From contig NZ_JAPCIO010000003.1 of NCBI RefSeq assembly GCF_025909975.1, positions 62,001 to 126,000 on the forward strand: a stretch of DNA of 64,000 nt. Direction: 5' to 3'. The stretch is from Flavobacterium lacisediminis (lineage in GTDB: Bacteria > Bacteroidota > Bacteroidia > Flavobacteriales > Flavobacteriaceae). Of the stretch, positions 1 to 64,000 are shown piece after piece. Both the position numbers and the translations under genes were made by a program. Positions within the stretch are counted from its first letter, which is position 1; the number at the start of each line of letters is the position of its first letter. A model generated the notes under the pieces. That model saw nothing but the letters and a program-made list of their open reading frames with translations, made no database searches and was not told the origin of the DNA.

Positions 1-2
1 TA

Positions 3-326
3 CTAGGACCTCCAAAATTTGTTTTTTATTCCTTGGTTATACTATTATTCACATCTATAATTTTTATTTTTATAAATTATAAATTTGGAATTTTAGGAAT
101 AGTAATTTCAATTTTAGGTTTTTATCTATCTTTTCGTTTTGGAAAAGAATTAGAAATTGGAACTTTAAAGGAGTTAGTAGAAAAAATAACTATCGAAAAT
201 TACCTTGCAGTCAGAACACAAAAAAATTCTGTAAATAAGTCTGAATTAAAAAAAGTAATAACAGATTGGTTTGTTGAAAATACTGGTATTGAAAAAGAAA
301 AATTGATAAACGCGACGTTCGAATAA
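3..326 (+). CDS. C-terminal part of a membrane protein of unknown function (5' truncated)
   Basis: The frame is open from the first bases of the window, so this is the 3' end of a gene that begins upstream; a TTG at position 33 is not a convincing start. The visible part begins LGPPKFVFYS. Two closely spaced hydrophobic segments follow (about residues 9-28 and 31-46), joined by a short NYKFG turn. A charged, lysine- and glutamate-rich cytoplasmic-looking tail of about 55 residues ends in ATFE. I do not recognise the family. The two-helix hairpin followed by a soluble tail could belong to a small sensor or transporter accessory protein, but nothing fixes this. Confidence 0.6.
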   Translation, partial: LGPPKFVFYSLVILLFTSIIFIFINYKFGILGIVISILGFYLSFRFGKELEIGTLKELVEKITIENYLAVRTQKNSVNKSELKKVITDWFVENTGIEKEKLINATFE

Positions 327-382
327 CAACAGCTAAAACAAACGTCACGCTTATGAACACAAAAAAGCATAAAAAAATATCA

Positions 383-558
383 TCCCTACAGGACTTACTA
401 ATCGTTGTGTTTATTTTTTACCCATATTGCGTTCCTACGGAGCTACCTATATCTCGTTCCTACGGAACTAAAAAAGTAATTACAACCGTTTGAAATGCCG
501 TTAGGCATGAAATATGGGTAACTTAAAGTAATATAGCTGGTAAAAATCCCGTTGGGAT
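383..558. repeat. REP-like array of five short hairpins
   Basis: Five small inverted repeats follow one another. TCC-ctaca-GGA is at 383-393, GTTCC-tac-GGAGC at 431-443 and GTTCC-tac-GGAAC at 456-468. ATGCC-gtta-GGCAT is at 495-508 and ATCCC-gtt-GGGAT at 546-558. The middle three are enclosed by an inverted pair, tacccatat (420-428) and atatgggta (512-520), so the block can fold as one cloverleaf-like structure. The layout resembles the REP/BIME elements mobilised by RAYT (IS200-like) transposases in Bacteroidetes. That link is an inference, since no RAYT gene is in the window. Confidence 0.55.
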
Positions 559-570
559 GGCATAAAAGAG

Positions 571-710
571 ATGCTTTCAGCATGACAAGATTGAGGATAA
601 ACTTTGTGTGCTTAGTGCCTTCTTTGTGCTCCTTGTGGTTAAAAATGATGCTTAACAGCATGACAAACTGGGCGTGATATGCGTTATGTGATGCTTCGTT
701 ACCTCAGCAT
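571..710. repeat. Three dispersed ATGCT...AGCATGACAA palindromes
   Basis: ATGCT-ttc-AGCAT is at 571-583, ATGCT-taac-AGCAT at 648-661 and ATGCT-(10 nt)-AGCAT at 691-710. Each is followed directly by 'gacaa'. The same element recurs at 3086-3098 and 3959-3980. The conserved stem and 3' flank with variable loop mark these as one repeat family. Confidence 0.65.
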
Positions 711-754
711 GACAAACTAAGTGGAAAAACTTTATCTTTAAACTAAAAAAGCAA

Positions 755-1411
755 ATGATGATAAAAAAAATATTACTCCTCCTAATCATTATATTTTCTT
801 TCCAAATTTCTGCACAAGAAAAGATGGATTCTATTATTCTTAGTGAGCAAAAAAAGTATTTTGAAATTGGAGAAAAAGCTTTAAAAAAAAGGAAAAGTCT
901 GAAAGCGTTAAATGCTTTTCATACTGTTTCTTATTTAAAAGATATCGATTCAGTACCAACAAATATGTACGAAATTCAAGCAAGAAAAAAGGTTGATTCG
1001 TTACTTCCTATTTTTCAAAAATTGGAAATAAAAAAATTAAAAGGAAAATGGAAATTAAAGCAACTTACCACCGAAAAACACAATTATGAATTCATCGAAA
1101 TAACAGATACTGAAATTTTGTTTTTTGATAAAAACTCAAACACTCCAATTAGAATTGAAAAAATAGAGTTTGCACCTTATGATGACACTGAGTTAATACT
1201 TCCTTTTTTGCAATTAATCTTTAAAAACAATGAAATTTGGGAATTTAATATTCGAAAAGTCAAAAAAGAAACTCGCTTATTGACTTATTTGGCAAGAGAT
1301 GAAAATGGTGTGAGCTACAATTTAGTAGACGATAGAGGAATCATAAAAGATCCTAAAGCAAGAAAAAAAGCTTATGAAGGAGAAATTAAGACCTATTATA
1401 CACTTGAGTAA
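755..1411 (+). CDS. Secreted protein of unknown function, lipocalin-like C-terminal half
   Basis: The protein has 218 residues. A Sec signal peptide with a long hydrophobic core (LLLLIIIFSFQISA, cleavage near AQ-EK) implies export. An N-terminal lysine-rich helical region (about 30-85) is followed by a segment opening with KLKGKWKL. That segment continues as alternating beta strands with ITDTEILFF and NEIWEFNIRK, a pattern reminiscent of lipocalin-like DUFs in Bacteroidetes. The family is not identified. It is the first of three same-strand genes for small exported proteins, and a TATCTTTA element at 733-740 is the likely promoter. Confidence 0.6.
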   Translation: MMIKKILLLLIIIFSFQISAQEKMDSIILSEQKKYFEIGEKALKKRKSLKALNAFHTVSYLKDIDSVPTNMYEIQARKKVDSLLPIFQKLEIKKLKGKWKLKQLTTEKHNYEFIEITDTEILFFDKNSNTPIRIEKIEFAPYDDTELILPFLQLIFKNNEIWEFNIRKVKKETRLLTYLARDENGVSYNLVDDRGIIKDPKARKKAYEGEIKTYYTLE

Positions 1412-1439
1412 GCCCAATAATTTTGTAAAAAAACAAACC

Positions 1440-2060
1440 ATGAGAAAACTAGTATTTCTATTTTTAATTTTTGTTGCTTGTAAAAACCAAACTTCAAACG
1501 ACAATCATTCACAAAAGGAAACTTCTGATTTAAAAAAAGAAACAAAAGATAGCGTTGAATATGATTTCCAAAAAGCAGAAGTAATGCTTGAAAAAGACAT
1601 TTTATTTAATGGAAAACTAACGCGTTTTTTTGATATTAAAGAATTTGAAAAAATATTTGGAAAAGCGGATAGCTTGGTTTTAATGTCTAAAGAAGAACCG
1701 TGTTCCTATATTTTTGAAAATAGTGATGGAAGCAAAGATGAAAATGACAAATACATTTACAAAAAAGGCTCAAGATTTGAAAACTCAAAGAATCAAGTAG
1801 CCGTTGATGAATTTAGATTTACTGATGGTAATTTTATCATGTACAAAGGAACAAAATTGTCAGCTGATACAACAATTGAAGATTTGAAAAAACTTTTTCC
1901 ATATGCTATTCAAAACATGAATAAAATTGATGTGTACAATGAAGGAGAATTAGATTATATTAATTTGAGAGAAGATGCTGAAAATATTTCGGATGGTCAT
2001 ATCAATATTTTCTTCAAAAATGGCAAACTTTACTTTATGCATTGGTGGTTTCCGTGCTAG
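1440..2060 (+). CDS. Predicted lipoprotein of unknown function
   Basis: The start at the ATG of 1440 is preferred over an in-frame ATG at 1374, because the latter lies inside the upstream gene and would place 22 polar residues before the signal peptide. From 1440 the product starts MRKLVFLFLIFVACKNQ, a lipoprotein signal with lipobox FVAC, so the mature Cys would be lipidated and envelope-anchored. A Ser/Lys/Glu-rich linker follows. A 150-residue domain contains EEPCSYIFENSDGS and a terminal aromatic stretch ending HWWFPC. No known family is recognised. The gene lies 28 bp after the preceding secreted-protein gene and 14 bp before the next, so it is probably co-transcribed. Confidence 0.6.
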   Translation: MRKLVFLFLIFVACKNQTSNDNHSQKETSDLKKETKDSVEYDFQKAEVMLEKDILFNGKLTRFFDIKEFEKIFGKADSLVLMSKEEPCSYIFENSDGSKDENDKYIYKKGSRFENSKNQVAVDEFRFTDGNFIMYKGTKLSADTTIEDLKKLFPYAIQNMNKIDVYNEGELDYINLREDAENISDGHINIFFKNGKLYFMHWWFPC

Positions 2061-2074
2061 ATTAACTTAAAAAA

Positions 2075-2692
2075 ATGAAAATGAAATTTCTTTTAATCGC
2101 AACCTTTTTTTTCACCTATTCAATTTGTGCTCAAAGTCGACAAATTAGTATTGATTTGTATTTGTCAAATAATCAAAAAGGCTTTTTAATTAAAATAACA
2201 GAACAAAAAGAAAAACTTTTTATTGAATATAAATTGTTAGATAGTGTTTCAAATAAACTTTATCAAGATAAAAAGTATAATAGAATATTACGAAAGATTA
2301 ATAACATTGCTTCAAACCCTGAGGAAACAAAAACATTAGAAAAATATATTTATGAACTAAATTTAATAAAAGAAAAATACTCATATTACAAAACAGATTC
2401 TCTTTTGATTCCTTTTTCTGAAAATGGAATCTATTATAATGATTTTAATAATTTATTTAACACTCATAAAGATGTTTTAATTAATAAAAGAAAACCTCAC
2501 ATCGTGTTAGATAGTAATAGAAATATGAGCTTTACTTTAAAAACTAAAGATCAAATTCAAATTATTGCAATACCATCACCAACTGAAAAAAGTCATCCAA
2601 TATTGATTTCATTCCTAAAAAACACATTTGATTTATATCGAAAACAAAAACAAAACGATTTTCTAAAAGAAGAATACATTTATAATTATTAA
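2075..2692 (+). CDS. Secreted protein of unknown function
   Basis: The protein has 205 residues with a Sec signal peptide (MKMKFLLIATFFFTYSICAQ, cleavage near CAQ). The mature part is Lys/Asn/Tyr-rich and predicted mostly helical up to about residue 120. It contains the segment LLIPFSENGIYYNDFNN and ends in a charged helix. No catalytic motif is visible and no family is recognised. Its stop codon abuts the stop of the convergent gene on the other strand with no gap. It is the last of the three-gene run of small envelope proteins, which may form one operon. Confidence 0.55.
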   Translation: MKMKFLLIATFFFTYSICAQSRQISIDLYLSNNQKGFLIKITEQKEKLFIEYKLLDSVSNKLYQDKKYNRILRKINNIASNPEETKTLEKYIYELNLIKEKYSYYKTDSLLIPFSENGIYYNDFNNLFNTHKDVLINKRKPHIVLDSNRNMSFTLKTKDQIQIIAIPSPTEKSHPILISFLKNTFDLYRKQKQNDFLKEEYIYNY

Positions 2693-2980
2693 CTAAAACT
2701 CGTATTCTCTTTCCACTTTAGCAATTCTAACTTTGTAATTTTTGTACCAAGTGGTTTTACCTTTTTCTTGTGCTTCTAAATGTTCCATATTGGCTTTCCA
2801 GTTTTTTATGGCTTCTAAACTTTCCCAATACGAAACGGTAATTCCAATTTCGCTTCGAGCGCTTTCCATGCCTATAAATCCAGGTTGGGCTTTGGCTAAT
2901 TCCACCATTTTAATTGCCATTTCGGCATAACCGGCTTCTACTTCGGTTCTGGTAGAGGTAAAAATTACTGCGTAATACAT
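2693..2980 (-). CDS. Antibiotic biosynthesis monooxygenase (ABM)-fold protein
   Basis: This is a 95-residue single-domain protein with the dimeric alpha/beta-barrel (ABM) pattern. An opening strand YAVIFTSTR is followed by helix EMAIKMVELAKAQPGFIG, then the strand ITVSYWESLEAIKNW and a His/Glu-rich helix before YKNYKVRIAKVEREYEF. PGFIGMES and SYWESLEAIKNW are typical of this superfamily, which includes quinol monooxygenases, heme-degrading enzymes and many small stress proteins. The substrate cannot be told from sequence. It is a single gene, convergent with the secreted-protein cluster. Confidence 0.8.
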   Translation of the reverse strand: MYYAVIFTSTRTEVEAGYAEMAIKMVELAKAQPGFIGMESARSEIGITVSYWESLEAIKNWKANMEHLEAQEKGKTTWYKNYKVRIAKVEREYEF

Positions 2981-3085
2981 GATTAAATTTTTAAATTATC
3001 GAATCGCTAATGTTTACTATGTTAAGTGCAACGCCTAAAATTATAGACAAAGTATTTCTATTGTGACTATGTGTTTAAACAAGAG

Positions 3086-3098
3086 ATGCTTTCAGCAT
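3086..3098. repeat. ATGCT...AGCAT palindrome
   Basis: ATGCT-ttc-AGCAT is preceded by 'gag' and followed by 'gacaaacta', the same 21-base context as the copy at 571. It lies between the ABM gene and mazG. Confidence 0.6.
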
Positions 3099-3116
3099 GA
3101 CAAACTAAACGTTAAA

Positions 3117-3154
3117 ACTGAACACTGCGACTGAACACTGAGACTGAACACTAC
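3117..3154. repeat. Three tandem copies of an actgaacactg unit
   Basis: The 12-13-bp unit actgaacactgmg is repeated three times and runs into the stop codon of mazG (tag on the minus strand at 3151-3153). A related, more degenerate copy (ctgaacactgaatactg) lies at 4590-4606, just after def. Both sit directly 3' of a minus-strand gene. Confidence 0.6.
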
Positions 3155-3924
3155 AACTTCTTCGCTTCTTCCCAAAAAACATCCATTTCTGCTAATGTCA
3201 TGTCCATTAAAGGTTTGCCTAATTCGGTGGCTTTGCTTTCTAAATATTGGAAACGTTTGATGAATTTTTTATTCGTGCGTTCTAAGGCGTCTTCTGGGTT
3301 TACTTTTAAGAATCTGGCGTAATTTATCATGGAGAACAAAACATCGCCAAATTCGGCTTCTATTTTGTCTTGATTGCCGGCTTTTACCTCAACTTGGAGT
3401 TCGTTTAGTTCTTCTTGCACTTTATCCCAAACTTGGTGCGGTTCTTCCCAATCAAATCCAACGCCTTTTACCTTATCTTGAATGCGACTTGCTTTTACTA
3501 ACGCCGGTAAACTTTTAGGCACGCCTTCTAAAACTGATTTCTTACCTTCTTTCAATTTTAGTTTTTCCCAATTTTGCTTTACTTCTTCTTCATCAGCCAC
3601 TACCACATCGCCATAAATATGTGGATGACGATCGATTAATTTATCACAAATGGAATTCGCTACATCGCCAATATCAAAAGCATTGGTTTCGCTACCAATT
3701 TTAGCATAAAACACAATGTGTAACAAAACGTCGCCCAACTCTTTCTTAATTTCTTCCAAATCATTATCTAAAATGGCATCGCCTAATTCATAGGTTTCTT
3801 CAATCGTTAAATGACGTAGACTTTCTAGCGTTTGCTTTTTATCCCACGGACATTTTTCGCGCAAATCGTCCATAATATCTAAAAGGCGGTTGAAAGCTTG
3901 TAGTTGTTGTTGGCGTGTGTTCAT
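3151..3924 (-). CDS. mazG: Nucleoside triphosphate pyrophosphohydrolase MazG
   Basis: The protein has 257 residues, the usual full length of two-domain MazG. It hydrolyses (d)NTPs to NMP and pyrophosphate and is thought to clean nucleotide pools. The N-terminal domain opens with the family hallmark LREKCPWDKKQTLESLRHLT. The EExxE..ExxD metal-binding pattern follows (EETYELGDAI...LEEIKKELGDVLLHIVF). The second domain repeats it (VQEELNELQVEV...EAEFGDVLFSMINYAR). The gene is monocistronic on the minus strand, with repeat elements on both sides. Confidence 0.95.
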   Translation of the reverse strand: MNTRQQQLQAFNRLLDIMDDLREKCPWDKKQTLESLRHLTIEETYELGDAILDNDLEEIKKELGDVLLHIVFYAKIGSETNAFDIGDVANSICDKLIDRHPHIYGDVVVADEEEVKQNWEKLKLKEGKKSVLEGVPKSLPALVKASRIQDKVKGVGFDWEEPHQVWDKVQEELNELQVEVKAGNQDKIEAEFGDVLFSMINYARFLKVNPEDALERTNKKFIKRFQYLESKATELGKPLMDMTLAEMDVFWEEAKKL

Positions 3925-3958
3925 AGTCGGTTGTCTGTTGTTTGTTATCGGTTTAGAG

Positions 3959-3980
3959 ATGCTGAAAACGAGTTCAGCAT
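3959..3980. repeat. ATGCTGAA...TTCAGCAT palindrome upstream of mazG
   Basis: An 8-bp perfect inverted repeat with a 6-nt loop, followed by 'gacaaagtag', is the longest-stem member of the family seen at 571-710 and 3086. It sits in the mazG 5' region and could also form a hairpin in the transcript arriving from the gene upstream on the minus strand. Confidence 0.6.
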
Positions 3981-4002
3981 GACAAAGTAGATGTAAAAAT
4001 AA

Positions 4003-4031
4003 AAAATCCCACGTGGAAAACGCAGGATTTT
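4003..4031 (-). terminator. Rho-independent terminator after the DUF5606 gene
   Basis: Read on the minus strand, AAAATCCTGCGT pairs with ACGTGGGATTTT around the loop TTTCC (12-bp stem with two G-T pairs). A T-rich run (TTATTTTT) follows. It lies 22 bp past the stop codon of the DUF5606 gene. Confidence 0.75.
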
Positions 4032-4052
4032 AAAGTATAATTTTTCCAATGC

Positions 4053-4487
4053 TTATTCAGCAGCTGGTGTTTCTTCTTCTTGTTTGATTTCTTTAGATAA
4101 CGCTTCTAATGAAACGAAACCTTTAGGCTGTAACAAATTGTACCAATTTAAGATTTTTTTGATGTCAGATGTATATACTCTGTCTTCGTCAAATTCTGGT
4201 AAAATTTCTCTGAAGTAGGCTTTTAATTTCGCATCATCTTCTTTGTGAGACATTGCTAAACCGTCGTTTTCTTTCGTAGCAATTGCTTTGAAAACTTCTG
4301 CTAAACGCACTTCTTCTGAATACGTATAAACCGCAATTTCTGATAACAAACTTACGTTAGCTCTCATTCCTACAGTTATCTTTTTTCCGTCTAATAAAGA
4401 TTCGGCAACAAATCCTGTACGTGTTTGAATTTTTAATTCATATAAACCTGGTTTCCCAGAAATAGCTAATATTTTTTGAATGCTCAT
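4053..4487 (-). CDS. DUF5606 family protein
   Basis: This is a 144-residue soluble protein of a Bacteroidetes-restricted family. It opens IQKILAISGKPGLYELK and has a small beta-rich N-terminal domain (to about 60) and a C-terminal helical domain with SDIKKILNWYNLLQ, ending in an acidic tail. The function is unknown. It is a single gene immediately downstream (minus strand) of def, with its own -7 element (TATATTTG, minus strand, 4510-4517) and its own terminator. Confidence 0.85.
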   Translation of the reverse strand: MSIQKILAISGKPGLYELKIQTRTGFVAESLLDGKKITVGMRANVSLLSEIAVYTYSEEVRLAEVFKAIATKENDGLAMSHKEDDAKLKAYFREILPEFDEDRVYTSDIKKILNWYNLLQPKGFVSLEALSKEIKQEEETPAAE

Positions 4488-4509
4488 GTTTCTTACTTAT
4501 TAAGGTTGG

Positions 4510-4517
4510 CAAATATA
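4510..4517 (-). promoter_or_regulatory. -7 promoter element of the DUF5606 gene
   Basis: TATATTTG on the minus strand matches the Bacteroidetes -7 consensus TAnnTTTG. It lies 23 bp before the ATG at 4487. No clear TTG -33 element was found. Confidence 0.55.
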
Positions 4518-4615
4518 TTATTTTAAAGTAAAAAGTGAAAAGTAAAAAGTAAAAAGTTTAAAGAAACTAAACAAGTTTAACTGAATACTAAAAACTGAAC
4601 ACTGAATACTGCAAA

Positions 4616-5203
4616 TTAACGTCCTTTTTTGTTTACGTACTTCATTTTATAATCGGGTCTTGCTTTACCATCCATAATGTTTTGCAATTTCTTCCCAATT
4701 AACTTCTTTTTCAGCATCGATAAGTGATCGGTAAATAAAATTCCTTCGATGTGATCGTACTCATGTTGGATAACACGCGCGATTAAACCGTCGTACACTT
4801 CTGTTTTCTTATTGAAATCTTCGTCAAAATATTCAATCGTAATCGTATCATGACGAAAAACATCTTCACGCACATCTGGAATACTCAAACAACCTTCGTT
4901 GAATCCCCAAATATCACCTTCTTCTTTGATGATTTTTGCATTGATGAATGTCTTTTTAAAATCTTTCATTAAAGCCGCTTCTTCTTTAGAAACGTCATCA
5001 CTATCGCTAAAAGGTTCGGTATCTACAATGAACAAACGAATAGGTAACCCAACTTGTGGAGCCGCCAAACCAACGCCATGCGCATGATACATAGTGTCAT
5101 ACATATTAGCAATCGTTTCTTTGAGATTCGGATATTCAGGAGTAATGTCCTCTCCTACTTTACGTAAAACTGGTTCTCCGTATCCGTATATTGGTAAAAT
5201 CAT
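4616..5203 (-). CDS. def: Peptide deformylase
   Basis: This metalloenzyme removes the formyl group from the N-terminal Met of nascent proteins. All three signature motifs are present: GVGLAAPQ (about residue 43), EGCLSIP (about 103, with the metal-ligand Cys) and QHEYDHIEG (about 146), the HExxH metal site with catalytic Glu. The 195-residue length fits the family. A TACTTTTG promoter element at 5261-5268, in the ruvX-def gap, suggests def is also transcribed independently of the upstream ruvX gene. Confidence 0.97.
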   Translation of the reverse strand: MILPIYGYGEPVLRKVGEDITPEYPNLKETIANMYDTMYHAHGVGLAAPQVGLPIRLFIVDTEPFSDSDDVSKEEAALMKDFKKTFINAKIIKEEGDIWGFNEGCLSIPDVREDVFRHDTITIEYFDEDFNKKTEVYDGLIARVIQHEYDHIEGILFTDHLSMLKKKLIGKKLQNIMDGKARPDYKMKYVNKKGR

Positions 5204-5260
5204 CTTGTAAATTTTATTATTGGTAAACTTAAAATCGGAATTGTTACATCAAATTCCGTG

Positions 5261-5268
5261 CAAAAGTA
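5261..5268 (-). promoter_or_regulatory. -7 promoter element of def
   Basis: TACTTTTG on the minus strand matches TAnnTTTG. It starts directly after the stop codon of ruvX and about 58 bp before the def ATG, giving def a leader of roughly 50 nt. Confidence 0.55.
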
Positions 5269-5682
5269 CTATTTTTTATAATGTAAATAATCTTGAAGCA
5301 TAATTGTTGCGGCAATTTCGTCTACCAAAGCTTTATTTTGTCGATGTTTCTTTTTTAAACCGCTATCAATCATGGTTTGGAATGCCATTTTGGAAGTAAA
5401 ACGTTCGTCTACTCTATCCACTGGCATTTCTGGAAAAGCTACTTGAAATTTAGCCACAAAAGCATTGATGATTTCGGCACTTTGCGAAGGTGTTCCATCC
5501 ATTTGTTTGGGTTCGCCTACGATTACGCAGGCTACTTTCTCTTTAGAAAAATAGTCTTTTAAAAAAGCAATTGCCGTTTCGGATGGAATAGTGGTTAACC
5601 CAAAAGCTATCATCTGCATTTCATCGGTAACGGCAATTCCTGTTCTTTTGATTCCGTAATCTATGGCTAATATTCTTGACAT
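5269..5682 (-). CDS. ruvX: YqgF-family nuclease (putative Holliday junction resolvase RuvX)
   Basis: This is a 137-residue RNase H-fold protein. The first strand carries the catalytic Asp in ILAIDYGIKRTGIAVTD. VGEPKQMDG and DERFTSKMA follow, and the C-terminal acidic residue is in VDEIAATIMLQDYL. The family member YqgF/RuvX is essential and has been linked to 16S rRNA maturation as well as to Holliday-junction resolution. A minus-strand -7 element (TATTTTTG) lies at 5695-5702. Confidence 0.93.
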   Translation of the reverse strand: MSRILAIDYGIKRTGIAVTDEMQMIAFGLTTIPSETAIAFLKDYFSKEKVACVIVGEPKQMDGTPSQSAEIINAFVAKFQVAFPEMPVDRVDERFTSKMAFQTMIDSGLKKKHRQNKALVDEIAATIMLQDYLHYKK

Positions 5683-5694
5683 TTTATTTTTTTA

Positions 5695-5702
5695 CAAAAA
5701 TA
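5695..5702 (-). promoter_or_regulatory. -7 promoter element of ruvX
   Basis: TATTTTTG on the minus strand fits TAnnTTTG and lies 12 bp before the ATG. No well-spaced TTG is seen upstream. Confidence 0.5.
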
Positions 5703-5749
5703 ACGCATTTGTTTAACAAAATAGGCACCAAACTTTAAACTATTGATTT

Positions 5750-5777
5750 TTGCTTTCAAACAAATGATTTATCTTTG
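5750..5777 (+). promoter_or_regulatory. Promoter of dapD (TTG-N17-TATCTTTG)
   Basis: A TTG at 5750-5752 (-33) is followed after 17 bp by TATCTTTG at 5770-5777 (-7). This is a good match to the Bacteroidetes sigma-ABfr-type promoter. The ATG follows 20 bp later. Confidence 0.7.
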
Positions 5778-5797
5778 CATCACAAATTTTAACAATC

Positions 5798-6613
5798 ATG
5801 ACCAATTTACAAGCTACAATAGAACAAGCATGGGAAAATCGTGCTTTATTACAAGAAGAAACTACGCAAAAAGCTATCAGAGAAGTTATCGAATTATTAG
5901 ATAGCGGAAAACTTCGTGTTGCTGAACCAGTTGAAAATGGCTGGCAAGTAAACGAATGGGTTAAAAAAGCAGTAGTGATGTACTTCCCTATTCAAAAAAT
6001 GGAAACTTGGGAATCGGGTATTTTTGAATATCATGATAAAATGTTGTTGAAACGCAATTATGCAGAAAAAGGTATTCGTGTGGTTCCAAATGCTGTAGCA
6101 AGATATGGCGCTTATATTTCAAGTGGTGTAATTTTAATGCCAAGTTATGTAAACATTGGTGCATATGTAGATGAAGGTACAATGGTAGATACTTGGGCAA
6201 CCGTAGGAAGTTGTGCGCAAATTGGAAAACATGTTCACCTTTCTGGTGGTGTTGGAATTGGTGGCGTTTTAGAACCATTACAAGCCGCTCCAGTAATTAT
6301 TGAAGATGGTGCTTTCATCGGTTCAAGATGTATTGTTGTAGAAGGTGTTCATGTTGGAAAAGAAGCAGTTTTAGGTGCGAACGTATGTTTGACAGGTTCT
6401 ACCAAAATTATTGATGTTACAGGCGATGAGCCGATAGAATACAAAGGAGTTGTTCCGGCTCGTTCGGTAGTAATTCCAGGAAGTTATACTAAGAAGTTCC
6501 CAGCGGGAGATTATCAAGTGCCTTGTGCAATTATCATCGGACAAAGAAAACCTTCAACCGATTTGAAGACTTCTTTAAATGATGCCTTAAGGGAATATAA
6601 CGTAGCCGTTTAG
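5798..6613 (+). CDS. dapD: 2,3,4,5-tetrahydropyridine-2,6-dicarboxylate N-succinyltransferase
   Basis: The 271-residue protein has the usual DapD length. It transfers succinyl from succinyl-CoA to tetrahydrodipicolinate in the lysine/meso-diaminopimelate pathway, which feeds peptidoglycan. An N-terminal helical domain (LQATIEQAWENRALL) is followed by the left-handed beta-helix hexapeptide repeats (YVNIGAYVDEGTMVDTW, GVGIGGVLEPLQAAPVIIED, VLGANVCLTGSTKI). The C-terminal segment includes PCAIIIGQRKPSTDLK. A strong promoter lies directly upstream. The GT9 gene starts 4 bp after the stop and is probably co-transcribed. Confidence 0.97.
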   Translation: MTNLQATIEQAWENRALLQEETTQKAIREVIELLDSGKLRVAEPVENGWQVNEWVKKAVVMYFPIQKMETWESGIFEYHDKMLLKRNYAEKGIRVVPNAVARYGAYISSGVILMPSYVNIGAYVDEGTMVDTWATVGSCAQIGKHVHLSGGVGIGGVLEPLQAAPVIIEDGAFIGSRCIVVEGVHVGKEAVLGANVCLTGSTKIIDVTGDEPIEYKGVVPARSVVIPGSYTKKFPAGDYQVPCAIIIGQRKPSTDLKTSLNDALREYNVAV

Positions 6614-6617
6614 ATAA

Positions 6618-7670
6618 ATGAAAGTACTTGTCATACAAATTAAGATGATTGGTGACGTACTGGCAAGTACTGTCATTTGCGAAGCTATTAAAAAAGCATA
6701 TCCAAAATGCGAAATGCATTATTTGATTCAAAAAAACACTTTCCCTGTGGTGGAAAACAATCCATTTATTGACAAAGTCTTGTTTTTTGAAGAAAGTAAA
6801 CACAAAGGATTAGGAGGATTATTTCGTTTAGGAACGGAATTAAAACTAGAAAAATATGACACCGTAATTGATGTTTACGGAAAGTTTCAAAGTTTAATCC
6901 CAACCTATTTAAGCGGTGCAAAAAAACGAATTGGAACTTATAAATGGTATTCGAAACTTTTCTTAACAGAAACTGTTATTCCAGATACGGAATGTAATGG
7001 AACTGCTAATGCTTTCCGAATTTTATTAGCAAAAACAGCTATAAAAAAGGAAGTTCCACAAATTTTTCCAAAAATTCATTTAACACAATTGGAAATTGAA
7101 AACGCCAAAAACCAAATTGCAAGCCAATTAGACGTTACAAAAAAAATTGTAATGATAAGTGTTTTAGGAAGTGGAAAAAACAAAAGTTTACCTGATGCTT
7201 CTATGGCAAATGTTTTAAATACCATAGCCGCAACTGCTGATGTGCAATTGGTTTTCAATTATATGCCAAACCAACAAGAAGAAGCTAAAGCAATTTTTGA
7301 TTTGTGTGATGCTAATGCGCAATCTAAAATTGTATTCGATTTTTATGTAAAAGGATTACGCGGATTCTTAGCCGTATTATCGCAAGGTGATGCATTAGTA
7401 GGTAATGAAGGTGGTGCCACAAATATGTCAAAAGCCTTAAATATACCAACTTTTACAATTTATGCCCCTTGGATAAACAGAACCTCATGGAATATTTTTG
7501 AAGAAACAGGTTTACATGAAATTGTACACCTATCAGACTATTTCCCAGAGTTGTATAAAAACAAACACCCCAAAAACTTTAAAGAAAAAGCTTTGGAGTG
7601 GTATGATAAATTGAATCCTGAACTGTTTTCTGATAAACTACAGCAATTTGTAAAAAAGATTAGTCAATAA
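6618..7670 (+). CDS. Glycosyltransferase family 9 (heptosyltransferase-like)
   Basis: The 350-residue GT-B enzyme resembles ADP-heptose:LPS heptosyltransferases. The N-terminus KVLVIQIKMIGDVLASTVICEA is the family pattern with the conserved Asp. The C-terminal donor-binding half has ISVLGSGKNKSLPDASM and VGNEGGATNMSKALNIPTFTIYAPW, the GT9 counterpart of the usual VGNDSGPMH loop. It would act at the inner membrane on LPS core sugars. It starts 4 bp after dapD and opens the glycan locus. Its 3' end overlaps the convergent epimerase gene by 11 bp. Confidence 0.88.
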   Translation: MKVLVIQIKMIGDVLASTVICEAIKKAYPKCEMHYLIQKNTFPVVENNPFIDKVLFFEESKHKGLGGLFRLGTELKLEKYDTVIDVYGKFQSLIPTYLSGAKKRIGTYKWYSKLFLTETVIPDTECNGTANAFRILLAKTAIKKEVPQIFPKIHLTQLEIENAKNQIASQLDVTKKIVMISVLGSGKNKSLPDASMANVLNTIAATADVQLVFNYMPNQQEEAKAIFDLCDANAQSKIVFDFYVKGLRGFLAVLSQGDALVGNEGGATNMSKALNIPTFTIYAPWINRTSWNIFEETGLHEIVHLSDYFPELYKNKHPKNFKEKALEWYDKLNPELFSDKLQQFVKKISQ

Positions 7671-8604
7671 ACTTCTCTTTATACCATTTTACTTGTTCTT
7701 CAAGCCCTTGCTTTAAGGTTACTTTAGGCGTATAATTCAATAGTTTTTTTGCTTTTTCAATTACTGCGGCGGTACGTTGCTGATCTCCTTTTCTTGGAGG
7801 CATATTATCAATAATTAAGGTTTTGTTCATGATTTGCTCTACTGCAGTAATTCCGTCTTGCGTAGTGTTCACTTCATCCGTACCTAAATTGATAATTTCA
7901 CCATCAACCACATCTTCTTTTCCAATAATTGCAGCTAATCCATCAACGATATCGCCAACATAAGTAAAACTTCTTTCATGTTTAACACTGCCCTCAAATA
8001 ATGGAAACGGCTTATCATTATAAAGATTATCAATTAATTTCGTGTATAATTTTTCTGGTCTTTCTCTTGGTCCAAAAACAGAATACAAACGAATAGAACA
8101 AGCTTTTATTTTTCCAAGACGCTGTAATCCTAACACTAATTGTTCGGCTGCTAATTTAGTAGAACCATAAAAAGAAACAGGTTGCGCTGGAATGGTTTCA
8201 TCTACCGTAGCTTCAATTCCATAAACAGAAGAAGTAGCAATATTTATAAACGATTTTAGATTTGGATTATAAGCCGACACAGCATCCAACAAATTTTGTG
8301 TTGCATAGATGTTATTTCTAACATACTCTTCTAGAGTAGTATCGGATGAAATTCCAGGTTGGGCAGCCAAATGATAGATATAATCATATGGTTTTTCAAA
8401 AACTTTTGATAAGTCTTCGTTCAAATCTACTCTAAAAATAGAGACACCTTTAGCTTCTAAATCTTTAGCATTCATTTCCTTTAAAGCAGGACTGTAATAA
8501 TCGTTAAAATTATCTAATCCTACCACTTCGTGACCTAATGTTACTAATTTTTCACACAAGTGAGACGCTATAAACCCTGCTGCTCCTGTTACTAATATTC
8601 GCAT
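7660..8604 (-). CDS. NAD-dependent nucleotide-sugar epimerase/dehydratase
   Basis: The 314-residue protein is an extended short-chain dehydrogenase/reductase. It has the Rossmann motif GAAGFIASHLCEKL at residues 7-20, the second-site Asp in VGLDNFNDYYS and the catalytic Tyr-x3-Lys in FYGSTKLAAEQ. NxRLYSVFGP and RSFTYVGDIVDG, typical of UDP-sugar 4-epimerases, follow. UDP-glucose or UDP-glucuronate 4-epimerase is the closest guess, but substrate cannot be fixed. It is the last gene of a minus-strand glycan operon, 5 bp after the GT2 gene. Confidence 0.88.
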   Translation of the reverse strand: MRILVTGAAGFIASHLCEKLVTLGHEVVGLDNFNDYYSPALKEMNAKDLEAKGVSIFRVDLNEDLSKVFEKPYDYIYHLAAQPGISSDTTLEEYVRNNIYATQNLLDAVSAYNPNLKSFINIATSSVYGIEATVDETIPAQPVSFYGSTKLAAEQLVLGLQRLGKIKACSIRLYSVFGPRERPEKLYTKLIDNLYNDKPFPLFEGSVKHERSFTYVGDIVDGLAAIIGKEDVVDGEIINLGTDEVNTTQDGITAVEQIMNKTLIIDNMPPRKGDQQRTAAVIEKAKKLLNYTPKVTLKQGLEEQVKWYKEKFID

Positions 8605-8609
8605 ACCTT

Positions 8610-9428
8610 TTATTTTTCTTCTTTCTTAATTCCGAAAGGTGTCCATTTAATTTTTTTATCGCGCACTTCTTTTCTGATGGCTAAGTTAGCCGCTAACGAT
8701 TCTGGTGTTTTATAGCCACGTGCATGATCTAAATGTAAAACAATCGCTTTGTGACGTATTTGTTTTCCTTTAACTCCATAATTCTCTAAACGTTCTCCAA
8801 ATTCTCTATCCGGTCCACCATATTTCATTCTTTCATCATAACCATTGATAGCAATCATATCATCTTTAAATCCAGAAGAATTACAATTGTTAAAAGAAGG
8901 TGTTGTAGGCGAAATGATATCTAAAATTTTAGCGATAATTCCGTCTGAACCTAATTTTAATGTATTTGAAAAGTCTAATTTCTCAATTTTGTTCAACCAT
9001 TTTACATCAAAACATCTTTGAGAAATAATGTCATCTATAGAAATAGCTTTGCTAGTTTTCATTGGAAGTTTACAATATCCTCCAGATAAAAACTTTCCTT
9101 TTTCTGCTTGTTGGGCATGAACTTCTACGAAATCAGCTCTTGGAATACAATCACCATCGGTCATGATAATAAATTCATAAGCTGCTTCTACAATAGCTAC
9201 ATTTAAAATTTCTTGTCTTCTATATCCTAAATCTTCATGCCACAAATGGCGTACTGGAACAGGATAATTTTTCGCATAAGAATCAATCAATTCTTTTGTT
9301 GAAGGTCTTGAACCATCGTCGGCAATTATTAATTCGAAATCTTTATAAGTTTGTACACTATAACCAATTAAGACTTTTTCTAGCCATTCTTCCGCATTAT
9401 AAGTACTTACTACTACTGATATTTTCAT
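8610..9428 (-). CDS. Family 2 glycosyltransferase with galactosyltransferase-type C-terminus
   Basis: The 272-residue GT-A enzyme begins KISVVVSTYNAEEWLEKVL, with FELIIADDGS and the metal-binding TDGDCIPR motif. The C-terminal part MKYGGPDREFGERLENYG is the Glyco_transf_7C-like acceptor/donor motif of beta-1,4-galactosyltransferase-type GT2 enzymes. It shares most motifs with the gene just upstream (9452-10264), so the two are tandem paralogues. The product presumably adds a sugar to the LPS core or a glycan repeat unit on the cytoplasmic side. Confidence 0.9.
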   Translation of the reverse strand: MKISVVVSTYNAEEWLEKVLIGYSVQTYKDFELIIADDGSRPSTKELIDSYAKNYPVPVRHLWHEDLGYRRQEILNVAIVEAAYEFIIMTDGDCIPRADFVEVHAQQAEKGKFLSGGYCKLPMKTSKAISIDDIISQRCFDVKWLNKIEKLDFSNTLKLGSDGIIAKILDIISPTTPSFNNCNSSGFKDDMIAINGYDERMKYGGPDREFGERLENYGVKGKQIRHKAIVLHLDHARGYKTPESLAANLAIRKEVRDKKIKWTPFGIKKEEK

Positions 9429-9451
9429 TCTTTATGTATTTAGAAACGGTT

Positions 9452-10264
9452 TTATTCTGAAACAATTCCGTTTTTAATTCTAATAATATTATGTTTACTA
9501 TTGTAACGTCTAATATCTAAATTAGCTTCTATTTTTTGAGCATCTGCATATCCTCTTTCATGATGCAAATGTAAGCAAATTGCCTCGTATCTTATTTGTT
9601 TCGCTAAGATTCCTAAATTAAACAAGCGTTCGCCCACTTCCCTATCTAATCCTCCGTAATGCATGTTTTGATTAAAACCGTTGATAGCCAATAAATCCTC
9701 TTTAAAAACTGATGAATTATGACCGTTGAACGTTTTCTTCGTTGTTGTTATCCAGTTCATGAAACTGGCAAAATATGTATTTTTTGTTAGTTTTGTTACT
9801 TTAAAATTAGCTTTCAAACCGTTATTAATCAGCCATTTAATTGAAAAACAATTTTGATTAATAATATCTTCTTCCGAAATTAAATTTGATAATGACAAAG
9901 GTAATTTAAAATATCCACCTGATAAAAAATATCCTTTTTGTTGCTGTTTCAAATGTGTAGTAACAAAATCATTTCTTGGAATACAATCGCCATCGGTAAA
10001 AAGAAGATATTCTGCATTAGCTTTTAAAATAGCCTTGTTTAAAATTTCTGATTTACGAAAACCATTATCCTCTTGCCAAACATGAAGAATTGGATATTTA
10101 AATTTAGAAGAAAAACTTTCAATAACTTGTTTGGTTTTTATTGTAGAACCGTCATCTGCAATTACCAATTCAAAATCTGTTTCAGTTTGAACACTGTAAC
10201 CAATTAGCACTTTACGTAACCAATCTTCCGAATTGTATGTTGTAATTATTACAGATAATTTCAT
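9452..10264 (-). CDS. Family 2 glycosyltransferase (tandem paralogue)
   Basis: The 270-residue GT-A enzyme is built exactly like its neighbour: KLSVIITTYNSEDWLRKVLIGYSVQT, LVIADDGS, FTDGDCIPR and MHYGGLDREVGERLFNLG. Similarity between the two is strong in the first 120 residues and in the C-terminal motif, and weaker at about 150-190, where acceptor specificity is likely to differ. It lies second in the minus-strand operon, 25 bp after the kinase-like gene. Confidence 0.9.
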   Translation of the reverse strand: MKLSVIITTYNSEDWLRKVLIGYSVQTETDFELVIADDGSTIKTKQVIESFSSKFKYPILHVWQEDNGFRKSEILNKAILKANAEYLLFTDGDCIPRNDFVTTHLKQQQKGYFLSGGYFKLPLSLSNLISEEDIINQNCFSIKWLINNGLKANFKVTKLTKNTYFASFMNWITTTKKTFNGHNSSVFKEDLLAINGFNQNMHYGGLDREVGERLFNLGILAKQIRYEAICLHLHHERGYADAQKIEANLDIRRYNSKHNIIRIKNGIVSE

Positions 10265-10289
10265 TAACGATGATAAAAAACGAAAGATA

Positions 10290-11054
10290 CTACTTTTTCC
10301 AAAATTTTAATCGTTTTTTAATTTTCTTTCTTCTATTAAAATTATCCAAAAAATTATTCGATTCTTTCATTAAAAGAGCGTAGAAAACATCCGATTGAAC
10401 TCCATATAATGGTGCATAAGCTTCACTAAATACTTTGTTGATGTAACTATCATTCGTTAGCTTTGCAATATTCTTAACACGTTGATTTAATGATAATTCA
10501 TCATGAAAACTCATTCGATTTAAATCGACCAGATAAAAGTTATATTCATTATCACCAACTTTTTTAATTAAAGTATTTCCAGCAGTGTTATCTATGAATT
10601 CAATTCCTAGATTGTGAATTTTAAAAAAGAAACTTGCCGATTGTTTAATAATTTCCTCTCGATTAGGATAATTTGGTTCAAAAATCAAATTTCGAAACAT
10701 CAAATCGACGTCTTGATGTAGGCTAAAATAATAGCTTTCTTCTAAACCTTTAACGGTTTTATTTTCATAATAAGCAAAAGGTTGCGGTGTCCCGATTCCT
10801 TTACTTAATAAAATTTGGGCATATTCAAAGGAACGTTGCGCTTTTGATTTACGTATATAACCATAAATAAAAGCATTTAGTAAATTTGGCCTTTTAAATG
10901 ATTTTATATTGACTGAAAAATCTCCAACATTAAAAACTTTGATAACATTTCGTTTTTCAGAACCAATTAATTCACCTGAAGTTTTAAAATTCTCTAAAAG
11001 AGAATCAAATTGAGGTTGAAGATATTCATAATCAGGGTGAAATATTTTTTTCAT
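10290..11054 (-). CDS. Lipopolysaccharide kinase-like (Kdo/InaA family) protein
   Basis: The 254-residue protein has a protein-kinase-like fold. VIKVFNVGDFSVNIKSFKRPN supplies the ATP-site Lys. The catalytic loop is degenerate (GIEFIDNTAGNTLI), and FYLVDLNRMSF takes the place of the DFG region as VDLNR, as in the KdkA/WaaP group of LPS core kinases. It would phosphorylate a core sugar on the inner leaflet. It is the first gene of the minus-strand glycan operon, led by a TACTTTTG element at 11079-11086. Confidence 0.8.
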   Translation of the reverse strand: MKKIFHPDYEYLQPQFDSLLENFKTSGELIGSEKRNVIKVFNVGDFSVNIKSFKRPNLLNAFIYGYIRKSKAQRSFEYAQILLSKGIGTPQPFAYYENKTVKGLEESYYFSLHQDVDLMFRNLIFEPNYPNREEIIKQSASFFFKIHNLGIEFIDNTAGNTLIKKVGDNEYNFYLVDLNRMSFHDELSLNQRVKNIAKLTNDSYINKVFSEAYAPLYGVQSDVFYALLMKESNNFLDNFNRRKKIKKRLKFWKK

Positions 11055-11078
11055 TTAGTCCAAATTCATTTGTAACCA

Positions 11079-11086
11079 CAAAAGTA
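11079..11086 (-). promoter_or_regulatory. -7 element of the minus-strand glycan operon
   Basis: TACTTTTG on the minus strand is a full TAnnTTTG match. It lies 24 bp before the ATG of the LPS-kinase-like gene. The plus strand carries a near match, TATTTTTA (11108-11115), for the divergent gene. Confidence 0.5.
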
Positions 11087-11128
11087 AGTTTTTTTATTAA
11101 TTTAGTTTATTTTTACCAAAAAAAAGCC

Positions 11129-11980
11129 ATGTTTTATCACTTTCTAATCACACGTTTTAATTTAAAAAATCCAGAATGGGATGTTACCAAAAACAATGAA
11201 GCTCTTTTAGATGAAAAATGGATGGATGAGCGCTTGGAATTATTTTCTAATTACTGCTTACCATCCGTCATAAATCAATCTAATAAAAACTTTAAATGGC
11301 TATTGTTTTTTGATAGTAGTACAAGTGATAAATATCGAACAATAATTGAAAGCATACTTCAAAAAAACGATTTAATAGTTCCTTTTTATATTGACGGTAT
11401 GCCTAAATTTAATGAGGCAATTTTAAATTATTTAAAAGAAAATGCTGCTGACAAAGACTACTTAATTACGTCGCGCATTGACAATGACGATTGTATCCAT
11501 AAAGATTTCATAAACGAAATCCAGAAACAATTCAACAAGCAAGAATTTTTAGCCATTGATAATATTAACGGTTACACTTTACAGGTAGAACCTAACTTTA
11601 TTTTAGGAAAAAAAGAACATATTTTTAATCCTTTTATCAGTTTAATCGAAAGAAACGACAATCCTAAAACCGTATGGCATTATGTGCATAACATGTGGAA
11701 AAAAGAACCACGAATTATTCATTTATCTGAAAAAAGATTATGGCTTTCTGTAATTCATGGAAAAAACAAAGTCAATGAATTTGATGGTTACGGAAATATT
11801 AAATGGAGTGATATTAATTCAGATTTTATTATTTCAGAGAGTAAAAACAAAGAAATCATTACTACGCAACTTCCGTTTTCAAATTGGTGGTTTTTAAGTC
11901 TTAAAAATTATCTTTATGTAAAAATGGTACTATTAAGCAAACAAATAAAAAAAGGGCTGGGAATTTATAAAGTCAAGTAA
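11129..11980 (+). CDS. Putative rhamnosyltransferase-family glycosyltransferase
   Basis: The 283-residue protein starts FYHFLITRFNLKNPEW. It continues with WMDERLELFSNYCLPSVINQ and NFKWLLFFDSST, the hallmarks of the PF11316-type putative rhamnosyltransferases. SRIDNDDCIHKDFINEI provides an acidic DxDD motif equivalent to the GT-A DxD. It is likely a cytoplasmic GT acting on the surface glycan. It is divergent from the LPS-kinase operon, and the methyltransferase gene follows 24 bp later. Confidence 0.8.
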   Translation: MFYHFLITRFNLKNPEWDVTKNNEALLDEKWMDERLELFSNYCLPSVINQSNKNFKWLLFFDSSTSDKYRTIIESILQKNDLIVPFYIDGMPKFNEAILNYLKENAADKDYLITSRIDNDDCIHKDFINEIQKQFNKQEFLAIDNINGYTLQVEPNFILGKKEHIFNPFISLIERNDNPKTVWHYVHNMWKKEPRIIHLSEKRLWLSVIHGKNKVNEFDGYGNIKWSDINSDFIISESKNKEIITTQLPFSNWWFLSLKNYLYVKMVLLSKQIKKGLGIYKVK

Positions 11981-12004
11981 ATTTTTAAGTTTAGCATACA
12001 TAAG

Positions 12005-12724
12005 ATGAATGATTATAGTACAATTTTTGAAAAAAGAGCAACCGACTATCATTTAGCGATGCAACAGTTTCCAAATGCAAGATTACATGAATTCAATAAC
12101 TTAATTTCATCTGCAGATTTTTCAGTCATAAATAAAGTTTTAGACATTCCTTCTGGTGGTGGCTACTTAAAGCATTTTCTACCACATCATGTAAATGTAA
12201 CATCAACGGATTTTTCTGAGGGATTTACAAGTAATGACATAAAACTTGTTTCTCCTGAAAAATTACCTTTTGAATCGAACACTTTTGATGTCGTTTTTTC
12301 ACTTAGTGGCATGCATCATTTAAAAAATGTTCCTCTTTTTATTGAAGAATGTTTGAGAATAATTAAAAATGAAGGGAATTTTATTTTTGCAGATGTAAAA
12401 AAAGGAACATCAATCGATGTATTTTTAAATCAATTTGTTAATGAATATAATTCTTTAGGTCATAAAGGTGATTTCTTTCATGAAGATTATTTTGAAAAAT
12501 ATCCTAACATTCAAAACAAAATAGTTGAATGTAAATACAATGAATATCCATTTGTTTTTAATAGCAAAGAAGAAATGATTTTGTTTTTTAAACTCTTTTT
12601 TGGGTTAGATAAAGCAAATGACATTGCAATTTTTGAAGGCATTCATGATATTTTAGGATTACAATATACTAAAACAGGAATTGAAGTAAATTGGGGGCTT
12701 TTAAGATATATATTTATTAAATAG
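12005..12724 (+). CDS. Class I SAM-dependent methyltransferase
   Basis: The 239-residue protein has motif I VLDIPSGGGYLKHFLP (about residues 44-59), motif II near VTSTDFSEGF, and LPFESNTFDVVFSLSGMHHL (motifs III/IV), the Methyltransf_11 pattern. Its place among glycosyltransferases suggests methylation of a sugar or its precursor, an inference from context only. Its stop lies 8 bp from the stop of the convergent TupA-like gene. Confidence 0.85.
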   Translation: MNDYSTIFEKRATDYHLAMQQFPNARLHEFNNLISSADFSVINKVLDIPSGGGYLKHFLPHHVNVTSTDFSEGFTSNDIKLVSPEKLPFESNTFDVVFSLSGMHHLKNVPLFIEECLRIIKNEGNFIFADVKKGTSIDVFLNQFVNEYNSLGHKGDFFHEDYFEKYPNIQNKIVECKYNEYPFVFNSKEEMILFFKLFFGLDKANDIAIFEGIHDILGLQYTKTGIEVNWGLLRYIFIK

Positions 12725-12732
12725 TGCTTGAA

Positions 12733-13614
12733 TTATACATTTGGTAATTGTATTAGTTTAGCATATTCTGTATTAAATCTCTCTATTGAGCTTTTTATTA
12801 ATCCTGCGCTTGTAAAAAAAGTAAGCTCTCCAAACGTAATTTTATTGCCTACTGAATATAAATCTACACGCATAAAAATAAATCCATCTGATAATTTTGT
12901 TGCCACTTCTAGCATCTCATCTAGATTACTTGGCTTTAAGAAGTCAGATTTAATAAAAATAGGATTGTGTTTTTTTGGTAAAATTTTATTCCACTCCAAA
13001 TCATAAAAACATTTTTGAACATTTTCTAATTCTTTTTTTTCGGCATATATGTATTTTGGAGCGCCATTATAACAAAAAAATTTGTACTCTATCATAGAGT
13101 TATCATCGATTTTAGAAATATATTTTTCGGCGATAATGCGTGGCTTTACATTTTTATAAATAGCTTCTTGAAACTTATTGTAATAATTTTGAGATAAAAA
13201 ACGATTTAATTTTTTCTTTGTTTGCTTGATATTTAATATACTTTTATCTTCTACAATAATATTATATCCAGAACCATGTGTTCCTTTCAAAACAAATTGA
13301 TTGGGCAACGTATCAAAATTTATTTGAGATACAGAATCATAAATACCAAAAAGTTCGTTTAGATATTTTTTACCAACCTTTTTTTCTACATAACTCCTAA
13401 CTTCATATTTATCCACATAATTACCATAATTTTCTTTATAATAATTAAGTTTAAGCCATAGCAATTTTTCCGTAAGTTCTTTTGGATTTTTCAAATCGGG
13501 CCTATGATTATTTTTTATGAGATATTGCAAAATTGTAATTTTCTCATCATTACCCTTTGTAAGTTTTAATAACTTAATGGTTAATTTATAATATTTTCTT
13601 TTAAAAAAATTCAT
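12733..13614 (-). CDS. TupA-like ATP-grasp ligase (paralogue 1)
   Basis: The 293-residue protein is of the ATPgrasp_TupA type (PF14305). Family landmarks are EKLLWLKLNYYKENYGNYVDKYEVR and PNQFVLKGTHGSGYNIIV (ATP-grasp glycine-rich nucleotide loop). MIEYKFFCYNGAPKYIYAE and FIFMRVDLYSVG with FGELTFF supply the metal- and ATP-binding acidic residues. The founding member TupA takes part in teichuronopeptide synthesis in an alkaliphilic Bacillus, so an acid-amine ligation on a surface polymer is expected. Last of a three-copy tandem array. Confidence 0.85.
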   Translation of the reverse strand: MNFFKRKYYKLTIKLLKLTKGNDEKITILQYLIKNNHRPDLKNPKELTEKLLWLKLNYYKENYGNYVDKYEVRSYVEKKVGKKYLNELFGIYDSVSQINFDTLPNQFVLKGTHGSGYNIIVEDKSILNIKQTKKKLNRFLSQNYYNKFQEAIYKNVKPRIIAEKYISKIDDNSMIEYKFFCYNGAPKYIYAEKKELENVQKCFYDLEWNKILPKKHNPIFIKSDFLKPSNLDEMLEVATKLSDGFIFMRVDLYSVGNKITFGELTFFTSAGLIKSSIERFNTEYAKLIQLPNV

Positions 13615-13632
13615 ATCTTAGTTTTCATAAAT

Positions 13633-14514
13633 TCAATTATTTGGCAATTGAATTAAATCTCCAAATTCTTTATTAAATCTTTCAATCGAACTTCTGATAA
13701 GTCCAGCATTTGAAAAGAAAGTAAGCTCACCGAAAATAATTTTATTTCCAATAGAATACATATCTACTCGCAAAAAAATAAAATCTTGAGATAATTTTTC
13801 GGCAATCTGAATCATTTCTTCAAAATTTTCAGGCTTTTTAAAATCAGCTTCATGAAAAGCAGAAATATATTTCTCAGGTAAAACTTGATTCCAATTCAAA
13901 TCATAAAAGCTTTTTCTCAAATCCTTTGATTTATTTTTCTGAACAAAGACATATTTTGGTTTGCCATGAAAACAATGAAATTTGTAATCAATAAGAGCAT
14001 TACTGTCTATTTCTGAAATATACTTTTCAATTAAAATTCTAGGTTTTAAATCTTTATATATTTTTTCACGAAATTTATGATAATAATTTTCAGACAGAAA
14101 GTGATTTAATTTGTTTTTGATTACTTCAAGATTAAGTTCATTCTTATCTTTAACGATAATATTATAACCCGAACCATGAGTACCTTTTAAAACAAACTGA
14201 CTAGGTAAAGCCTCAAAATTAATAGCAGATACAGAATCATAAACCCCGAAAATACTATTTAAATATTTTTCACCTACTTTATTTTTTACATAACTCCTTA
14301 CCTCATATTTATCAGCATAACTACCATAACTTTCGGTGTAGTAATTAAGTTTGAGCCAAAGTGTTTTTTCCATAAACTCTTTTGGATTAACTAAATTAGG
14401 TTTTACACCATTTTTCAAAAAGTACTGATATATCGAAATTAATTCATCATTTGCTCCAACAAGTTTAAGTAAACTTATATATAATTTATAACATTTTCGT
14501 TTTAAAAAAATCAT
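13633..14514 (-). CDS. TupA-like ATP-grasp ligase (paralogue 2)
   Basis: The 293-residue protein is very close to paralogue 1 in length and motif order: VDKYEVR-type ADKYEVR, SQFVLKGTHGSGYNIIV, IDYKFHCFHGKPKYVF, FIFLRVDMYSIG and FGELTFFSNAGL. The pair look like a recent tandem duplication. Divergence concentrates in the N-terminal 40 residues and around 195-235, the likely acceptor- or amine-recognition surface. It lies 18 bp before paralogue 1 on the minus strand, in the same operon. Confidence 0.85.
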   Translation of the reverse strand: MIFLKRKCYKLYISLLKLVGANDELISIYQYFLKNGVKPNLVNPKEFMEKTLWLKLNYYTESYGSYADKYEVRSYVKNKVGEKYLNSIFGVYDSVSAINFEALPSQFVLKGTHGSGYNIIVKDKNELNLEVIKNKLNHFLSENYYHKFREKIYKDLKPRILIEKYISEIDSNALIDYKFHCFHGKPKYVFVQKNKSKDLRKSFYDLNWNQVLPEKYISAFHEADFKKPENFEEMIQIAEKLSQDFIFLRVDMYSIGNKIIFGELTFFSNAGLIRSSIERFNKEFGDLIQLPNN

Positions 14515-14560
14515 TTACACATCAAATTATCAATGTTGTTTTTAACTAAAAATATAAAAA

Positions 14561-15439
14561 TTAACTTGGCAAACTTATCAATTCTCCAAATTCCTTATTA
14601 AATCGTTCCACGGTTAAACGTTGCTTGCCACCCCATGGAAAAAATGTTAATTCACCGAAAAAAACTTTATCTTTAATTGAATATAAATCAACTCTCACAA
14701 AAATAAAGTCATGGGCTAATTTATTAGCTATTGTTATCATTTCGTCAAAATTTTCGGGTCTTTTCATGTCCAAATTTAAGTAATTCATAGTATTTGAATC
14801 ATCTTCAATTTTTTTCCAATTCAAATCATAATAACAATTTCTATATTTTCCATCGTGAAATGTTTTTACCCAAACATACTTAGCCATTCCATGAAAGCAG
14901 AAAAACTTATAATCAACAATATAATTATCTGCAGATTGTGACAAATATTCTTCAGCTAAGATTCTAGGTTGAATTGCACTATAAATTGCTTCACCATTTG
15001 TTTTACTATAATCCTCTTCTAAGAATTTTTGGAGTTGTTTTTTTGCCTTGTTCCAATTCAATTTTGATTTATCAGGAACTATAATATTATATCCTGAACC
15101 ATGTGTTCCTTTTAAAGCAAACTGATTAGGCAAAGTATCTAAATTAATTTCGTCAACTGAATCATATATTGCAATAAAACCATTAAGATATTGGCTCCCA
15201 ATTGTTTCATCTACAAACTTTCTAACAGCATATTTATCTACCAAATAACCATAATGCTCATTGTAATAATTAAATTTTAACCATTGAATTTTTTCCATAA
15301 ATTCAATGGGTTGGTCTAAATTTAACTCTTTACCATTTTTATACAAATACTTAGCCTTAGAGATTTTAACATCACTTGCACCAACTAATTTAAGTAACCC
15401 AATATAAACTTGATAATATTTTCTTTTAAAAAAATTCAT
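14561..15439 (-). CDS. TupA-like ATP-grasp ligase (paralogue 3)
   Basis: The 292-residue protein is the first member of the tandem array, 8 bp after the GT4 gene. It has VDKYAVRKFVDETIG, NQFALKGTHGSGYNIIV, VDYKFFCFHGMAKYVWVK and FIFVRVDLYSIKD with FGELTFFPWGG. It is more distant from paralogues 1 and 2 than they are from each other, notably at 130-150 (an insertion EEDYSKTNGEAIY) and in the C-terminal FPWGGKQRLTVE segment. Confidence 0.85.
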   Translation of the reverse strand: MNFFKRKYYQVYIGLLKLVGASDVKISKAKYLYKNGKELNLDQPIEFMEKIQWLKFNYYNEHYGYLVDKYAVRKFVDETIGSQYLNGFIAIYDSVDEINLDTLPNQFALKGTHGSGYNIIVPDKSKLNWNKAKKQLQKFLEEDYSKTNGEAIYSAIQPRILAEEYLSQSADNYIVDYKFFCFHGMAKYVWVKTFHDGKYRNCYYDLNWKKIEDDSNTMNYLNLDMKRPENFDEMITIANKLAHDFIFVRVDLYSIKDKVFFGELTFFPWGGKQRLTVERFNKEFGELISLPS

Positions 15440-15447
15440 GTTAAATT

Positions 15448-16554
15448 TTATTTTTTTAATAAAACCTCATTCAATTCATCGAACATCTTTTTTGCAATAA
15501 CTTCTTTAGTAAAATTATCAATTAAGAATTGACGCCCATTTACGGTACATTTCTCTTGAAGTAATTTATTATTCAACATTTGTTCTACTTTATCAGCAAA
15601 TGAAATTGGGTTACCCACTTCTGCCAACAATCCTGTTTCATTATCCATTACAATCTCAGGAATTCCACCTGCATTTGCGGCAACTATCGGAACTCTACAT
15701 GCATACGACTCTAAAAGTACGCCACCCGTTGGCTCATTATTAGAAGTAAATAGAAATAAGTCAAATTCCGGGAGAATTTGTGGAATATCTTTTCTAAAAC
15801 CGGCGAATATAATATCATTTTGCAATCCTAAAGAAGCTACTTGTTCTCTAACTTCCGTTTCTAAAGATCCTTTACCAACTAATATATATTTAGCCTTTAC
15901 ACCACGCTTAACCAATTCTGCCACAGTATTGACCCAGGTTTTATGATCTTTAAAACCCGTAAACTCAGCAATATTACCTATTATTTTATAATCGTTGGGT
16001 ATATTAAACTCTTGATGTAATATTCCTAATTTAGATTGTTTTTCAAATTTATTAATATCCGTAACACTTCCAACAACACAAAGCTTAGAGTGATCTTTAA
16101 CTGCAAATTTTAAAACATTAACTACAGGTTCTGAGACACAAATTATTTTCTTAATTCCTTTGTAATTATATTTCCATTTTCTTAAAAAGTTAGTATCAAC
16201 TCGTCTTATCAACGTTCTGCATAAAACTAAAGGAACTTTTAAACCATAAAACATAGCTGACAAAACTGCCATAGTATGAGACTGACTACTGTGAATAAAA
16301 ATCACATCTGCATTTTTCTCTTTTGAGATCAAACTCAATTGCTTTGCAAACTTAAAATCGTATTCTGATTTATAAGGAAATGAAATTACATTCATTCCTT
16401 TTTCAGTTGCAATTTTAAACACCTCTGAATTCTCAGGACAAACAATCCATTGATCTTCTACATAACCATATTCTTTGAATGCTTCATATAAATATATTAT
16501 TTTTTGCTCATGCCCTCTCCAACCCTTTGAGGCAGTAAATTGAATTAATCGCAT
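15448..16554 (-). CDS. Family 4 glycosyltransferase
   Basis: The 368-residue GT-B enzyme has an N-terminal acceptor half opening RLIQFTASKGWRGHEQKIIYLYEAF. The donor half has YILVGKGSLETEVREQ, IIFAGFRKDIPQILPEFDLFLFTSNNEPTG and VPIVAANAGGIPEIVMDNETGLL, the GT4 (Glycos_transf_1) signature with the conserved E-x7-E. It heads the minus-strand operon that continues into the three TupA-like genes, suggesting that glycan extension and ligation are coupled. Confidence 0.93.
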   Translation of the reverse strand: MRLIQFTASKGWRGHEQKIIYLYEAFKEYGYVEDQWIVCPENSEVFKIATEKGMNVISFPYKSEYDFKFAKQLSLISKEKNADVIFIHSSQSHTMAVLSAMFYGLKVPLVLCRTLIRRVDTNFLRKWKYNYKGIKKIICVSEPVVNVLKFAVKDHSKLCVVGSVTDINKFEKQSKLGILHQEFNIPNDYKIIGNIAEFTGFKDHKTWVNTVAELVKRGVKAKYILVGKGSLETEVREQVASLGLQNDIIFAGFRKDIPQILPEFDLFLFTSNNEPTGGVLLESYACRVPIVAANAGGIPEIVMDNETGLLAEVGNPISFADKVEQMLNNKLLQEKCTVNGRQFLIDNFTKEVIAKKMFDELNEVLLKK

Positions 16555-16571
16555 CTTTTATATAATTTACA

Positions 16572-16579
16572 CAAATATA
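16572..16579 (-). promoter_or_regulatory. -7 element of the GT4-TupA operon
   Basis: TATATTTG on the minus strand fits TAnnTTTG and lies 17 bp before the ATG. On the plus strand TATATTTA (16620-16627) is a near match for the divergent fourth TupA-like gene. Confidence 0.5.
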
Positions 16580-16643
16580 GTTTCTTATTTATTTTTTCAC
16601 GATTTTTATTAAAAAAACATATATTTACATACATTTTTAAAGC

Positions 16644-17528
16644 ATGGAAAATACAAAAAACAAAACTTTTAAATCAATTATTTTAAGGGTTTTAAAAAAC
16701 TTTAAATTTTTACCCCCTCAAATATATATTCCTATTCAATATGAACACGTTACTGGTAAAAAACTTAATTTAAAAAAACCAATTACGTTTAACGAAAAAA
16801 TTCAATGGTATAAATTATTCTATAAAAATCCAATTTTAAAAAAGTTAGTAGATAAATATCACGTAAGAGAATTTGTTGAAAAAACAATTGGAACAAAATA
16901 TTTAAACGAACTATATGGCGTTTACGAAAATTCAAATGAAATTGATTTTAATAAACTACCGAATAAATTCGTATTAAAATGCGTTCATGGAAGTGGATTC
17001 AATATTTGTGTTAAAGACAAGTCATCTTTAAACATTGCTAAGACAAAAGAAAAATTAGACAAATGGCAAAGAAAAAACTTCTATAACAAAGGAAAAGAAT
17101 GGGCTTACAAAGGAATTAAGCCGCTGATTATTGCGGAAAAATATCTTGAAGAATTTGACAAAGAAGTTATCAATGACTATAAGTTTTTTTGCTTTGATGG
17201 AGAAATAAAATTTATTCAAATCGATATTGAAAGAAGTGTAAAAGATTATAGATGCTATTATGATTCTAATTGGAAAAAACTTTCTTTTTCTACCAAAAAG
17301 AACAATTTTTTTGAAGAAGAACTTGAAAGACCAAAAAATCTAGAAGAAATGAATTCTATTGTGCAAAAATTAGCAAAGAATTTTCCTTTTGTTAGAGTTG
17401 ATTTGTATTCTATAGAAAATAATCTCGTTTTTGGTGAAATGACCTTTTATCCAGGTAATGGAACAGTTGAATTTGAACCAAAGAATATGAATATAACTAT
17501 TGGTAATTATTTTAAACTTCCAAACTAA
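16644..17528 (+). CDS. TupA-like ATP-grasp ligase (paralogue 4, opposite strand)
   Basis: The 294-residue protein has the same domain as the three tandem copies but is clearly divergent: FNEKIQWYKLFYKNPILKK, VDKYHVREFVEKTIG, NKFVLKCVHGSGFNICV and INDYKFFCFDGEIKFIQ. FPFVRVDLYSIENNLVFGEMTFYPGNG completes the set. In the glycine-rich loop Cys replaces the Gly of the other copies (KCVHGSG versus KGTHGSG). It is transcribed divergently from the GT4-TupA operon and is followed by the tRNA-modification gene 4 bp downstream. Confidence 0.85.
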   Translation: MENTKNKTFKSIILRVLKNFKFLPPQIYIPIQYEHVTGKKLNLKKPITFNEKIQWYKLFYKNPILKKLVDKYHVREFVEKTIGTKYLNELYGVYENSNEIDFNKLPNKFVLKCVHGSGFNICVKDKSSLNIAKTKEKLDKWQRKNFYNKGKEWAYKGIKPLIIAEKYLEEFDKEVINDYKFFCFDGEIKFIQIDIERSVKDYRCYYDSNWKKLSFSTKKNNFFEEELERPKNLEEMNSIVQKLAKNFPFVRVDLYSIENNLVFGEMTFYPGNGTVEFEPKNMNITIGNYFKLPN

Positions 17529-17532
17529 TCAT

Positions 17533-18099
17533 ATGGACATCAATACTGAAGTACACAACGCATACGAAGTCATTAAAAACGGAGGCATCATCTTGTACCC
17601 AACAGATACTGTTTGGGGAATTGGATGCGATGCTACAAATGAAGACGCCGTAAAAAAAATCTATGCTTTAAAACAACGCGAAGAAACTAAAAGCATGATT
17701 GTTCTACTAAATGGAGAACGCATGATGTACAACGTTTTCAAAGAAATTCCAGAAGTAGCTTGGCAAATTTTAGATTTATCCGAAAAACCAACGACTTTAA
17801 TTTTAGACAATCCTAGAAATGTTGCTAAAAACATTATAGCTGAAGACAATACATTAGGTGTTCGAATGGTAACCGAACCATTTTGCTTTAAACTAATGGA
17901 ACGCATGAAAAAACCATTGGTATCCACCTCAGCAAATATATCGGGAATGTTTACACCAAAAACTTTCAAAGAAATTAGTCCCGAAATTATAAAAGGTGTG
18001 GACTATGTAGTAAATTTGCACCACGATAAAGTTTGCAAAAATCCTTCTACGATTATTAAATTAGGTTTAGATAGTCAGGTAAAAGTGATTAGAAAATAA
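17533..18099 (+). CDS. L-threonylcarbamoyladenylate synthase (TsaC/Sua5/YciO family)
   Basis: The enzyme makes the threonylcarbamoyl-AMP used for the t6A37 modification of ANN-decoding tRNAs. GIILYPTDTVWGIGCDATN, YALKQREETKSMIVLLN (KxR..K-S/T-x-N substrate pocket), LGVRMVTEP and PLVSTSANISG are the YrdC-fold landmarks. The ATG at 17533 (MDINTEVHNA) is chosen over the frame start at 17500, which would lie inside the TupA-like gene. The 188-residue length fits the single-domain TsaC/YciO type. I cannot exclude the YciO subgroup. Confidence 0.9.
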   Translation: MDINTEVHNAYEVIKNGGIILYPTDTVWGIGCDATNEDAVKKIYALKQREETKSMIVLLNGERMMYNVFKEIPEVAWQILDLSEKPTTLILDNPRNVAKNIIAEDNTLGVRMVTEPFCFKLMERMKKPLVSTSANISGMFTPKTFKEISPEIIKGVDYVVNLHHDKVCKNPSTIIKLGLDSQVKVIRK

Positions 18100-18101
18100 T
18101 G

Positions 18102-18168
18102 ATTTGAAGATTTGAAGATTTGAAAAATATCCCAATTTTCAAATTAACTAATTTTCAAATTTTCAAAT
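18102..18168. repeat. GATTTGAA tandem repeats and inverted AATTTTCAAATT repeats
   Basis: Three direct copies of gatttgaa are followed by several copies of the inverse word attttcaaatt. The segment can therefore fold into an AT-rich hairpin between the tsaC-like gene and cca. It is low-complexity sequence. It might act as a weak bidirectional terminator, though it lacks a GC stem. Confidence 0.5.
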
Positions 18169-18174
18169 TAAAGC

Positions 18175-19590
18175 ATGAATTACAAACAACATTTAGAACA
18201 TAATATTTTCAAAATCATTTCGCAAGCAGCTCAAGAACTTAACTTGGAATGCTATGTGATTGGTGGTTTTGTTCGTGATATATTACTCAACAGAGACCAT
18301 AAAAAAGACATCGATATCGTTGCCGTTGGTAGCGGAATTGAATTAGCATTAAAGGTTTCTCAGCTAATTTCATTTCATCCAAAAGTGCAAGTTTTTAAAA
18401 ACTACGGAACAGCTATGTTACGTTATGATGATATTGACGTGGAATTTGTGGGTGCTAGAAAAGAATCATATACTCATGACAGCCGAAATCCTTTAGTGGA
18501 AAATGGAACTTTAAAAGACGACCAAGAACGAAGAGATTTTACGATAAATGCATTAGCTTTTTCATTGAATTCTGAAAACTTTGGCGATTTAGTTGATCCG
18601 TTTAATGGTGTAGAAGATTTGAAAAACAAAATCATCAAAACGCCTTTAAATCCAGATATTACCTATTCCGACGATCCGTTGCGAATGATGCGTGCGATTC
18701 GTTTTGCAACACAATTGAATTTTGAAATTGAATCTGAATCTTTGGAAGCAATTTCTAAAAACAAAGATAGAATCAATATTATTTCAGGCGAACGAATTGT
18801 TGATGAATTGCATAAAATTTTAGCTTCTGAAAAACCTTCGATTGGATTTTTACACTTGTATCAAACCGGTTTGTTAGATATTTTTTTACCTGAACTAACG
18901 GCTTTGAATAATGTAGAAGAAGTGGAAGGTCATACACACAAAAACAATTTTTACCACACGTTAGAAGTAGTAGATAATATTTGCCCAAATACCGATGACG
19001 TTTGGTTACGCTGGTCAGCATTATTACACGATATTGGAAAAGCTCCAACCAAAAGATTCAACAAAAAACAAGGTTGGACGTTTCACGGACATGAATTTTT
19101 AGGCGGAAAAATGGTCAAAAAAATATTTGAACGTTTGCACATGCCTTTGAATCACAAGATGAAATTCGTGCAAAAAATGGTGATGATGAGTTCGCGCCCA
19201 ATCGTAATTGCGGAAGATATTGTTACTGATAGTGCTGTTCGACGTTTGGTTTTTGATGCAGGTGAAGATATTGATAGTTTAATGACTTTATGTAAGGCGG
19301 ATATCACCACAAAAAATCCAAAGAAATTTCAGAAATACCATAAGAACTTCGACATTGTTAAAGAAAAAATTGTAGAAGTAGAGGAAAAAGACCGAGTTCG
19401 TGTGTTTCAACCACCTATTTCGGGCGAAGAAATCATGGAACTATTTGGTTTAAAACCTTGTAGAGAAATTGGAATTCTAAAAGAAGCGGTTAAAGAAGCT
19501 ATTTTAGAAGGCGAAATCCCAAATGAATATGAACCTGCAAAGGAATTTGTTTTAAACAAAGCTTCAAAATTGGGATTAAAAAAAGTATAA
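18175..19590 (+). CDS. cca: CCA tRNA nucleotidyltransferase with HD domain
   Basis: The protein has 471 residues. The nucleotidyltransferase head has VIGGFVRDILLNRDHKKDIDIVAVG (GGxVRD and the DxD metal site) and RRDFTINALAFSL. DDPLRMMRAIRFA is the RNA-binding helix motif. The C-terminal half carries an HD phosphohydrolase (LLHDIGKAP, FHGHEFLGGKM). It would repair or add the 3' CCA of tRNAs. The tRNA-Glu genes in this window do not encode CCA, consistent with a need for this enzyme. Confidence 0.92.
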   Translation: MNYKQHLEHNIFKIISQAAQELNLECYVIGGFVRDILLNRDHKKDIDIVAVGSGIELALKVSQLISFHPKVQVFKNYGTAMLRYDDIDVEFVGARKESYTHDSRNPLVENGTLKDDQERRDFTINALAFSLNSENFGDLVDPFNGVEDLKNKIIKTPLNPDITYSDDPLRMMRAIRFATQLNFEIESESLEAISKNKDRINIISGERIVDELHKILASEKPSIGFLHLYQTGLLDIFLPELTALNNVEEVEGHTHKNNFYHTLEVVDNICPNTDDVWLRWSALLHDIGKAPTKRFNKKQGWTFHGHEFLGGKMVKKIFERLHMPLNHKMKFVQKMVMMSSRPIVIAEDIVTDSAVRRLVFDAGEDIDSLMTLCKADITTKNPKKFQKYHKNFDIVKEKIVEVEEKDRVRVFQPPISGEEIMELFGLKPCREIGILKEAVKEAILEGEIPNEYEPAKEFVLNKASKLGLKKV

Positions 19591-19631
19591 AATTTATAAT
19601 TTGTTAAAGCTCTTTTCAGATGATCATTGAG

Positions 19632-19639
19632 TAAATTTG
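19632..19639 (+). promoter_or_regulatory. -7 element of the heme A synthase gene
   Basis: TAAATTTG fits TAnnTTTG, 24 bp before the ATG at 19664. It contains the TTG (19637) at which the longest open frame would begin, which argues against that start. Confidence 0.5.
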
Positions 19640-19663
19640 AAGTGCTTTTTGAATATCAAAAAA

Positions 19664-20683
19664 ATGAAAACAAATAAATCGGTTATTTACTGGCTACTTT
19701 CGGGATGTGTTTTGTTATTTATTATGGTTACTGTTGGTGGAATTACGCGTCTAACCAACTCAGGTTTATCCATGACCGATTGGCATTTAATCAACGACAC
19801 CTTCCCTCCTATGTCGGAAGAAAAATGGGTGGAAGCCTTTGAAGAATACAAGAAATTTCCTGAATATCAAAAAGTAAATCAATACAAAGATTTTAAATTA
19901 GACGATTACAAATTCATTTTCTTTTGGGAATGGTTTCACCGTTTTATTGGTCGTATTATTGGAGTGGTTTTCATTATTCCGTTCGTTTATTTCCTAATCA
20001 AAAAACAATTAGATAAGGAAACCATCAAAAAATGTTTCATTCTTTTGGGAATGGGTGCATTTCAAGGATTCTTGGGTTGGTTCATGGTAGCTAGCGGTTT
20101 AAAAGACATGCCCGATGTGAGTCATTTCAGATTAGCGATTCACTTAACATTTGCTTTTATTACGTTTGCTTACACGCTTTGGGTGGCTTTAGATTTAATT
20201 TATCCAGAGAGAAAATTACCAGTTTTAGAATTACGAAAAATTGCTCGTATTGCTTTGGTAATTCTAATCATTCAAATTATTTACGGAGGTTTTGTTGCAG
20301 GATTAAATGCAGGATTAATTCACAATCATTGGCCTTTAATGAGTGATGGACAATTTTTCCATGAAAGTATTCAATTAGAACAATCGAATTTACTACTAGC
20401 ATTTACTGAAGGAAAAAGTGGCGTGCAATTCATTCACCGAACATTTGCTTATTTAGTTGTTGGAATGATTATTTTCTTATTCATTAAAAGCAGAAAATTT
20501 GTATTAGATAAAACCCAAGATAACGGAGTTAAAACGTTGTTGGTTTTTGTTTTCATACAATTCTTGTTAGGGATTTTTACATTGTTATTCCATGTACCAC
20601 TTTGGTTAGGATTAGCTCATCAAATTATGGCGTTCTTTTTATTAACTGCCATGACGTTTACGTTGCATAGATTCACAAAATAA
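19664..20683 (+). CDS. ctaA: Heme A synthase (COX15/CtaA family)
   Basis: The 339-residue polytopic membrane protein has about eight helices. It oxidises heme O to heme A for aa3-type cytochrome oxidase. VGGITRLTNSGLSMTDWHLI is the family signature. Conserved heme-ligand histidines lie in FWEWFHRFIGR, SHFRLAIHL, FIHRTFAYL and LGLAHQIMAF, in the helices expected from the internal duplication. The ATG at 19664 (MKTNKSVIYW) is chosen because the upstream TTG lies inside a promoter element. Confidence 0.92.
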   Translation: MKTNKSVIYWLLSGCVLLFIMVTVGGITRLTNSGLSMTDWHLINDTFPPMSEEKWVEAFEEYKKFPEYQKVNQYKDFKLDDYKFIFFWEWFHRFIGRIIGVVFIIPFVYFLIKKQLDKETIKKCFILLGMGAFQGFLGWFMVASGLKDMPDVSHFRLAIHLTFAFITFAYTLWVALDLIYPERKLPVLELRKIARIALVILIIQIIYGGFVAGLNAGLIHNHWPLMSDGQFFHESIQLEQSNLLLAFTEGKSGVQFIHRTFAYLVVGMIIFLFIKSRKFVLDKTQDNGVKTLLVFVFIQFLLGIFTLLFHVPLWLGLAHQIMAFFLLTAMTFTLHRFTK

Positions 20684-20726
20684 TGTTACCGACTATATTG
20701 TCACAGTTCTTTGTTATTAACTTTAA

Positions 20727-21497
20727 ATGTCAAAATTAAATGCTTCAGATAAATTTTTAGATTTATCTGACTACGGAAGATCTTTCGGAAGGTTTTTCGC
20801 TCTTCAATTAAAAGAAACACGATTTACACCTATTCATGTAACACTTTTATTTGGAATTTCTGGCTTACTTGCAATTTATTGCATTTTGTCCCAATTCTAT
20901 TTAGCAGCCGCTTTTTTCATCATTTTAAAATCAGGTATTGATGCCGCAGATGGTGAATTAGCACGATTAAAAAACACACCTTCTTATGTAGGAAGGTATT
21001 TAGATAGCGTGTTTGATATTATATTGAACTTTCTTTTTTTAATGTCTATTTGTTATGTATCAAAAACTTCAATTTGGGTCGCATTATTGGCTTTTATTGG
21101 CATTCAATTACAAGGAACACTTTACAATTATTACTATGTAATTTTAAGAAATAAGTCTATTGGAGGAGATGCAACGAGTAAAATTTTCGAATACAAAACA
21201 CCAAAAGCTTTACCTGGTGAAACACAACAAGCAGTTAATATTTTATTTGGAATCTACACTTTAGTATATAGCATATTCGATAAAATAATTCACTTCTTAG
21301 ATGCTGATGCTTATAAAGTAAAAACATTTCCTAATTGGTTTATGACTTCTCTTTCGCTTTACGGATTGGGTTTTCAATTATTAATAATTGCGTTCATGTT
21401 ACCTTTAGGATGGATTGAATTCATCGCTCCATTTTTTATTATTTATTCTCTGTTGATTTTTGTAATAATAGCAATTCGAAAATGTTTTATTCATTAA
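20727..21497 (+). CDS. CDP-alcohol phosphatidyltransferase family protein
   Basis: This is a 256-residue membrane protein. The complete active-site motif D-x2-DG-x2-AR-x8-G-x3-D-x3-D is present as DAADGELARLKNTPSYVGRYLDSVFD, split here across about residues 72-97. About six hydrophobic helices surround it. It transfers a phospho-alcohol between CDP-lipid or CDP-alcohol and an acceptor. The specific alcohol (inositol, glycerol, choline or a cell-surface substrate) is not evident. It is a single gene following ctaA. Confidence 0.88.
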   Translation: MSKLNASDKFLDLSDYGRSFGRFFALQLKETRFTPIHVTLLFGISGLLAIYCILSQFYLAAAFFIILKSGIDAADGELARLKNTPSYVGRYLDSVFDIILNFLFLMSICYVSKTSIWVALLAFIGIQLQGTLYNYYYVILRNKSIGGDATSKIFEYKTPKALPGETQQAVNILFGIYTLVYSIFDKIIHFLDADAYKVKTFPNWFMTSLSLYGLGFQLLIIAFMLPLGWIEFIAPFFIIYSLLIFVIIAIRKCFIH

Positions 21498-21574
21498 AAT
21501 TATAATTCGAACAAAAAACATGTTGTAACATTTTAGCAATTCAATCGTTATATTATTGAACCAAATGGAATTGC

Positions 21575-22861
21575 ATGAAAAGTATCAAAATCATTTTCGC
21601 CCTTTTATTTCTTTTATCGATAAATATTGCAAATCCATGTAGTATGTACAAAGTGACCAAAAATGGCAAAACCATGGTGGGTTGTAATGAGGATGCTTGG
21701 AGAACAACACCACATATTTGGTTTGAAATTGGGAACAAAAAAACTCCTTTTGGTGCTGCGTTTACTGGTTCTCGATTTGATGGAAAAAATGGTTATGCAC
21801 CACAATCAGGAATGAATGAACATGGATTGGTTTTTTCAAGATTAGCATCCTATCATCCAGAAAATAATGATTCCAATTTTAAAAACCGCCTAAAAATAAA
21901 CAATCCAACCCAATATTTAAAAGACATTCTTCACACTTGCAAAACAGTTGAAGATGTAAAAAACTTTATTGAAAAATACGATTACAGTTATTTTATAGAA
22001 GACGTTTTCATTTACGTTGATAAATCCGGAAAATATATCGTGGTGGAACCATATAGAATTATTTCGGGCAATGAAGCAAGTTATGTTTTATCTAATTTTT
22101 GTCCATCGATAACATCAAAGGAAGATGCTTCTAAACTAGAACGTTATCAAAATGGTGTTTTATTTTTGAATAATAAATTAGAAACCGATTTAGAATTTTG
22201 CCGAAAATTATCCGACACCATGCATGTTTGCAGAGACAAAATTGGTGATGGAACGTTATTGACATCAATTTGGGACAACACAAACGGAACTGTGAATTTA
22301 TACTTCTATCATAAATATGATAAAACCATTCAATTCAATATTAAAGAAGAACTTGCTAAAGGAAATCACATCCTAAAAATAGATTCTTTATTTCCAAAAA
22401 ATACTGAATTTGAAAAACTAGCTTCGTATCAAATACCTCACAACAATGATATTTTACGCCTTTTTCTGGTGTTTTGTGGATTATTCTTTGTAATGAGTTC
22501 TTTTTACTTTTTTGTGAATTATATAAAAAACAGAAGAACCGATAAGTTCAAAAGTATCAAATTACTTTTAATACCGTTTGGTCTCATTTTATTTTACTAC
22601 ATGTATGTTTTAAGTACAAATATGAATATTTTCTATTTTGCCTCACCATATAAAAGTTCATTTAATACTCTTGTAAGCTTGACTTCTTATTTACCTTATG
22701 TACTTTTAGTAATAATTATTCCGATGATACGATTCAATTTAAAACTGATACAAGAAAAAATCTGGAATACTTTTGCTTTGATTATCTTAAGTTTAAACAG
22801 TTTGTTATATCTAATTTTAATTGGATTTTTTGTGTATTGGCGTTTTTATTTTAATTTTTAA
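21575..22861 (+). CDS. Secreted Ntn-hydrolase-like protein with C-terminal membrane helices
   Basis: The 428-residue protein has a signal peptide (IIFALLFLLSINIANP) immediately followed by Cys22-Ser. Removal of the signal would expose Cys22 as an N-terminal nucleophile, as in choloylglycine hydrolase/penicillin acylase V and C45-type Ntn-hydrolases. KTMVGCNEDAW, YAPQSGMNEHGLVFSRLA and TSIWDNTNGTVNLYFYH match the strands of that fold. From about residue 295 there are four predicted membrane helices, which is unusual for the family. The site is not a lipobox, because Pro precedes the Cys. The substrate is unknown; an amide or acyl-peptide is likely. Confidence 0.6.
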   Translation: MKSIKIIFALLFLLSINIANPCSMYKVTKNGKTMVGCNEDAWRTTPHIWFEIGNKKTPFGAAFTGSRFDGKNGYAPQSGMNEHGLVFSRLASYHPENNDSNFKNRLKINNPTQYLKDILHTCKTVEDVKNFIEKYDYSYFIEDVFIYVDKSGKYIVVEPYRIISGNEASYVLSNFCPSITSKEDASKLERYQNGVLFLNNKLETDLEFCRKLSDTMHVCRDKIGDGTLLTSIWDNTNGTVNLYFYHKYDKTIQFNIKEELAKGNHILKIDSLFPKNTEFEKLASYQIPHNNDILRLFLVFCGLFFVMSSFYFFVNYIKNRRTDKFKSIKLLLIPFGLILFYYMYVLSTNMNIFYFASPYKSSFNTLVSLTSYLPYVLLVIIIPMIRFNLKLIQEKIWNTFALIILSLNSLLYLILIGFFVYWRFYFNF

Positions 22862-23614
22862 TTACCCTATCCACTCTTTAAAATCACTTACACGTTCTCT
22901 AGCTACAATTACTTCATCGTCTTTGTAAGTTGGTAAAATGATTTTCAATCTTGAATTGGAATACACTTGAATTTCTTTAACTGCCTTCAATGGGACAATG
23001 AATTTTCGGCTTACACGATAAAAGTCTTTTGGATTGATTTCTGCTTCTACAACTTCTAAAGTCGAATCAATTAAATAATCACGATTGTCTAAAGTGTGAA
23101 TATAAGTTCCTTTGTTTTCGCTGTAAAAACATTCTATTTCATCAATTGAAATCACTTTTAATTGTTGTCCAATTTTTACTGAAAATCGCTTTTTATATTC
23201 TTTTTCCACTGGATTGACTAACATGCGCTTAATCGCTTCAAAATCTAATGAAATATTTTGCGTTTGGTTTCTCGCTCTGAATTTATTCACAGCTACTTCC
23301 AAATCTTCTTCATCTATTGGTTTCAATAAATAATCAATACTATTTAATTTGAAAGCTCGTAACGCATATTCATCATAAGCAGTTGTAAAAATTACAGCAC
23401 TTTTAATATCGATTTGCTCAAATATCTCAAACGACAAACCATCAGACAATTGAATGTCTAAAAAAATCAAATCAGGATGCGGATTGTTTTGGAACCAAAC
23501 AATGGATTCCTCAACAGAATGTAACATGGTATTTACTTGCAAACCTAATTTTTCAACTTTACGTTGCAACAATCGTGCTGCTGGTTTCTCGTCTTCGATA
23601 ATTAATATATTCAT
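22862..23614 (-). CDS. LytTR-family response regulator
   Basis: From the ATG at 23614 the product has 250 residues: a receiver domain starting MNILIIEDEK with phospho-acceptor Asp53 (IFLDIQ), Thr77 and Lys98 (LLKPI). A C-terminal LytTR DNA-binding domain follows (KRFSVKIGQQLKVISIDEIECFYSE ... YRVSRKFIVPL), split here across residues 150-225. The upstream in-frame extension lies in the preceding gene and is rejected. It is the last gene of a four-gene operon with its partner kinase. The stop of the preceding 2TM gene lies 1 bp from its start. Confidence 0.93.
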   Translation of the reverse strand: MNILIIEDEKPAARLLQRKVEKLGLQVNTMLHSVEESIVWFQNNPHPDLIFLDIQLSDGLSFEIFEQIDIKSAVIFTTAYDEYALRAFKLNSIDYLLKPIDEEDLEVAVNKFRARNQTQNISLDFEAIKRMLVNPVEKEYKKRFSVKIGQQLKVISIDEIECFYSENKGTYIHTLDNRDYLIDSTLEVVEAEINPKDFYRVSRKFIVPLKAVKEIQVYSNSRLKIILPTYKDDEVIVARERVSDFKEWIG

Positions 23615-23615
23615 A

Positions 23616-23990
23616 TTAGCTCCACTGATTTTGGTTGGATTTTTCTTTCTCCATAAATTCTTTAATCTTACGCTCTTCCCAATTTTGTCCCATGATAAAA
23701 TCAGGCAAAAATACCGATAATCCGTGTGCAAACAATCCTAATCCCCAAAAGAAAGCGGTGAAGAAATTATGTGCTTGAAAATAACTTTCGCCATCTTTTA
23801 AATTTTGAATATTGATAATCACAATCATAATATTGATGACTAAATAAACAACAGCGTGTGTGTAAAATCCTTTGATTTTCTTTACTCTTTTAACCGCTTG
23901 ATAATATCTTGCTTCTTCTGCATTTGATGGGATAAAGTTTTTAAACGCTTCTTTATCCATTCTACTATTGATTCTATCTTGTAAACTCAT
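23616..23990 (-). CDS. 2TM-domain protein
   Basis: The 124-residue protein has a single 2TM domain: YYQAVKRVKKIKGFYTHAVVYLVINIMIV (first helix) and FFTAFFWGLGLFAHGLSVF (second). The conserved end NWEERKIKEFMEKE follows. The same domain is fused to the C-terminus of the kinase encoded directly upstream. Such proteins commonly sit in LytS/LytTR operons of Flavobacteriia. A role as a membrane partner of the sensor is plausible but unproven. Confidence 0.85.
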   Translation of the reverse strand: MSLQDRINSRMDKEAFKNFIPSNAEEARYYQAVKRVKKIKGFYTHAVVYLVINIMIVIINIQNLKDGESYFQAHNFFTAFFWGLGLFAHGLSVFLPDFIMGQNWEERKIKEFMEKEKSNQNQWS

Positions 23991-24014
23991 GATTTCTTAT
24001 TTTTTTAAATTTAA

Positions 24015-25352
24015 TTATTCCCATTTATTGTTTTTGTCTTGATCTTTTTTCAAAATCTCTTGAATTTTTCGTTCTTCCCAAGAACTTCCGTAACCGAAAA
24101 CTCTGAAGGCATGAAAAACCAATCCTAATCCCCAACCTAACATTGGAAACCAAAACCACTGAAATCCGGAAAAGGTTCTAAAATTGATAAACACTAAAAC
24201 TGGAATTACGATGCAATAGGAAATTAAACTTCCGTAAAACTCTTTTATTTCTTTGACTCTTCTTGACGCTCTGTCATAAGCCGTTTGTTCATTATAATTA
24301 TATGTTGTTTCCATAATACTTATTTGTTTGGTTAAAATCGGTAGAAATACTTTGAACTCTTTTTCGTTTTCTTCTACCAATACTTTTCTTTTGGTTAAAA
24401 TTCCGTAGCGATTAACAATATTTTGTAATCCTACGCCTTTTCGGTCAGATAATATTTCTTTCTTTTGAAGATTGTTAGACACAACTAACTGACCATTTTC
24501 AATACTAATTTTGATATGTAGCGGTTTTGCTTCACTTACTACATTGTGCTTAATGCAATTTTCTAACAATAATTGCAACGATAACGGAACTACTTTGGCT
24601 TCATCATTCTCAAAACTTTCAGGAATTTCAAAAGTGATGCTGTTTTCAAATCGCATTTTTAGCAAATTCATGTACGTTTTGGCAAATTGTAATTCTTCTG
24701 CAACCGAAACCAATTCCTTATCTTTTTGCTCCAAAACATAACGATAAATCTTTGAAAGCGATGTCGTGAATTTTTGAGCATTTTCTGGATTTTCTTCGAT
24801 TAACGAACTCAATACATTCAAACTATTAAAAAGAAAATGTGGATCGATTTGATTTTTTAAACTTTCAAACTGTGCCGAAGCCGTTCCAGCAATAATTTTC
24901 TGTTCTTTTAACTTGTTTTCTTGATAGGCTTTATAGAAATAAACCAAGTGCACAACTAATGAAACAATAATCGTAATCACCATTGCTACAACATAATTAG
25001 CAGGCATTTCATTTTGGATAAATTCTTGAATCGTTTTGTCTTCAAACCCAACGTCTTCCAACATTCTCAAAAGAAAAATAGCGAATCCAGAGACAAAAAA
25101 TGAGGCTAAAAATCCGATTACTAATCGTTTTAAATGAAATCTATTCTTTTCAAAATATTTATCTAATTGGATAAAAATTAATGCATTGGCAATGTAAAGT
25201 ACCACACTGTACAACATCGTAAAAATAAAATTCCACTTTAATGTTGTAAGACTTGGCAAACTTCTACTGATTAATAAATTCACACCTTGAAGTATCGCAA
25301 AAATTACGATTCCAATCACTATTGCTTTAACTATTTCTCTTGAATATTTCAT
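24015..25352 (-). CDS. LytS-type sensor histidine kinase with a C-terminal 2TM domain
   Basis: The protein has 445 residues. Four N-terminal membrane helices (about 8-28, 41-63, 75-96, 119-141) lead to the His_kinase domain (PF06580). Its phospho-acceptor is His172 in KNQIDPHFLFNSLNVLSSL. The ATPase part has LLLENCIKHNVV and DRKGVGLQNIVNRYG. From about residue 355 a second module matches the stand-alone 2TM protein encoded next (RASRRVKEIKEFYGSLISY ... SSWEERKIQEIL). The kinase would phosphorylate the LytTR regulator two genes downstream. The fusion to 2TM is the unusual feature. Confidence 0.92.
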   Translation of the reverse strand: MKYSREIVKAIVIGIVIFAILQGVNLLISRSLPSLTTLKWNFIFTMLYSVVLYIANALIFIQLDKYFEKNRFHLKRLVIGFLASFFVSGFAIFLLRMLEDVGFEDKTIQEFIQNEMPANYVVAMVITIIVSLVVHLVYFYKAYQENKLKEQKIIAGTASAQFESLKNQIDPHFLFNSLNVLSSLIEENPENAQKFTTSLSKIYRYVLEQKDKELVSVAEELQFAKTYMNLLKMRFENSITFEIPESFENDEAKVVPLSLQLLLENCIKHNVVSEAKPLHIKISIENGQLVVSNNLQKKEILSDRKGVGLQNIVNRYGILTKRKVLVEENEKEFKVFLPILTKQISIMETTYNYNEQTAYDRASRRVKEIKEFYGSLISYCIVIPVLVFINFRTFSGFQWFWFPMLGWGLGLVFHAFRVFGYGSSWEERKIQEILKKDQDKNNKWE

Positions 25353-25362
25353 TTTAAAAATT

Positions 25363-25983
25363 TTATTTACAAGCTTTTACAGCTTCTTGCGCTTTATCTA
25401 ATCCCCAACTCGGATGAAAAGCCGATTCAGGTTTAAAAGTAGCAAAAAGTTCGATTGCTTTTTCAATTTGGGCACACATTGGTTTCCTATCTTGTCCAAA
25501 ATATTCTGCCATTCCTTTTTCAAAAGAAGCTTTTTGAAACACAACTCTCGGATTTTCAGGAGCAATCTTATACGCTTTATTCAAAATATATAATACATCA
25601 CCTGATAATCTTTGCCCGTTTGTCATTGGGTCATAAACAATCCAAGCGGTGTGAATCATAGCTTGCATTACTAAAACTTCTGGATTGTTTTGTGCTAACT
25701 CGTTACAAACATCTTGTGCTTTTTGAGCAGCATTCAGTAAAGATTCCATTTTTGATTTGTCTTTCTCAGCAAAAGCTTGCGTAGTATTAATGAAAGCGAT
25801 GTAGTAATTTGGTAACCAATTTGATTTTTCAACTGAAGCAATTTGCTCTAGCTGAACTAATGCTTCTTTTGAATTTCCGTCTTTCCAAGTTTGTAAGGCT
25901 TTTTTCATTCCTTGGTCAAACTGAGTTTGCGCTGACATAATCGAAGCGACAAACATTGCGATGATAGTGATAATTTTTGTCAT
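25363..25983 (-). CDS. Secreted TPR-like protein of the LytS/LytTR operon
   Basis: The 206-residue protein has a Sec signal (ITIIAMFVASIMSA, cleavage near AQ). The mature part is all-helical and looks like degenerate TPR repeats (LQTWKDGNSKEALVQLEQIA, LYILNKAYKIAPENPRVVFQ). It is the first gene of the signalling operon, 10 bp before the kinase, so it may act as a periplasmic partner of the sensor. No enzymatic motif is visible. Confidence 0.7.
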   Translation of the reverse strand: MTKIITIIAMFVASIMSAQTQFDQGMKKALQTWKDGNSKEALVQLEQIASVEKSNWLPNYYIAFINTTQAFAEKDKSKMESLLNAAQKAQDVCNELAQNNPEVLVMQAMIHTAWIVYDPMTNGQRLSGDVLYILNKAYKIAPENPRVVFQKASFEKGMAEYFGQDRKPMCAQIEKAIELFATFKPESAFHPSWGLDKAQEAVKACK

Positions 25984-26141
25984 GATTAATTTTGTTTAAT
26001 GGTTAAACTGTTCGTTTTATTTTGATGAAGCAAAGTTGCAACAGAAATCGCACCTATAAAATTGAAAGTAACCGAACTGTCATTTTTTGAGGATGAATTG
26101 TAACTTTCCCGATTTTAATTACTTTTACCAAAATTAGATTC

Positions 26142-27056
26142 ATGGCATATCAATATATATTAGACGGAATTTACAACGAAGTCATACAAATTGAAAACAC
26201 CGGAAAAGTAGCCGATTACATTCCAGAATTAGCAAAAATTGATGCGAATAAGTACGGAATTGCATTGGTTGATAAACATCAAAACGTGTTTACAAAGGGC
26301 GATGCTCTGGAGAAATTTTCTATTCAAAGTATTTCAAAAGTCATTACGACTTCGCTAATATTCTCTAAAATTGGAAACGATTTATGGGAACGCGTGGGTT
26401 ATGAACCTTCTGGAAATTCGTTTAATTCGTTAGTGCAATTGGAAAACGAAAATGGTATTCCAAGAAATCCGTTTATCAATGCTGGAGCTTTGGTTGTTGC
26501 CGATTTAATGTTAGAACATTTTGAAAATCCAAAAGCTTTTCTTCTTGATTTCGTAAGAGAACTGACTGAAAATCCAAACATCAATTACAACGAAAATGTA
26601 GCGCAATCTGAAAAAGCTTTTGGTTACCGAAATGCGGCTTTAGTGAATTTTATAAAATCCTTTGGTAACATCAAAAATGAACCAGTGGCCGTTTTAGACT
26701 TCTATTATCATCAATGCTCTATTGAAATGAGTTGTGTGGATTTGGCGAAATGTTTTCAAGTTTTCGCTAATAATGGCGTAATTCCTAAAAGCGATAAAAA
26801 ATTCCTTTCTACAAGTAAATGTAAACGCATGAACGCCTTAATGCAAATGTGTGGTTTTTATGATCAAGCGGGTGAATTTACTTTTAAAGTTGGGCTTCCA
26901 GGAAAAAGTGGTGTTGGTGGTGGCGTAGTAGCTGTTTTCCCAAATCATTACACGGTAGCGGTTTGGAGCCCGAAATTAAACAAAAAAGGGAATTCATTTT
27001 ATGGTTTAGAAACCTTAGAACGATTAACGACTGAAACTTCATTATCCATATTTTAA
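26142..27056 (+). CDS. glsA: Glutaminase A
   Basis: The 304-residue serine-dependent beta-lactamase-like amidase converts glutamine to glutamate and ammonia. The catalytic Ser-x-x-Lys lies in KFSIQSISKVIT (about residue 65). NPFINAGALVV, FGYRNAALVNF and LPGKSGVGGGVVAVFP with SPKLNKKGNS are family motifs, and the length is typical. A near-consensus element TACTTTTA (26120-26127) precedes it. It is a single gene, divergent from the signalling operon. Confidence 0.95.
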   Translation: MAYQYILDGIYNEVIQIENTGKVADYIPELAKIDANKYGIALVDKHQNVFTKGDALEKFSIQSISKVITTSLIFSKIGNDLWERVGYEPSGNSFNSLVQLENENGIPRNPFINAGALVVADLMLEHFENPKAFLLDFVRELTENPNINYNENVAQSEKAFGYRNAALVNFIKSFGNIKNEPVAVLDFYYHQCSIEMSCVDLAKCFQVFANNGVIPKSDKKFLSTSKCKRMNALMQMCGFYDQAGEFTFKVGLPGKSGVGGGVVAVFPNHYTVAVWSPKLNKKGNSFYGLETLERLTTETSLSIF

Positions 27057-27106
27057 AATCTTATCAACAATTCGCAAAAGCAAAAAAGTTTCTCGTAAAT
27101 AATAAT

Positions 27107-27114
27107 TACTTTTG
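27107..27114 (+). promoter_or_regulatory. -7 element of the pRiA4b ORF-3-like gene
   Basis: TACTTTTG is a full match to TAnnTTTG and lies 23 bp before the ATG at 27138. Confidence 0.5.
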
Positions 27115-27137
27115 CAGTTCTTAAAATTTCAACGATT

Positions 27138-27686
27138 ATGATTTATAAATTCAGAGCTATTCTCGATGCTGAAGAAGATATTTTTAGAGATATTGCCATC
27201 GAAAGCGACAACTCATTAGAAGATTTACACAATGCGTTAATCAATGCATTTGGTTTTGACGGTACCGAAGTAGGCGCTTTTTATACATGTGCAAACGATT
27301 GGTCTTGGCATGAAGAAGATGGAATTCCGTTGTTTGATACAGGTGATATTCCTGGCGAAATAAAAACAATGGCTGAATATACGTTAGACGAATTGGTTCA
27401 CGAACAAAACACTAAGTTAGTATATGTGTACGATTTATTTTCTATGTGGACATTTTTCTTAGAATTAGCCGCTATTGAAGAGAAAGCTCTTGGAGAAACA
27501 TATCCTGCTTTATTATTTTCACACGGCGAACTTCCAGCAGAGGCTTTACAAAGTGGTATGCGAGGAGATTTATCTGACGAAGACATGTTTGGCGAATTTG
27601 AAGATGATTTAGATGATGATGACTTCGACATGTTTGATGGAGACGATAGTTTTGAAGACATGGGATTTGAAGAAAATTGGAACTAA
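27138..27686 (+). CDS. Plasmid pRiA4b ORF-3 family protein
   Basis: The 182-residue protein opens IYKFRAILDAEEDIFRDI. The typical IAIESDNSLEDLHNALINAFG and Trp/His-rich NDWSWHEED segments of PF07929 follow. The last 45 residues are almost purely acidic (Asp/Glu/Phe-rich, with FEDDLDDDDFDMF). The molecular role of the family is unknown. Members appear both on plasmids and as conserved chromosomal genes in Flavobacteriia; nothing mobile surrounds this one. Confidence 0.85.
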   Translation: MIYKFRAILDAEEDIFRDIAIESDNSLEDLHNALINAFGFDGTEVGAFYTCANDWSWHEEDGIPLFDTGDIPGEIKTMAEYTLDELVHEQNTKLVYVYDLFSMWTFFLELAAIEEKALGETYPALLFSHGELPAEALQSGMRGDLSDEDMFGEFEDDLDDDDFDMFDGDDSFEDMGFEENWN

Positions 27687-27731
27687 AAGCCAAAGAATTA
27701 AAAAGAATAAACCAAAATACAATCTTTAAAA

Positions 27732-27770
27732 GCCAAGAAAAAACAAACTTGTTCTATCTTGGCTCTTTTA
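27732..27770 (+). terminator. Terminator after the pRiA4b ORF-3-like gene
   Basis: GCCAAGA (27732-27738) pairs with TCTTGGC (27757-27763) across an 18-nt loop, followed by TCTTTTA. The stem is 7 bp and moderate in strength. Confidence 0.55.
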
Positions 27771-27785
27771 TCTAAACTATAAAAA

Positions 27786-28844
27786 ATGATCAATCTATTT
27801 AATGCTCATATTGAGAATTTATCTATTCACCGCGTAGGAAATAAAAGCAGAAACGAAGCTATCTTCTTATCTGAAAATCCATACGGATTGAATGATGAAA
27901 TCATGCCTTTGTTGAAGGAATTTTTCTTTAAACCTTTTAGAGAAAAAGAAGAAAACTACTTTCAGTTTGCTCATGAAGTAGATTTAGAATACAACGAAAT
28001 GTACAATTTTGCTTCCGAAGTTTTTAATAACCCAAGCGAAATTCACAACGTTTCAAAAAAAATCACGAAACACCTTTTCGAGCAATCAAATCATCCGCAC
28101 ATTAAAAACGGAGAAGTTTATGTAGCTTATTTTACACACGTTTCTATTGATAATAATGTAGTTGATGCTATTGGAGTTTTCAAAAGTGAAGTGCAAACCG
28201 ATTTCTTGCAATTTGAAGAAAAAGAAAGCAACTTAGAAATGATTTTACAACAAGGAATTAACTTGAATAAGTTAGACAAAGGTTGTATTATTTTCAACTA
28301 CAAAAAAGAAGAAGGCTATAAAATTTTAACTGTAGATAGCAACCGTTACGATGCGCGTTATTGGTTAGAGCATTTCTTATCAGTTGATGCGTTTCAAGAT
28401 GAAAACTTCATGACCAAAAAATACTTGAAATTCTGTCAAGAGTTTGCTAAAGAAGTAGTTTTACCTGCCGAAGACAAACAACAAGAAGTATTGTTCATGA
28501 ACCGTGCAATCAATCACTTTGCTAAAAATGATGAATTTGAAGAAACGGCTTTCTTGAACGAAGTAATGCAAAATCCAGAATTCATTCCAGAATTCAAAAA
28601 TTATAAAGTAGATAAAGGTGCCAAATACAGCATCGAGGACGTATCCAGTTTTCCAATTGCAAATGCTGCCGTTACTGATGTGCGTCGTACCTTAAAAAAC
28701 ACGATTCAATTGGATACGAATATCCAAATCAAATTGGATTTCATCAACCCAGAAAGTGCGGAGAAATTTGTTGAAAAAGGTTGGGACGAAGAAAAACAAA
28801 TGTATTATTACTTGGTTTACTTTAATAAAGAACAAAAATCATAA
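27786..28844 (+). CDS. Nucleoid-associated protein (NdpA/YejK family)
   Basis: The 352-residue protein has the 37-kDa nucleoid-associated protein family layout (PF04245). LFNAHIENLSIHRVGNKSRNE is at the N-terminus, followed by HFLSVDAFQDENFMTKKYLKF-type sequence and a C-terminal FIPEFKNYKVDKGAKYSIE. IQIKLDFINPESAEKFVEKG is near the end. It probably binds DNA. It is a single gene bounded by terminators on both sides. Confidence 0.85.
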   Translation: MINLFNAHIENLSIHRVGNKSRNEAIFLSENPYGLNDEIMPLLKEFFFKPFREKEENYFQFAHEVDLEYNEMYNFASEVFNNPSEIHNVSKKITKHLFEQSNHPHIKNGEVYVAYFTHVSIDNNVVDAIGVFKSEVQTDFLQFEEKESNLEMILQQGINLNKLDKGCIIFNYKKEEGYKILTVDSNRYDARYWLEHFLSVDAFQDENFMTKKYLKFCQEFAKEVVLPAEDKQQEVLFMNRAINHFAKNDEFEETAFLNEVMQNPEFIPEFKNYKVDKGAKYSIEDVSSFPIANAAVTDVRRTLKNTIQLDTNIQIKLDFINPESAEKFVEKGWDEEKQMYYYLVYFNKEQKS

Positions 28845-28865
28845 GACATTTACATACAAAAAATT

Positions 28866-28902
28866 AAACCTCAATTACAACCTTGTACTTGAGGTTTTTT
28901 TT
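28866..28902 (+). terminator. Terminator after the nucleoid-associated protein gene
   Basis: AAACCTCAA pairs with TTGAGGTTT across a 14-nt loop and is followed by a T run (ttttttt). It lies 22 bp after the stop codon. Confidence 0.75.
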
Positions 28903-28935
28903 GAAAGAACTTTAACAAAATATTTGTTTAACTTT

Positions 28936-28967
28936 TTTGATTATAAATTAAACATTCTTTACCTTTG
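28936..28967 (+). promoter_or_regulatory. Promoter of the TetR-ABC1 pair (TTTG-N20-TACCTTTG)
   Basis: TTTG at 28936-28939 and TACCTTTG at 28960-28967 are separated by 20 bp, a good Bacteroidetes promoter. The start codon is 17 bp downstream. Confidence 0.65.
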
Positions 28968-28984
28968 ATGAAATTTTAAAAGTC

Positions 28985-29644
28985 ATGGCAAAGAAGAAAG
29001 AGTTTACTAATCAAGATATTTTAGGTTTCTACATTGATTATTTTTTAGAAAATAACAAAGCGCCACATTCGGTATATAAATTTGCGAAGCAATACAACTT
29101 TGAAGAAGCCGTTTTTTATGCGAATTTTTCATCATTTGAACAAATTGAAAAAACCTTTTTTACTTCCTTATTTCAGCAAACAATGGGTTTGTTAGAAAAA
29201 AGCGAAGATTTTGAATCGTATGATGCACGAACCAAATTATTAAGTTTTTACTTCACCTATTTTGAAATGTTAACCGCAAACAGAAGTTTCACAGTTGCAC
29301 TTTTAAAAGAAGATAAAAACAAATTGAAAAGTCTTTCTAAATTGACAGATTTAAGAAAACACTTCAAGCAATTCTTTGATACTTTAGAAATTGAAAAAAT
29401 CGATTTAAAACAAGAAAAGTTAATCGAATTTCAAGAAAAAACCATGAGTGAAATGGCTTGGTTACAATTCTTATTCACTTTAAAATTTTGGATAGAAGAC
29501 ACTTCGCTATCTTTTGAAAAAACCGATATTTTCATTGAAAAATCAGTCAATACCAGTTTTGATTTAATGGATATTGCTCCTTTGAAAAGTTTAATTGACT
29601 TCGGAAAATTCATGTGGCAAGAAAAAGCCTCATTTAAAATGTAA
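28985..29644 (+). CDS. TetR-family-like regulator
   Basis: The 219-residue all-helical protein has an N-terminal DNA-binding-like region: TNQDILGFYIDYFLENNKAP, then SVYKFAKQYNFEEAVFYANF, where the usual TetR helix-turn-helix ends in a Y/F-rich segment. A ligand-binding C-terminal domain follows. The helix-turn-helix is weakly conserved, so DNA binding is likely but not certain. The ABC1-kinase gene starts 6 bp after the stop, so the two are translated from one message. Confidence 0.65.
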   Translation: MAKKKEFTNQDILGFYIDYFLENNKAPHSVYKFAKQYNFEEAVFYANFSSFEQIEKTFFTSLFQQTMGLLEKSEDFESYDARTKLLSFYFTYFEMLTANRSFTVALLKEDKNKLKSLSKLTDLRKHFKQFFDTLEIEKIDLKQEKLIEFQEKTMSEMAWLQFLFTLKFWIEDTSLSFEKTDIFIEKSVNTSFDLMDIAPLKSLIDFGKFMWQEKASFKM

Positions 29645-29650
29645 ACACAG

Positions 29651-30961
29651 ATGAAAACTATAGATAGTATTCCTACATCAAAAATTCAGAGAGCATCCAA
29701 ACTGATTCAAACTGGAGCAAAAGTTGGTGTAAATTACATAAAATATTATGGTGACAAAATCACCAAAACTGAAGCCGAAGCCAAAGAAAATCTAAACATT
29801 AACAATGCTTCTGACATTTACGACGGTTTAAAACAAATGAAAGGAAGCGCTTTGAAAGTAGCGCAAATGCTAAGCATGGATAAAAGTATTTTACCTCGTG
29901 CTTATGTAGAGAAATTTTCATTAGCTCAATTTTCGGTTCCACCGTTATCGCCACCATTGGTAAACAAAACCTTTAAAAACTATTTTGGCAAACAGCCAAA
30001 CGAAATATTTGACACTTTTAATGCCACTTCAATAAACGCTGCGAGCATTGGTCAAGTACACCAAGCGAGCAAGGATGGGAAAAATCTTGCTGTGAAAATT
30101 CAATATCCTGGAGTGGCAGAAAGTATCAGTTCCGATTTGGCGATGGTAAAGCCAATTGCGATTAAAATGTTCAATATTAAAGGAAAAGATTCGGATAAAT
30201 ATTTCAAAGAAGTTGAAGACAAATTGATTGAAGAAACCAATTACATCAATGAAGTTAAGCAAAGTATTGAAATGGCTGAAGCTTGTGCCACTATTCCTAA
30301 TTTGATTTTTCCAAAGTATTATCCTGAATGGTCTTCTGAAAAAATTATTACCATGGATTGGATGACAGGCGAACATTTGTCAGAATTCACCGCTTATAAT
30401 ACTGATATTGAGAAGTCGAATATTTTAGGACAAACGCTTTGGGATTTTTATATGTTTCAAATGCACAATTTACGAAAAGTCCACGCAGATCCGCATCCAG
30501 GAAACTTCTTGATTACGAAAGACACAAAACTTATTGCATTAGATTTTGGTTGTATCAAAGAAGTCCCGAATGATTTTTATGTACCTTATTTTGAATTGGC
30601 GAAGAAAGAAAATTTAGCAAATCCAGAATTTTTTAAATCAAAATTATACGAATTAGAAATATTAAGAACCGACGATTCTAAAGAAGAAACTGAGTTTTTT
30701 ACTGCGATGTTTCATGAATTATTAAGCTTATTCGCAAGACCATTTCATGTGGAAGAATTTGATTTTTCAGACGATGAATTTTTTGGACAAATTGCCGATT
30801 TGGGCGAACGCTATTCAAAAAGCACCGAATTAAGAAATATGAATGGAAATCGAGGTTCAAAACATTTCATTTACATCAACAGAACGTTCTTTGGTTTATA
30901 CAATTTAATGCACGATTTAAAAGCTAAAAATGTAAAAATCAACAACTTTATAAAATATTAA
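29651..30961 (+). CDS. ABC1/AarF/UbiB-family atypical kinase
   Basis: The 436-residue protein has the UbiB-type signatures. The KxGQ-type extension is KGSALKVAQMLSMD (Ala replaces the usual Gly). AASIGQVHQA is the alanine-rich loop, and LAVKIQYPGV carries the ATP-site Lys. KVHADPHPGNFLI is the catalytic loop and ALDFGCIKEV the metal-binding DFG. Family members are ATPases or kinases linked to isoprenoid-quinone synthesis or membrane lipid homeostasis. The target here is unknown; menaquinone metabolism is a reasonable guess. Confidence 0.9.
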   Translation: MKTIDSIPTSKIQRASKLIQTGAKVGVNYIKYYGDKITKTEAEAKENLNINNASDIYDGLKQMKGSALKVAQMLSMDKSILPRAYVEKFSLAQFSVPPLSPPLVNKTFKNYFGKQPNEIFDTFNATSINAASIGQVHQASKDGKNLAVKIQYPGVAESISSDLAMVKPIAIKMFNIKGKDSDKYFKEVEDKLIEETNYINEVKQSIEMAEACATIPNLIFPKYYPEWSSEKIITMDWMTGEHLSEFTAYNTDIEKSNILGQTLWDFYMFQMHNLRKVHADPHPGNFLITKDTKLIALDFGCIKEVPNDFYVPYFELAKKENLANPEFFKSKLYELEILRTDDSKEETEFFTAMFHELLSLFARPFHVEEFDFSDDEFFGQIADLGERYSKSTELRNMNGNRGSKHFIYINRTFFGLYNLMHDLKAKNVKINNFIKY

Positions 30962-30980
30962 TAATTGCCCCAAGTTTACT

Positions 30981-31019
30981 AAAAATCCCTAACCAAGCCA
31001 TATCGTTAGGGATTTTTTT
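30981..31019 (+). terminator. Terminator after the ABC1-kinase gene
   Basis: AAAAATCCCTAAC pairs perfectly with GTTAGGGATTTTT over an 11-nt loop and continues into a T run. It lies 20 bp past the stop codon. Confidence 0.85.
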
Positions 31020-31091
31020 ATTTCCTTATTTTTTATTAGTAACAAATAACCCAACTGTTCGTCTTATTTGTAAATCAAAAAACGAATCAAC

Positions 31092-31988
31092 TTGGAAACC
31101 ATTTTAAAAATCACCAATCTTAATAAGATTTTCAATAGAAAATTACACGCTGTTAAAAACGTGTCTTTTGAAATCAAGAAAGGAAATGTTTACGGAATTC
31201 TCGGACCAAACGGCTCTGGAAAATCAACCACTTTAGGAATAGTATTAAACGTAGTTAATAAAACTTCAGGCGATTTTGAATGGTTTGGAGGAAAATCTAA
31301 TACGCACGACGCACTAAAAAAAGTAGGTGCTATTATTGAACGACCAAATTTTTATCCGTACATGACCGCCAAAGAAAATTTGGAATTAGTATGTAAAATT
31401 AAAGGCACTTCGCTTTCAAAAGTAGATGAGAAATTAGAATTGGTTGGGCTTTTAGAACGTAAAAACGATAAATTCAGAACGTATTCACTTGGTATGAAAC
31501 AACGTTTAGCGATTGCTTCTGCCCTACTAAATGATCCAGAAATTTTAATTTTAGATGAACCAACAAACGGTTTAGATCCGCAAGGAATTCGTCAAATTAG
31601 AGATATTATCCGAATTATCGCTTCGCAAGGCACGACCATTTTATTGGCTTCGCATTTATTAGACGAAGTAGAAAAAGTGTGTAGTCATGTGGTTGTTTTG
31701 CGTAAAGGCGAAATGTTATATCAAGGTTCGGTTCATGATATGATTGAAAACAATAGCTTTTTCGAGTTAAAATCAGACGATAAAGAGCAACTTAAATTGG
31801 CACTTCAAAATCACCCTTCCGTTGAAAAAATAGAGGAAGAAGAAGGAAAAATATTGGTTTATTTAAATCAAGATATTGCTGCCAAAGATTTAAACTCGTA
31901 TCTGTTTGAACAAAAAATTGTTTTAGAACATCTTGTAAAAAGAAAAAACAGTTTAGAAGAACAATTTTTAGAATTAACCAAAAACTAA
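31092..31988 (+). CDS. ABC transporter ATP-binding protein (BcrA-like)
   Basis: The protein has 298 residues. Walker A is GILGPNGSGKSTT, the signature YSLGMKQRLAIASALL, Walker B ILILDEPTNGLD and the switch His is in LLASHLLDEVEKV. The C-terminal extension (about 220-298) is the DUF4162-like region of ABC-2 exporters. No ATG lies at the natural N-terminus; translation most likely starts at the TTG of 31092 (reading METILKITNL). The permease gene follows 7 bp later. Confidence 0.93.
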   Translation: METILKITNLNKIFNRKLHAVKNVSFEIKKGNVYGILGPNGSGKSTTLGIVLNVVNKTSGDFEWFGGKSNTHDALKKVGAIIERPNFYPYMTAKENLELVCKIKGTSLSKVDEKLELVGLLERKNDKFRTYSLGMKQRLAIASALLNDPEILILDEPTNGLDPQGIRQIRDIIRIIASQGTTILLASHLLDEVEKVCSHVVVLRKGEMLYQGSVHDMIENNSFFELKSDDKEQLKLALQNHPSVEKIEEEEGKILVYLNQDIAAKDLNSYLFEQKIVLEHLVKRKNSLEEQFLELTKN

Positions 31989-31995
31989 CACAATC

Positions 31996-32847
31996 ATGAA
32001 AAGATTACTATCTATAGAGTTTCAAAAAATTTGGAAAAACAAAGCCAGCCGTGTATTACTACTTGCTTATTTTGTTTTATTAAGTTTCATCGCATTAATC
32101 GCATCCATAAAATTTAGTATTGGAACCTTCGAAATTAGAATTGCCGATCAAGGAATTTTTAATTTCCCATATATCTGGCATTTTAACTCATACATAGCCT
32201 CTTTATTCAAAATTTTCTTAGCTATTGTAATTGTTTCCATGATGGCAAACGAATATACTTATGGCACTTTAAAGCAAAATTTAATTGACGGATTAAGCAA
32301 AAAAGAATTCATTCTTTCCAAATTTTTAGTGGTGGGAACTTTTGCTGTTGCTTCTACTCTATTTGTTTTTGTGATGTCGTTAATATTAGGATATTCATTC
32401 TCTTCTTATAATGAAATGGGAATTGTATTTTCTGATTTAGAATATTTATTGGCATTTTTTGTTAAGCTTACAGCATTTTTCTCTTTCTGTTTATTCTTAG
32501 GAATATTAGTAAAAAGAAGTGCATTTGCATTAGGCTTTTTATTCATTTGGTTCATTGGAGAGAATATTTTCTATTGGTTAGTGAAATTTGTCATCTTAGG
32601 TGGAAATGACAAAACAAAGAATTTTGGAGATACTATTATTCAATTTTTCCCTATGGAAGCAATGAGCAATCTAATTAAAGAACCATTTACCCGATTGAGC
32701 GCCATTAAAACGATTGAAACCACTATTGGCGGAGCAAAAGCAGCAAAAGATTACAGTGTTCATTTTTCCGAAGTTAGCATTGTTTTAGTCTGGACTTTTA
32801 TATTTATTTTAACATCTTATTATATCTTAAAAAAGCGTGATTTATAG
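31996..32847 (+). CDS. ABC-2 type transporter permease
   Basis: The 283-residue protein has six predicted membrane helices. The cytosolic N-terminus RLLSIEFQKIWKNKASRVLLL and the coupling-region sequence MMANEYTYGTLKQNLIDGLSKKEFILSKF are typical of bacitracin- or lantibiotic-type ABC-2 permeases. It pairs with the ATPase encoded just upstream. The substrate is unknown. Confidence 0.9.
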   Translation: MKRLLSIEFQKIWKNKASRVLLLAYFVLLSFIALIASIKFSIGTFEIRIADQGIFNFPYIWHFNSYIASLFKIFLAIVIVSMMANEYTYGTLKQNLIDGLSKKEFILSKFLVVGTFAVASTLFVFVMSLILGYSFSSYNEMGIVFSDLEYLLAFFVKLTAFFSFCLFLGILVKRSAFALGFLFIWFIGENIFYWLVKFVILGGNDKTKNFGDTIIQFFPMEAMSNLIKEPFTRLSAIKTIETTIGGAKAAKDYSVHFSEVSIVLVWTFIFILTSYYILKKRDL

Positions 32848-32855
32848 TATCTTTG
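32848..32855 (+). promoter_or_regulatory. -7 element of the T9SS cargo gene, inside the end of the permease gene
   Basis: TATCTTTG straddles the stop region of the permease gene. It lies only 8 bp before the ATG at 32864, so the transcript would be leaderless or nearly so. Confidence 0.5.
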
Positions 32856-32863
32856 CCGATGCT

Positions 32864-34882
32864 ATGAATACTTTTAAATATACCATTTCTGTCTTACTTT
32901 TCGCATTGGGGATCCAATTCGTGAATTCGCAAAATATTTCAGTTGACGAAGGATATACACCTCAAGATTTAGTTGAAGATGTCTTAATAAATAGCACTTG
33001 TGCTAATGTATTTAACGTAAGTGTTTCAGGAGGAAATTTTGCTACTGGAGAAAAAAGCTTTGGCTACTTTGACGGAACTGGAACTACCTTCCCATTTCAA
33101 AACGGAATTATTCTTTCAACAGGAAAAATCAATAATGCTCCAGGTCCAAATTCCTATCTATCCGATGATGGTGGGAATATGGGTTGGGATGGCGATCCAG
33201 ATTTAAACGATGCGTTAGGTTTGAGTAATACCTACAATGCCACAATTTTAGAATTTGATTTTATTCCGTTAGGAAACAAAATCAGTTTTGATTATATTTT
33301 TTCATCGGAGCAATATTTAACAAATCCTTCTTCAAATCAATGTAATTTTACTGATGGTTTTGCTTTTTTATTGAAAAAAAATGGAGATACTAGATACGAA
33401 AATTTAGCAGTTATTCCGGGAACAACAACTCCTGTAAAAGTGAATACCGTTCGTGGCCCGGGAACTATTTGCCCAGTTGCAAATGCTGCCTATTTTGATG
33501 CATTTAATGATGTGAATCATCCTACAAATTTTAATGGCCAAACCAAAGTTTTAACAGCACAATCTGATGTTATTCCAGGTGAAACATATCACATAAAATT
33601 AGTAATTGCAGATGAAGGAAATTACCGTTATGATTCGGCAATCTTTTTAGGTGGCGGTAGTTTTAATTTTACAATCGATATTGGAGATGACCGATTAATT
33701 GCAACAGGCAATCCTTTATGTCAAGGCGAAAATTTAGTAGTTGATGCTACGCAAACTGGAGCAACAGGTTATCAATGGTTTCAGAATAATATTGCGATTC
33801 CTGGAGCTACGAATGCAACCTATAATATTACTTCGGCAGGAGATTATTTAGTTGAAATTAATTATGGTGCAACTTGTCAAACTACAGGAAGTATTAAGAT
33901 TGAATATGCCGCTGTACTAACTATTGATGAAGATAGTTTTACAACTTGTGATGCTGATGATAACCAAGATGGAAAAACGGTCTTCAATTTAGACTCAATT
34001 AAAAATAACCTTTTCACAAACTTACCAACAAATTATGTAGTTTCATTTTTTGAGATTCCTACAAGCACGACTGCTTTACCTTCAAATTACACCAATACAA
34101 CTGCTTTCAGTCAAACAATATATGCAAGAGTAATGAATGTTCAAGGATGTTATACTGACTATCCAGTTGATTTAAGAATTAATACTTTTTCGGCAATTTT
34201 AACAGATGAAAATTTAGGTTTGTGCGAAGATAATTTCCTAATTCTAGATGCTGGTGACGGATTTTCAAGCTACAGTTGGAACACGAATCCAATTCAAACT
34301 TCACAACAAATAACAGTTTCTTCTGGAGGAACCTACATAGTTACAGTTACCAATGCTACAAATTGCTCTAAAACAAAAACGTTTAACATTACAGCTTCTG
34401 GAATTGCAACTATTGAAGATATTATCATTAATGATTTTAGAGAAAATAATTCAGCTACAATTGAAATTTCAAGTTCGAGTTTAGGCGATTATGAATTTTC
34501 ATTAGACGGAACTAATTACCAAGATTCTAACATTTTCACCAATTTATCACCAGGAGAATACACTGTTTATGTACAAGATAAAAAAGGGTGTGGCATTGTA
34601 TTCGAAACCTTTTACATCTTAGATTATCCAAAATACTTTACTCCAAACGGTGATGGATATAATGACACTTGGTATATTAAAAACCTTGATAAACGAAATC
34701 TTGAAAACAGTACTATTTCTATATTTGACCGTTACGGAAAATTATTAAAACAATATTCAGCAGATAATAATAGCTGGGACGGAACCTTTAATCAAAACAT
34801 TTTACCAAGCACCGATTATTGGTTTACAATTGAATTAACTAACGGAAAAAACATCAAAGGCCATTTTGCGTTAAAACGTTAG
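32864..34882 (+). CDS. Secreted choice-of-anchor L protein with type B T9SS sorting domain
   Basis: The ATG at 32864 is preferred to 32837, because only from there does a Sec signal peptide begin (MNTFKYTISVLLFALGIQFV, cleavage near SQ). The 672-residue product has an N-terminal choice-of-anchor L domain (SFGYFDGTGTTFPFQNGIIL, FDYIFSSEQY). Ig-like segments follow (GYQWFQNNIAIPGATNATY; YSWNTNPIQTSQQITV). The C-terminal gliding-associated sorting domain is YPKYFTPNGDGYNDTW ... FDRYGKLL ... STDYWFTIEL. It would be exported by the type IX system and kept on or released from the cell surface, perhaps as an adhesin. Confidence 0.9.
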   Translation: MNTFKYTISVLLFALGIQFVNSQNISVDEGYTPQDLVEDVLINSTCANVFNVSVSGGNFATGEKSFGYFDGTGTTFPFQNGIILSTGKINNAPGPNSYLSDDGGNMGWDGDPDLNDALGLSNTYNATILEFDFIPLGNKISFDYIFSSEQYLTNPSSNQCNFTDGFAFLLKKNGDTRYENLAVIPGTTTPVKVNTVRGPGTICPVANAAYFDAFNDVNHPTNFNGQTKVLTAQSDVIPGETYHIKLVIADEGNYRYDSAIFLGGGSFNFTIDIGDDRLIATGNPLCQGENLVVDATQTGATGYQWFQNNIAIPGATNATYNITSAGDYLVEINYGATCQTTGSIKIEYAAVLTIDEDSFTTCDADDNQDGKTVFNLDSIKNNLFTNLPTNYVVSFFEIPTSTTALPSNYTNTTAFSQTIYARVMNVQGCYTDYPVDLRINTFSAILTDENLGLCEDNFLILDAGDGFSSYSWNTNPIQTSQQITVSSGGTYIVTVTNATNCSKTKTFNITASGIATIEDIIINDFRENNSATIEISSSSLGDYEFSLDGTNYQDSNIFTNLSPGEYTVYVQDKKGCGIVFETFYILDYPKYFTPNGDGYNDTWYIKNLDKRNLENSTISIFDRYGKLLKQYSADNNSWDGTFNQNILPSTDYWFTIELTNGKNIKGHFALKR

Positions 34883-34926
34883 GCATAATAATTGCAGAAT
34901 AGCTTACAAAATAATATATTCGCAGT

Positions 34927-35937
34927 ATGATGCAAATACACGAAATTGAAGCTATAAAATTGCTTTTAGCTACACCAAAAAAAATTACTATTATTCCACA
35001 TAGAAATCCAGATGGAGACGCTATGGGTTCTACTTTAGGTTTATATCATACTCTAAAACAACTACAACATGATGTTGTAGTTATTGCACCAAACGAGTTC
35101 CCTGATTTTTTAGCTTGGTTACCTGAAAGTGAAAAAGTTTTAATTTTTGAAAGAAGTTTTGATACTTGTAAAGCTATTTTAGAAAAATCAGAATTGATTT
35201 TTACTTTGGATTTTAATGCGCTTCACAGAACGGGCGACCAAATGGAAAATGTATTAAAAACGCTAACAGCTCCAAGTGTAATGATAGACCATCACCAAGC
35301 ACCAGACGGTTATGCTACTTATACTTTTTCTGATACCGCTTATGGATCTACTTGCGAAATGGTATATGATTTAATCTATCAATTAGGTTACAAAAATCTA
35401 ATCAATAAAAAAGTTGCTACTTGTTTATATACTGGAATTGTTACTGATTCGGGAAGTTTTCGTTTCCCAAAAACAACTAGTAAAACTCATAAATGTGTTG
35501 CTGATTTAATTGACACTGGCATCAACAATAGCGAAATTCATAATTTACTTTTTGACAATTCTTCATACAACCGTTTGTTGTTGTTAGGAAAAGCACTTCA
35601 AAACTTGAAAATGCTTCCTGAATACAAAACGACTTACATTACCTTAACTCAAGATGAATTAAACGAATTCGGGCATCAAAAAGGAGATACCGAAGGTATA
35701 GTAAATTACGGCCTAAGCATCAAAGGAATTGATTTTACAGCTATTTTCATCGAAAATAAAGAAGAAGGCATTATCAAAATTTCTTTTCGTTCACAAGGCG
35801 ATTTTGATGTAAATCAATTTGCAAGAAATCATTTCAATGGTGGCGGACATATCAATGCTGCTGGTGGGAAATCTTTTTTAAACTTAGAAGAAACGATACA
35901 ACAATTTATTGCTATTTTAGCAACAGAAAAAAAATAA
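34927..35937 (+). CDS. DHH-family phosphoesterase (NrnA-like)
   Basis: The protein has 336 residues. The DHH domain has IIPHRNPDGDAMGSTLGLY and MIDHHQAPDGY (the DHH motif itself). The DHHA1 domain has RSQGDFDVNQFARNHFNGGG and HINAAGG. NrnA-type members degrade nano-RNA (2-5 nt) and pAp, or act on cyclic dinucleotides. It heads a four-gene operon: gldI starts 2 bp after the stop, followed by two PPIase genes. Confidence 0.9.
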   Translation: MMQIHEIEAIKLLLATPKKITIIPHRNPDGDAMGSTLGLYHTLKQLQHDVVVIAPNEFPDFLAWLPESEKVLIFERSFDTCKAILEKSELIFTLDFNALHRTGDQMENVLKTLTAPSVMIDHHQAPDGYATYTFSDTAYGSTCEMVYDLIYQLGYKNLINKKVATCLYTGIVTDSGSFRFPKTTSKTHKCVADLIDTGINNSEIHNLLFDNSSYNRLLLLGKALQNLKMLPEYKTTYITLTQDELNEFGHQKGDTEGIVNYGLSIKGIDFTAIFIENKEEGIIKISFRSQGDFDVNQFARNHFNGGGHINAAGGKSFLNLEETIQQFIAILATEKK

Positions 35938-35939
35938 CC

Positions 35940-36497
35940 ATGAAAATTCAAAACTTATTCCTTTTTGGAGTTGTACTGTTTTTTGCAAGTTGTTCGCAAC
36001 ATCAACAGGCCAGAGAACCAATAACACATACTTCAGGAACTTTCATAAAAGAATCTATAGAACGTAATAAAGTTTTAATTGCGGATGAAGAAGATTTAAT
36101 TGCAGCTATCATTAAAAACGATTCTCTTAAATCGTACATAGCTTCAAATAAAGGCTATTGGTACAAATATGAAACTAAAGTGGAAGAAGTAACTCCATCG
36201 CCAAAAAGAGGAGATATCGCTTTTTTTGATTACGAAATTAAAGATTTAAAAAATAGAATTATTTACACAATGACTGAAACAAAGCCTCAAGTCTATTATG
36301 TGGATAAAGAAAATATCATGATGGGATTGCGTGACGGAATTAAATTAATGAAAAAAGGTGAAACCGTTACTTTCTTATTTCCATCTCACATGGCGTATGG
36401 CTATCATGGGGATGATAAAAAAATTGGTACAAACGAACCCCTAATTTGCACCGTAAGTTTAAACGATATTAAAGTAGATACTCAAGCTAAAAACTAA
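35940..36497 (+). CDS. gldI: Gliding-motility lipoprotein GldI (FKBP-type peptidyl-prolyl isomerase)
   Basis: The 185-residue protein has a lipoprotein signal (LFLFGVVLFFASCSQ, lipobox FASC). An FKBP-type domain follows from about residue 75 (GDIAFFDYEIKDLKNRIIYT; MGLRDGIKLMKKGETVTFLFPSHMAYGY). GldI is required for gliding in Flavobacterium johnsoniae and is thought to help fold T9SS or gliding proteins in the periplasm. It lies in the DHH-gldI-PPIase operon. Confidence 0.9.
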   Translation: MKIQNLFLFGVVLFFASCSQHQQAREPITHTSGTFIKESIERNKVLIADEEDLIAAIIKNDSLKSYIASNKGYWYKYETKVEEVTPSPKRGDIAFFDYEIKDLKNRIIYTMTETKPQVYYVDKENIMMGLRDGIKLMKKGETVTFLFPSHMAYGYHGDDKKIGTNEPLICTVSLNDIKVDTQAKN

Positions 36498-36503
36498 ATA
36501 AAA

Positions 36504-37592
36504 ATGAAGATTACCTCGATTTTACTTTTAAGCATTGCTACATTTTTTGCTTCTTGTTCAAAATCATATGACAACCTTAAAGAAGGTTTGTATGCTGATA
36601 TTGAAACTGCAAAAGGAAACATGATAGTAAAGCTAGAATTTGAAAAAGCACCCAATACAGTAGCTAACTTTGTAACTTTAGCAGAAGGAAAAAACCCTTT
36701 TGTTAGCGAAGAATTCAAAGGGAAACCATTTTATGATGGATTAAAATTTCACCGTGTAATTGCTGATTTCATGATTCAAGGTGGAGATCCAATGGGAGAT
36801 GGTTCTGGAGGACCAGGATACAAATTTAAAGATGAGTTTCATCCTGATTTAAAACACTCAAAAGCAGGGATTTTATCTATGGCAAATGGTGGTCCAAGTA
36901 CAAATGGAAGCCAATTCTTTATCACTCATAAAGAAACACCTTGGTTAGACAATATGCATACTGTTTTTGGAGAAGTAGTAGAAGGATTAGAAGTTATTAA
37001 TATTATTGAAACAGATGATGTTATTGAAAAAATAACAATCATCAGAATTGGAAATGCAGCGAAGAAATTTGACGCTGTAAAAATTTTCAAAAACTATTAT
37101 TCTTCAGTTGCCAAAGAAATTAAAGAAGCGGAAGAAAAAGCACAAAAAATTATCGAAAACAAAGTAAAAGAAATTACTAGTTTAAAAGCTACAGGAACCA
37201 AAACTAAATCAGGATTAATTTACCAAGTGATTAAAAAAGGAACAGGTAAAAAACCAACAAACGGTACACAAGTTATTATTCATTATGCTGGTTATTTAGA
37301 AAATGGTCAACTTTTTGATACGAGTTATGAAGAAGTAGCTAAGCAATACGGAAAATTTGATCAAAACAGAGCGGACCAAAACGGATATGCTGGATATCCA
37401 GTCACAATGGGAAGCTTACCTTTTATTCCAGGATTTAATGAAGGTGTTGAAATGATGAATTATGGAGATAAAATGATGTTATATATTCCATCTGAATTAG
37501 GATATGGGCAACAAGGAGCAGGAGATGCTATTCCACCAAATGCTAATATTATATTTGAAGTAGAACTTTTAGAATTTAAACCAACTAACTAA
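36504..37592 (+). CDS. Lipoprotein peptidyl-prolyl isomerase: cyclophilin-FKBP fusion
   Basis: The 362-residue protein has lipobox FASC at residue 15-18 ([11 protein letters not shown]). The cyclophilin domain at about 25-185 has [21 protein letters not shown] and [16 protein letters not shown] with TVFGEVV. The C-terminal FKBP domain (about 235-362) has [18 protein letters not shown] and [20 protein letters not shown]. Two catalytic PPIase folds joined by a helical linker, in the envelope, 6 bp after gldI, point to proline isomerisation of exported proteins. Confidence 0.93.
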
Positions 37593-37602
37593 TAAATATA
37601 AA

Positions 37603-38613
37603 ATGAAAAACATATTTAAAATAGTAGTGATTGCCTTAAGCTGTATAACTTTCGGAGTTGCGCAAAACAAAAAACAAGACGGAATTTTTGCTGAATTCAA
37701 TACCACAAAAGGAAAAATTGTAGTTGAATTGGAATTCAAGAAAACACCAGTAACTGTTGCAAATTTCATTTCCTTAGCAGAAGGAAAAAACACTAAAGTT
37801 GACGCAAAATTTAAAGGAAAACCATACTATAACGGATTAAAATTTCACAGAGTAATTGCTGATTTCATGATTCAAGGTGGTTGCCCAGATGGAACTGGAG
37901 CTAGTGGACCAGGTTATAAATTTGATGATGAAATTGTTGCCGATTTAAAACACTCAGGAAAAGGAATTTTATCAATGGCAAATGCAGGACCTGCTACTAA
38001 TGGAAGTCAATTTTTTATTACTCACAAAGCTACTCCATGGTTAGATGGAAAACATACTGTTTTTGGTCATGTTATTAGTGGACAAGAAATAGTAGATAAA
38101 ATTGCTCAAAATGATGTAATAACTTCGGTTAAAATTATCCGAGTAGGAAAAGAAGCAAAAAAATTCAATGCAGAAAAAACATTTTCTGATTATTTTGCAA
38201 AAAAGGAAATAGCTGAAAAGCAAAAAGAAGCTAAAGAGAAAGAAGCTAAAGAAAAAGCAATGCTTGAATTTGCCAATGCTACAACGACTCCTAGCGGATT
38301 AAAATATATTGTATTACAAGAAGGAACTGGCAACAAACCTGTTGCAACTAGTAATGTTAAGGTACATTACACTGGAATGTTTTTAGACGGTAAAGTTTTT
38401 GATAGCAGTGTACAACGAGGAGAATCTATTGATTTTGGATTAAACCAAGTTATCAAAGGATGGACAGAAGGAGTTCAATTAATGAAAGAAGGTGCAAAAT
38501 ATAAATTTTACATTCCATCTAATTTGGCGTATGGTGAAAGAGGTGCTGGAGGTGTTATTCCTCCAAATGCCGATTTAATTTTCGAAGTAGAATTAATCAA
38601 GATAAATCAATAA
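37603..38613 (+). CDS. Periplasmic peptidyl-prolyl isomerase: cyclophilin-FKBP fusion (paralogue)
   Basis: The 336-residue protein has the same domain order as the previous gene, but with a cleavable signal peptide (FKIVVIALSCITFGVAQ) instead of a lipobox. The cyclophilin part has [15 protein letters not shown] and [19 protein letters not shown]. The linker is a Lys/Glu helix (EKQKEAKEKEAKEKAM). The FKBP part has VHYTGMFLDGKVFDSSVQRGE and PSNLAYGERGAGGVIPPN. It is a tandem duplicate with different anchoring. A strong bidirectional terminator follows. Confidence 0.93.
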   Translation: MKNIFKIVVIALSCITFGVAQNKKQDGIFAEFNTTKGKIVVELEFKKTPVTVANFISLAEGKNTKVDAKFKGKPYYNGLKFHRVIADFMIQGGCPDGTGASGPGYKFDDEIVADLKHSGKGILSMANAGPATNGSQFFITHKATPWLDGKHTVFGHVISGQEIVDKIAQNDVITSVKIIRVGKEAKKFNAEKTFSDYFAKKEIAEKQKEAKEKEAKEKAMLEFANATTTPSGLKYIVLQEGTGNKPVATSNVKVHYTGMFLDGKVFDSSVQRGESIDFGLNQVIKGWTEGVQLMKEGAKYKFYIPSNLAYGERGAGGVIPPNADLIFEVELIKINQ

Positions 38614-38614
38614 C

Positions 38615-38649
38615 AAAAAAGCCGCTAATTAAAATTAGCGGCTTTTTTT
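38615..38649. terminator. Bidirectional terminator between the PPIase operon and the minus-strand gene
   Basis: GCCGCTAATT pairs with AATTAGCGGC (10 bp, 2-nt loop), flanked by A6 on one side and T7 on the other. It serves the plus operon and the convergent gene at 38661. Confidence 0.9.
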
Positions 38650-38660
38650 ATTTGATAGAA

Positions 38661-39092
38661 TTAAAATCTCCAGTCAAATTCGTCTTTATCACTAAAAACG
38701 GCACCTACTTCGATCTTAACAACTTCATTATAATCTACGTGAACAAACAACCAGTTTTCTTCGTTAAAATAACTCATCATTCCTTCTACTGTATCCGTTT
38801 CAAAAGATTTTACTTTATTCTTTTCTAAAACAGGAAATATATCGCTCCAATTCTTTCCAATTATAGTTGTGTTAAACAACTTTACTATTGGATTAGTTGT
38901 CGTCATATACCCTAATCTAAAAGCTTCTTCTTTGTAAAAAATCAAACGAAGTTTTCTAGCGTTATACATAAAAACAACGTTTTCTTCTTCATCTTTATAT
39001 TGCGTATCGGGTTTACCCAAAATCTTAGTAACATCTTGCTCTTTCATCCCGAAAAGCAAATTGTCAATTCCGTATTTTAATTTAATTTCCAT
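38661..39092 (-). CDS. Small soluble protein of unknown function
   Basis: From the ATG at 39092 the product has 143 residues and begins MEIKLKYGIDNLLFGM. The longer frame (to 39134) runs through the terminator hairpin of typA and is rejected. NLLFGMKEQDVTKILGKPD resembles the start of many beta-rich small proteins with a G-x-P-D turn. LRLIFYKEEAFRLGYM and NWSDIFPVLEKNKV follow. I do not recognise the family. It lies just downstream of typA. Confidence 0.65.
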   Translation of the reverse strand: MEIKLKYGIDNLLFGMKEQDVTKILGKPDTQYKDEEENVVFMYNARKLRLIFYKEEAFRLGYMTTTNPIVKLFNTTIIGKNWSDIFPVLEKNKVKSFETDTVEGMMSYFNEENWLFVHVDYNEVVKIEVGAVFSDKDEFDWRF

Positions 39093-39107
39093 GCTTGTAT
39101 ATGCTAA

Positions 39108-39131
39108 AAAATCCCGACTTTCATCGGGATT
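39108..39131 (-). terminator. Terminator after typA
   Basis: On the minus strand AATCCCGA pairs with TCGGGATT over an 8-nt loop, followed by TTTT. It lies 9 bp past the typA stop and ends within the first bases upstream of the next gene, so readthrough may feed that gene. Confidence 0.8.
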
Positions 39132-39139
39132 CATATTAA

Positions 39140-40936
39140 TTATATTTTAAAACGTTTTCTGTCGTTTTCTGTCAAATAAATTTTTCTTAAACGAATAGAT
39201 TTTGGAGTAACCTCAACATATTCATCTTTTTGAATGTATTCTAACGCTTCTTCTAATGAAAAAATAATTGGTGGAATAATTCTTGCTTTTTCATCATTTC
39301 CAGATGAACGTACGTTTGACTGTTTTTTAGCTTTAGTTACGTTGATACACATATCATCACCACGAGAGTTTTCACCAATTACTTGACCTTCATAAATCTC
39401 AGCATTTGGCTCCACGAAGAATTTACCACGATCTTGTAATTTATCGATAGAATAAGGAATTGCTTTTCCGTTTTCCATAGAAATTAACGAACCATTGTTA
39501 CGTCCTGGAATAGTTCCTTTGAAAGGTTCGTATCCAATGTAACGGTGAGACATAATAGCTTCACCAGCAGTAGCAGTTAACAATTGATTTCTTAATCCTA
39601 TAATTCCACGAGATGGAATGTTGAATTTAATAATCATACGTTCTCCTTTAGCTTCCATCGATAACATTTCTCCTTTACGGATTGTTACGAATTCTACAGC
39701 TCTACCTGAAAGATTTTCTGGTAAGTCAATTGTTAATTCTTCAATTGGTTCACATTTTTGACCATCAATTTCTTTGATGATAACTTGTGGTTGACCAATT
39801 TGTAATTCATAACCTTCTCTTCTCATTGTTTCAATAAGAACTGATAAGTGAAGAACTCCACGACCAAAAACCATGAATTTATCGGCAGAATCAGTTTCAC
39901 CTAACTTCATTGCTAAGTTTTTCTCTAATTCTTTAGTTAGACGATCTCTAATATGACGAGATGTTACAAATTTACCTTCTTTACCAAAGAAAGGAGAATC
40001 ATTAATTGTGAACAACATACTCATTGTTGGCTCATCAATAGCGATAGTTTGTAAAGCTTCTGGATTTTCAAAATCAGCGATAGTATCACCAATTTCAAAT
40101 CCTTCAATACCAATAATCGCACAAATATCACCGGCAATTACTTGATCTACTTTTTTACGACCTAAACCTTCAAAAGTATGTAATTCTTTAATTCTAGATT
40201 TGATTACTGTACCATCTCTTTTTACTAAAGATATTGGCATTCCTTCTTTTAAAACACCTCTTTCTAAACGACCAATCGCAATACGACCAGTGAATGAAGA
40301 GAAATCTAAAGAAGTAATTAACATTTGAGGAGTTCCTTCAGATACTTTAGGAGCTGGAACGTGTTCCAAAACCATATCTAATAAAGGTTCGATGTTTTCC
40401 GTTTGATTTCTAAAATCATCAGACATCCAGTTATTTTTAGCCGAACCATAAACAGTTGGGAAATCTAATTGAGCTTCCGTAGCACCTAATTCAAACATTA
40501 AGTCGAAAACTTTTTCATGAACTTCTTCTGGAGTACAGTTTTCTTTATCAACTTTATTAATAACCACACATGGTTTTAAACCTAAGTCAATTGCTTTTTG
40601 TAATACGAAACGCGTTTGAGGCATTGGACCTTCAAATGCATCAACTAAAAGACAAACACCATCAGCCATATTAAGTACACGCTCTACTTCTCCTCCAAAA
40701 TCGGCGTGACCCGGAGTATCGATAATGTTGATTTTTGTTCCTTTGTAAGTTACAGAAACGTTTTTAGAAGTAATAGTAATTCCTCTTTCACGCTCTAAGT
40801 CATTATTATCTAAGATCAAATCTCCAGTGTTTTCGTTTTCACGAAACAACTGACAGTGGTACATAATTTTATCAACCAAAGTAGTTTTACCGTGGTCAAC
40901 GTGTGCAATAATTGCGATGTTTCTAATAGAAGTCAT
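39140..40936 (-). CDS. typA: Translational GTPase TypA/BipA
   Basis: The 598-residue protein has the full family length. The G domain has IAHVDHGKTTL (G1), ITITSKN (G2), DTPGHADFGG (G3), VINKVDKEN (G4) and a later SA(K) motif (G5). It continues with translation-factor beta barrel and EF-G-like domains and the TypA C-terminus (SNVRSSGNDEKARIIPP). It binds the ribosome and is linked to assembly and stress or virulence control. A minus-strand -7 element TACCTTTG lies at 40957-40964. Confidence 0.97.
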   Translation of the reverse strand: MTSIRNIAIIAHVDHGKTTLVDKIMYHCQLFRENENTGDLILDNNDLERERGITITSKNVSVTYKGTKINIIDTPGHADFGGEVERVLNMADGVCLLVDAFEGPMPQTRFVLQKAIDLGLKPCVVINKVDKENCTPEEVHEKVFDLMFELGATEAQLDFPTVYGSAKNNWMSDDFRNQTENIEPLLDMVLEHVPAPKVSEGTPQMLITSLDFSSFTGRIAIGRLERGVLKEGMPISLVKRDGTVIKSRIKELHTFEGLGRKKVDQVIAGDICAIIGIEGFEIGDTIADFENPEALQTIAIDEPTMSMLFTINDSPFFGKEGKFVTSRHIRDRLTKELEKNLAMKLGETDSADKFMVFGRGVLHLSVLIETMRREGYELQIGQPQVIIKEIDGQKCEPIEELTIDLPENLSGRAVEFVTIRKGEMLSMEAKGERMIIKFNIPSRGIIGLRNQLLTATAGEAIMSHRYIGYEPFKGTIPGRNNGSLISMENGKAIPYSIDKLQDRGKFFVEPNAEIYEGQVIGENSRGDDMCINVTKAKKQSNVRSSGNDEKARIIPPIIFSLEEALEYIQKDEYVEVTPKSIRLRKIYLTENDRKRFKI

Positions 40937-40956
40937 TTATTAATTTTTTGAAGGTG

Positions 40957-40964
40957 CAAAGGTA
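40957..40964 (-). promoter_or_regulatory. -7 element of typA
   Basis: TACCTTTG on the minus strand, 20 bp before the ATG at 40936, is a full TAnnTTTG match. Confidence 0.55.
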
Positions 40965-41035
40965 ATGTTTATTTTGATAAAAACACTATAGTAATCAATA
41001 CTTTAGTAGAAATAACAAAATGATAACCTATAAAA

Positions 41036-41058
41036 AAAGCCCTCAAGATGAGAGCTTT
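41036..41058 (-). terminator. Terminator after rpsT
   Basis: On the minus strand AAAGCTCTCA pairs with TGAGGGCTTT over a 3-nt loop (one G-T pair), followed by a T run. It lies 23 bp past the rpsT stop. Confidence 0.85.
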
Positions 41059-41081
41059 AGTATATTTTACGAAACAGTAGA

Positions 41082-41333
41082 CTATAAAGAAGCTACGTGT
41101 CTAGTTAATTTTGATTTTAAGTTAGAAGCTTTATTATCATGAATGATATTTTTCTTAGCTAATTTATCAATCATAGAAATAACTGATGATAATTTTGCAG
41201 AAGCCTCAGCTTTGTCAGTAGCTAAACGAATAGCTTTAATTGCGTTACGAGTAGTTTTGTGTTGGTATCTGTTTAACACTCTTCTTTTCTCGTTACTTCT
41301 AATTCTTTTTAAAGCAGATTTATGATTTGCCAT
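41082..41333 (-). CDS. rpsT: 30S ribosomal protein S20
   Basis: The 83-residue basic protein begins MANHKSALKRIRSNEKRRVLNR, the S20 N-terminal signature, with the three-helix-bundle pattern and a TRHVASL-like end. It binds 16S rRNA early in 30S assembly. It is a single gene downstream of the tRNA-Glu array on the same strand; the 150-bp gap holds no further gene. Confidence 0.97.
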   Translation of the reverse strand: MANHKSALKRIRSNEKRRVLNRYQHKTTRNAIKAIRLATDKAEASAKLSSVISMIDKLAKKNIIHDNKASNLKSKLTRHVASL

Positions 41334-41489
41334 TTTGTTCTTTTTTTAATTGTAATAATTGTTATAAACTACTAGTTAAAAAAGAAAAACCTCCCACAAT
41401 TACATTCGCAATCACTTTGGTTTTAACTAATAAAATAATAACCGAGACACCAATTATTATTTTATAAAACTTATTTACAACTAATTCTG

Positions 41490-41561
41490 TAGCCCGTAGG
41501 GGAATCGAACCCCTCTTACCAGGATGAAAACCTGGCGTCCTAACCGATAGACGAACGGGCC
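41490..41561 (-). tRNA. tRNA-Glu(TTC), copy 4 in transcription order
   Basis: Read on the minus strand the gene starts GGCCCGTTCGTCTATCGG. The anticodon loop is TTTTCAT between CCAGG and CCTGG (anticodon TTC), and the T-arm is GGGGTTCGATTCCCC. The acceptor stem closes as GGCCCGT/ACGGGCT with discriminator A. CCA is not encoded. It is the last of four identical genes. Confidence 0.97.
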
Positions 41562-41592
41562 ATTAACCAATTCTTTTTAATCTCAATACTTG

Positions 41593-41664
41593 TAGCCCGT
41601 AGGGGAATCGAACCCCTCTTACCAGGATGAAAACCTGGCGTCCTAACCGATAGACGAACGGGCC
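41593..41664 (-). tRNA. tRNA-Glu(TTC), copy 3
   Basis: Identical in all 72 bases to the neighbouring copies; the unit repeats every 103 bp, including an identical 31-bp spacer. Confidence 0.97.
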
Positions 41665-41695
41665 ATTAACCAATTCTTTTTAATCTCAATACTTG

Positions 41696-41767
41696 TAGCC
41701 CGTAGGGGAATCGAACCCCTCTTACCAGGATGAAAACCTGGCGTCCTAACCGATAGACGAACGGGCC
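41696..41767 (-). tRNA. tRNA-Glu(TTC), copy 2
   Basis: Identical in gene and spacer to copies 1 and 3, with 103-bp periodicity. Anticodon TTC sits in loop TTTTCAT. Confidence 0.97.
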
Positions 41768-41798
41768 ATTAACCAATTCTTTTTAATCTCAATACTTG

Positions 41799-41870
41799 TA
41801 GCCCGTAGGGGAATCGAACCCCTCTTACCAGGATGAAAACCTGGCGTCCTAACCGATAGACGAACGGGCC
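41799..41870 (-). tRNA. tRNA-Glu(TTC), copy 1 (promoter-proximal)
   Basis: First of the array in transcription order. A consensus promoter lies 27 bp upstream (minus strand, 41897-41926). The gene body is identical to the other three. Confidence 0.97.
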
Positions 41871-41896
41871 ATTACATTAATTTTGTAATGCGAGTG

Positions 41897-41926
41897 CAAA
41901 AATACAACTAATTTTGATTTCTGCAA
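41897..41926 (-). promoter_or_regulatory. Promoter of the tRNA-Glu array (TTG-N19-TATTTTTG)
   Basis: On the minus strand TTG (41924-41926) is followed after exactly 19 bp by TATTTTTG (41897-41904), an ideal Bacteroidetes promoter. Transcription would begin about 20 bp before the first tRNA. Confidence 0.8.
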
Positions 41927-41954
41927 GACCTTGTATAAAAATTTTTATTTTTTT

Positions 41955-43433
41955 TTAGTATGCCTTAGCAAAAAGAACCCTTCCTTTAGACGGAGCGCCA
42001 GTAAACATACAGCTTCCAGCCTCTTCTACTCTATCTAAAGCAATACATCTAATGGTTGCTTTTGTTAGCTCTTTTATCTTTTCTTCTGTTTCTGCAGTAC
42101 CATCCCAATGTGCAGCTAAGAAGCCTCCTTTGGTTTCTAACAACTCTTTAAATTCATCGAAAGAATTCACTTCAGTTATGTGGGTATCTCTGTATTCCAA
42201 TGCTTTAGCAAACATATCATTTTGAATAGTTTCTAATAAATTTTGAATATACGATGCTACTCCCTGTTTAGAAACTACTTCTTTTGATAAATTATCTCTA
42301 CGAGCGATTTCATAAGTTCCGTTTTCTAAATCGTTTGGTCCAAGAGCAATTCTTACCGGAACCCCTTTTAATTCCCATTCTGCAAATTTGAATCCTGGTT
42401 TTTGAGTATCTCTATTATCATATTTAACTGAAATACCTAATTTTCGAAGTTCAGCAGTTAAAATATTTACTTGCTCTGAAATTGCATCAAACTGCTCATC
42501 TGTCTTATATATAGGAACAATAACCACTTGAATAGGAGCTAAATTTGGAGGCAAAACCAATCCTTTATCATCAGAATGCGTCATTACTAAAGCACCCATT
42601 AAACGTGTTGAAACTCCCCAAGAAGTTCCCCAAACGTGTTCTTGTTTTCCTTCTTTATTAGCAAATTTTACATCAAAAGCTTTGGCAAAATTTTGACCTA
42701 AAAAGTGAGAAGTTCCCGCTTGCAAAGCTTTTCCATCTTGCATTAACGCTTCAATACAATACGTTTCATCTGCACCAGCAAAACGCTCCGTTTCTGTTTT
42801 TAATCCTTTAATTACCGGAATTGCCATGAAATTTTGAACAAAATCAGCGTACACATTCATCATTTTTTCAGACTCTTCAATCGCTTCTTGACGAGTAGCG
42901 TGAGCCGTATGCCCTTCTTGCCATAAAAACTCAGCAGTTCTTAAAAACAAACGCGTTCTCATTTCCCAACGAACCACATTTGCCCATTGATTAATTAATA
43001 AAGGTAAGTCTCTATACGATTGCACCCATCCTTTATAGGTCGACCAAATAATAGCTTCACTTGTAGGACGAACTATTAATTCTTCTTCTAATTTCGCATT
43101 CGGGTCTACCATTAATTTACCTGGTCTTTCCTCGTCGTTTTTCAAACGATAATGCGTCACAATGGCACACTCTTTAGCAAATCCTTCTGCATTTTTTTCT
43201 TCTGCTTCAAACATGCTTTTTGGAACAAACAAGGGGAAATAAGCATTACTATGTCCAGTTTCTTTAAACATTCTATCTAATTCAGCTTGCATTTTTTCCC
43301 AAATTGCATAGCCATATGGCTTAATCACCATACACCCTCTAACACCTGAATTCTCTGCTAAATCAGCCTTTACGACTAGTTCGTTATACCATTTGGAATA
43401 ATCTTCCGCTCTTGTAGTTAAGTTCTTGCTCAT
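41955..43433 (-). CDS. proS: Prolyl-tRNA synthetase (short, eukaryote/archaeal-like type)
   Basis: From the ATG at 43433 ([20 protein letters not shown]) the product has 492 residues. The 19-residue upstream extension is rejected as it lacks similarity to the usual N-terminus. [16 protein letters not shown] and [14 protein letters not shown] (motif 1 region), [15 protein letters not shown], and [16 protein letters not shown] (motif 2) mark class II Pro[19 protein letters not shown] and the terminal ARCVA..C region ([20 protein letters not shown]) are of the ProS-type 3 lineage without the editing insert. It charges tRNA-Pro. Confidence 0.95.
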
Positions 43434-43497
43434 TATGAATATTTTGGCACAAAAATTGTTTGTATAAATTTTAACTAATTTGTTTGGCAAAAATAGT

Positions 43498-43505
43498 TAA
43501 ATTTG
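43498..43505 (+). promoter_or_regulatory. -7 element of the Trp/Gly-rich lipoprotein gene
   Basis: TAAATTTG fits TAnnTTTG and lies 29 bp before the ATG at 43535. Confidence 0.45.
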
Positions 43506-43534
43506 AAGTGTCCAACAATAAAAAAATAAGAGTT

Positions 43535-44488
43535 ATGAAAACTTATTACTTGATTACCCAAAAAAATGCCATGTTTTCTTTGTTTGGATTATTGGCAATA
43601 ATCACAACATCATGTGGTTCCTATCAAAATGCATCCTATTATGACGATGGTGTTTACACCACTTCTGAAAAACAAAAAATAGTAGTTGTTGAAGATAATT
43701 CACAAAACAACAATGCATATTCTCAAAAATTTAAAGAAATGCAGAATGACTACGTCTACTATTCTGAAGATGGTACTGAGCAAAAAGACAGCGTTGTAAC
43801 TGTCTACGACAACCAATATAGCAACAACAACAATGCCGACTGGGGAAATAATGCAACCGAAGTAACCATCAATTACTACAATAACGATTACGGCTGGAAC
43901 AACTGGTATTCTCCATATTGGGGATTAGGTTGGAACTGGGGATGGAATTCTTGGTATGGCCCAAATTGGGGATGGGGATGGAATTCTTGGTATGGCGCAG
44001 GCTGGGGATGGAATTCTTGGTACGGTCCTGGATGGGGATGGAATGGTTATTATGGCCCAGGATGGGGAGGATACTATGGAGCAGGCTGGGGATACAATGG
44101 CTACTATGGAAATAATGTTTCATACAACCATGGTCGTAGAGGCGGAAATGGATACTACAATAATGGAGGAGGTAGAACTTCAAACCGTTCAAACACGCCA
44201 CGCCCTAGCTTTGATAATAGAAATAATAATCCTAGATCACACAATGCAACACCAAGATCTAATACAACTACACCAAGATCTCAAAATACAACACCTAGAG
44301 AAGGTACATACACACCAAGAACAAATACACAATCACCAAGAACATCAACTCCTAGAGACAACAGTTCTTCTCCAAGAAGCAATAACTATTCTTCACCAAG
44401 AAGCTCTTCAGGAGGAAGTTTTGGGGGTGGTAGCTTCGGTGGCGGAGGTCGCTCTGGCGGCGGAGGCGGTAGAGGCGGCAGAGGTTAA
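43535..44488 (+). CDS. Low-complexity envelope lipoprotein with Trp/Gly-rich and Thr-Pro-Arg repeats
   Basis: The ATG at 43535 is preferred over 43484, because the lipoprotein signal (FSLFGLLAIITTSCGS) then begins near residue 12 and the earlier start overlaps the promoter. Mature Cys is at residue 27. Three parts follow: an acidic/Asn-rich region (about 30-115), a Trp/Gly/Tyr region (about 118-190, with GWNSWYGP-type repeats) and a TPRSN-type repeat tail. The protein ends in a Gly/Arg-rich stretch (GGGGGRGGRG). The composition suggests a flexible surface or cell-wall-binding protein; no enzyme motif is present. The OmpP1 gene follows 29 bp later. Confidence 0.75.
   Translation: MKTYYLITQKNAMFSLFGLLAIITTSCGSYQNASYYDDGVYTTSEKQKIVVVEDNSQNNNAYSQKFKEMQNDYVYYSEDGTEQKDSVVTVYDNQYSNNNNADWGNNATEVTINYYNNDYGWNNWYSPYWGLGWNWGWNSWYGPNWGWGWNSWYGAGWGWNSWYGPGWGWNGYYGPGWGGYYGAGWGYNGYYGNNVSYNHGRRGGNGYYNNGGGRTSNRSNTPRPSFDNRNNNPRSHNATPRSNTTTPRSQNTTPREGTYTPRTNTQSPRTSTPRDNSSSPRSNNYSSPRSSSGGSFGGGSFGGGGRSGGGGGRGGRG
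43918..44110. repeat. Minisatellite encoding GWNSWYG repeats
   Basis: The word gatggaattcttggta recurs at about 43941, 43977 and 44007, with a decayed fourth copy near 44037, in units of 30-36 bp. These encode the Trp/Gly-rich part of the lipoprotein. All indels are multiples of three, so the frame is kept. Confidence 0.7.
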
Positions 44489-44517
44489 TTAAAACACTAA
44501 AGATTAAAAAAATTGAA

Positions 44518-46065
44518 ATGAAAAAATTATTCTTATCCATAATTTTTGGTAGTTCTTTATTGGCTACTGCACAAGAAACTACTACTAATGATGCTTTACG
44601 ATATGCCGTAAATAATTTAACTGGAACTGCTCGATTCAGAGCTATGAGTGGTGCTTTTGGTGCAGTTGGCGGAGACTTATCATCTATAAATGTAAATCCA
44701 GCAGGTTCATTATTTTTTAACAATAACTTTGCAAGTATTACTGCAAGTAATTTAAATGCTCACAATCGCTCTGATTATTTTGGAACTAGAACTAAAGAAA
44801 ATAATAGCACATTAGATTTAAATCAATTGGGTGCTGTTTTAATTTTTAATGACGGTTCTGGAAAATCTGATTGGTCAAAAATTGCTGTTGGATTAAACTA
44901 TGATAGCACAAATAATTTTGACAATAGCATCTTTTCAGCAGGGGTTAATCCTAACAATTCTATTGGAAGTTATTTTATAGATAAAGCACAAGGGTTACCA
45001 TTAGAATTCATGCAATTACAACCTGGAGAAACTGTATCGCAATTATATTCTTATTTAGGAGAAACAGGTGGATTAGGTTTTCCTGCACAACAAGCAATGC
45101 TAGGATACCAAGCCTATTTATTTGAAGCTTTTGATGACTCCGACCCAAACAATGTTGATTATTACACTAATGTTCCAACCGGAGGAAATTACTATCACGA
45201 AAACTATGTGCAAACATCTGGTTTTACTGGAAAACTGACTGCCAATGTCGCAACTGCATATAAAAACAAATTATTTTTAGGATTGAATTTAAATGCTCAT
45301 TTTACTGATTATTTAAAATCAACTTCAGTATATGAAGGAAACAACAACCCTTTATACTCTTCTGGATTGACAGTTACCGATATCCAATTTGATAATGAAT
45401 TATATACTTATGGAACAGGATTCTCTATGAATGTAGGTGCAATTTACAAATTCACAGATAACTTTAGAGCTGGTATTGCTTATGAATCACCAACATGGTA
45501 TAATTTAAATGACGAATTATCTCAACGTTTAATTGTAAGAACTACAGATGGAACAAATAATTATCAAGACGTTGTAGATCCTAATGTTATCAATATTTAT
45601 GAAAGCTACAAAATTCAAACACCAAGTAAATGGACTTTTAGCGGTGCATATATCTTTGGAAAAAAAGGCTTAATAAGTATTGATTACGCAACAAAAGATT
45701 ACAGTAATATTAAATTCAAACCTACAAACGACAGCTTCTTTAGCGATTTAAATAATCAAATGAGCAATCAATTTAAAAACTCATATGAATTAAGAATTGG
45801 TGGAGAGTACAAAATAAAACAATGGAGCCTTCGTGGAGGTTATCGTTTTGAAGAAAGTCCATACAAAGTTAATTTCGCAATGAGTGATTTAATTGGATAT
45901 TCAGCCGGATTGGGTTATAATTTTGGAGAAAGCAGGTTAGATTTAGCCTACGCAAACGACCATAGAAACTACAATGTTGCCCTAGTATCTTCTGGAATGA
46001 ATGATGCCGCAAGAATTAGAACCACTAATAACAATATAACTATTACTTATTCTGTAAATTTCTAA
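44518..46065 (+). CDS. OmpP1/FadL-family outer-membrane transport protein
   Basis: The 515-residue protein has a signal peptide (KKLFLSIIFGSSLLATAQ). The mature part starts with the FadL-type hatch region (LRYAVNNLTGTARFRAMSGAFGAVGGDLSSINVNPAGSL, split over residues 27-65). It ends in a beta-barrel with alternating aromatic strands and a terminal Phe (NNNITITYSVNF) recognised by the BAM complex. The family imports hydrophobic substrates. In this lineage genes of this type are also called hemin receptors, without proof. Confidence 0.9.
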   Translation: MKKLFLSIIFGSSLLATAQETTTNDALRYAVNNLTGTARFRAMSGAFGAVGGDLSSINVNPAGSLFFNNNFASITASNLNAHNRSDYFGTRTKENNSTLDLNQLGAVLIFNDGSGKSDWSKIAVGLNYDSTNNFDNSIFSAGVNPNNSIGSYFIDKAQGLPLEFMQLQPGETVSQLYSYLGETGGLGFPAQQAMLGYQAYLFEAFDDSDPNNVDYYTNVPTGGNYYHENYVQTSGFTGKLTANVATAYKNKLFLGLNLNAHFTDYLKSTSVYEGNNNPLYSSGLTVTDIQFDNELYTYGTGFSMNVGAIYKFTDNFRAGIAYESPTWYNLNDELSQRLIVRTTDGTNNYQDVVDPNVINIYESYKIQTPSKWTFSGAYIFGKKGLISIDYATKDYSNIKFKPTNDSFFSDLNNQMSNQFKNSYELRIGGEYKIKQWSLRGGYRFEESPYKVNFAMSDLIGYSAGLGYNFGESRLDLAYANDHRNYNVALVSSGMNDAARIRTTNNNITITYSVNF

Positions 46066-46084
46066 GTAATAAACAAAACTACAC

Positions 46085-46119
46085 AAAACCACTTCTTCAA
46101 CCGAAGTGGTTTTTTTTTA
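46085..46119 (+). terminator. Terminator after the OmpP1 gene
   Basis: AAAACCACTTC pairs with GAAGTGGTTTT over a 7-nt loop, followed by six T. It lies 19 bp past the stop codon. Confidence 0.88.
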
Positions 46120-46146
46120 TGACTAAACCATAACAACTAGACCCTA

Positions 46147-46190
46147 TGGAAGCGACATCCCGCCTTGGTGGATATAGCGGACAGCGGGAC
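46147..46190. repeat. GC-rich inverted repeat element
   Basis: TCCCGC (46158-46163) and GCGGGA (46184-46189) enclose 'cttggtggatatagcggaca'. The block is far more GC-rich than its surroundings. It resembles short intergenic repeats often seen in Flavobacterium; membership in a family is an inference, as only one copy is in this window. Confidence 0.45.
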
Positions 46191-46241
46191 CAAAACATTA
46201 AAAAATTCCCAAACGCTGGTGCTTCTACTAATTATTTTATG

Positions 46242-46249
46242 TAATTTTG
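46242..46249 (+). promoter_or_regulatory. -7 element of rimO
   Basis: TAATTTTG fits TAnnTTTG, 18 bp before the ATG at 46268. It overlaps the TTG at 46247 where the longest frame would begin. Confidence 0.55.
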
Positions 46250-46267
46250 CACCTCAAATTTAAAAGC

Positions 46268-47572
46268 ATGAGAACCAAATCGTTAAAGAAAAATAAAATC
46301 AATGTAATTACACTTGGATGTTCTAAAAACACTTACGATAGTGAGGTTTTGATGGGACAACTAAAAGCCAATGGAAAAGATGTAGCACACGAAGAAGAAG
46401 GCAATATCGTAGTAATTAACACTTGCGGTTTTATTGACAATGCAAAGGAAGAATCGGTAAATACGATTTTGGAATACGTGGACAAAAAAGATCAAGGATT
46501 AGTTGATAAAGTTTTTGTTACTGGATGTTTATCAGAAAGATACCGCCCTGATTTAGAGAAAGAAATTCCAGATGTAGACCAATATTTTGGCACAACTGAA
46601 TTACCTCTTTTATTGAAAGCTTTAGGAGCAGATTACAAACATGAATTATTAGGAGAACGTTTAACTACAACTCCAAAAAACTATGCGTATTTAAAAATTG
46701 CTGAAGGTTGCGATAGACCTTGTAGTTTTTGCGCTATTCCTTTAATGCGTGGTATGCACGTTTCGCAACCTATTGAAAAACTGGTTAGAGAAGCAGAAGG
46801 TTTAGCTAAAAAAGGCGTAAAAGAACTAATCTTAATCGCTCAAGATTTAACGTATTATGGTTTGGATTTGTACAAAAAGCGTAATCTTGCCGAACTATTA
46901 GAAAACCTAGCAAAAGTGGAAGGTATCGAATGGATTCGTTTGCATTATGCTTTTCCTAGTGGCTTCCCAATGGATGTTTTAGATTTGATGAAGCGCGAAC
47001 CAAAAATTTGTAATTATATTGATATTCCTTTGCAACACATTTCAGATGACATTTTAAAATCTATGAAACGTGGAACGACAAAAGAAAAAACAACAAAATT
47101 ATTACAAGAATTTAGAGAACGCGTCCCAGGAATGACAATTAGAACGACTTTAATTGTGGGTTATCCGGGAGAGACTCAAAAAGATTTTGAAATCCTACGT
47201 GATTGGGTTCAAGAAATGAAATTCGAACGTTTAGGTTGCTTTACCTATTCACATGAAGAAAACACAGGTGCTTTTGCATTAGAAGATGATGTACCTCAAG
47301 AAGTAAAACAAGCACGTGCTGCTGAAATTATGGATTTACAGTCGCAAATTTCTTGGGATTTGAATCAGGAGAAAATTGGACAAACATTCAAATGTGTTAT
47401 CGACAGAAAAGAAGGACAATATTTCATCGGAAGAACCGAATTTGATAGTCCGGATGTAGATAATGAAGTACTTGTAGATGCTTCAAAATACTATTTAAAA
47501 ACCGGTGATTTTGTGAATTTAAAAGTAACAGATGCCACGGAATTTGATTTATATGCTGAGCCTATAAATTAA
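46268..47572 (+). CDS. rimO: Ribosomal protein uS12 methylthiotransferase RimO
   Basis: From the ATG at 46268 the product has 434 residues. The N-terminal UPF0004 domain has NVITLGCSKNTYDSEVLMG and NTCGFI, with the Cys ligands of the auxiliary 4Fe-4S cluster. The radical SAM core has AEGCDRPCSFCAIP (CxxxCxxC). The C-terminal TRAM domain carries IGQTFKCVIDRKEGQYFIGR. It adds a methylthio group to Asp89 of S12. The start at 46247 is rejected because it lies in the promoter. Confidence 0.96.
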   Translation: MRTKSLKKNKINVITLGCSKNTYDSEVLMGQLKANGKDVAHEEEGNIVVINTCGFIDNAKEESVNTILEYVDKKDQGLVDKVFVTGCLSERYRPDLEKEIPDVDQYFGTTELPLLLKALGADYKHELLGERLTTTPKNYAYLKIAEGCDRPCSFCAIPLMRGMHVSQPIEKLVREAEGLAKKGVKELILIAQDLTYYGLDLYKKRNLAELLENLAKVEGIEWIRLHYAFPSGFPMDVLDLMKREPKICNYIDIPLQHISDDILKSMKRGTTKEKTTKLLQEFRERVPGMTIRTTLIVGYPGETQKDFEILRDWVQEMKFERLGCFTYSHEENTGAFALEDDVPQEVKQARAAEIMDLQSQISWDLNQEKIGQTFKCVIDRKEGQYFIGRTEFDSPDVDNEVLVDASKYYLKTGDFVNLKVTDATEFDLYAEPIN

Positions 47573-47577
47573 ATCAA

Positions 47578-48567
47578 ATGGATTCATTATCACAAATTGT
47601 TCTAGGTGCAGCAACTTTTGCTTTAATAAAAGACAAAGAAATTGGAAAAAAATCTTTGTTGTATGGTGCTATACTTGGAACAATTCCTGATTTAGATGTT
47701 TTAATAAATCCTTTTTTTAATACTATTGAAGAATTATCGATTCATCGATCATTTTCGCATTCTATATTTTTTTTAATATTATTAAGTCTACTATTTGCAA
47801 AATGGTTTTCTATAAAATACAAAACGTCTTATAAAACGTGGTTCTTAGCAAGTTTTTTAGCTTTATTTACTCATCCATTATTAGACATTTGCACAACTTA
47901 TGGCACTCGAATATTATATCCTTTAAGCAAATCTTTCTATAGTTTAGACAATGTTTTTGTAATTGATCCCTTATATACGATTTGGTTATTAATAGGCTGT
48001 ATAACTTTACTCTTATTAAAAAGAAATAATCCAAAAAGACAACTTATCATTAAATGGTCATTAGCTATATCTACATTTTATTTACTAGTAGGATTATGTA
48101 TTAATATCTTTGTAACTAATCACTTTAGGAATGAATTATTAAGACAACATATTTCCTATGAAAAAATTAAAGTTGTCCCTACTCCTTTCAATACAATTCT
48201 GTGGCAAGTAATTGTAAAAACTAATGATGGTTTATATTTTTCTGATTACAGTTTATTTGATTCAAAAAAAACAACAGATTTTATTTTTGAAAAAAACGAC
48301 GCCCAATTTATAGCAGAAAAAAAGAAAATAAAAGAATTAGAACCATTTTTCAATTTTACAGAAGGCTACGAATTAGCAAAAAAAGAAAATAATAAAATGG
48401 TTATTTACGGCACTAAATTTGGACCACTTAACATGCAAAATGGCAAAACTCATTTTATTTTTCCTCTTACATTCAATGAAGATGGCACCTATATTTTAGA
48501 ACAGAAAAGGCCTAAAGATTTTAAAAAAATATTTAAAAGAATATTTAACCGTTTGAAAGGTAATTAA
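47578..48567 (+). CDS. YdjM-type membrane-bound metal-dependent hydrolase family protein
   Basis: The 329-residue protein begins MDSLSQIVLGAATFALIKDKEIG. LYGAILGTIPDLDVLIN and HRSFSHSIFFLILLSL follow, the PDLD and HRxxSHS pattern of PF04307 (YdjM/YbcI). Four or five membrane helices make up the first 180 residues. A soluble C-terminal domain of about 140 residues follows. The enzymatic activity of the family is unproven. The gene starts 5 bp after rimO. Confidence 0.85.
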   Translation: MDSLSQIVLGAATFALIKDKEIGKKSLLYGAILGTIPDLDVLINPFFNTIEELSIHRSFSHSIFFLILLSLLFAKWFSIKYKTSYKTWFLASFLALFTHPLLDICTTYGTRILYPLSKSFYSLDNVFVIDPLYTIWLLIGCITLLLLKRNNPKRQLIIKWSLAISTFYLLVGLCINIFVTNHFRNELLRQHISYEKIKVVPTPFNTILWQVIVKTNDGLYFSDYSLFDSKKTTDFIFEKNDAQFIAEKKKIKELEPFFNFTEGYELAKKENNKMVIYGTKFGPLNMQNGKTHFIFPLTFNEDGTYILEQKRPKDFKKIFKRIFNRLKGN

Positions 48568-48601
48568 CGGTTTTACTTTATCCAAGGATTTTTTATTTGA
48601 A

Positions 48602-48615
48602 ATGACAAATATCAT
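48602..48615. promoter_or_regulatory. Crp/Fnr-like palindrome upstream of the ydcH-like gene
   Basis: ATGACAAATATCAT is a near-perfect palindrome, centred 33 bp upstream of the centre of the -7 element at 48638-48645, i.e. about position -41 from the start of transcription. An almost identical site lies at 50424-50437 at the same distance from the -7 of the CstB-like gene. The regulator is inferred; none is encoded in the window. Confidence 0.6.
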
Positions 48616-48637
48616 ATCTGCGACTTTTTTTTATTAC

Positions 48638-48645
48638 TAATTTTG
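48638..48645 (+). promoter_or_regulatory. -7 element of the ydcH-like gene
   Basis: TAATTTTG fits TAnnTTTG, 26 bp before the ATG. No TTG -33 element is found at the right spacing, which fits an activator-dependent promoter. Confidence 0.6.
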
Positions 48646-48671
48646 AGTATAGAAATTTAAAAACCAGCATT

Positions 48672-48908
48672 ATGATAACTAAACATCCTATTTACCAAGA
48701 TTTCCCTGAATACGCAGACAAGATTAAAGACCTGTTTCATAATAATGATGAATTTCAGGTTTTATTGCACTCTTACTCAGAGTTAGATGACAAAATTTAC
48801 AAAATAGAAACCGATGAAGAACTTGCAATGGATGATGAATTATCACATCTAAGAAAAGATCGTGTGTTTTTAAAAGATGAGATTTATAATTTTTTAAAAG
48901 ATAGCTAG
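48672..48908 (+). CDS. YdcH (DUF465) family small protein
   Basis: The 78-residue all-helical, strongly acidic and charged protein has HPIYQDFPEYADKIKDLFHNN, then FQVLLHSYSELDDKIYKIE. It ends with HLRKDRVFLKDEIYNFLK, the layout of the DUF465 coiled-coil family. The function is unknown. It has its own promoter with a Crp/Fnr-like site, and a perfect bidirectional terminator follows. Confidence 0.85.
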   Translation: MITKHPIYQDFPEYADKIKDLFHNNDEFQVLLHSYSELDDKIYKIETDEELAMDDELSHLRKDRVFLKDEIYNFLKDS

Positions 48909-48922
48909 AATCCTATTTATAC

Positions 48923-48952
48923 AAAAAAATCCGCTTTAAAGCGGATTTTTTG
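48923..48952. terminator. Bidirectional terminator between the ydcH-like and CstB-like genes
   Basis: AAAATCCGCTTT/AAAGCGGATTTT is a perfect palindrome (48926-48949) flanked by A and T runs. It ends both the plus-strand ydcH-like gene and the minus-strand CstB-like gene. Confidence 0.88.
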
Positions 48953-48954
48953 TT

Positions 48955-50373
48955 TTACAATAATGTTGACGGGCATACATAAGTTGTTTTAGGGAGTTGA
49001 GTTGTTTTTACTATCTCATTAAAACCTCCTGAAACATCTACAAAACTATCAAAGCCTCGTTGTTTTAATATTGAAGCTGCAATCATACTTCTGTAACCAC
49101 CAGCACAATAGATTACAAAAGGCTTCTCTTTTGGGAAACTGGATATTTTTTCATTTAACTGATTTAAAGGAATATTGACAGAATCTAATAAATGCTCCGA
49201 ATCAAATTCACTCTTTTTACGAACATCAAATAATGGTAAATCTTCTGTTTGATGCATTGCTTCTAGTTGTTCGCCAGTAATTCTTTTTAAAGAATCTGTT
49301 TCTTTTCCTTTTTGTTTCCATGATTCAAAACCACCTTCCAAATATCCAATCGTATTATCATACCCAACTCTAGAAAGGCGAATCATGCATTCTTCTTCTC
49401 TTCCAGGTTCAGTTACCAATAGAATAGCTTGATTGATATCAGTTATCATCTCTCCTACCCACATAGCAAAACTACCATCAATACCAATATTAATACTGTT
49501 TGGAATAAATGCTTTAGCAAAATCATTTGCGTTTCTTGTATCTAAAATTAAAGCACCAGATACATTGGCTAATGTTTCAAAATCAGTTGGGTTAAGTGGT
49601 CGCCTTGCTTTTTCGATTACCTTATCTAACGATTCATATCCTTTTAAATTAAGCAATACATTTTTAGGAAAATAGCTTGGTGGAGTTGTCAATCCTGTTA
49701 ATAATTCGTCTACAAATTCATCTTCAGTCATATCTGGTCGTAACGCATAGTTAGTACGCTTCTGATTTCCCAAAGTATCTGTTGTTTCTTTACTCATGTT
49801 TTTACCACATGCACTTCCTGCACCATGATTTGGATACACAATTAAATCATCTGAAAGTGGCATGATTTTCTCTCGAAGTGAATGATACAAATGACGTGCT
49901 AATTTATCTTGTGTCAAATCGGCAATAACGTGTTGGGCTAAATCAGGACGCCCAACATCTCCAATAAACAAAGTATCGCCTGATATAATTCCATGTTCCT
50001 TATCATTTTCATCAATCAACAAATACGTTGTACTTTCCATGGTATGACCAGGTGTATGAATGACTTTTATTTTATAATTTCCAATAGTAAAAATCTGACC
50101 ATCGGTGGCAATTAAAGCTTCGTAATTAGGTTTTGCTGTTGGCCCAAAAACTATTTGAGCTCCCGTTTTCGATTTTAAATCCAAATGACCACTAACAAAA
50201 TCGGCATGAAAATGCGTTTCAAAAACATATTTGATTTTGGCATTATCTTTTTTGGCACGATCGATATAAGGTTGTACTTCTCTAAGTGGATCAAAAATAG
50301 CTGCTTCACCATTATTCTCAACATAATAAGCTGCATGAGCAATGCAACCCGTGTAAATCTGTTCTACTTTCAT
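48955..50373 (-). CDS. CstB-like persulfide dioxygenase with pseudo-rhodanese and rhodanese domains
   Basis: The protein has 472 residues. The MBL domain (about 1-240) has ETHFHADFVSGHLDL, VIHTPGHTMES, SGDTLFIGDVGRPDL and YPNHGAGSACGKNM, the iron-dependent persulfide-dioxygenase type. The first rhodanese domain (about 265-355) has LDTRNANDFAKAFIPNSINI but lacks the active-site Cys (LLVTEPGREEECM). The second (about 375-460) has it (VIYCAGGYRSM). The same three-part plan is known from CstB of Staphylococcus aureus, which oxidises persulfides and makes thiosulfate. It would detoxify sulfide or persulfide in the cytoplasm. A Crp/Fnr-like site lies upstream. Confidence 0.9.
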   Translation of the reverse strand: MKVEQIYTGCIAHAAYYVENNGEAAIFDPLREVQPYIDRAKKDNAKIKYVFETHFHADFVSGHLDLKSKTGAQIVFGPTAKPNYEALIATDGQIFTIGNYKIKVIHTPGHTMESTTYLLIDENDKEHGIISGDTLFIGDVGRPDLAQHVIADLTQDKLARHLYHSLREKIMPLSDDLIVYPNHGAGSACGKNMSKETTDTLGNQKRTNYALRPDMTEDEFVDELLTGLTTPPSYFPKNVLLNLKGYESLDKVIEKARRPLNPTDFETLANVSGALILDTRNANDFAKAFIPNSINIGIDGSFAMWVGEMITDINQAILLVTEPGREEECMIRLSRVGYDNTIGYLEGGFESWKQKGKETDSLKRITGEQLEAMHQTEDLPLFDVRKKSEFDSEHLLDSVNIPLNQLNEKISSFPKEKPFVIYCAGGYRSMIAASILKQRGFDSFVDVSGGFNEIVKTTQLPKTTYVCPSTLL

Positions 50374-50393
50374 GACATAACTTTTAGAAGTTA

Positions 50394-50401
50394 CGAATTT
50401 A
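50394..50401 (-). promoter_or_regulatory. -7-like element of the CstB-like gene
   Basis: TAAATTCG on the minus strand resembles TAnnTTTG with one mismatch and lies 20 bp before the ATG. Its centre is 33 bp from the palindrome at 50424-50437. The weak core fits activator dependence. Confidence 0.5.
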
Positions 50402-50423
50402 CATTCTACACATTAGTTGTAAA

Positions 50424-50437
50424 ATGATAAATATCAT
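50424..50437. promoter_or_regulatory. Crp/Fnr-like palindrome upstream of the CstB-like gene
   Basis: ATGATAAATATCAT is a perfect palindrome (ATGATA-AA-TATCAT). It differs by one base from the site at 48602-48615 and lies at the same 33-bp centre-to-centre distance from the -7 element. It would be read as an activator site near -41. Confidence 0.6.
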
Positions 50438-50449
50438 GAACGCATAGAA

Positions 50450-51595
50450 TTAATCTTGAAGTACTCTGTTAATTTGAATAAAACGTTTTTTGTAGTAAGG
50501 TTCTTCCGTTGAAGAAATAATAACTCCAGCTTGTACCGAAGAATGGATAAACTTTATTTCATCCCCGTTTATTTCAGTAATCATTCCCACGTGATTAATA
50601 CTACCTCTACCGTTTGTTGTAAAGAAAATTAAATCTCCTTTTTGAGCTTGACTTCTATCTATTCTATAACCTGCTCCAGCCGCCATTGAACTTGATGAAC
50701 GAGGCAAAGTCATGTCGATATGTTTAAAAGTTGAAAACATTAATCCTGAGCAATCAAAACCAGCACTTGTAGTACCTCCACCTCTGTAACGTGTTCCAAT
50801 ATGTTGCGAGGCTTTTGCTATTAAAAATTCCGCTTTAGACATATTTTCTGGAGAAAGCTCTTCAATTTCTTTTGAACTATTTACAATTTCATTTTGATGT
50901 TTAGCCAATTCTACATCCCCTTTTTTTACCACTACTTCATATCCAATAGGTAAATTAGCAATAATTTCAGGATTCATTTCTTCCAAATCCTTAACACTTA
51001 CTTTGTACTTTTTAGAAAGTTTGTATAAAGTTTCTCCTTTGGTAACGGTATGGACTTTATTTCCTAGTTCATCCGTACATAAATTGGCATCCATGTTTGT
51101 TGGATTCGATACTTCTGCAACTACTGCTTTTGTAACTTTAGTTTTTGTCTCTTTCTCTTTAGTTTTTATTTCTTTTGGAGATTCCTTTTTAGCAGAAACA
51201 ACTATTTTATCACCAATTTGAATGGCTTCTGGATTGATATCTGGATTTAATTCTTTCAATTTTTCCAGACTGATATCATATTTTTTAGCAATCTTATAAA
51301 GTGATTCACCTGATTCAACTACATGAGTTTCGGTAGAATTCTTAGATGAAGATACTTCTTTATTATTTTTTGATTTTGATTTTTTGTTGGGAATTAACAA
51401 AACAGTTTTTAACTGCAATAAGGCGCCTTTCGATTTTGGATTTAATTCATAAATGTCGGATTCACTAACATCATACTTTTTAGCAATGGAATAAATGGAT
51501 TCACCTGAAACCACTGTATGTTTAATTGTCTTTTGAGAAAAAACAACACTACTGCAGAAAAAAAGAAAAAAAGTTAATATTTGGAATAATTTCAT
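50450..51595 (-). CDS. Secreted peptidoglycan endopeptidase: three LysM plus NlpC/P60
   Basis: The 381-residue protein has a signal peptide (FQILTFFLFFCSSVVFS). LysM domains follow at about 23-70 (HTVVSGESIYSIAKKYDVSE), 91-135 (HVVESGESLYKIAKKYDISL) and 182-226 (HTVTKGETLYKLSKKYKVSV), separated by Lys/Ser-rich linkers. The C-terminal NlpC/P60 cysteine peptidase has catalytic Cys in FDCSGLMFSTF and His in SINHVGMIT, with HSSVQAGV as the third site. It would bind and cut peptidoglycan peptides in the periplasm. It is a single gene on the minus strand. Confidence 0.95.
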   Translation of the reverse strand: MKLFQILTFFLFFCSSVVFSQKTIKHTVVSGESIYSIAKKYDVSESDIYELNPKSKGALLQLKTVLLIPNKKSKSKNNKEVSSSKNSTETHVVESGESLYKIAKKYDISLEKLKELNPDINPEAIQIGDKIVVSAKKESPKEIKTKEKETKTKVTKAVVAEVSNPTNMDANLCTDELGNKVHTVTKGETLYKLSKKYKVSVKDLEEMNPEIIANLPIGYEVVVKKGDVELAKHQNEIVNSSKEIEELSPENMSKAEFLIAKASQHIGTRYRGGGTTSAGFDCSGLMFSTFKHIDMTLPRSSSSMAAGAGYRIDRSQAQKGDLIFFTTNGRGSINHVGMITEINGDEIKFIHSSVQAGVIISSTEEPYYKKRFIQINRVLQD

Positions 51596-51646
51596 TTAGA
51601 ATTAATTTAGATGGATTATAGCTAATTTGATGGTCGCAAGATAAAA

Positions 51647-51672
51647 AAAACTCCCTTTAAAAAGGGAGTTTT
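51647..51672 (-). terminator. Terminator after the carboxylase operon
   Basis: On the minus strand AAAACTCCCTTT pairs with AAAGGGAGTTTT over 2 nt, followed by T8 interrupted only at its end. It lies 14 bp after the stop codon of the beta subunit gene. Confidence 0.85.
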
Positions 51673-51686
51673 AACATTATTTTAAA

Positions 51687-53228
51687 CTACAAAGGAATAT
51701 TTCCGTGTTTACGTTTTGGAGTGTCAACTGTTTTATTTTCCAGCATACTAAATGCTTTCATTAATTTTCTACGAGTATCTCTTGGTAAAATTACCTCATC
51801 GATAAATCCACGTTGCGCTGCTGTGTAAGGATTAGCAAATAACTCAGCATATTCTGCTTCTTTTTCTGCTAATTTAGCTACCGGATCAGCTGCTTCACTA
51901 ATTTCTTTTTTGAAGATAATTTCTGAAGCTCCTTTTGCTCCCATTACCGCAATTTCTGCACTTGGCCAAGCAAAATTCATATCAGCACCAATGTGTTTTG
52001 AATTCATAACGTCATAAGCACCACCATACGCTTTACGAGTAATTACTGTAACTCTTGGTACTGTAGCTTCACTAAATGCGTATAATAATTTTGCTCCATG
52101 TGTGATGATTCCGTTCCATTCTTGGTCGGTTCCTGGCAAGAAACCTGGTACATCTTCTAACACTAATAAAGGAATATTGAAACAATCACAAAAACGTACA
52201 AATCTAGCTGCTTTAATAGAACTGTTTACATCCAAACAACCTGCTAAAACCATTGGTTGGTTGGCTACAATTCCGATACTTCTTCCTCCTAAACGAGCAA
52301 AACCAACAATAATATTTTCAGCGAAATCTTTATGAATTTCAAAGAACGAATCTTCATCGATAATACCACCAATTACCTCGTGCATATCATAAGGTTTGTT
52401 AGCACTATCAGGCACAAGCGTATCTAATTTTTCACGAACCTCATCACCTACTACATAAGGTAATTTAGGAGTTGTTTCTCTATTATTTTGAGGCACATAG
52501 CTCAACAATCTTTTAATATCTTCCAAACATTCAATTCCGTTTGGTGAAGTAATATGACAAACTCCAGATTTTGATGCATGTGTTGCTGCTCCACCTAATT
52601 CTTCAGAAGTTACTTCTTCATTAGTAACCGTTTTTACAACGTTAGGTCCTGTTACGAACATATAACTATTGCCTTCAACCATCATAGTAAAATCGGTCAT
52701 AGCTGGAGAATAAACGGCTCCACCAGCACATGGTCCCATAATAGCTGAAATTTGAGGAATAACTCCAGACGCCTGAACGTTTCTGTAGAAAATATCTGCA
52801 TATCCACCTAAAGAACGAACTCCTTCTTGAATACGAGCACCACCTGAATCGTTTAGTCCAATCATTGGAGCACCACTGCGAAGTGCCATATCCATTACTT
52901 TACAGATTTTTTCTGCATGTGTTTCTGATAACGAACCTCCAAAAACCGTAAAATCTTGTGCAAAAACATAGACTAATCTTCCATCGATAGTTCCGTAACC
53001 AGTAACAACTCCGTCTCCGTAATAGACTTCTTTTTCCATTCCGAAATCGGTTGTACGGTGTGTAACTAACATACCAATTTCTTCAAAAGAACCTTCATCT
53101 AAAAGGTATTCTACACGTTCTCTTGCCGTTAATTTCTTTTTAGCATGATGCGACGCAATTCTTTTTTCGCCTCCACCTAATTTGGCTAAAGCTATTTTAT
53201 CGTTTAATACTTTAATTTTATCTTCCAT
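51687..53228 (-). CDS. Acyl-CoA carboxylase, carboxyltransferase (beta) subunit
   Basis: From the ATG at 53228 ([21 protein letters not shown]) the product has 513 residues, typical of propionyl/methylmalonyl-CoA carboxyltransferases. The N-terminal half has [17 protein letters not shown] and [39 protein letters not shown] and [12 protein letters not shown] form the acyl-CoA oxyanion hole. The C-terminal half has [20 protein letters not shown] and [14 protein letters not shown]. It transfers CO2 from carboxybiotin to an acyl-CoA, most likely propionyl-CoA. It is the last gene of the operon. The 11-residue N-terminal extension is rejected. Confidence 0.93.
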
Positions 53229-53261
53229 TTTTTGTAATGAGTCAATTAGACAATTTGCCAA

Positions 53262-54710
53262 TTAGTTAGGCAATCTTAACACTTTTTGATCTTCAACGTA
53301 TTGTTGAAATGCAATCATAGCTGCAATTTCAGCTTCAATATCTAATTTTGATTTTAGTTTTTCAGCATCATAATACGCTTTCACAAAACCTGTATCGAAA
53401 TCACCTGAACGGAATGCTTCATGTTCCATTACAAATTTTCCGAATGGTAACGTAGTGTGAACTCCTTCAACCAAATAATTATCAATTGCTTTAATCATTA
53501 ATTCGATTGATTCTTCACGTGTGTTTCCGTACGTAATCAATTTTGAAAGCATTGGATCGTAATAAATTGGCACATCCATTCCTTCTTCGATTCCGTTATC
53601 AACACGAATTCCTTCTCCTTCTGGTAATTTGTAAGTACTTAAGAAACCAACATTTGGCAAGAAATCATTCATTGGATCTTCTGCATATACACGAAGTTCC
53701 ATTGCGTGACCTTTGATTTGCAAATCTTCTTGTTTCATTGGTAACGCTTCGCCACGTGCAACACGAATTTGCAATTCCACTAAATCCAATCCTGAAATTA
53801 ATTCTGAAACTGGGTGTTCTACTTGCAAACGAGTATTCATTTCTAAGAAATAGAAATTATGGTCCGCATCCATTAAAAACTCAACTGTTCCAGCTCCTAA
53901 ATAATCGCAAGCTTTAGCCACTTTTACAGCCGCTTCGCCCATTTCTTTACGTTTTTCTGGAGTCAAAATTGCTGATGGCGCTTCTTCTACTACTTTTTGG
54001 TGACGACGTTGGATACTACATTCTCTTTCGAAAACATAGACAATATTTCCATGACTATCCGCCATTACTTGAATTTCAATGTGACGTGGTTTGGTAACAT
54101 ATTTTTCAATGAAAACCGAACCATCTCCAAAAGCATTTGTTGCTTCTGAAATCGCTCTATCCATTTGAGAAACGAAATCTTCTGCTTTTTCTACTATACG
54201 CATTCCTTTTCCACCACCACCTGCTGAGGCTTTGATTAGAATAGGAAAACCAATTTCTGTAGCAATTTTCTTTGCTGCTTCGATATCTGTAATAGCATCT
54301 TCTGTTCCTGGAACCATTGGGATGTTGTAGTCTTTTACAGCATCTTTAGCCGCTAATTTATTCCCCATCATTTCGATGGCTTTCGATTTTGGTCCGATGA
54401 AAATGATGTTGTTCTTTTCACATTCTTCTGCAAAATGTGAATTTTCACTCAAGAAGCCATAACCTGGATGAACAGCATCAACACCCAATTCTTTACAAAC
54501 TTCGATGATTTTATCACCACGTAAATACGATTGACTTGATGCAGCCTCACCAATTAAAACTGCTTCATCAGCATATTTTACATGCAAAGCATTTCTATCG
54601 GCTGACGAGTAAACGGCTACTGTTTTGATTCCCATTTTTTTCGCGGTTTTCATTACTCTAATAGCAATTTCACCACGATTGGCAACTAATATTTTTTTAA
54701 TTTCTTTCAT
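53262..54710 (-). CDS. accC: Biotin carboxylase subunit
   Basis: The ATP-grasp enzyme starts MKEIKKILVANRGEIAIRVMKTA (ATG at 54710; the upstream Met at 54725 lies within the preceding gene). The product has 482 residues. IKASAGGGGKGMRIV is the glycine-rich loop. ERECSIQRRHQKVVEEAPS and FYFLEMNTRLQVEHPVSE are the catalytic regions. It carboxylates the biotin on the small carrier encoded just upstream. It sits in the order carrier - carboxylase - carboxyltransferase with a 1-bp gap to the carrier stop. Confidence 0.94.
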   Translation of the reverse strand: MKEIKKILVANRGEIAIRVMKTAKKMGIKTVAVYSSADRNALHVKYADEAVLIGEAASSQSYLRGDKIIEVCKELGVDAVHPGYGFLSENSHFAEECEKNNIIFIGPKSKAIEMMGNKLAAKDAVKDYNIPMVPGTEDAITDIEAAKKIATEIGFPILIKASAGGGGKGMRIVEKAEDFVSQMDRAISEATNAFGDGSVFIEKYVTKPRHIEIQVMADSHGNIVYVFERECSIQRRHQKVVEEAPSAILTPEKRKEMGEAAVKVAKACDYLGAGTVEFLMDADHNFYFLEMNTRLQVEHPVSELISGLDLVELQIRVARGEALPMKQEDLQIKGHAMELRVYAEDPMNDFLPNVGFLSTYKLPEGEGIRVDNGIEEGMDVPIYYDPMLSKLITYGNTREESIELMIKAIDNYLVEGVHTTLPFGKFVMEHEAFRSGDFDTGFVKAYYDAEKLKSKLDIEAEIAAMIAFQQYVEDQKVLRLPN

Positions 54711-54711
54711 G

Positions 54712-55197
54712 TTATTCGAATTCAATTAACAATTGTCCTTTATCTACAGCGTTTCCTTTTTCAACGGCAATCGATTTGATAACTCCATCTCTTGGTGAAA
54801 GGAAACAGTTTTCCATTTTCATTGCTTCTAAAATCAATAAAGGATCATTTTCTTTTACTTCTTGTCCAACAGAAACGTTGATTTCTAAAATCAAACCTGG
54901 CATTGGAGCTTTAATAGCGTTCACCACTTTTGTTCTACCACGTTCAATTCCCATGCTTTTGATTAATTCATCTAAAGCATCAGAAATAGCAACATCATAA
55001 GTGTTGTTGTTAACTTTTACGGTATATTTTTTAGAAAGAAAATCAGCTGAAACAATTTCAGCCTTGTAGGGTTTGTTGTCTTTTAGCACATGAAACTTTG
55101 CTTCATCTACCTTTACGGCATCTAATTTTTGAAGATCGTTTTCAGTAACTTCAAACGAAGCAGAATTGTTTACTAAAAGTTTATAATTTGTGCTCAT
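54712..55197 (-). CDS. Biotin carboxyl carrier protein (biotinyl/lipoyl domain)
   Basis: The 161-residue protein has a C-terminal biotinyl domain with EAMKMEN (biotin on the central Lys) preceded by APMPGLILEINVSVGQEVKE. Its N-terminal half is a small beta-rich domain typical of the carriers in propionyl/acetyl-CoA carboxylases of Bacteroidetes. It is the first gene of the operon, upstream of accC and the carboxyltransferase. Confidence 0.93.
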   Translation of the reverse strand: MSTNYKLLVNNSASFEVTENDLQKLDAVKVDEAKFHVLKDNKPYKAEIVSADFLSKKYTVKVNNNTYDVAISDALDELIKSMGIERGRTKVVNAIKAPMPGLILEINVSVGQEVKENDPLLILEAMKMENCFLSPRDGVIKSIAVEKGNAVDKGQLLIEFE

Positions 55198-55290
55198 ATG
55201 AGATTATTTTTAGTCGACGTAAACTTACAAAAAGAAAACGTTTTCTAAACTGATAATTCTCATAAAATTTGTAAAAATACTATAGCTAAT

Positions 55291-57480
55291 TTACAAAGTT
55301 AACAATCCAAATTGTCGCATAGTCATAATTGGTTTTGAATACCAAAATAATTCAAAATCGTCAAATTGTTGTTCAAAATCAGATTTTAGCTGTGAAAAAG
55401 TCATTTTGTTATCTGAGTAAACCGAAATTTTCTCTAAGGTATTAACCAACCACTTTCCTTCTTCTGCATTTACAGAAATATCATAGTTTTGAGTTTTATT
55501 GTGAAACGTTAATTTCATTATTTCCCATGAAGTTCCTTTTTTCGATTTGGTGAAGATTTCGGTTTGAGGCTTTCCTCCTATCCAAACGATTTTCGCATTG
55601 GGTTTCGTGTTGAAATTTTGTTCTTTTTCAAGACAATTATAAATAAAATCGGAAGGAATTTTTGTTTTTGGAATTTTGAAATCGAACCAATCTTGCAAAT
55701 CGTAATCGAAACAGATTCCATGCATATAATTGAACAACGACTTCTTTAATCCGAAACTAAACTTATCATGATTGATTCCGGTTTTGTCTTTAAAATTGAT
55801 GTCGTTATTAGCAAAAGTAATTTCATTCTGCTCTGGAATTACTCCGAATTCTTCGGGAAACATTCCCACTGGAGAATGCGCTGTCATGGCAAATTGATGC
55901 CAAAAACCGCTTTGTAAAACACCAAGTTCAAATAACTGACGTACCATTTCCAAACTATCAACTGTTTCTTGAATCGTTTGTGTTGGGTAACCGTACATCA
56001 AATAAGCGTGAACCATAATTCCTGATTCTGTGAAATTTCGGGTAACTTGAGCTACTTGTTCAACTGTTACTCCTTTTTTGATTAATTCTAAAAGTCGGTC
56101 TGAAGCTACTTCTAATCCACCAGAAACCGCAATACAACCTGATTCTTTCAACAACAAACATAAATCAGCTGTAAAACTTTTTTCAAAACGAATGTTGGTC
56201 CACCAAGTAACAACTAATTTTCGCTTAATGATTTCCAATGCTACTTCTCGCATTAAAGCTGGCGGCGCTGCTTCATCTACAAAATGGAATCCGTTTTCGC
56301 CCGTTTGGGCGATTAACTCTTCCATTCGATCGACCAAAATTTTTGCAGCAATTGGCTCGTAAAGCTTAATGTAATCTAACGAAATATCGCAAAAAGTACA
56401 TTTTCCCCAATAACAACCGTGTGCCATGGTGAGTTTATTCCAACGACCGTCGCTCCATAAACTGTGCATTGGATTTGCAATTTCTATGACTGAAATGTAT
56501 TTATCTAACAACAAATCAGAATAATCGGGTGTTCCCACTTCTGCTTGTTTGTAATCGTGACGTGTCGTGTTGTTTTTATAAACGACTTGATTATTTTCTA
56601 ATAGGAAAGTTCTTTTTAAAGGCTTCTCGACTTGAGTCGATGTGACAAAATCATATAGTAATTCAACTGGAAGTTCACCATCATCTAACGTGATAAAATC
56701 GAAGAATTCAAAAACTCGATTATCTTTTAATTCGCGAAGTTCCGTATTTGGAAAACCACCTCCCATCGACAATTTCATATTGGGATAATTGGCTTTTATA
56801 AACTGAGCACAACGAAAAGCACTGTATAAATTACCAGGAAATGGAACTGAAATTAAAACTAGCTTTGGTTGTACTTCTTCAATTCTTTCTTTGAGAATTT
56901 TGATTGTAATTTCGTCTATGAAAGTTAACTCGTTTTGTAAGTGATTGTATAACTCATCAAAAGAATTCGCGCTTCTTCCTAAACGTTCTGCATAGCGACT
57001 GAAACCGAAATTTTCATCAATACATTCTACAATGAAATCGGATAAATCTTCTAAATATAAGGTAGCTAAATGCTTTGCTTTATCTTGCATTCCCATGGAA
57101 CCAAATGCAAATTCCATATCGTCTAATTGATCAAAACGAGAGGCTTCTGGTAAAAAATTCCCTGAACAAATTTGACGTGCTAAAGATGGATTTTTACCTT
57201 GAAGAAAAGCGATTACAGCATCTGTAGTTTTGATATAATCATCTTTTAGGAAATAAATTCGTTGTGAATTCGGCTCAAATTCTTCAAACTTGAAACCTGA
57301 AATCTGAAACAAACTTTCTAAACCTTTTTTGGAAAACAGTTCTAAAATCACCTCGATACCTAAATCCATTTGGTAAGCCGAAATATCTTTTGTGTTTAGA
57401 AAACCTTTGATATAAGCCGTTGCTGGATACGGTGTATTCAGTTGGGTAAAAGGCGGTGTGATTAAGAGGATATCTTTCAA
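55291..57480 (-). CDS. B12-binding-domain radical SAM protein
   Basis: The protein has a cobalamin-binding-like N-terminal domain (DILLITPPFTQLNTPYPATA; VLISVPFPGNLYSAFRCAQF; LSMGGGFPN). The radical SAM core carries the cluster motif as C-x4-C-x2-C (HGCYWGKCTFCD) rather than the usual C-x3-C-x2-C. The longest frame starts with TTG at 57498, but that codon lies inside a -7 element (TACCTTTG, 57496-57503). The next in-frame TTG at 57480 (starting MKDILLITPP) is therefore preferred, giving 729 residues. The substrate is unknown; many relatives act on natural products or membrane molecules. It is a single gene. Confidence 0.75.
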   Translation of the reverse strand: MKDILLITPPFTQLNTPYPATAYIKGFLNTKDISAYQMDLGIEVILELFSKKGLESLFQISGFKFEEFEPNSQRIYFLKDDYIKTTDAVIAFLQGKNPSLARQICSGNFLPEASRFDQLDDMEFAFGSMGMQDKAKHLATLYLEDLSDFIVECIDENFGFSRYAERLGRSANSFDELYNHLQNELTFIDEITIKILKERIEEVQPKLVLISVPFPGNLYSAFRCAQFIKANYPNMKLSMGGGFPNTELRELKDNRVFEFFDFITLDDGELPVELLYDFVTSTQVEKPLKRTFLLENNQVVYKNNTTRHDYKQAEVGTPDYSDLLLDKYISVIEIANPMHSLWSDGRWNKLTMAHGCYWGKCTFCDISLDYIKLYEPIAAKILVDRMEELIAQTGENGFHFVDEAAPPALMREVALEIIKRKLVVTWWTNIRFEKSFTADLCLLLKESGCIAVSGGLEVASDRLLELIKKGVTVEQVAQVTRNFTESGIMVHAYLMYGYPTQTIQETVDSLEMVRQLFELGVLQSGFWHQFAMTAHSPVGMFPEEFGVIPEQNEITFANNDINFKDKTGINHDKFSFGLKKSLFNYMHGICFDYDLQDWFDFKIPKTKIPSDFIYNCLEKEQNFNTKPNAKIVWIGGKPQTEIFTKSKKGTSWEIMKLTFHNKTQNYDISVNAEEGKWLVNTLEKISVYSDNKMTFSQLKSDFEQQFDDFELFWYSKPIMTMRQFGLLTL

Positions 57481-57495
57481 GTCGTGAGATTTTTG

Positions 57496-57503
57496 CAAAG
57501 GTA
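57496..57503 (-). promoter_or_regulatory. -7 element of the radical SAM gene
   Basis: TACCTTTG on the minus strand is a full TAnnTTTG match. It contains the TTG of the longest open frame and lies 16 bp before the TTG at 57480. Confidence 0.55.
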
Positions 57504-57537
57504 AAATTAAAAATCGTTTCGAGCTAATTTGTAATAA

Positions 57538-57572
57538 TTTGGGTACAATGTCTTTTTAAATTGTTATTTTTG
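57538..57572 (+). promoter_or_regulatory. Promoter of the giant T9SS gene (TTTG-N23-TATTTTTG)
   Basis: TTTG at 57538-57541 is followed after 23 bp by TATTTTTG at 57565-57572, an acceptable though long spacing. The ATG at 57590 follows 18 bp later, while the TTG at 57572 is within the element. Confidence 0.5.
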
Positions 57573-57589
57573 TGGAAATATTTTACTGC

Positions 57590-60500
57590 ATGAGAGCATT
57601 AGCGTTACTCTTTTTTTCTTTATTCTTCAGTTTGACATATAGTCAGGTTAAAAACAACTCCATTGGTTTTATTGAAAACAAAGGGCAAATTGTTGATCAA
57701 AAAAACAAACCTAATCCAAGTGTAAAATATCTTTTAAACACTAATGGTTTAAATGTTCAATTGCAAGAAAAAGGCTTTTCTTATGACGTTTACGAAACTG
57801 AAAAAAATCCGTTATCCAAAAAAGACAAAGCCTTTAATTCTTCCAATCCAAATTTTGATAATGGAATTAAAACACCCGATTATTCTTTAAAATATAATTT
57901 TCATAGAATTGATATTGACTTTTTAAATGCAAACCAAAATGTAAAATTAATTGCTGAAGAAAAATCAAAAGACTATGACAATTACTACAATGTTGCTCAT
58001 GCAAGAAATGGCATAACAAATGTTCATAAATACAAAAAAGTTACTTATCAAAACATTTACAATCAAATTGATGTTGTCTTTTTTATTCCAAACGATTCAA
58101 CAAAAGCAGTTGAGTATAATTTCATTGTAAAACCAGGCGGAAAAATTTCAGACATTCAACTAAAAATTGAAGGTGGAAAAACAGAACTAGTTGAAAACAA
58201 GATACAAATGCAACTTCGTTTTGGAGAAATGGATGAAACCATTCCGATGAGTTGGATTGAACAAGGAAATAGAAAAAATGAAATTAAAATCAACTATAAA
58301 AAGATAAAAAAGAATGTTTATGGTTTTGAAGGTGATTTGAATTCTTCTGAGAAAACTATTGTAATTGATCCTACTCCTGTTAGGTTGTGGGGAACTTATT
58401 ATGGTGGAAGTGGAGACGAATATCCAAACGATATAACATCAGATTCAAACAACAATATATACATATCAGGCACAACATATAGTTTAAACAATATAGCTAC
58501 TATTGGCACACACTTATCAAATATATCAAATCAAGCAGGGTTTATTGCAAAGTTTAATACATACGGAAATAGAATTTGGGGAACTTATTATTTAGCTAAT
58601 ACAAGACGATTAAAAATAGATTCCAATTTTAATGTTTATTGTGCTGGGAGTTCTGTTGCTTCACCAAATGTTGCATCAATTGGCGCTTTTCAAGAAAACA
58701 ACAATGGTTATGCTGATGCTTTTCTAATAAAATTAAACGAAAATGGTATAAGAGAATGGGCTACTTTTTTTGGTGGCGAAGGAAATGAAAATAGCTTTGA
58801 TGTAACTTTTGATTCAAACAACAATGCTTATTTATGTGGGTATACAACCAGTTTCACAAATATATCAACTCCAAATTCTCACCAACCAAATAAAGAACCT
58901 ACTCAAAGTAATGGAGCATTAGATGCATTTATAGTGAAATTTAGTGAAAATGGTATTAGACAATGGTCTACTTATTATGGAGGCGAAGGCACTGAAACAT
59001 TTTTCAATTGTTATTATTCAAACAATTTCATTTATTTAACTGGAAATAGTGGTAGCACATTTAATATTGCTACTCCAGGAAGCTATCAAGAGAATAATGC
59101 AGGAAGTATTGACGCAATGATTGTTAAGATAGATTTAAATGGTAACAGAGTATGGGGTACTTATGTTGGTGGAATTGGGCTAGAATCTTTTGATTATAGA
59201 GCTGATTTAAAAAATGACTTCATTTATTTAATTGGCAGGACTTCAAGCCAAACTAACATTGCTACAACTGGAGCATTATTTGAAAATTTTCAACTCTCAA
59301 CAAATGCATCTGCAAGTTATCAATATTCAAATGCAATAATAAAATTTGACTTATTAAATCAAACAAAAATTTGGGGAACATACTTTTTAAGTGAACCATT
59401 GAATCTTAAAGTTAATTCATTAGATGAAATTTATGTTTGCGGAAATACAACTTTAACAACTGGAATAGCTTCAATCAATGCTTATCAAACCAACTTACTT
59501 GGATTTACAAACGCTTTTATTATTAAACTAAATAATTTAAGTCAATATATTTGGGGGACTTATTATTCTGGAAACGTTCCTCATCATATTTATGACACAA
59601 AGATCACATTAGACACAAATAATAATATTTATAGCTATGGTAGATCTTTGGGTATTCAACCAAGTTTAGGAACTCCAAATAGTCATCAAGAAATAGCAGG
59701 AAGTCACCAAGATACATTCATAGCAAAATTTCTTGACTGCCAATCATCAGCATTAATAGCATCAAATTCGCCAGTATGTCCCGGTAACAACTTAGAACTT
59801 ACTGCCTCTGGAGGGAACAATTATTCTTGGACAGGTCCAAATGGGTTTACTTCATCAGATCAAAACCCTTTAATTCCAAACGCAAATTCATCTCACAGTG
59901 GTCAATACACTTGTGCTATAACGGGAACTGGAGGTTGTGATAACACTGTTACTTTAAATGTTGTGGTTGGTGATTCTGTTGCGCCAATACCTACAATTAC
60001 AAATTTACCAATCATTACTGGGGATTGCAACACTGTTATTTCAACTATTCCAACAGGTTTGGACAATTGTGCTGGAACAATAATTGCGACTACAACAAAT
60101 CCATTAATTTATTCAATCCCTGGAAATTACACCATTACTTGGAATTATAATGACGGAAACGGAAATTCAAGTTCTCAAACACAGAATGTTACGATTTCAT
60201 CAGTTGTTTTACCAACACTAACATCCCCTCAACAATTCTGCATTCAACAAAACGCAACATTAAATAACATTCTTATTACTGGTCAAAATATACAATGGTA
60301 TGATGCTGCAACAAATGGAAATATATTACCTAATACTACTCTACTACAGAATGGAATAACTTATTATGCTTCGCAAACTATAAATGGATGTGAAAGCACA
60401 AGGGTTCCTGTTTTAGTAACTATTCAAAACACACCTGCTCCGACAGGAAATTCAAATCAAAGTTTTTGTAGTACTGAAAATGCTACTTTGAACAATATTG

Positions 60501-61639
60501 CTATAACTGGAACTAACATTATTTGGTATGATAGCTTATCTGGAAATACCGTTTTACCAACTTCTACTCTATTACAAAATGGAGTTACTTATTACGCTTC
60601 TCAAACAATCAATAGTTGTGAAAGTCCTACTAGGCTTGCTATTTCAATTCAACTTATCAATACATTAAATGCTAATAATTATTCTGAAACCCTTTGTGAT
60701 GATTTGAATAATGGAATCGAAATGATAAACCTTTCCAATTACAATTCGTTACTAATATCTTCGACTGGAAATATTTTTAAATATTACAATTCTTTAAACG
60801 GAGCTCAAAACCAAGTAACTTCAGATGAAGTACAAAATAGTTCAAATTACAATTTATCATTGGGAAATAACCTTTTCTATGTTAGGATTGAGTCACCAAA
60901 TACTTGTTTCCAAATTGTAACACTTAATTTAATTTTAGTCAGTAAACCATTTGTCAACATTAATAATGTTATGCCAATTTGCGAAGGAAGTTCAATTACA
61001 GTAGATGCCGGATTTGGATATGATAACTACAATTGGTCTACAAATGAAACCAGTTCTGCCATCATTATTTCTCAACCTGGAAATTATTCTGTTACGGTTT
61101 CAGAAAATCATGGCACTTTAGTTTGTTCTACTACTAAAAATTTTATAGTTGTTAATTCAAATATTGGAACTATTTCTGAGATAATTACCTCTGATTGGAC
61201 ACAAAATGAAAACACCATTTCGGTTTTACTATCTTCGAATAGTGTTGGAAGCTACGAATATTCATTAAATGGAATCGATTTCCAAGATAACAACACCTTT
61301 TATGGATTAGAAAATGGAGAATACACCGTTTATGTTCGAGACAAAAACGGCTGTGGAGTAAGTTCGGAAGAAGTTTACTTATTAATGTACCCTAAATATT
61401 TTACTCCAAATGGAGATGGGTATAACGACTTTTGGAGAATTAAGTTTTCCGAAAATGAACCAAATTTAACAGTAACTATTTTTGACCGTTACGGAAAACT
61501 AATGACTCAATTTGATTCTAGCTCTATTGGTTGGAATGGAACTTATCTAGGTAACCAAATGCCTTCAACTGACTATTGGTTTGTTGTAAAAAGAGAAAAC
61601 GGAAAAGAATATAGAGGTCATTTTACTCTAAAACGATAA
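57590..61639 (+). CDS. Giant secreted SBBP-repeat protein with type B T9SS sorting domain
   Basis: From the ATG at 57590 (MRALALLFFSLFFSLTYS signal peptide) the product has 1349 residues. An N-terminal DUF7948-type domain has IGFIENKGQIVDQ and GLNVQLQEKGFSYDV. A run of SBBP beta-propeller repeats with the words LWGTYYGGSGDE, DSNNNIYISGTT and NIATIGTHL follows, covering about 270-720. Ig/PKD-like domains come next (YSWTGPNGFTSSD; ITYYASQTINGCES twice). The C-terminal sorting domain is YPKYFTPNGDGYNDFW ... FDRYGKLM ... STDYWFVVKR. A surface adhesin or scaffold is likely. Confidence 0.92.
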   Translation: MRALALLFFSLFFSLTYSQVKNNSIGFIENKGQIVDQKNKPNPSVKYLLNTNGLNVQLQEKGFSYDVYETEKNPLSKKDKAFNSSNPNFDNGIKTPDYSLKYNFHRIDIDFLNANQNVKLIAEEKSKDYDNYYNVAHARNGITNVHKYKKVTYQNIYNQIDVVFFIPNDSTKAVEYNFIVKPGGKISDIQLKIEGGKTELVENKIQMQLRFGEMDETIPMSWIEQGNRKNEIKINYKKIKKNVYGFEGDLNSSEKTIVIDPTPVRLWGTYYGGSGDEYPNDITSDSNNNIYISGTTYSLNNIATIGTHLSNISNQAGFIAKFNTYGNRIWGTYYLANTRRLKIDSNFNVYCAGSSVASPNVASIGAFQENNNGYADAFLIKLNENGIREWATFFGGEGNENSFDVTFDSNNNAYLCGYTTSFTNISTPNSHQPNKEPTQSNGALDAFIVKFSENGIRQWSTYYGGEGTETFFNCYYSNNFIYLTGNSGSTFNIATPGSYQENNAGSIDAMIVKIDLNGNRVWGTYVGGIGLESFDYRADLKNDFIYLIGRTSSQTNIATTGALFENFQLSTNASASYQYSNAIIKFDLLNQTKIWGTYFLSEPLNLKVNSLDEIYVCGNTTLTTGIASINAYQTNLLGFTNAFIIKLNNLSQYIWGTYYSGNVPHHIYDTKITLDTNNNIYSYGRSLGIQPSLGTPNSHQEIAGSHQDTFIAKFLDCQSSALIASNSPVCPGNNLELTASGGNNYSWTGPNGFTSSDQNPLIPNANSSHSGQYTCAITGTGGCDNTVTLNVVVGDSVAPIPTITNLPIITGDCNTVISTIPTGLDNCAGTIIATTTNPLIYSIPGNYTITWNYNDGNGNSSSQTQNVTISSVVLPTLTSPQQFCIQQNATLNNILITGQNIQWYDAATNGNILPNTTLLQNGITYYASQTINGCESTRVPVLVTIQNTPAPTGNSNQSFCSTENATLNNIAITGTNIIWYDSLSGNTVLPTSTLLQNGVTYYASQTINSCESPTRLAISIQLINTLNANNYSETLCDDLNNGIEMINLSNYNSLLISSTGNIFKYYNSLNGAQNQVTSDEVQNSSNYNLSLGNNLFYVRIESPNTCFQIVTLNLILVSKPFVNINNVMPICEGSSITVDAGFGYDNYNWSTNETSSAIIISQPGNYSVTVSENHGTLVCSTTKNFIVVNSNIGTISEIITSDWTQNENTISVLLSSNSVGSYEYSLNGIDFQDNNTFYGLENGEYTVYVRDKNGCGVSSEEVYLLMYPKYFTPNGDGYNDFWRIKFSENEPNLTVTIFDRYGKLMTQFDSSSIGWNGTYLGNQMPSTDYWFVVKRENGKEYRGHFTLKR

Positions 61640-61650
61640 TAATTTAAGAT

Positions 61651-62544
61651 ATGCGTACAAAATTTTTAATCATTCTATTTAGTATTTTATTCATTTCTTG
61701 TGAAGAAAAATATGATTTAAAACTCAATTTAACACAAGGTAAAATATACAAACAAACGGTATTAACCGAAAGTTCTATATACCAAGATGATATTGATTCA
61801 TGGCCCGATATTAGAGTTTCAACTTTTTACAAAATTGATTATAAAGTAACTGATAGAAAAGATTCCATTTTTACAATAAGTTGTAAGTTAAAAGAAATGA
61901 AAATTGGTTTCGAATCTGATTTTAATACACAGACTATCGATTCTAAAGAAAAAGATAACGGAAATCCATTAAATAAAATTATTTCTAATATGGTAAATAA
62001 AGAGTTTATCATTATTGTGAACGAAAGAGGAAAAATAAAAGAAATAAAAAACACAGAGAATTTATATAAAAACTTATTCGATGGCATTCCTCAAATAACG
62101 GAAGAGCAAAAAAAAGAAATTGCTAAAACGTTTAAAGAAAGTTTTAATGACAAAACATTTAAAAATAATTTTGAAAATGGTTTTTATATGATCCCATCTG
62201 AAGAAATAGCCTTACAAGAATCTTGGAAAAACATCTTTACCACAGAATTAGATGGCACCAAAATGAACTTGAAAAACACTTTTACTTTAACAAAATACAA
62301 ACCCAACAAATACGCTATTATTAGTGGAAAATCTTTCATTACTGCCAAAATAAACAAAAACGAAAGTAAGGCTGATTTAAATGGTAAAATGACTTCAAAA
62401 TACAAACTAAATCCTTTCAATGGCTGGATCAAAGAAGCGCTTATTACTCAAGAAATGAAAGGTATGATGGAAGTAATTCAAGACAATCAAAAAAAGAAAT
62501 CACCTATTAAAATATACAACCGAATCATGATAAGCGGTTATTAA
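61651..62544 (+). CDS. DUF6263-like lipoprotein
   Basis: The 297-residue protein has lipoprotein signal FLIILFSILFISCEEK (lipobox FISC at residue 14-17). The mature part begins YDLKLNLTQGKIYKQTV and continues as a beta-rich domain. QESWKNIFTTELDG and PFNGWIKEALITQEMKGMMEV near the end are the pattern I associate with the Bacteroidetes DUF6263 family. The function is unknown. It starts 11 bp after the giant T9SS gene, so the two may be co-transcribed. Confidence 0.65.
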   Translation: MRTKFLIILFSILFISCEEKYDLKLNLTQGKIYKQTVLTESSIYQDDIDSWPDIRVSTFYKIDYKVTDRKDSIFTISCKLKEMKIGFESDFNTQTIDSKEKDNGNPLNKIISNMVNKEFIIIVNERGKIKEIKNTENLYKNLFDGIPQITEEQKKEIAKTFKESFNDKTFKNNFENGFYMIPSEEIALQESWKNIFTTELDGTKMNLKNTFTLTKYKPNKYAIISGKSFITAKINKNESKADLNGKMTSKYKLNPFNGWIKEALITQEMKGMMEVIQDNQKKKSPIKIYNRIMISGY

Positions 62545-62619
62545 CTAGTAATAAACTACTGTTAAAACCATACAATAAATAATGTAATTTAGTATTTTAG
62601 CAAAAAAATAATTGCCAAA

Positions 62620-64000
62620 ATGCCAAACGACTGTATAACCTATCAAAATTCAGGATATTTTTCAAAATTAATCATAGATTATTTAGACCAAAAGGCTGAA
62701 TTAAAACCGTTATACCATAGATTTCCAACTTTAGAAAACTTTCAACTTCAAATAGAAGAAAAAAGTAAAAACTTCCCGATTGAAAACCGTGAAATCTTAG
62801 CAAAAGCATTAGTAAACCAATATCAAAATTTTGAGGTTTCTGATACTACTTCTAATAACATTGAACTTTTAAAAAGTTCAGATACTTTCACTATTACAAC
62901 TGGTCACCAATTAAATTTATTTACTGGGCCATTGTATTTTTTGTATAAAATTATTTCGGTTATTAATTTAACTAAAGAATTAAAGAATACTTACCCAGAA
63001 AACAATTTTGTTCCTATTTATTGGATGGCAACAGAAGATCACGATTTTGATGAAATCAATTACTTTAATTTTAAAAACAAAAAAATCCAATGGAAAAAAG
63101 AAAGTAATGGACCTGTTGGAAGATTGAATACATCTGGATTGGATGAAATATTTGAAACTTTTTCAAACGAATTAGGTTTAGGTGATAACGCGAATTATCT
63201 TAAAGAATTATTTAGAAAATCATACTTAGAACATAAAAATCTGGCCGATGCTACTCGTTATTTAGCTAATGAATTATTCAAAAAAGATGGTTTGGTTATT
63301 ATTGATGGAGATGACTCTGAACTTAAGAAGCTATTTATACCTTTTGCTAAAAACGAATTAACACATCAAACTTCATTTAAAAAAGTTAATGAATCGCTTC
63401 CACTTTTAAAAGAATATAGTGTTCAAGTAAATCCGAGAGAGATAAATTTATTTTACATACAAGATAACTTAAGAGAACGCATTGTTTTTGAAAACGGAAA
63501 TTACAAAATCAACAATACTCTTTTATCTTTTTCCGAAAGTGAAATACTAACTGAACTCGATAAAAATCCAGAAAATTTTAGTCCAAATGTAATTTTACGT
63601 CCTTTATATCAAGAAGTGATTTTACCTAATCTTTGTTATATCGGTGGCGGAGGTGAATTAGCTTATTGGCTAGAATTAAAATCTAACTTTGATGCTAATC
63701 AAATTACATTTCCTATTTTATTATTAAGAAATTCTGTTTTAATTGTAACTGAAAAGCAAGTTGAAAAATTAGAAAAATTAGACCTTAATTGGGCAGATAT
63801 CTTTCAAAGCCAACAAATATTAGTAAATGAAAAAACAAAAGCAATTTCTGATTTTACTATTGATTTTAGTAAACAAAAAGAATTTCTAAAAAATCAATTT
63901 AAAGAATTATATGAAATAGCTGCTAAAACAGATAAGTCGTTTTTAGGTGCTGTAAAAGCTCAAGAAATTAAACAATTAAAAGGCCTTGACAATCTAGAAA
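62620..64000 (+). CDS. bshC: Bacillithiol biosynthesis cysteine-adding enzyme BshC (3' truncated by the window)
   Basis: The frame is open from the ATG at 62620 (MPNDCITYQNSGYFSKLI) to the window end, about 460 of the usual 530-540 residues. FTITTGHQLNLFTGPLYFLYK and FVPIYWMATEDHDFDEIN are the BshC landmarks, and ILRPLYQEVILPNLCYIGGGGE is the conserved core of the Rossmann part. BshC adds Cys to GlcN-malate to complete bacillithiol, the thiol buffer of this phylum. The CstB-like persulfide enzyme in the same window may use this thiol. Confidence 0.95.
   Translation, partial: MPNDCITYQNSGYFSKLIIDYLDQKAELKPLYHRFPTLENFQLQIEEKSKNFPIENREILAKALVNQYQNFEVSDTTSNNIELLKSSDTFTITTGHQLNLFTGPLYFLYKIISVINLTKELKNTYPENNFVPIYWMATEDHDFDEINYFNFKNKKIQWKKESNGPVGRLNTSGLDEIFETFSNELGLGDNANYLKELFRKSYLEHKNLADATRYLANELFKKDGLVIIDGDDSELKKLFIPFAKNELTHQTSFKKVNESLPLLKEYSVQVNPREINLFYIQDNLRERIVFENGNYKINNTLLSFSESEILTELDKNPENFSPNVILRPLYQEVILPNLCYIGGGGELAYWLELKSNFDANQITFPILLLRNSVLIVTEKQVEKLEKLDLNWADIFQSQQILVNEKTKAISDFTIDFSKQKEFLKNQFKELYEIAAKTDKSFLGAVKAQEIKQLKGLDNLE

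Follow-up and report, generated by a model that had tools for sequence, protein, structure and literature searches.

The window (the whole stretch of 64,000 nucleotides of Flavobacterium lacisediminis DNA that was analysed) contains four intact genes of the TupA-like ATP-grasp family (PF14305) at positions 12733-17528, called T1 to T4 here (Table 1). The open reading frames lie where the original prediction placed them, and all four match the PF14305 profile far above the cut-off of 25 bits, with scores of 177-220 bits and E-values of 3.4e-55, 3.1e-58, 6.8e-52 and 4.7e-65 for T1, T2, T3 and T4. No further PF14305 genes were found when the genome was searched beyond these four. The gene order also agrees with the prediction, in which T1-T3 stand in tandem behind a GT4 gene and T4 diverges from it: the intergenic gaps of the minus-strand run are 8 nt (GT4-T3), 46 nt (T3-T2) and 18 nt (T2-T1), and 89 nt separate T4 from the GT4 gene. 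Scans for promoters (54 promoter-like sites vs 50.8 expected) and terminators (0 terminator-like sites vs 2.2 expected) were uninformative.

Table 1. Genes of the TupA-like locus and its flanks, in window coordinates
Feature	Position	Strand	Remark
dapD-type N-succinyltransferase	5798..6613	+	left flank of variable locus
GT9 (heptosyltransferase family) glycosyltransferase	6618..7670	+	
NAD-dependent sugar epimerase/dehydratase	7660..8604	-	
GT2 glycosyltransferase a	8610..9428	-	
GT2 glycosyltransferase b	9452..10264	-	
Kdo/WaaP-type sugar kinase-like protein	10290..11054	-	PF06293 18.1 bits, under cut-off 21.3
Putative rhamnosyl transferase (PF11316)	11129..11980	+	
SAM-dependent methyltransferase (PF08241)	12005..12724	+	convergent with T1
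T1, TupA-like ATP-grasp (PF14305)	12733..13614	-	293 aa; ends GT4-T3-T2-T1 run
T2, TupA-like ATP-grasp (PF14305)	13633..14514	-	293 aa
T3, TupA-like ATP-grasp (PF14305)	14561..15439	-	292 aa; adjoins GT4
GT4 glycosyltransferase (PF00534)	15448..16554	-	opens GT4-T3-T2-T1 run
T4, TupA-like ATP-grasp (PF14305)	16644..17528	+	294 aa
L-threonylcarbamoyladenylate synthase (Sua5/YrdC)	17500..18099	+	right flank; true start probably within ORF

The landmark motifs of ATP-grasp enzymes are kept in all four proteins with small variants only (FALKGTHGSGYN in T3, FVLKCVHGSGFN in T4, RVDMYS in T2 and FGEMTFY in T4). In an alignment of 78 TupA-like proteins (78 of the 90 available sequences, T1-T4 among them), 13 columns are invariant, and the likely catalytic residues K110, K178, R249, D251 and E263 (T2 numbering) all fall within them. 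Where 85% or more of the sequences agree on a residue, the four proteins depart at six columns, namely F47L, D176E, F182Y and G285A in T1, and F100L and V108A in T3.

Sequence searches against the PDB gave no convincing match: one returned weak matches (lowest E 0.049), with leucyl-tRNA synthetase chains in the top four places, and a second returned nothing at E up to 1. The AlphaFold models of T2 and T4 (pLDDT 94.7 and 95.8) match ATP-grasp ligases, in line with the predicted fold. Ddl (6u1k) is the best match of both, with Z 13.3 over 221 residues at 4.8 Å for T2 and Z 14.3 over 213 residues at 3.8 Å for T4, and ArgX/LysX reach Z of about 12-13. By Foldseek, the best matches of the T2 model are ArgX, RizA, LysX/ArgX, Ddl and RimK, with modest TM-scores (0.34-0.48 by query length). 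Among the matches listed (50 per structure search for T2 and T4), ATP-grasp was the only fold class that we noticed. As modelled, T2 and T4 have the ATP-grasp fold, which is assigned to T1 and T3 by homology only. Ddl, ArgX/LysX, RimK and other ATP-grasp enzymes share this predicted fold, but their identity is 5-16% in the listed alignments and their substrates differ. Moreover, Z values almost as high (12-13) are reached against both models by carbamoyl-phosphate synthetase and pyruvate carboxylase, so the reaction cannot be read from the fold.

A variable locus between conserved flanks

The corresponding loci of other Flavobacteriaceae (F. proteolyticum, F. tibetense and Mangrovimonas among them) have the same flanks and the same kinds of genes between them. 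GT9, GT2, kinase-like, GT4 and PF11316 genes recur there, and the synteny of the GT9 and GT2 glycosyltransferases is common to the relatives. In a close relative the flanks are the same and the genes in between are largely different. Of 12 genomes of the genus without TupA at this place, 7 have both flanks within the fetched stretch, 2 have one of them and 3 have none. The number of TupA genes at the locus ranges from 1 to 4 depending on the species, and the four found here compare with at most three in any of 80 fetched loci and at most three in every other genome among 398 genomes of the genus (three 398-genome samplings, treated as one set from their recurring identifiers).

Gene content and synteny together suggest that this is a variable LPS-core locus. 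The kinase-like protein scores under the Pfam cut-off (Table 1), and reaches 20.2 bits against the NCBIfam Kdo kinase profile with its cut-off of 142, so the assignment to the LPS core rests on synteny and the glycosyltransferase families. The genome also contains a PF04413 gene, of the Kdo transferase family, and two strong matches to UDP-sugar dehydrogenase; within the locus, neither a uronic-acid-forming gene nor an amine-supply gene was recognised. PGA_cap, used as a proxy for polyglutamate synthesis, has a single match in the genome, at 23.1 bits and below its cut-off of 27.

Divergence of the paralogues and their partner genes

T1 and T2 share 64% protein identity, T3 is 51-53% identical to either of them, and T4 is 41-42% identical to the others. 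Copies 1 and 2 had been thought to be recently duplicated, which is ruled out by this identity, by a DNA identity of 70.5% and a dS of about 1.7, and because F. tibetense holds a separate orthologue of each copy (85% for T1 and 75% for T2). Judged from this orthology, the T1 and T2 lineages are older than the species split, and both have been kept in F. tibetense. All four paralogues are under purifying selection (dN/dS 0.09-0.16). T2 has orthologues at five further Flavobacterium loci (L007, L008, L055, L068 and L073), T3 is closest to proteins of Flavobacterium sp. H122 (59%) and of Mangrovimonas (56-57%), and T4 belongs to a clade (B) with 31 members across Flavobacteriaceae. The TupA tree was built from ORFs of 260-390 aa, with four copies of the window (L001-L004) excluded. 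Ten long proteins (L040, L044, L045, L047, L049, L051, L056, L060, L081 and L082) and the short second ORF of L065 fell outside this size range, L023 gave no ORF match, and the interrupted gene L139 is absent from the partner-clade tree.

The divergence was expected to concentrate in the N-terminal 40 residues and in residues 195-235, and identity among T1-T4 is indeed lower in alignment columns 1-40 (0.42 and 0.33) and 181-240 (0.34, 0.33 and 0.40) than elsewhere (0.42-0.72). A reading of these regions as acceptor pockets is not borne out: the fixed T1/T2 differences, 22 in all and based on a T1 group of two sequences, are not enriched there, with only 3 in residues 1-40 and 2 in 195-235. Both regions are variable inside orthologue groups too, and therefore carry little information on acceptor pockets. 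A suggestive cluster of fixed differences (7 of 22) lies at residues 176-195, in the YKFxCF hairpin; it was spotted post hoc, and its scan p of 0.014-0.023 again depends on a T1 group of two sequences.

The newest element is that the TupA paralogue clades track different neighbour genes. Genes of the T1/T2 type adjoin the methyltransferase, and those of a sister clade adjoin a QueC-like PP-loop gene. F. proteolyticum combines ligases of the T2, T4 and QueC-partnered types. TupA is present in 6 of the 9 genomes that carry the methyltransferase vs 24 of 398 overall (Fisher p 1.9e-6, in a test that ignores relatedness), and the two genes are adjacent in all 6 genomes of the genus having both; the other 3 of 9 carry the methyltransferase without TupA. 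In two genomes (L068 and L073) a single T2-type gene occurs elsewhere, paired with the methyltransferase. The GT4 gene was also considered as a fixed partner of T3 and rejected, since in relatives it also lies next to other types of TupA gene, and TupA is absent from 5 of the 9 genomes of the genus that carry a close GT4 homologue. Outside Flavobacteriaceae, the neighbour profile (138 of 145 proteins, seven left out) includes a UDP-sugar dehydrogenase for 5 of 138 proteins and PGA_cap for 8 of 138. In 7 of the 10 long TupA proteins scanned, a GT2 domain precedes the TupA domain.

Proposed function and alternative readings

The enzyme type is known, and we found one TupA-like enzyme with a reported activity. 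In the available text of PMC11800379 and PMC12409886, Cj1438C of Campylobacter jejuni HS:2, a surface-glycan enzyme described there as having a TupA-like ATP-grasp fold, uses ATP to amidate GlcA with serinol-P or ethanolamine-P. Its TupA-like domain is fused to GT2, a domain order also found in some PF14305 relatives, and it acts on the capsule; here, unlike Cj1438C, the four paralogues stand alone, the locus is probably one for the LPS core, and no gene for amine supply was recognised in it. By analogy with this enzymology, ATP-dependent amide formation on a core glycan is the likeliest function, and we rather favour the reading that T1-T4 are ATP-grasp amidoligases whose decorations go on the LPS core, or else on an oligosaccharide that extends from it. 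With ATP, each ligase would activate a carboxylate, that of a core-sugar uronate or of Kdo being the most likely one, and couple it to a small amine such as an amino acid or ethanolamine, on the pattern reported for Cj1438C. We infer the amide chemistry, a polarity in which the carboxylate is the glycan's, the LPS-core substrate, distinct specificities and neighbours that act together. The expectation of ATP-grasp ligases in a surface-glycan locus stands, with amide decoration as the best guess and the locus refined to a probable LPS-core one; a decoration with amino acids or short peptides is unproven, and the closest enzyme with reported activity that we found adds ethanolamine-phosphate or serinol-phosphate.

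It is plausible that each paralogue adds a different residue, as suggested by the old divergence, separate orthology, purifying selection and different partner genes. The four would probably act as separate modules: T1 and T2 with the methyltransferase, T3 beside GT4, and T4 as a family-wide member. Tentatively, and with somewhat more doubt than confidence, the TupA clades may be exchangeable decoration cassettes. In such a cassette the amidoligase would link a group to the LPS core, and a partner specific to the clade would afterwards modify that group. This partner would be the SAM methyltransferase in the T1/T2 clade and the QueC-like PP-loop enzyme in a sister clade, and T3 and T4 may have none. 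Core chemistry would become more diverse as such cassettes are shuffled, inside a single syntenic locus and at times beyond it. If so, methylated or further amidated core substituents would be expected, and our literature search found these in no described Flavobacterium glycan. In the open-access literature searched, a single paper uses the phrase 'TupA-like ATP-grasp', and none of the matches listed deals with the present genes or with their partners; in the parts available, PMC11167607 and PMC12419801 are about other ATP-grasp proteins.

The reaction might also run with the opposite polarity: the ligases would activate a small acid (an amino acid, malate or 2-hydroxyglutarate) at its carboxylate and join it to a free amino group on an amino sugar of the core or O-antigen, after which the neighbouring GT4 could add a sugar to the new group. 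The fold relatives Ddl, RizA and RimK, which appear among the Foldseek matches of T2 and activate amino-acid carboxylates, are consistent with this. So are the amide-linked hydroxy acids of published Flavobacteriaceae polysaccharides, among them R-malic acid in the F. psychrophilum O-polysaccharide and a linkage via R-2-hydroxyglutaric acid in that of Flexibacter maritimus (both in the available part of PMC3210612), and the positively charged GalN reported for the C. canimorsus core, cited as unpublished in the corresponding part of PMC3342949. However, the sole TupA-like domain found with a reported activity activates the sugar's own carboxylate, according to the Cj1438C sources above, and a UDP-sugar dehydrogenase recurs beside TupA outside Flavobacteriaceae (see above), and we regard this polarity as unlikely.

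A stepwise scheme, in which the copies extend a single short peptide on the glycan residue by residue to give a teichuronopeptide-like polymer, seems highly improbable. The three tandem copies and the PGA_cap neighbours outside Flavobacteriaceae fit such a scheme, as does Bacillus halodurans, whose TupA is the namesake of PF14305: in the accessible part of PMC8153356, its teichuronopeptide, made with tupA, is a Gram-positive wall polymer of poly-gamma-L-glutamate and polyglucuronic acid. Unlike B. halodurans, the present locus is Gram-negative and the genome has no PGA_cap over the cut-off, which speaks against a teichuronopeptide as far as PGA_cap can serve as a proxy; copy number also varies between species, and the T2-type gene can stand singly with the methyltransferase. 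Redundant copies of one specificity, retained for dosage, are improbable as well. The tandem position and identity of T1 and T2 would suit them, and C. jejuni HS:2 retains two glycosyltransferases of about 87% identity for one step (available text of PMC11800379), but the T1 and T2 lineages predate the species split, are both present in F. tibetense and both have low dN/dS.

Amide decorations alter the charge of bacterial surface glycans and the way these are recognised. If LPS-core amidation by T1-T4 is right, four anciently diverged ligases, with sister clades that have different partners, predict distinct and testable core substituents in a large genus, and the locus offers a natural set for studying how TupA-like ligases choose amine and acceptor. 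If the partner genes do modify what the ligases add, the QueC-like one would be a further glycan-modification setting for the PP-loop superfamily.

The four genes and the locus that holds them

T1–T4 belong to a known ligase family, the TupA-like ATP-grasp proteins (PF14305); the four genes are genuine, old and maintained, and lie in a variable locus that is probably of LPS-core type. The four ORFs were found intact where the original prediction had placed them, and profile search confirmed their family (E 6.8e-52 to 4.7e-65; 177–220 bits vs a cut-off of 25). The gaps in the GT4-T3-T2-T1 run, headed by a glycosyltransferase gene (GT4), are 8, 46 and 18 nt in that order, and T4 lies divergent from GT4 with 89 nt between them. 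Upstream of the run, TATATTTG (16572-16579, minus strand) resembles the Bacteroidota -7 promoter element.

Positions of the features, in the window or in loci fetched from other genomes (L)
Feature	Position	Strand	Remark
dapD	5798-6613		left boundary of variable stretch
Methyltransferase	12005-12724	+	convergent with T1
T1	12733-13614	-	PF14305 match
T2	13633-14514	-	PF14305 match
T3	14561-15439	-	PF14305 match
GT4 gene	15448-16554		precedes T3, T2, T1
T4	16644-17528	+	PF14305 match
QueC-like PP-loop proteins (~240 aa)	L055:10796-11527; L008:5342-6064; L067:11688-12398; L070:11709-12434		near TupA, Flavobacterium
SGGVDA/CxxCxKC proteins (430–440 aa)	L156:5370-6695; L157:7556-8842; L158:5179-6465		

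T1–T4 are the only PF14305 genes in the whole genome (2.86 Mb, 36 contigs, 99.95% complete), and the same search gave 0 matches in 14 control genomes. Matches over the cut-off occur in 34 of 395 Bacteroidota genomes and 24 of 398 Flavobacterium genomes. Every genus genome except the source has at most 3 copies. The four copies are the upper end of a continuum.

The variable stretch is bounded by dapD on one side and by YrdC and CCA-transferase genes on the other. Six Flavobacterium (F. sp. LMO8, F. proteolyticum, F. amniphilum, F. tibetense, F. sp. H122 and F. luminosum) share these flanks, with varying sets of GT9, GT2, kinase-like, PF11316, GT4 and TupA genes between them; the CCA-transferase is 94–98% identical in the Flavobacterium records L007, L008, L055 and L070. 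Similar arrangements exist in Winogradskyella and Mangrovimonas, and TupA copies range from 1 to 4 per locus. In loci with T4-type genes, the window's excluded, the ORF before TupA matches a window GT2 (E ≤1e-5) in 19 of 27. Of 12 genus genomes fetched, 7 have both flanks in the stretch, 2 have only YrdC there and 3 have neither flank, indicating that the synteny is not universal across the genus. The genome G012 has the most similar CCA enzyme (100%) among 31 compared genomes, with dapD at 100% and YrdC at 98%, and PF14305 was not found in it. In this close relative (L119; C3:266000-285500) the gene set between the flanks is largely different from that of the window, with only diverged GT2 (70%, 35%), kinase-like (42%), GT9 (39%) and GT4 (28%) genes kept, and thus the locus seems to have been replaced as a block.

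Synteny and gene families suggest that this is an LPS core locus, a reading based on the GT9 gene, the kinase-like gene (which scores under its Pfam cut-off), a PF04413 gene and the Capnocytophaga core. PF04413 is the Kdo transferase family, and its gene lies elsewhere in the source genome. The Capnocytophaga core is given as Kdo, Man, GalN, Gal and L-Rha in a source that cites it as unpublished results (PMC3342949).

Fold, selection and paralogue history

AlphaFold models, for which 78 protein sequences from the window and the loci were aligned, reached a mean pLDDT of 94.7 (T2) and 95.8 (T4). Among the top Foldseek matches of T2 are ArgX, RizA, LysX/ArgX, Ddl and RimK, at modest TM-scores (0.34–0.48 by query length). 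Against Ddl 6u1k, VIA-align gave Z 13.3 for T2 (221 residues, 4.8 A) and Z 14.3 for T4 (213 residues, 3.8 A); the scores for carbamoyl-phosphate synthetase and pyruvate carboxylase are almost as high (Z 12–13), so the reaction cannot be read from the fold alone. No convincing sequence-level homologue was found in PDB. Thirteen columns are invariant across the 78 aligned proteins, T1–T4 among them (T2 numbering: K50, K69, P104, K110, E150, Y153, K178, G184, P228, R249, D251, E263, T265).

T1 has a dN/dS of 0.11, T2 of 0.09–0.15 and T4 of 0.12–0.14; for T3, compared with its closest relative, the value is 0.16. Against F. proteolyticum it is 0.04 for the neighbouring GT4 and GT2a (a window GT2 gene) and 0.01–0.02 for the CCA enzyme. 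All four genes are therefore maintained, yet evolve faster than these neighbours. The G+C content is 25–28% in windows over the TupA genes and 30–37% in 48 of 63 windows.

In a tree of 92 proteins, T1–T3 share a clade with 18 members (support 100/100), and T4 belongs to another with 31 (100/98). Apart from one Bacteroidetes MAG that has no family label, all members are assigned to Flavobacteriaceae. T1 and T2 had been taken for recent duplicates, a reading that fails: they share 64% protein and 70.5% DNA identity with dS of about 1.7, and F. tibetense contains orthologues of both (85% and 75%), with order and 18-nt gap conserved. The 22 fixed T1/T2 differences show no enrichment in residues 1-40 and 195-235, the regions named in the original prediction. 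Residues 176-195 hold 7 of the 22, which is no more than suggestive.

Partner genes and TupA clades

Of the 398 genus genomes, 9 have close homologues of the methyltransferase. TupA is present in 6 of these 9 (Fisher p 1.9e-6, relatedness ignored), and the two genes adjoin in all six; at least two of these pairs (L068, L073) are outside the LPS locus. In the three genomes without TupA, the methyltransferase adjoins a protein with SGGVDA and CxxCxKC motifs. The sole NCBIfam match of one such protein is a weak argininosuccinate-synthase-related one, so the label "PP-loop-like" rests on motif reading.

A second partner, the QueC-like protein, passed PF06508 in 4 of 4 tested (23.8–27.6 bits, cut-off 22), but the one tested scored 24.9 against NCBIfam QueC (cut-off 150.3), indicating that it is not QueC itself. 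Its gene is found in 13 of 398 genus genomes, 10 of them with TupA (Fisher p 2.1e-11, relatedness ignored), adjacent in 7 and within 5 kb in 9 of these 10. The source genome has the methyltransferase and no QueC-like match.

In a 60-row tree, one TupA clade (98/86) consists of 7 distinct genes, all with the QueC-like gene adjoining or one gene off, and the T1/T2 clade (100/100) has 8 distinct genes, all grouped with the methyltransferase. There are exceptions: in F. sp. H122, a TupA gene with a QueC-like partner (L067:10755-11699) lies outside the QueC-partnered clade, as do the TupA genes of two further genomes containing a QueC-like gene, G464 and G498; the gene of G790 that adjoins a methyltransferase has a long branch and does not belong to the T1/T2 clade. 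Such adjacency suggests that TupA and its partners may share a pathway. Partner-specific TupA clades are the part for which our literature search found no previous description.

The G790 TupA gene is split into two ORFs (L159:5991-6284 and 6335-6958) beside a methyltransferase gene, and that of G543 (C97:368-1087) is broken by a stop.

Possible chemistry and distant relatives

The C-terminal TupA-like domain of Cj1438 from C. jejuni is reported to link serinol-phosphate or ethanolamine-phosphate to GlcA at its C6 carboxylate, using ATP (PMC11800379, PMC12409886). Its domain order, GT2 ahead of TupA, is matched by 7 of 10 long TupA-containing ORFs scanned for Pfam domains (L040, L044, L045, L049, L051, L056, L060), of which L040 and L045 carry additional GT domains. 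L047 is a methyltransferase-TupA protein, L082 has an FkbM methyltransferase at its C-terminal side and a weak GT2 match, and the scan found no Pfam domain besides TupA in L081. Glycan genes are often found beside TupA genes outside Flavobacteriaceae: among 138 neighbours in 39 loci, the best 25 of 69 families include Glycos_transf_1 (28), Glycos_transf_2 (19) and UDP-sugar dehydrogenase (5), and the source genome has two strong UDP-sugar dehydrogenase matches. Taken together, these lines make amide formation on a uronate the best guess for T1–T4. The reverse polarity of the amide bond has precedent among glycans of the family: as described in PMC3210612, that of F. psychrophilum contains amide-linked R-malic acid, and that of Flexibacter maritimus a linkage through R-2-hydroxyglutaric acid.

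Two alphaproteobacterial proteins of more than 2,000 aa (L049:6622-13386, L060:8057-14221) unite GT2 with TupA-like ATP-grasp and also have a DUF1796 region, which is under the cut-off in L060. PGA_cap (PF09587) occurs in 8 of the 138 neighbours, which fits the old link of tupA to polyglutamate polymers.
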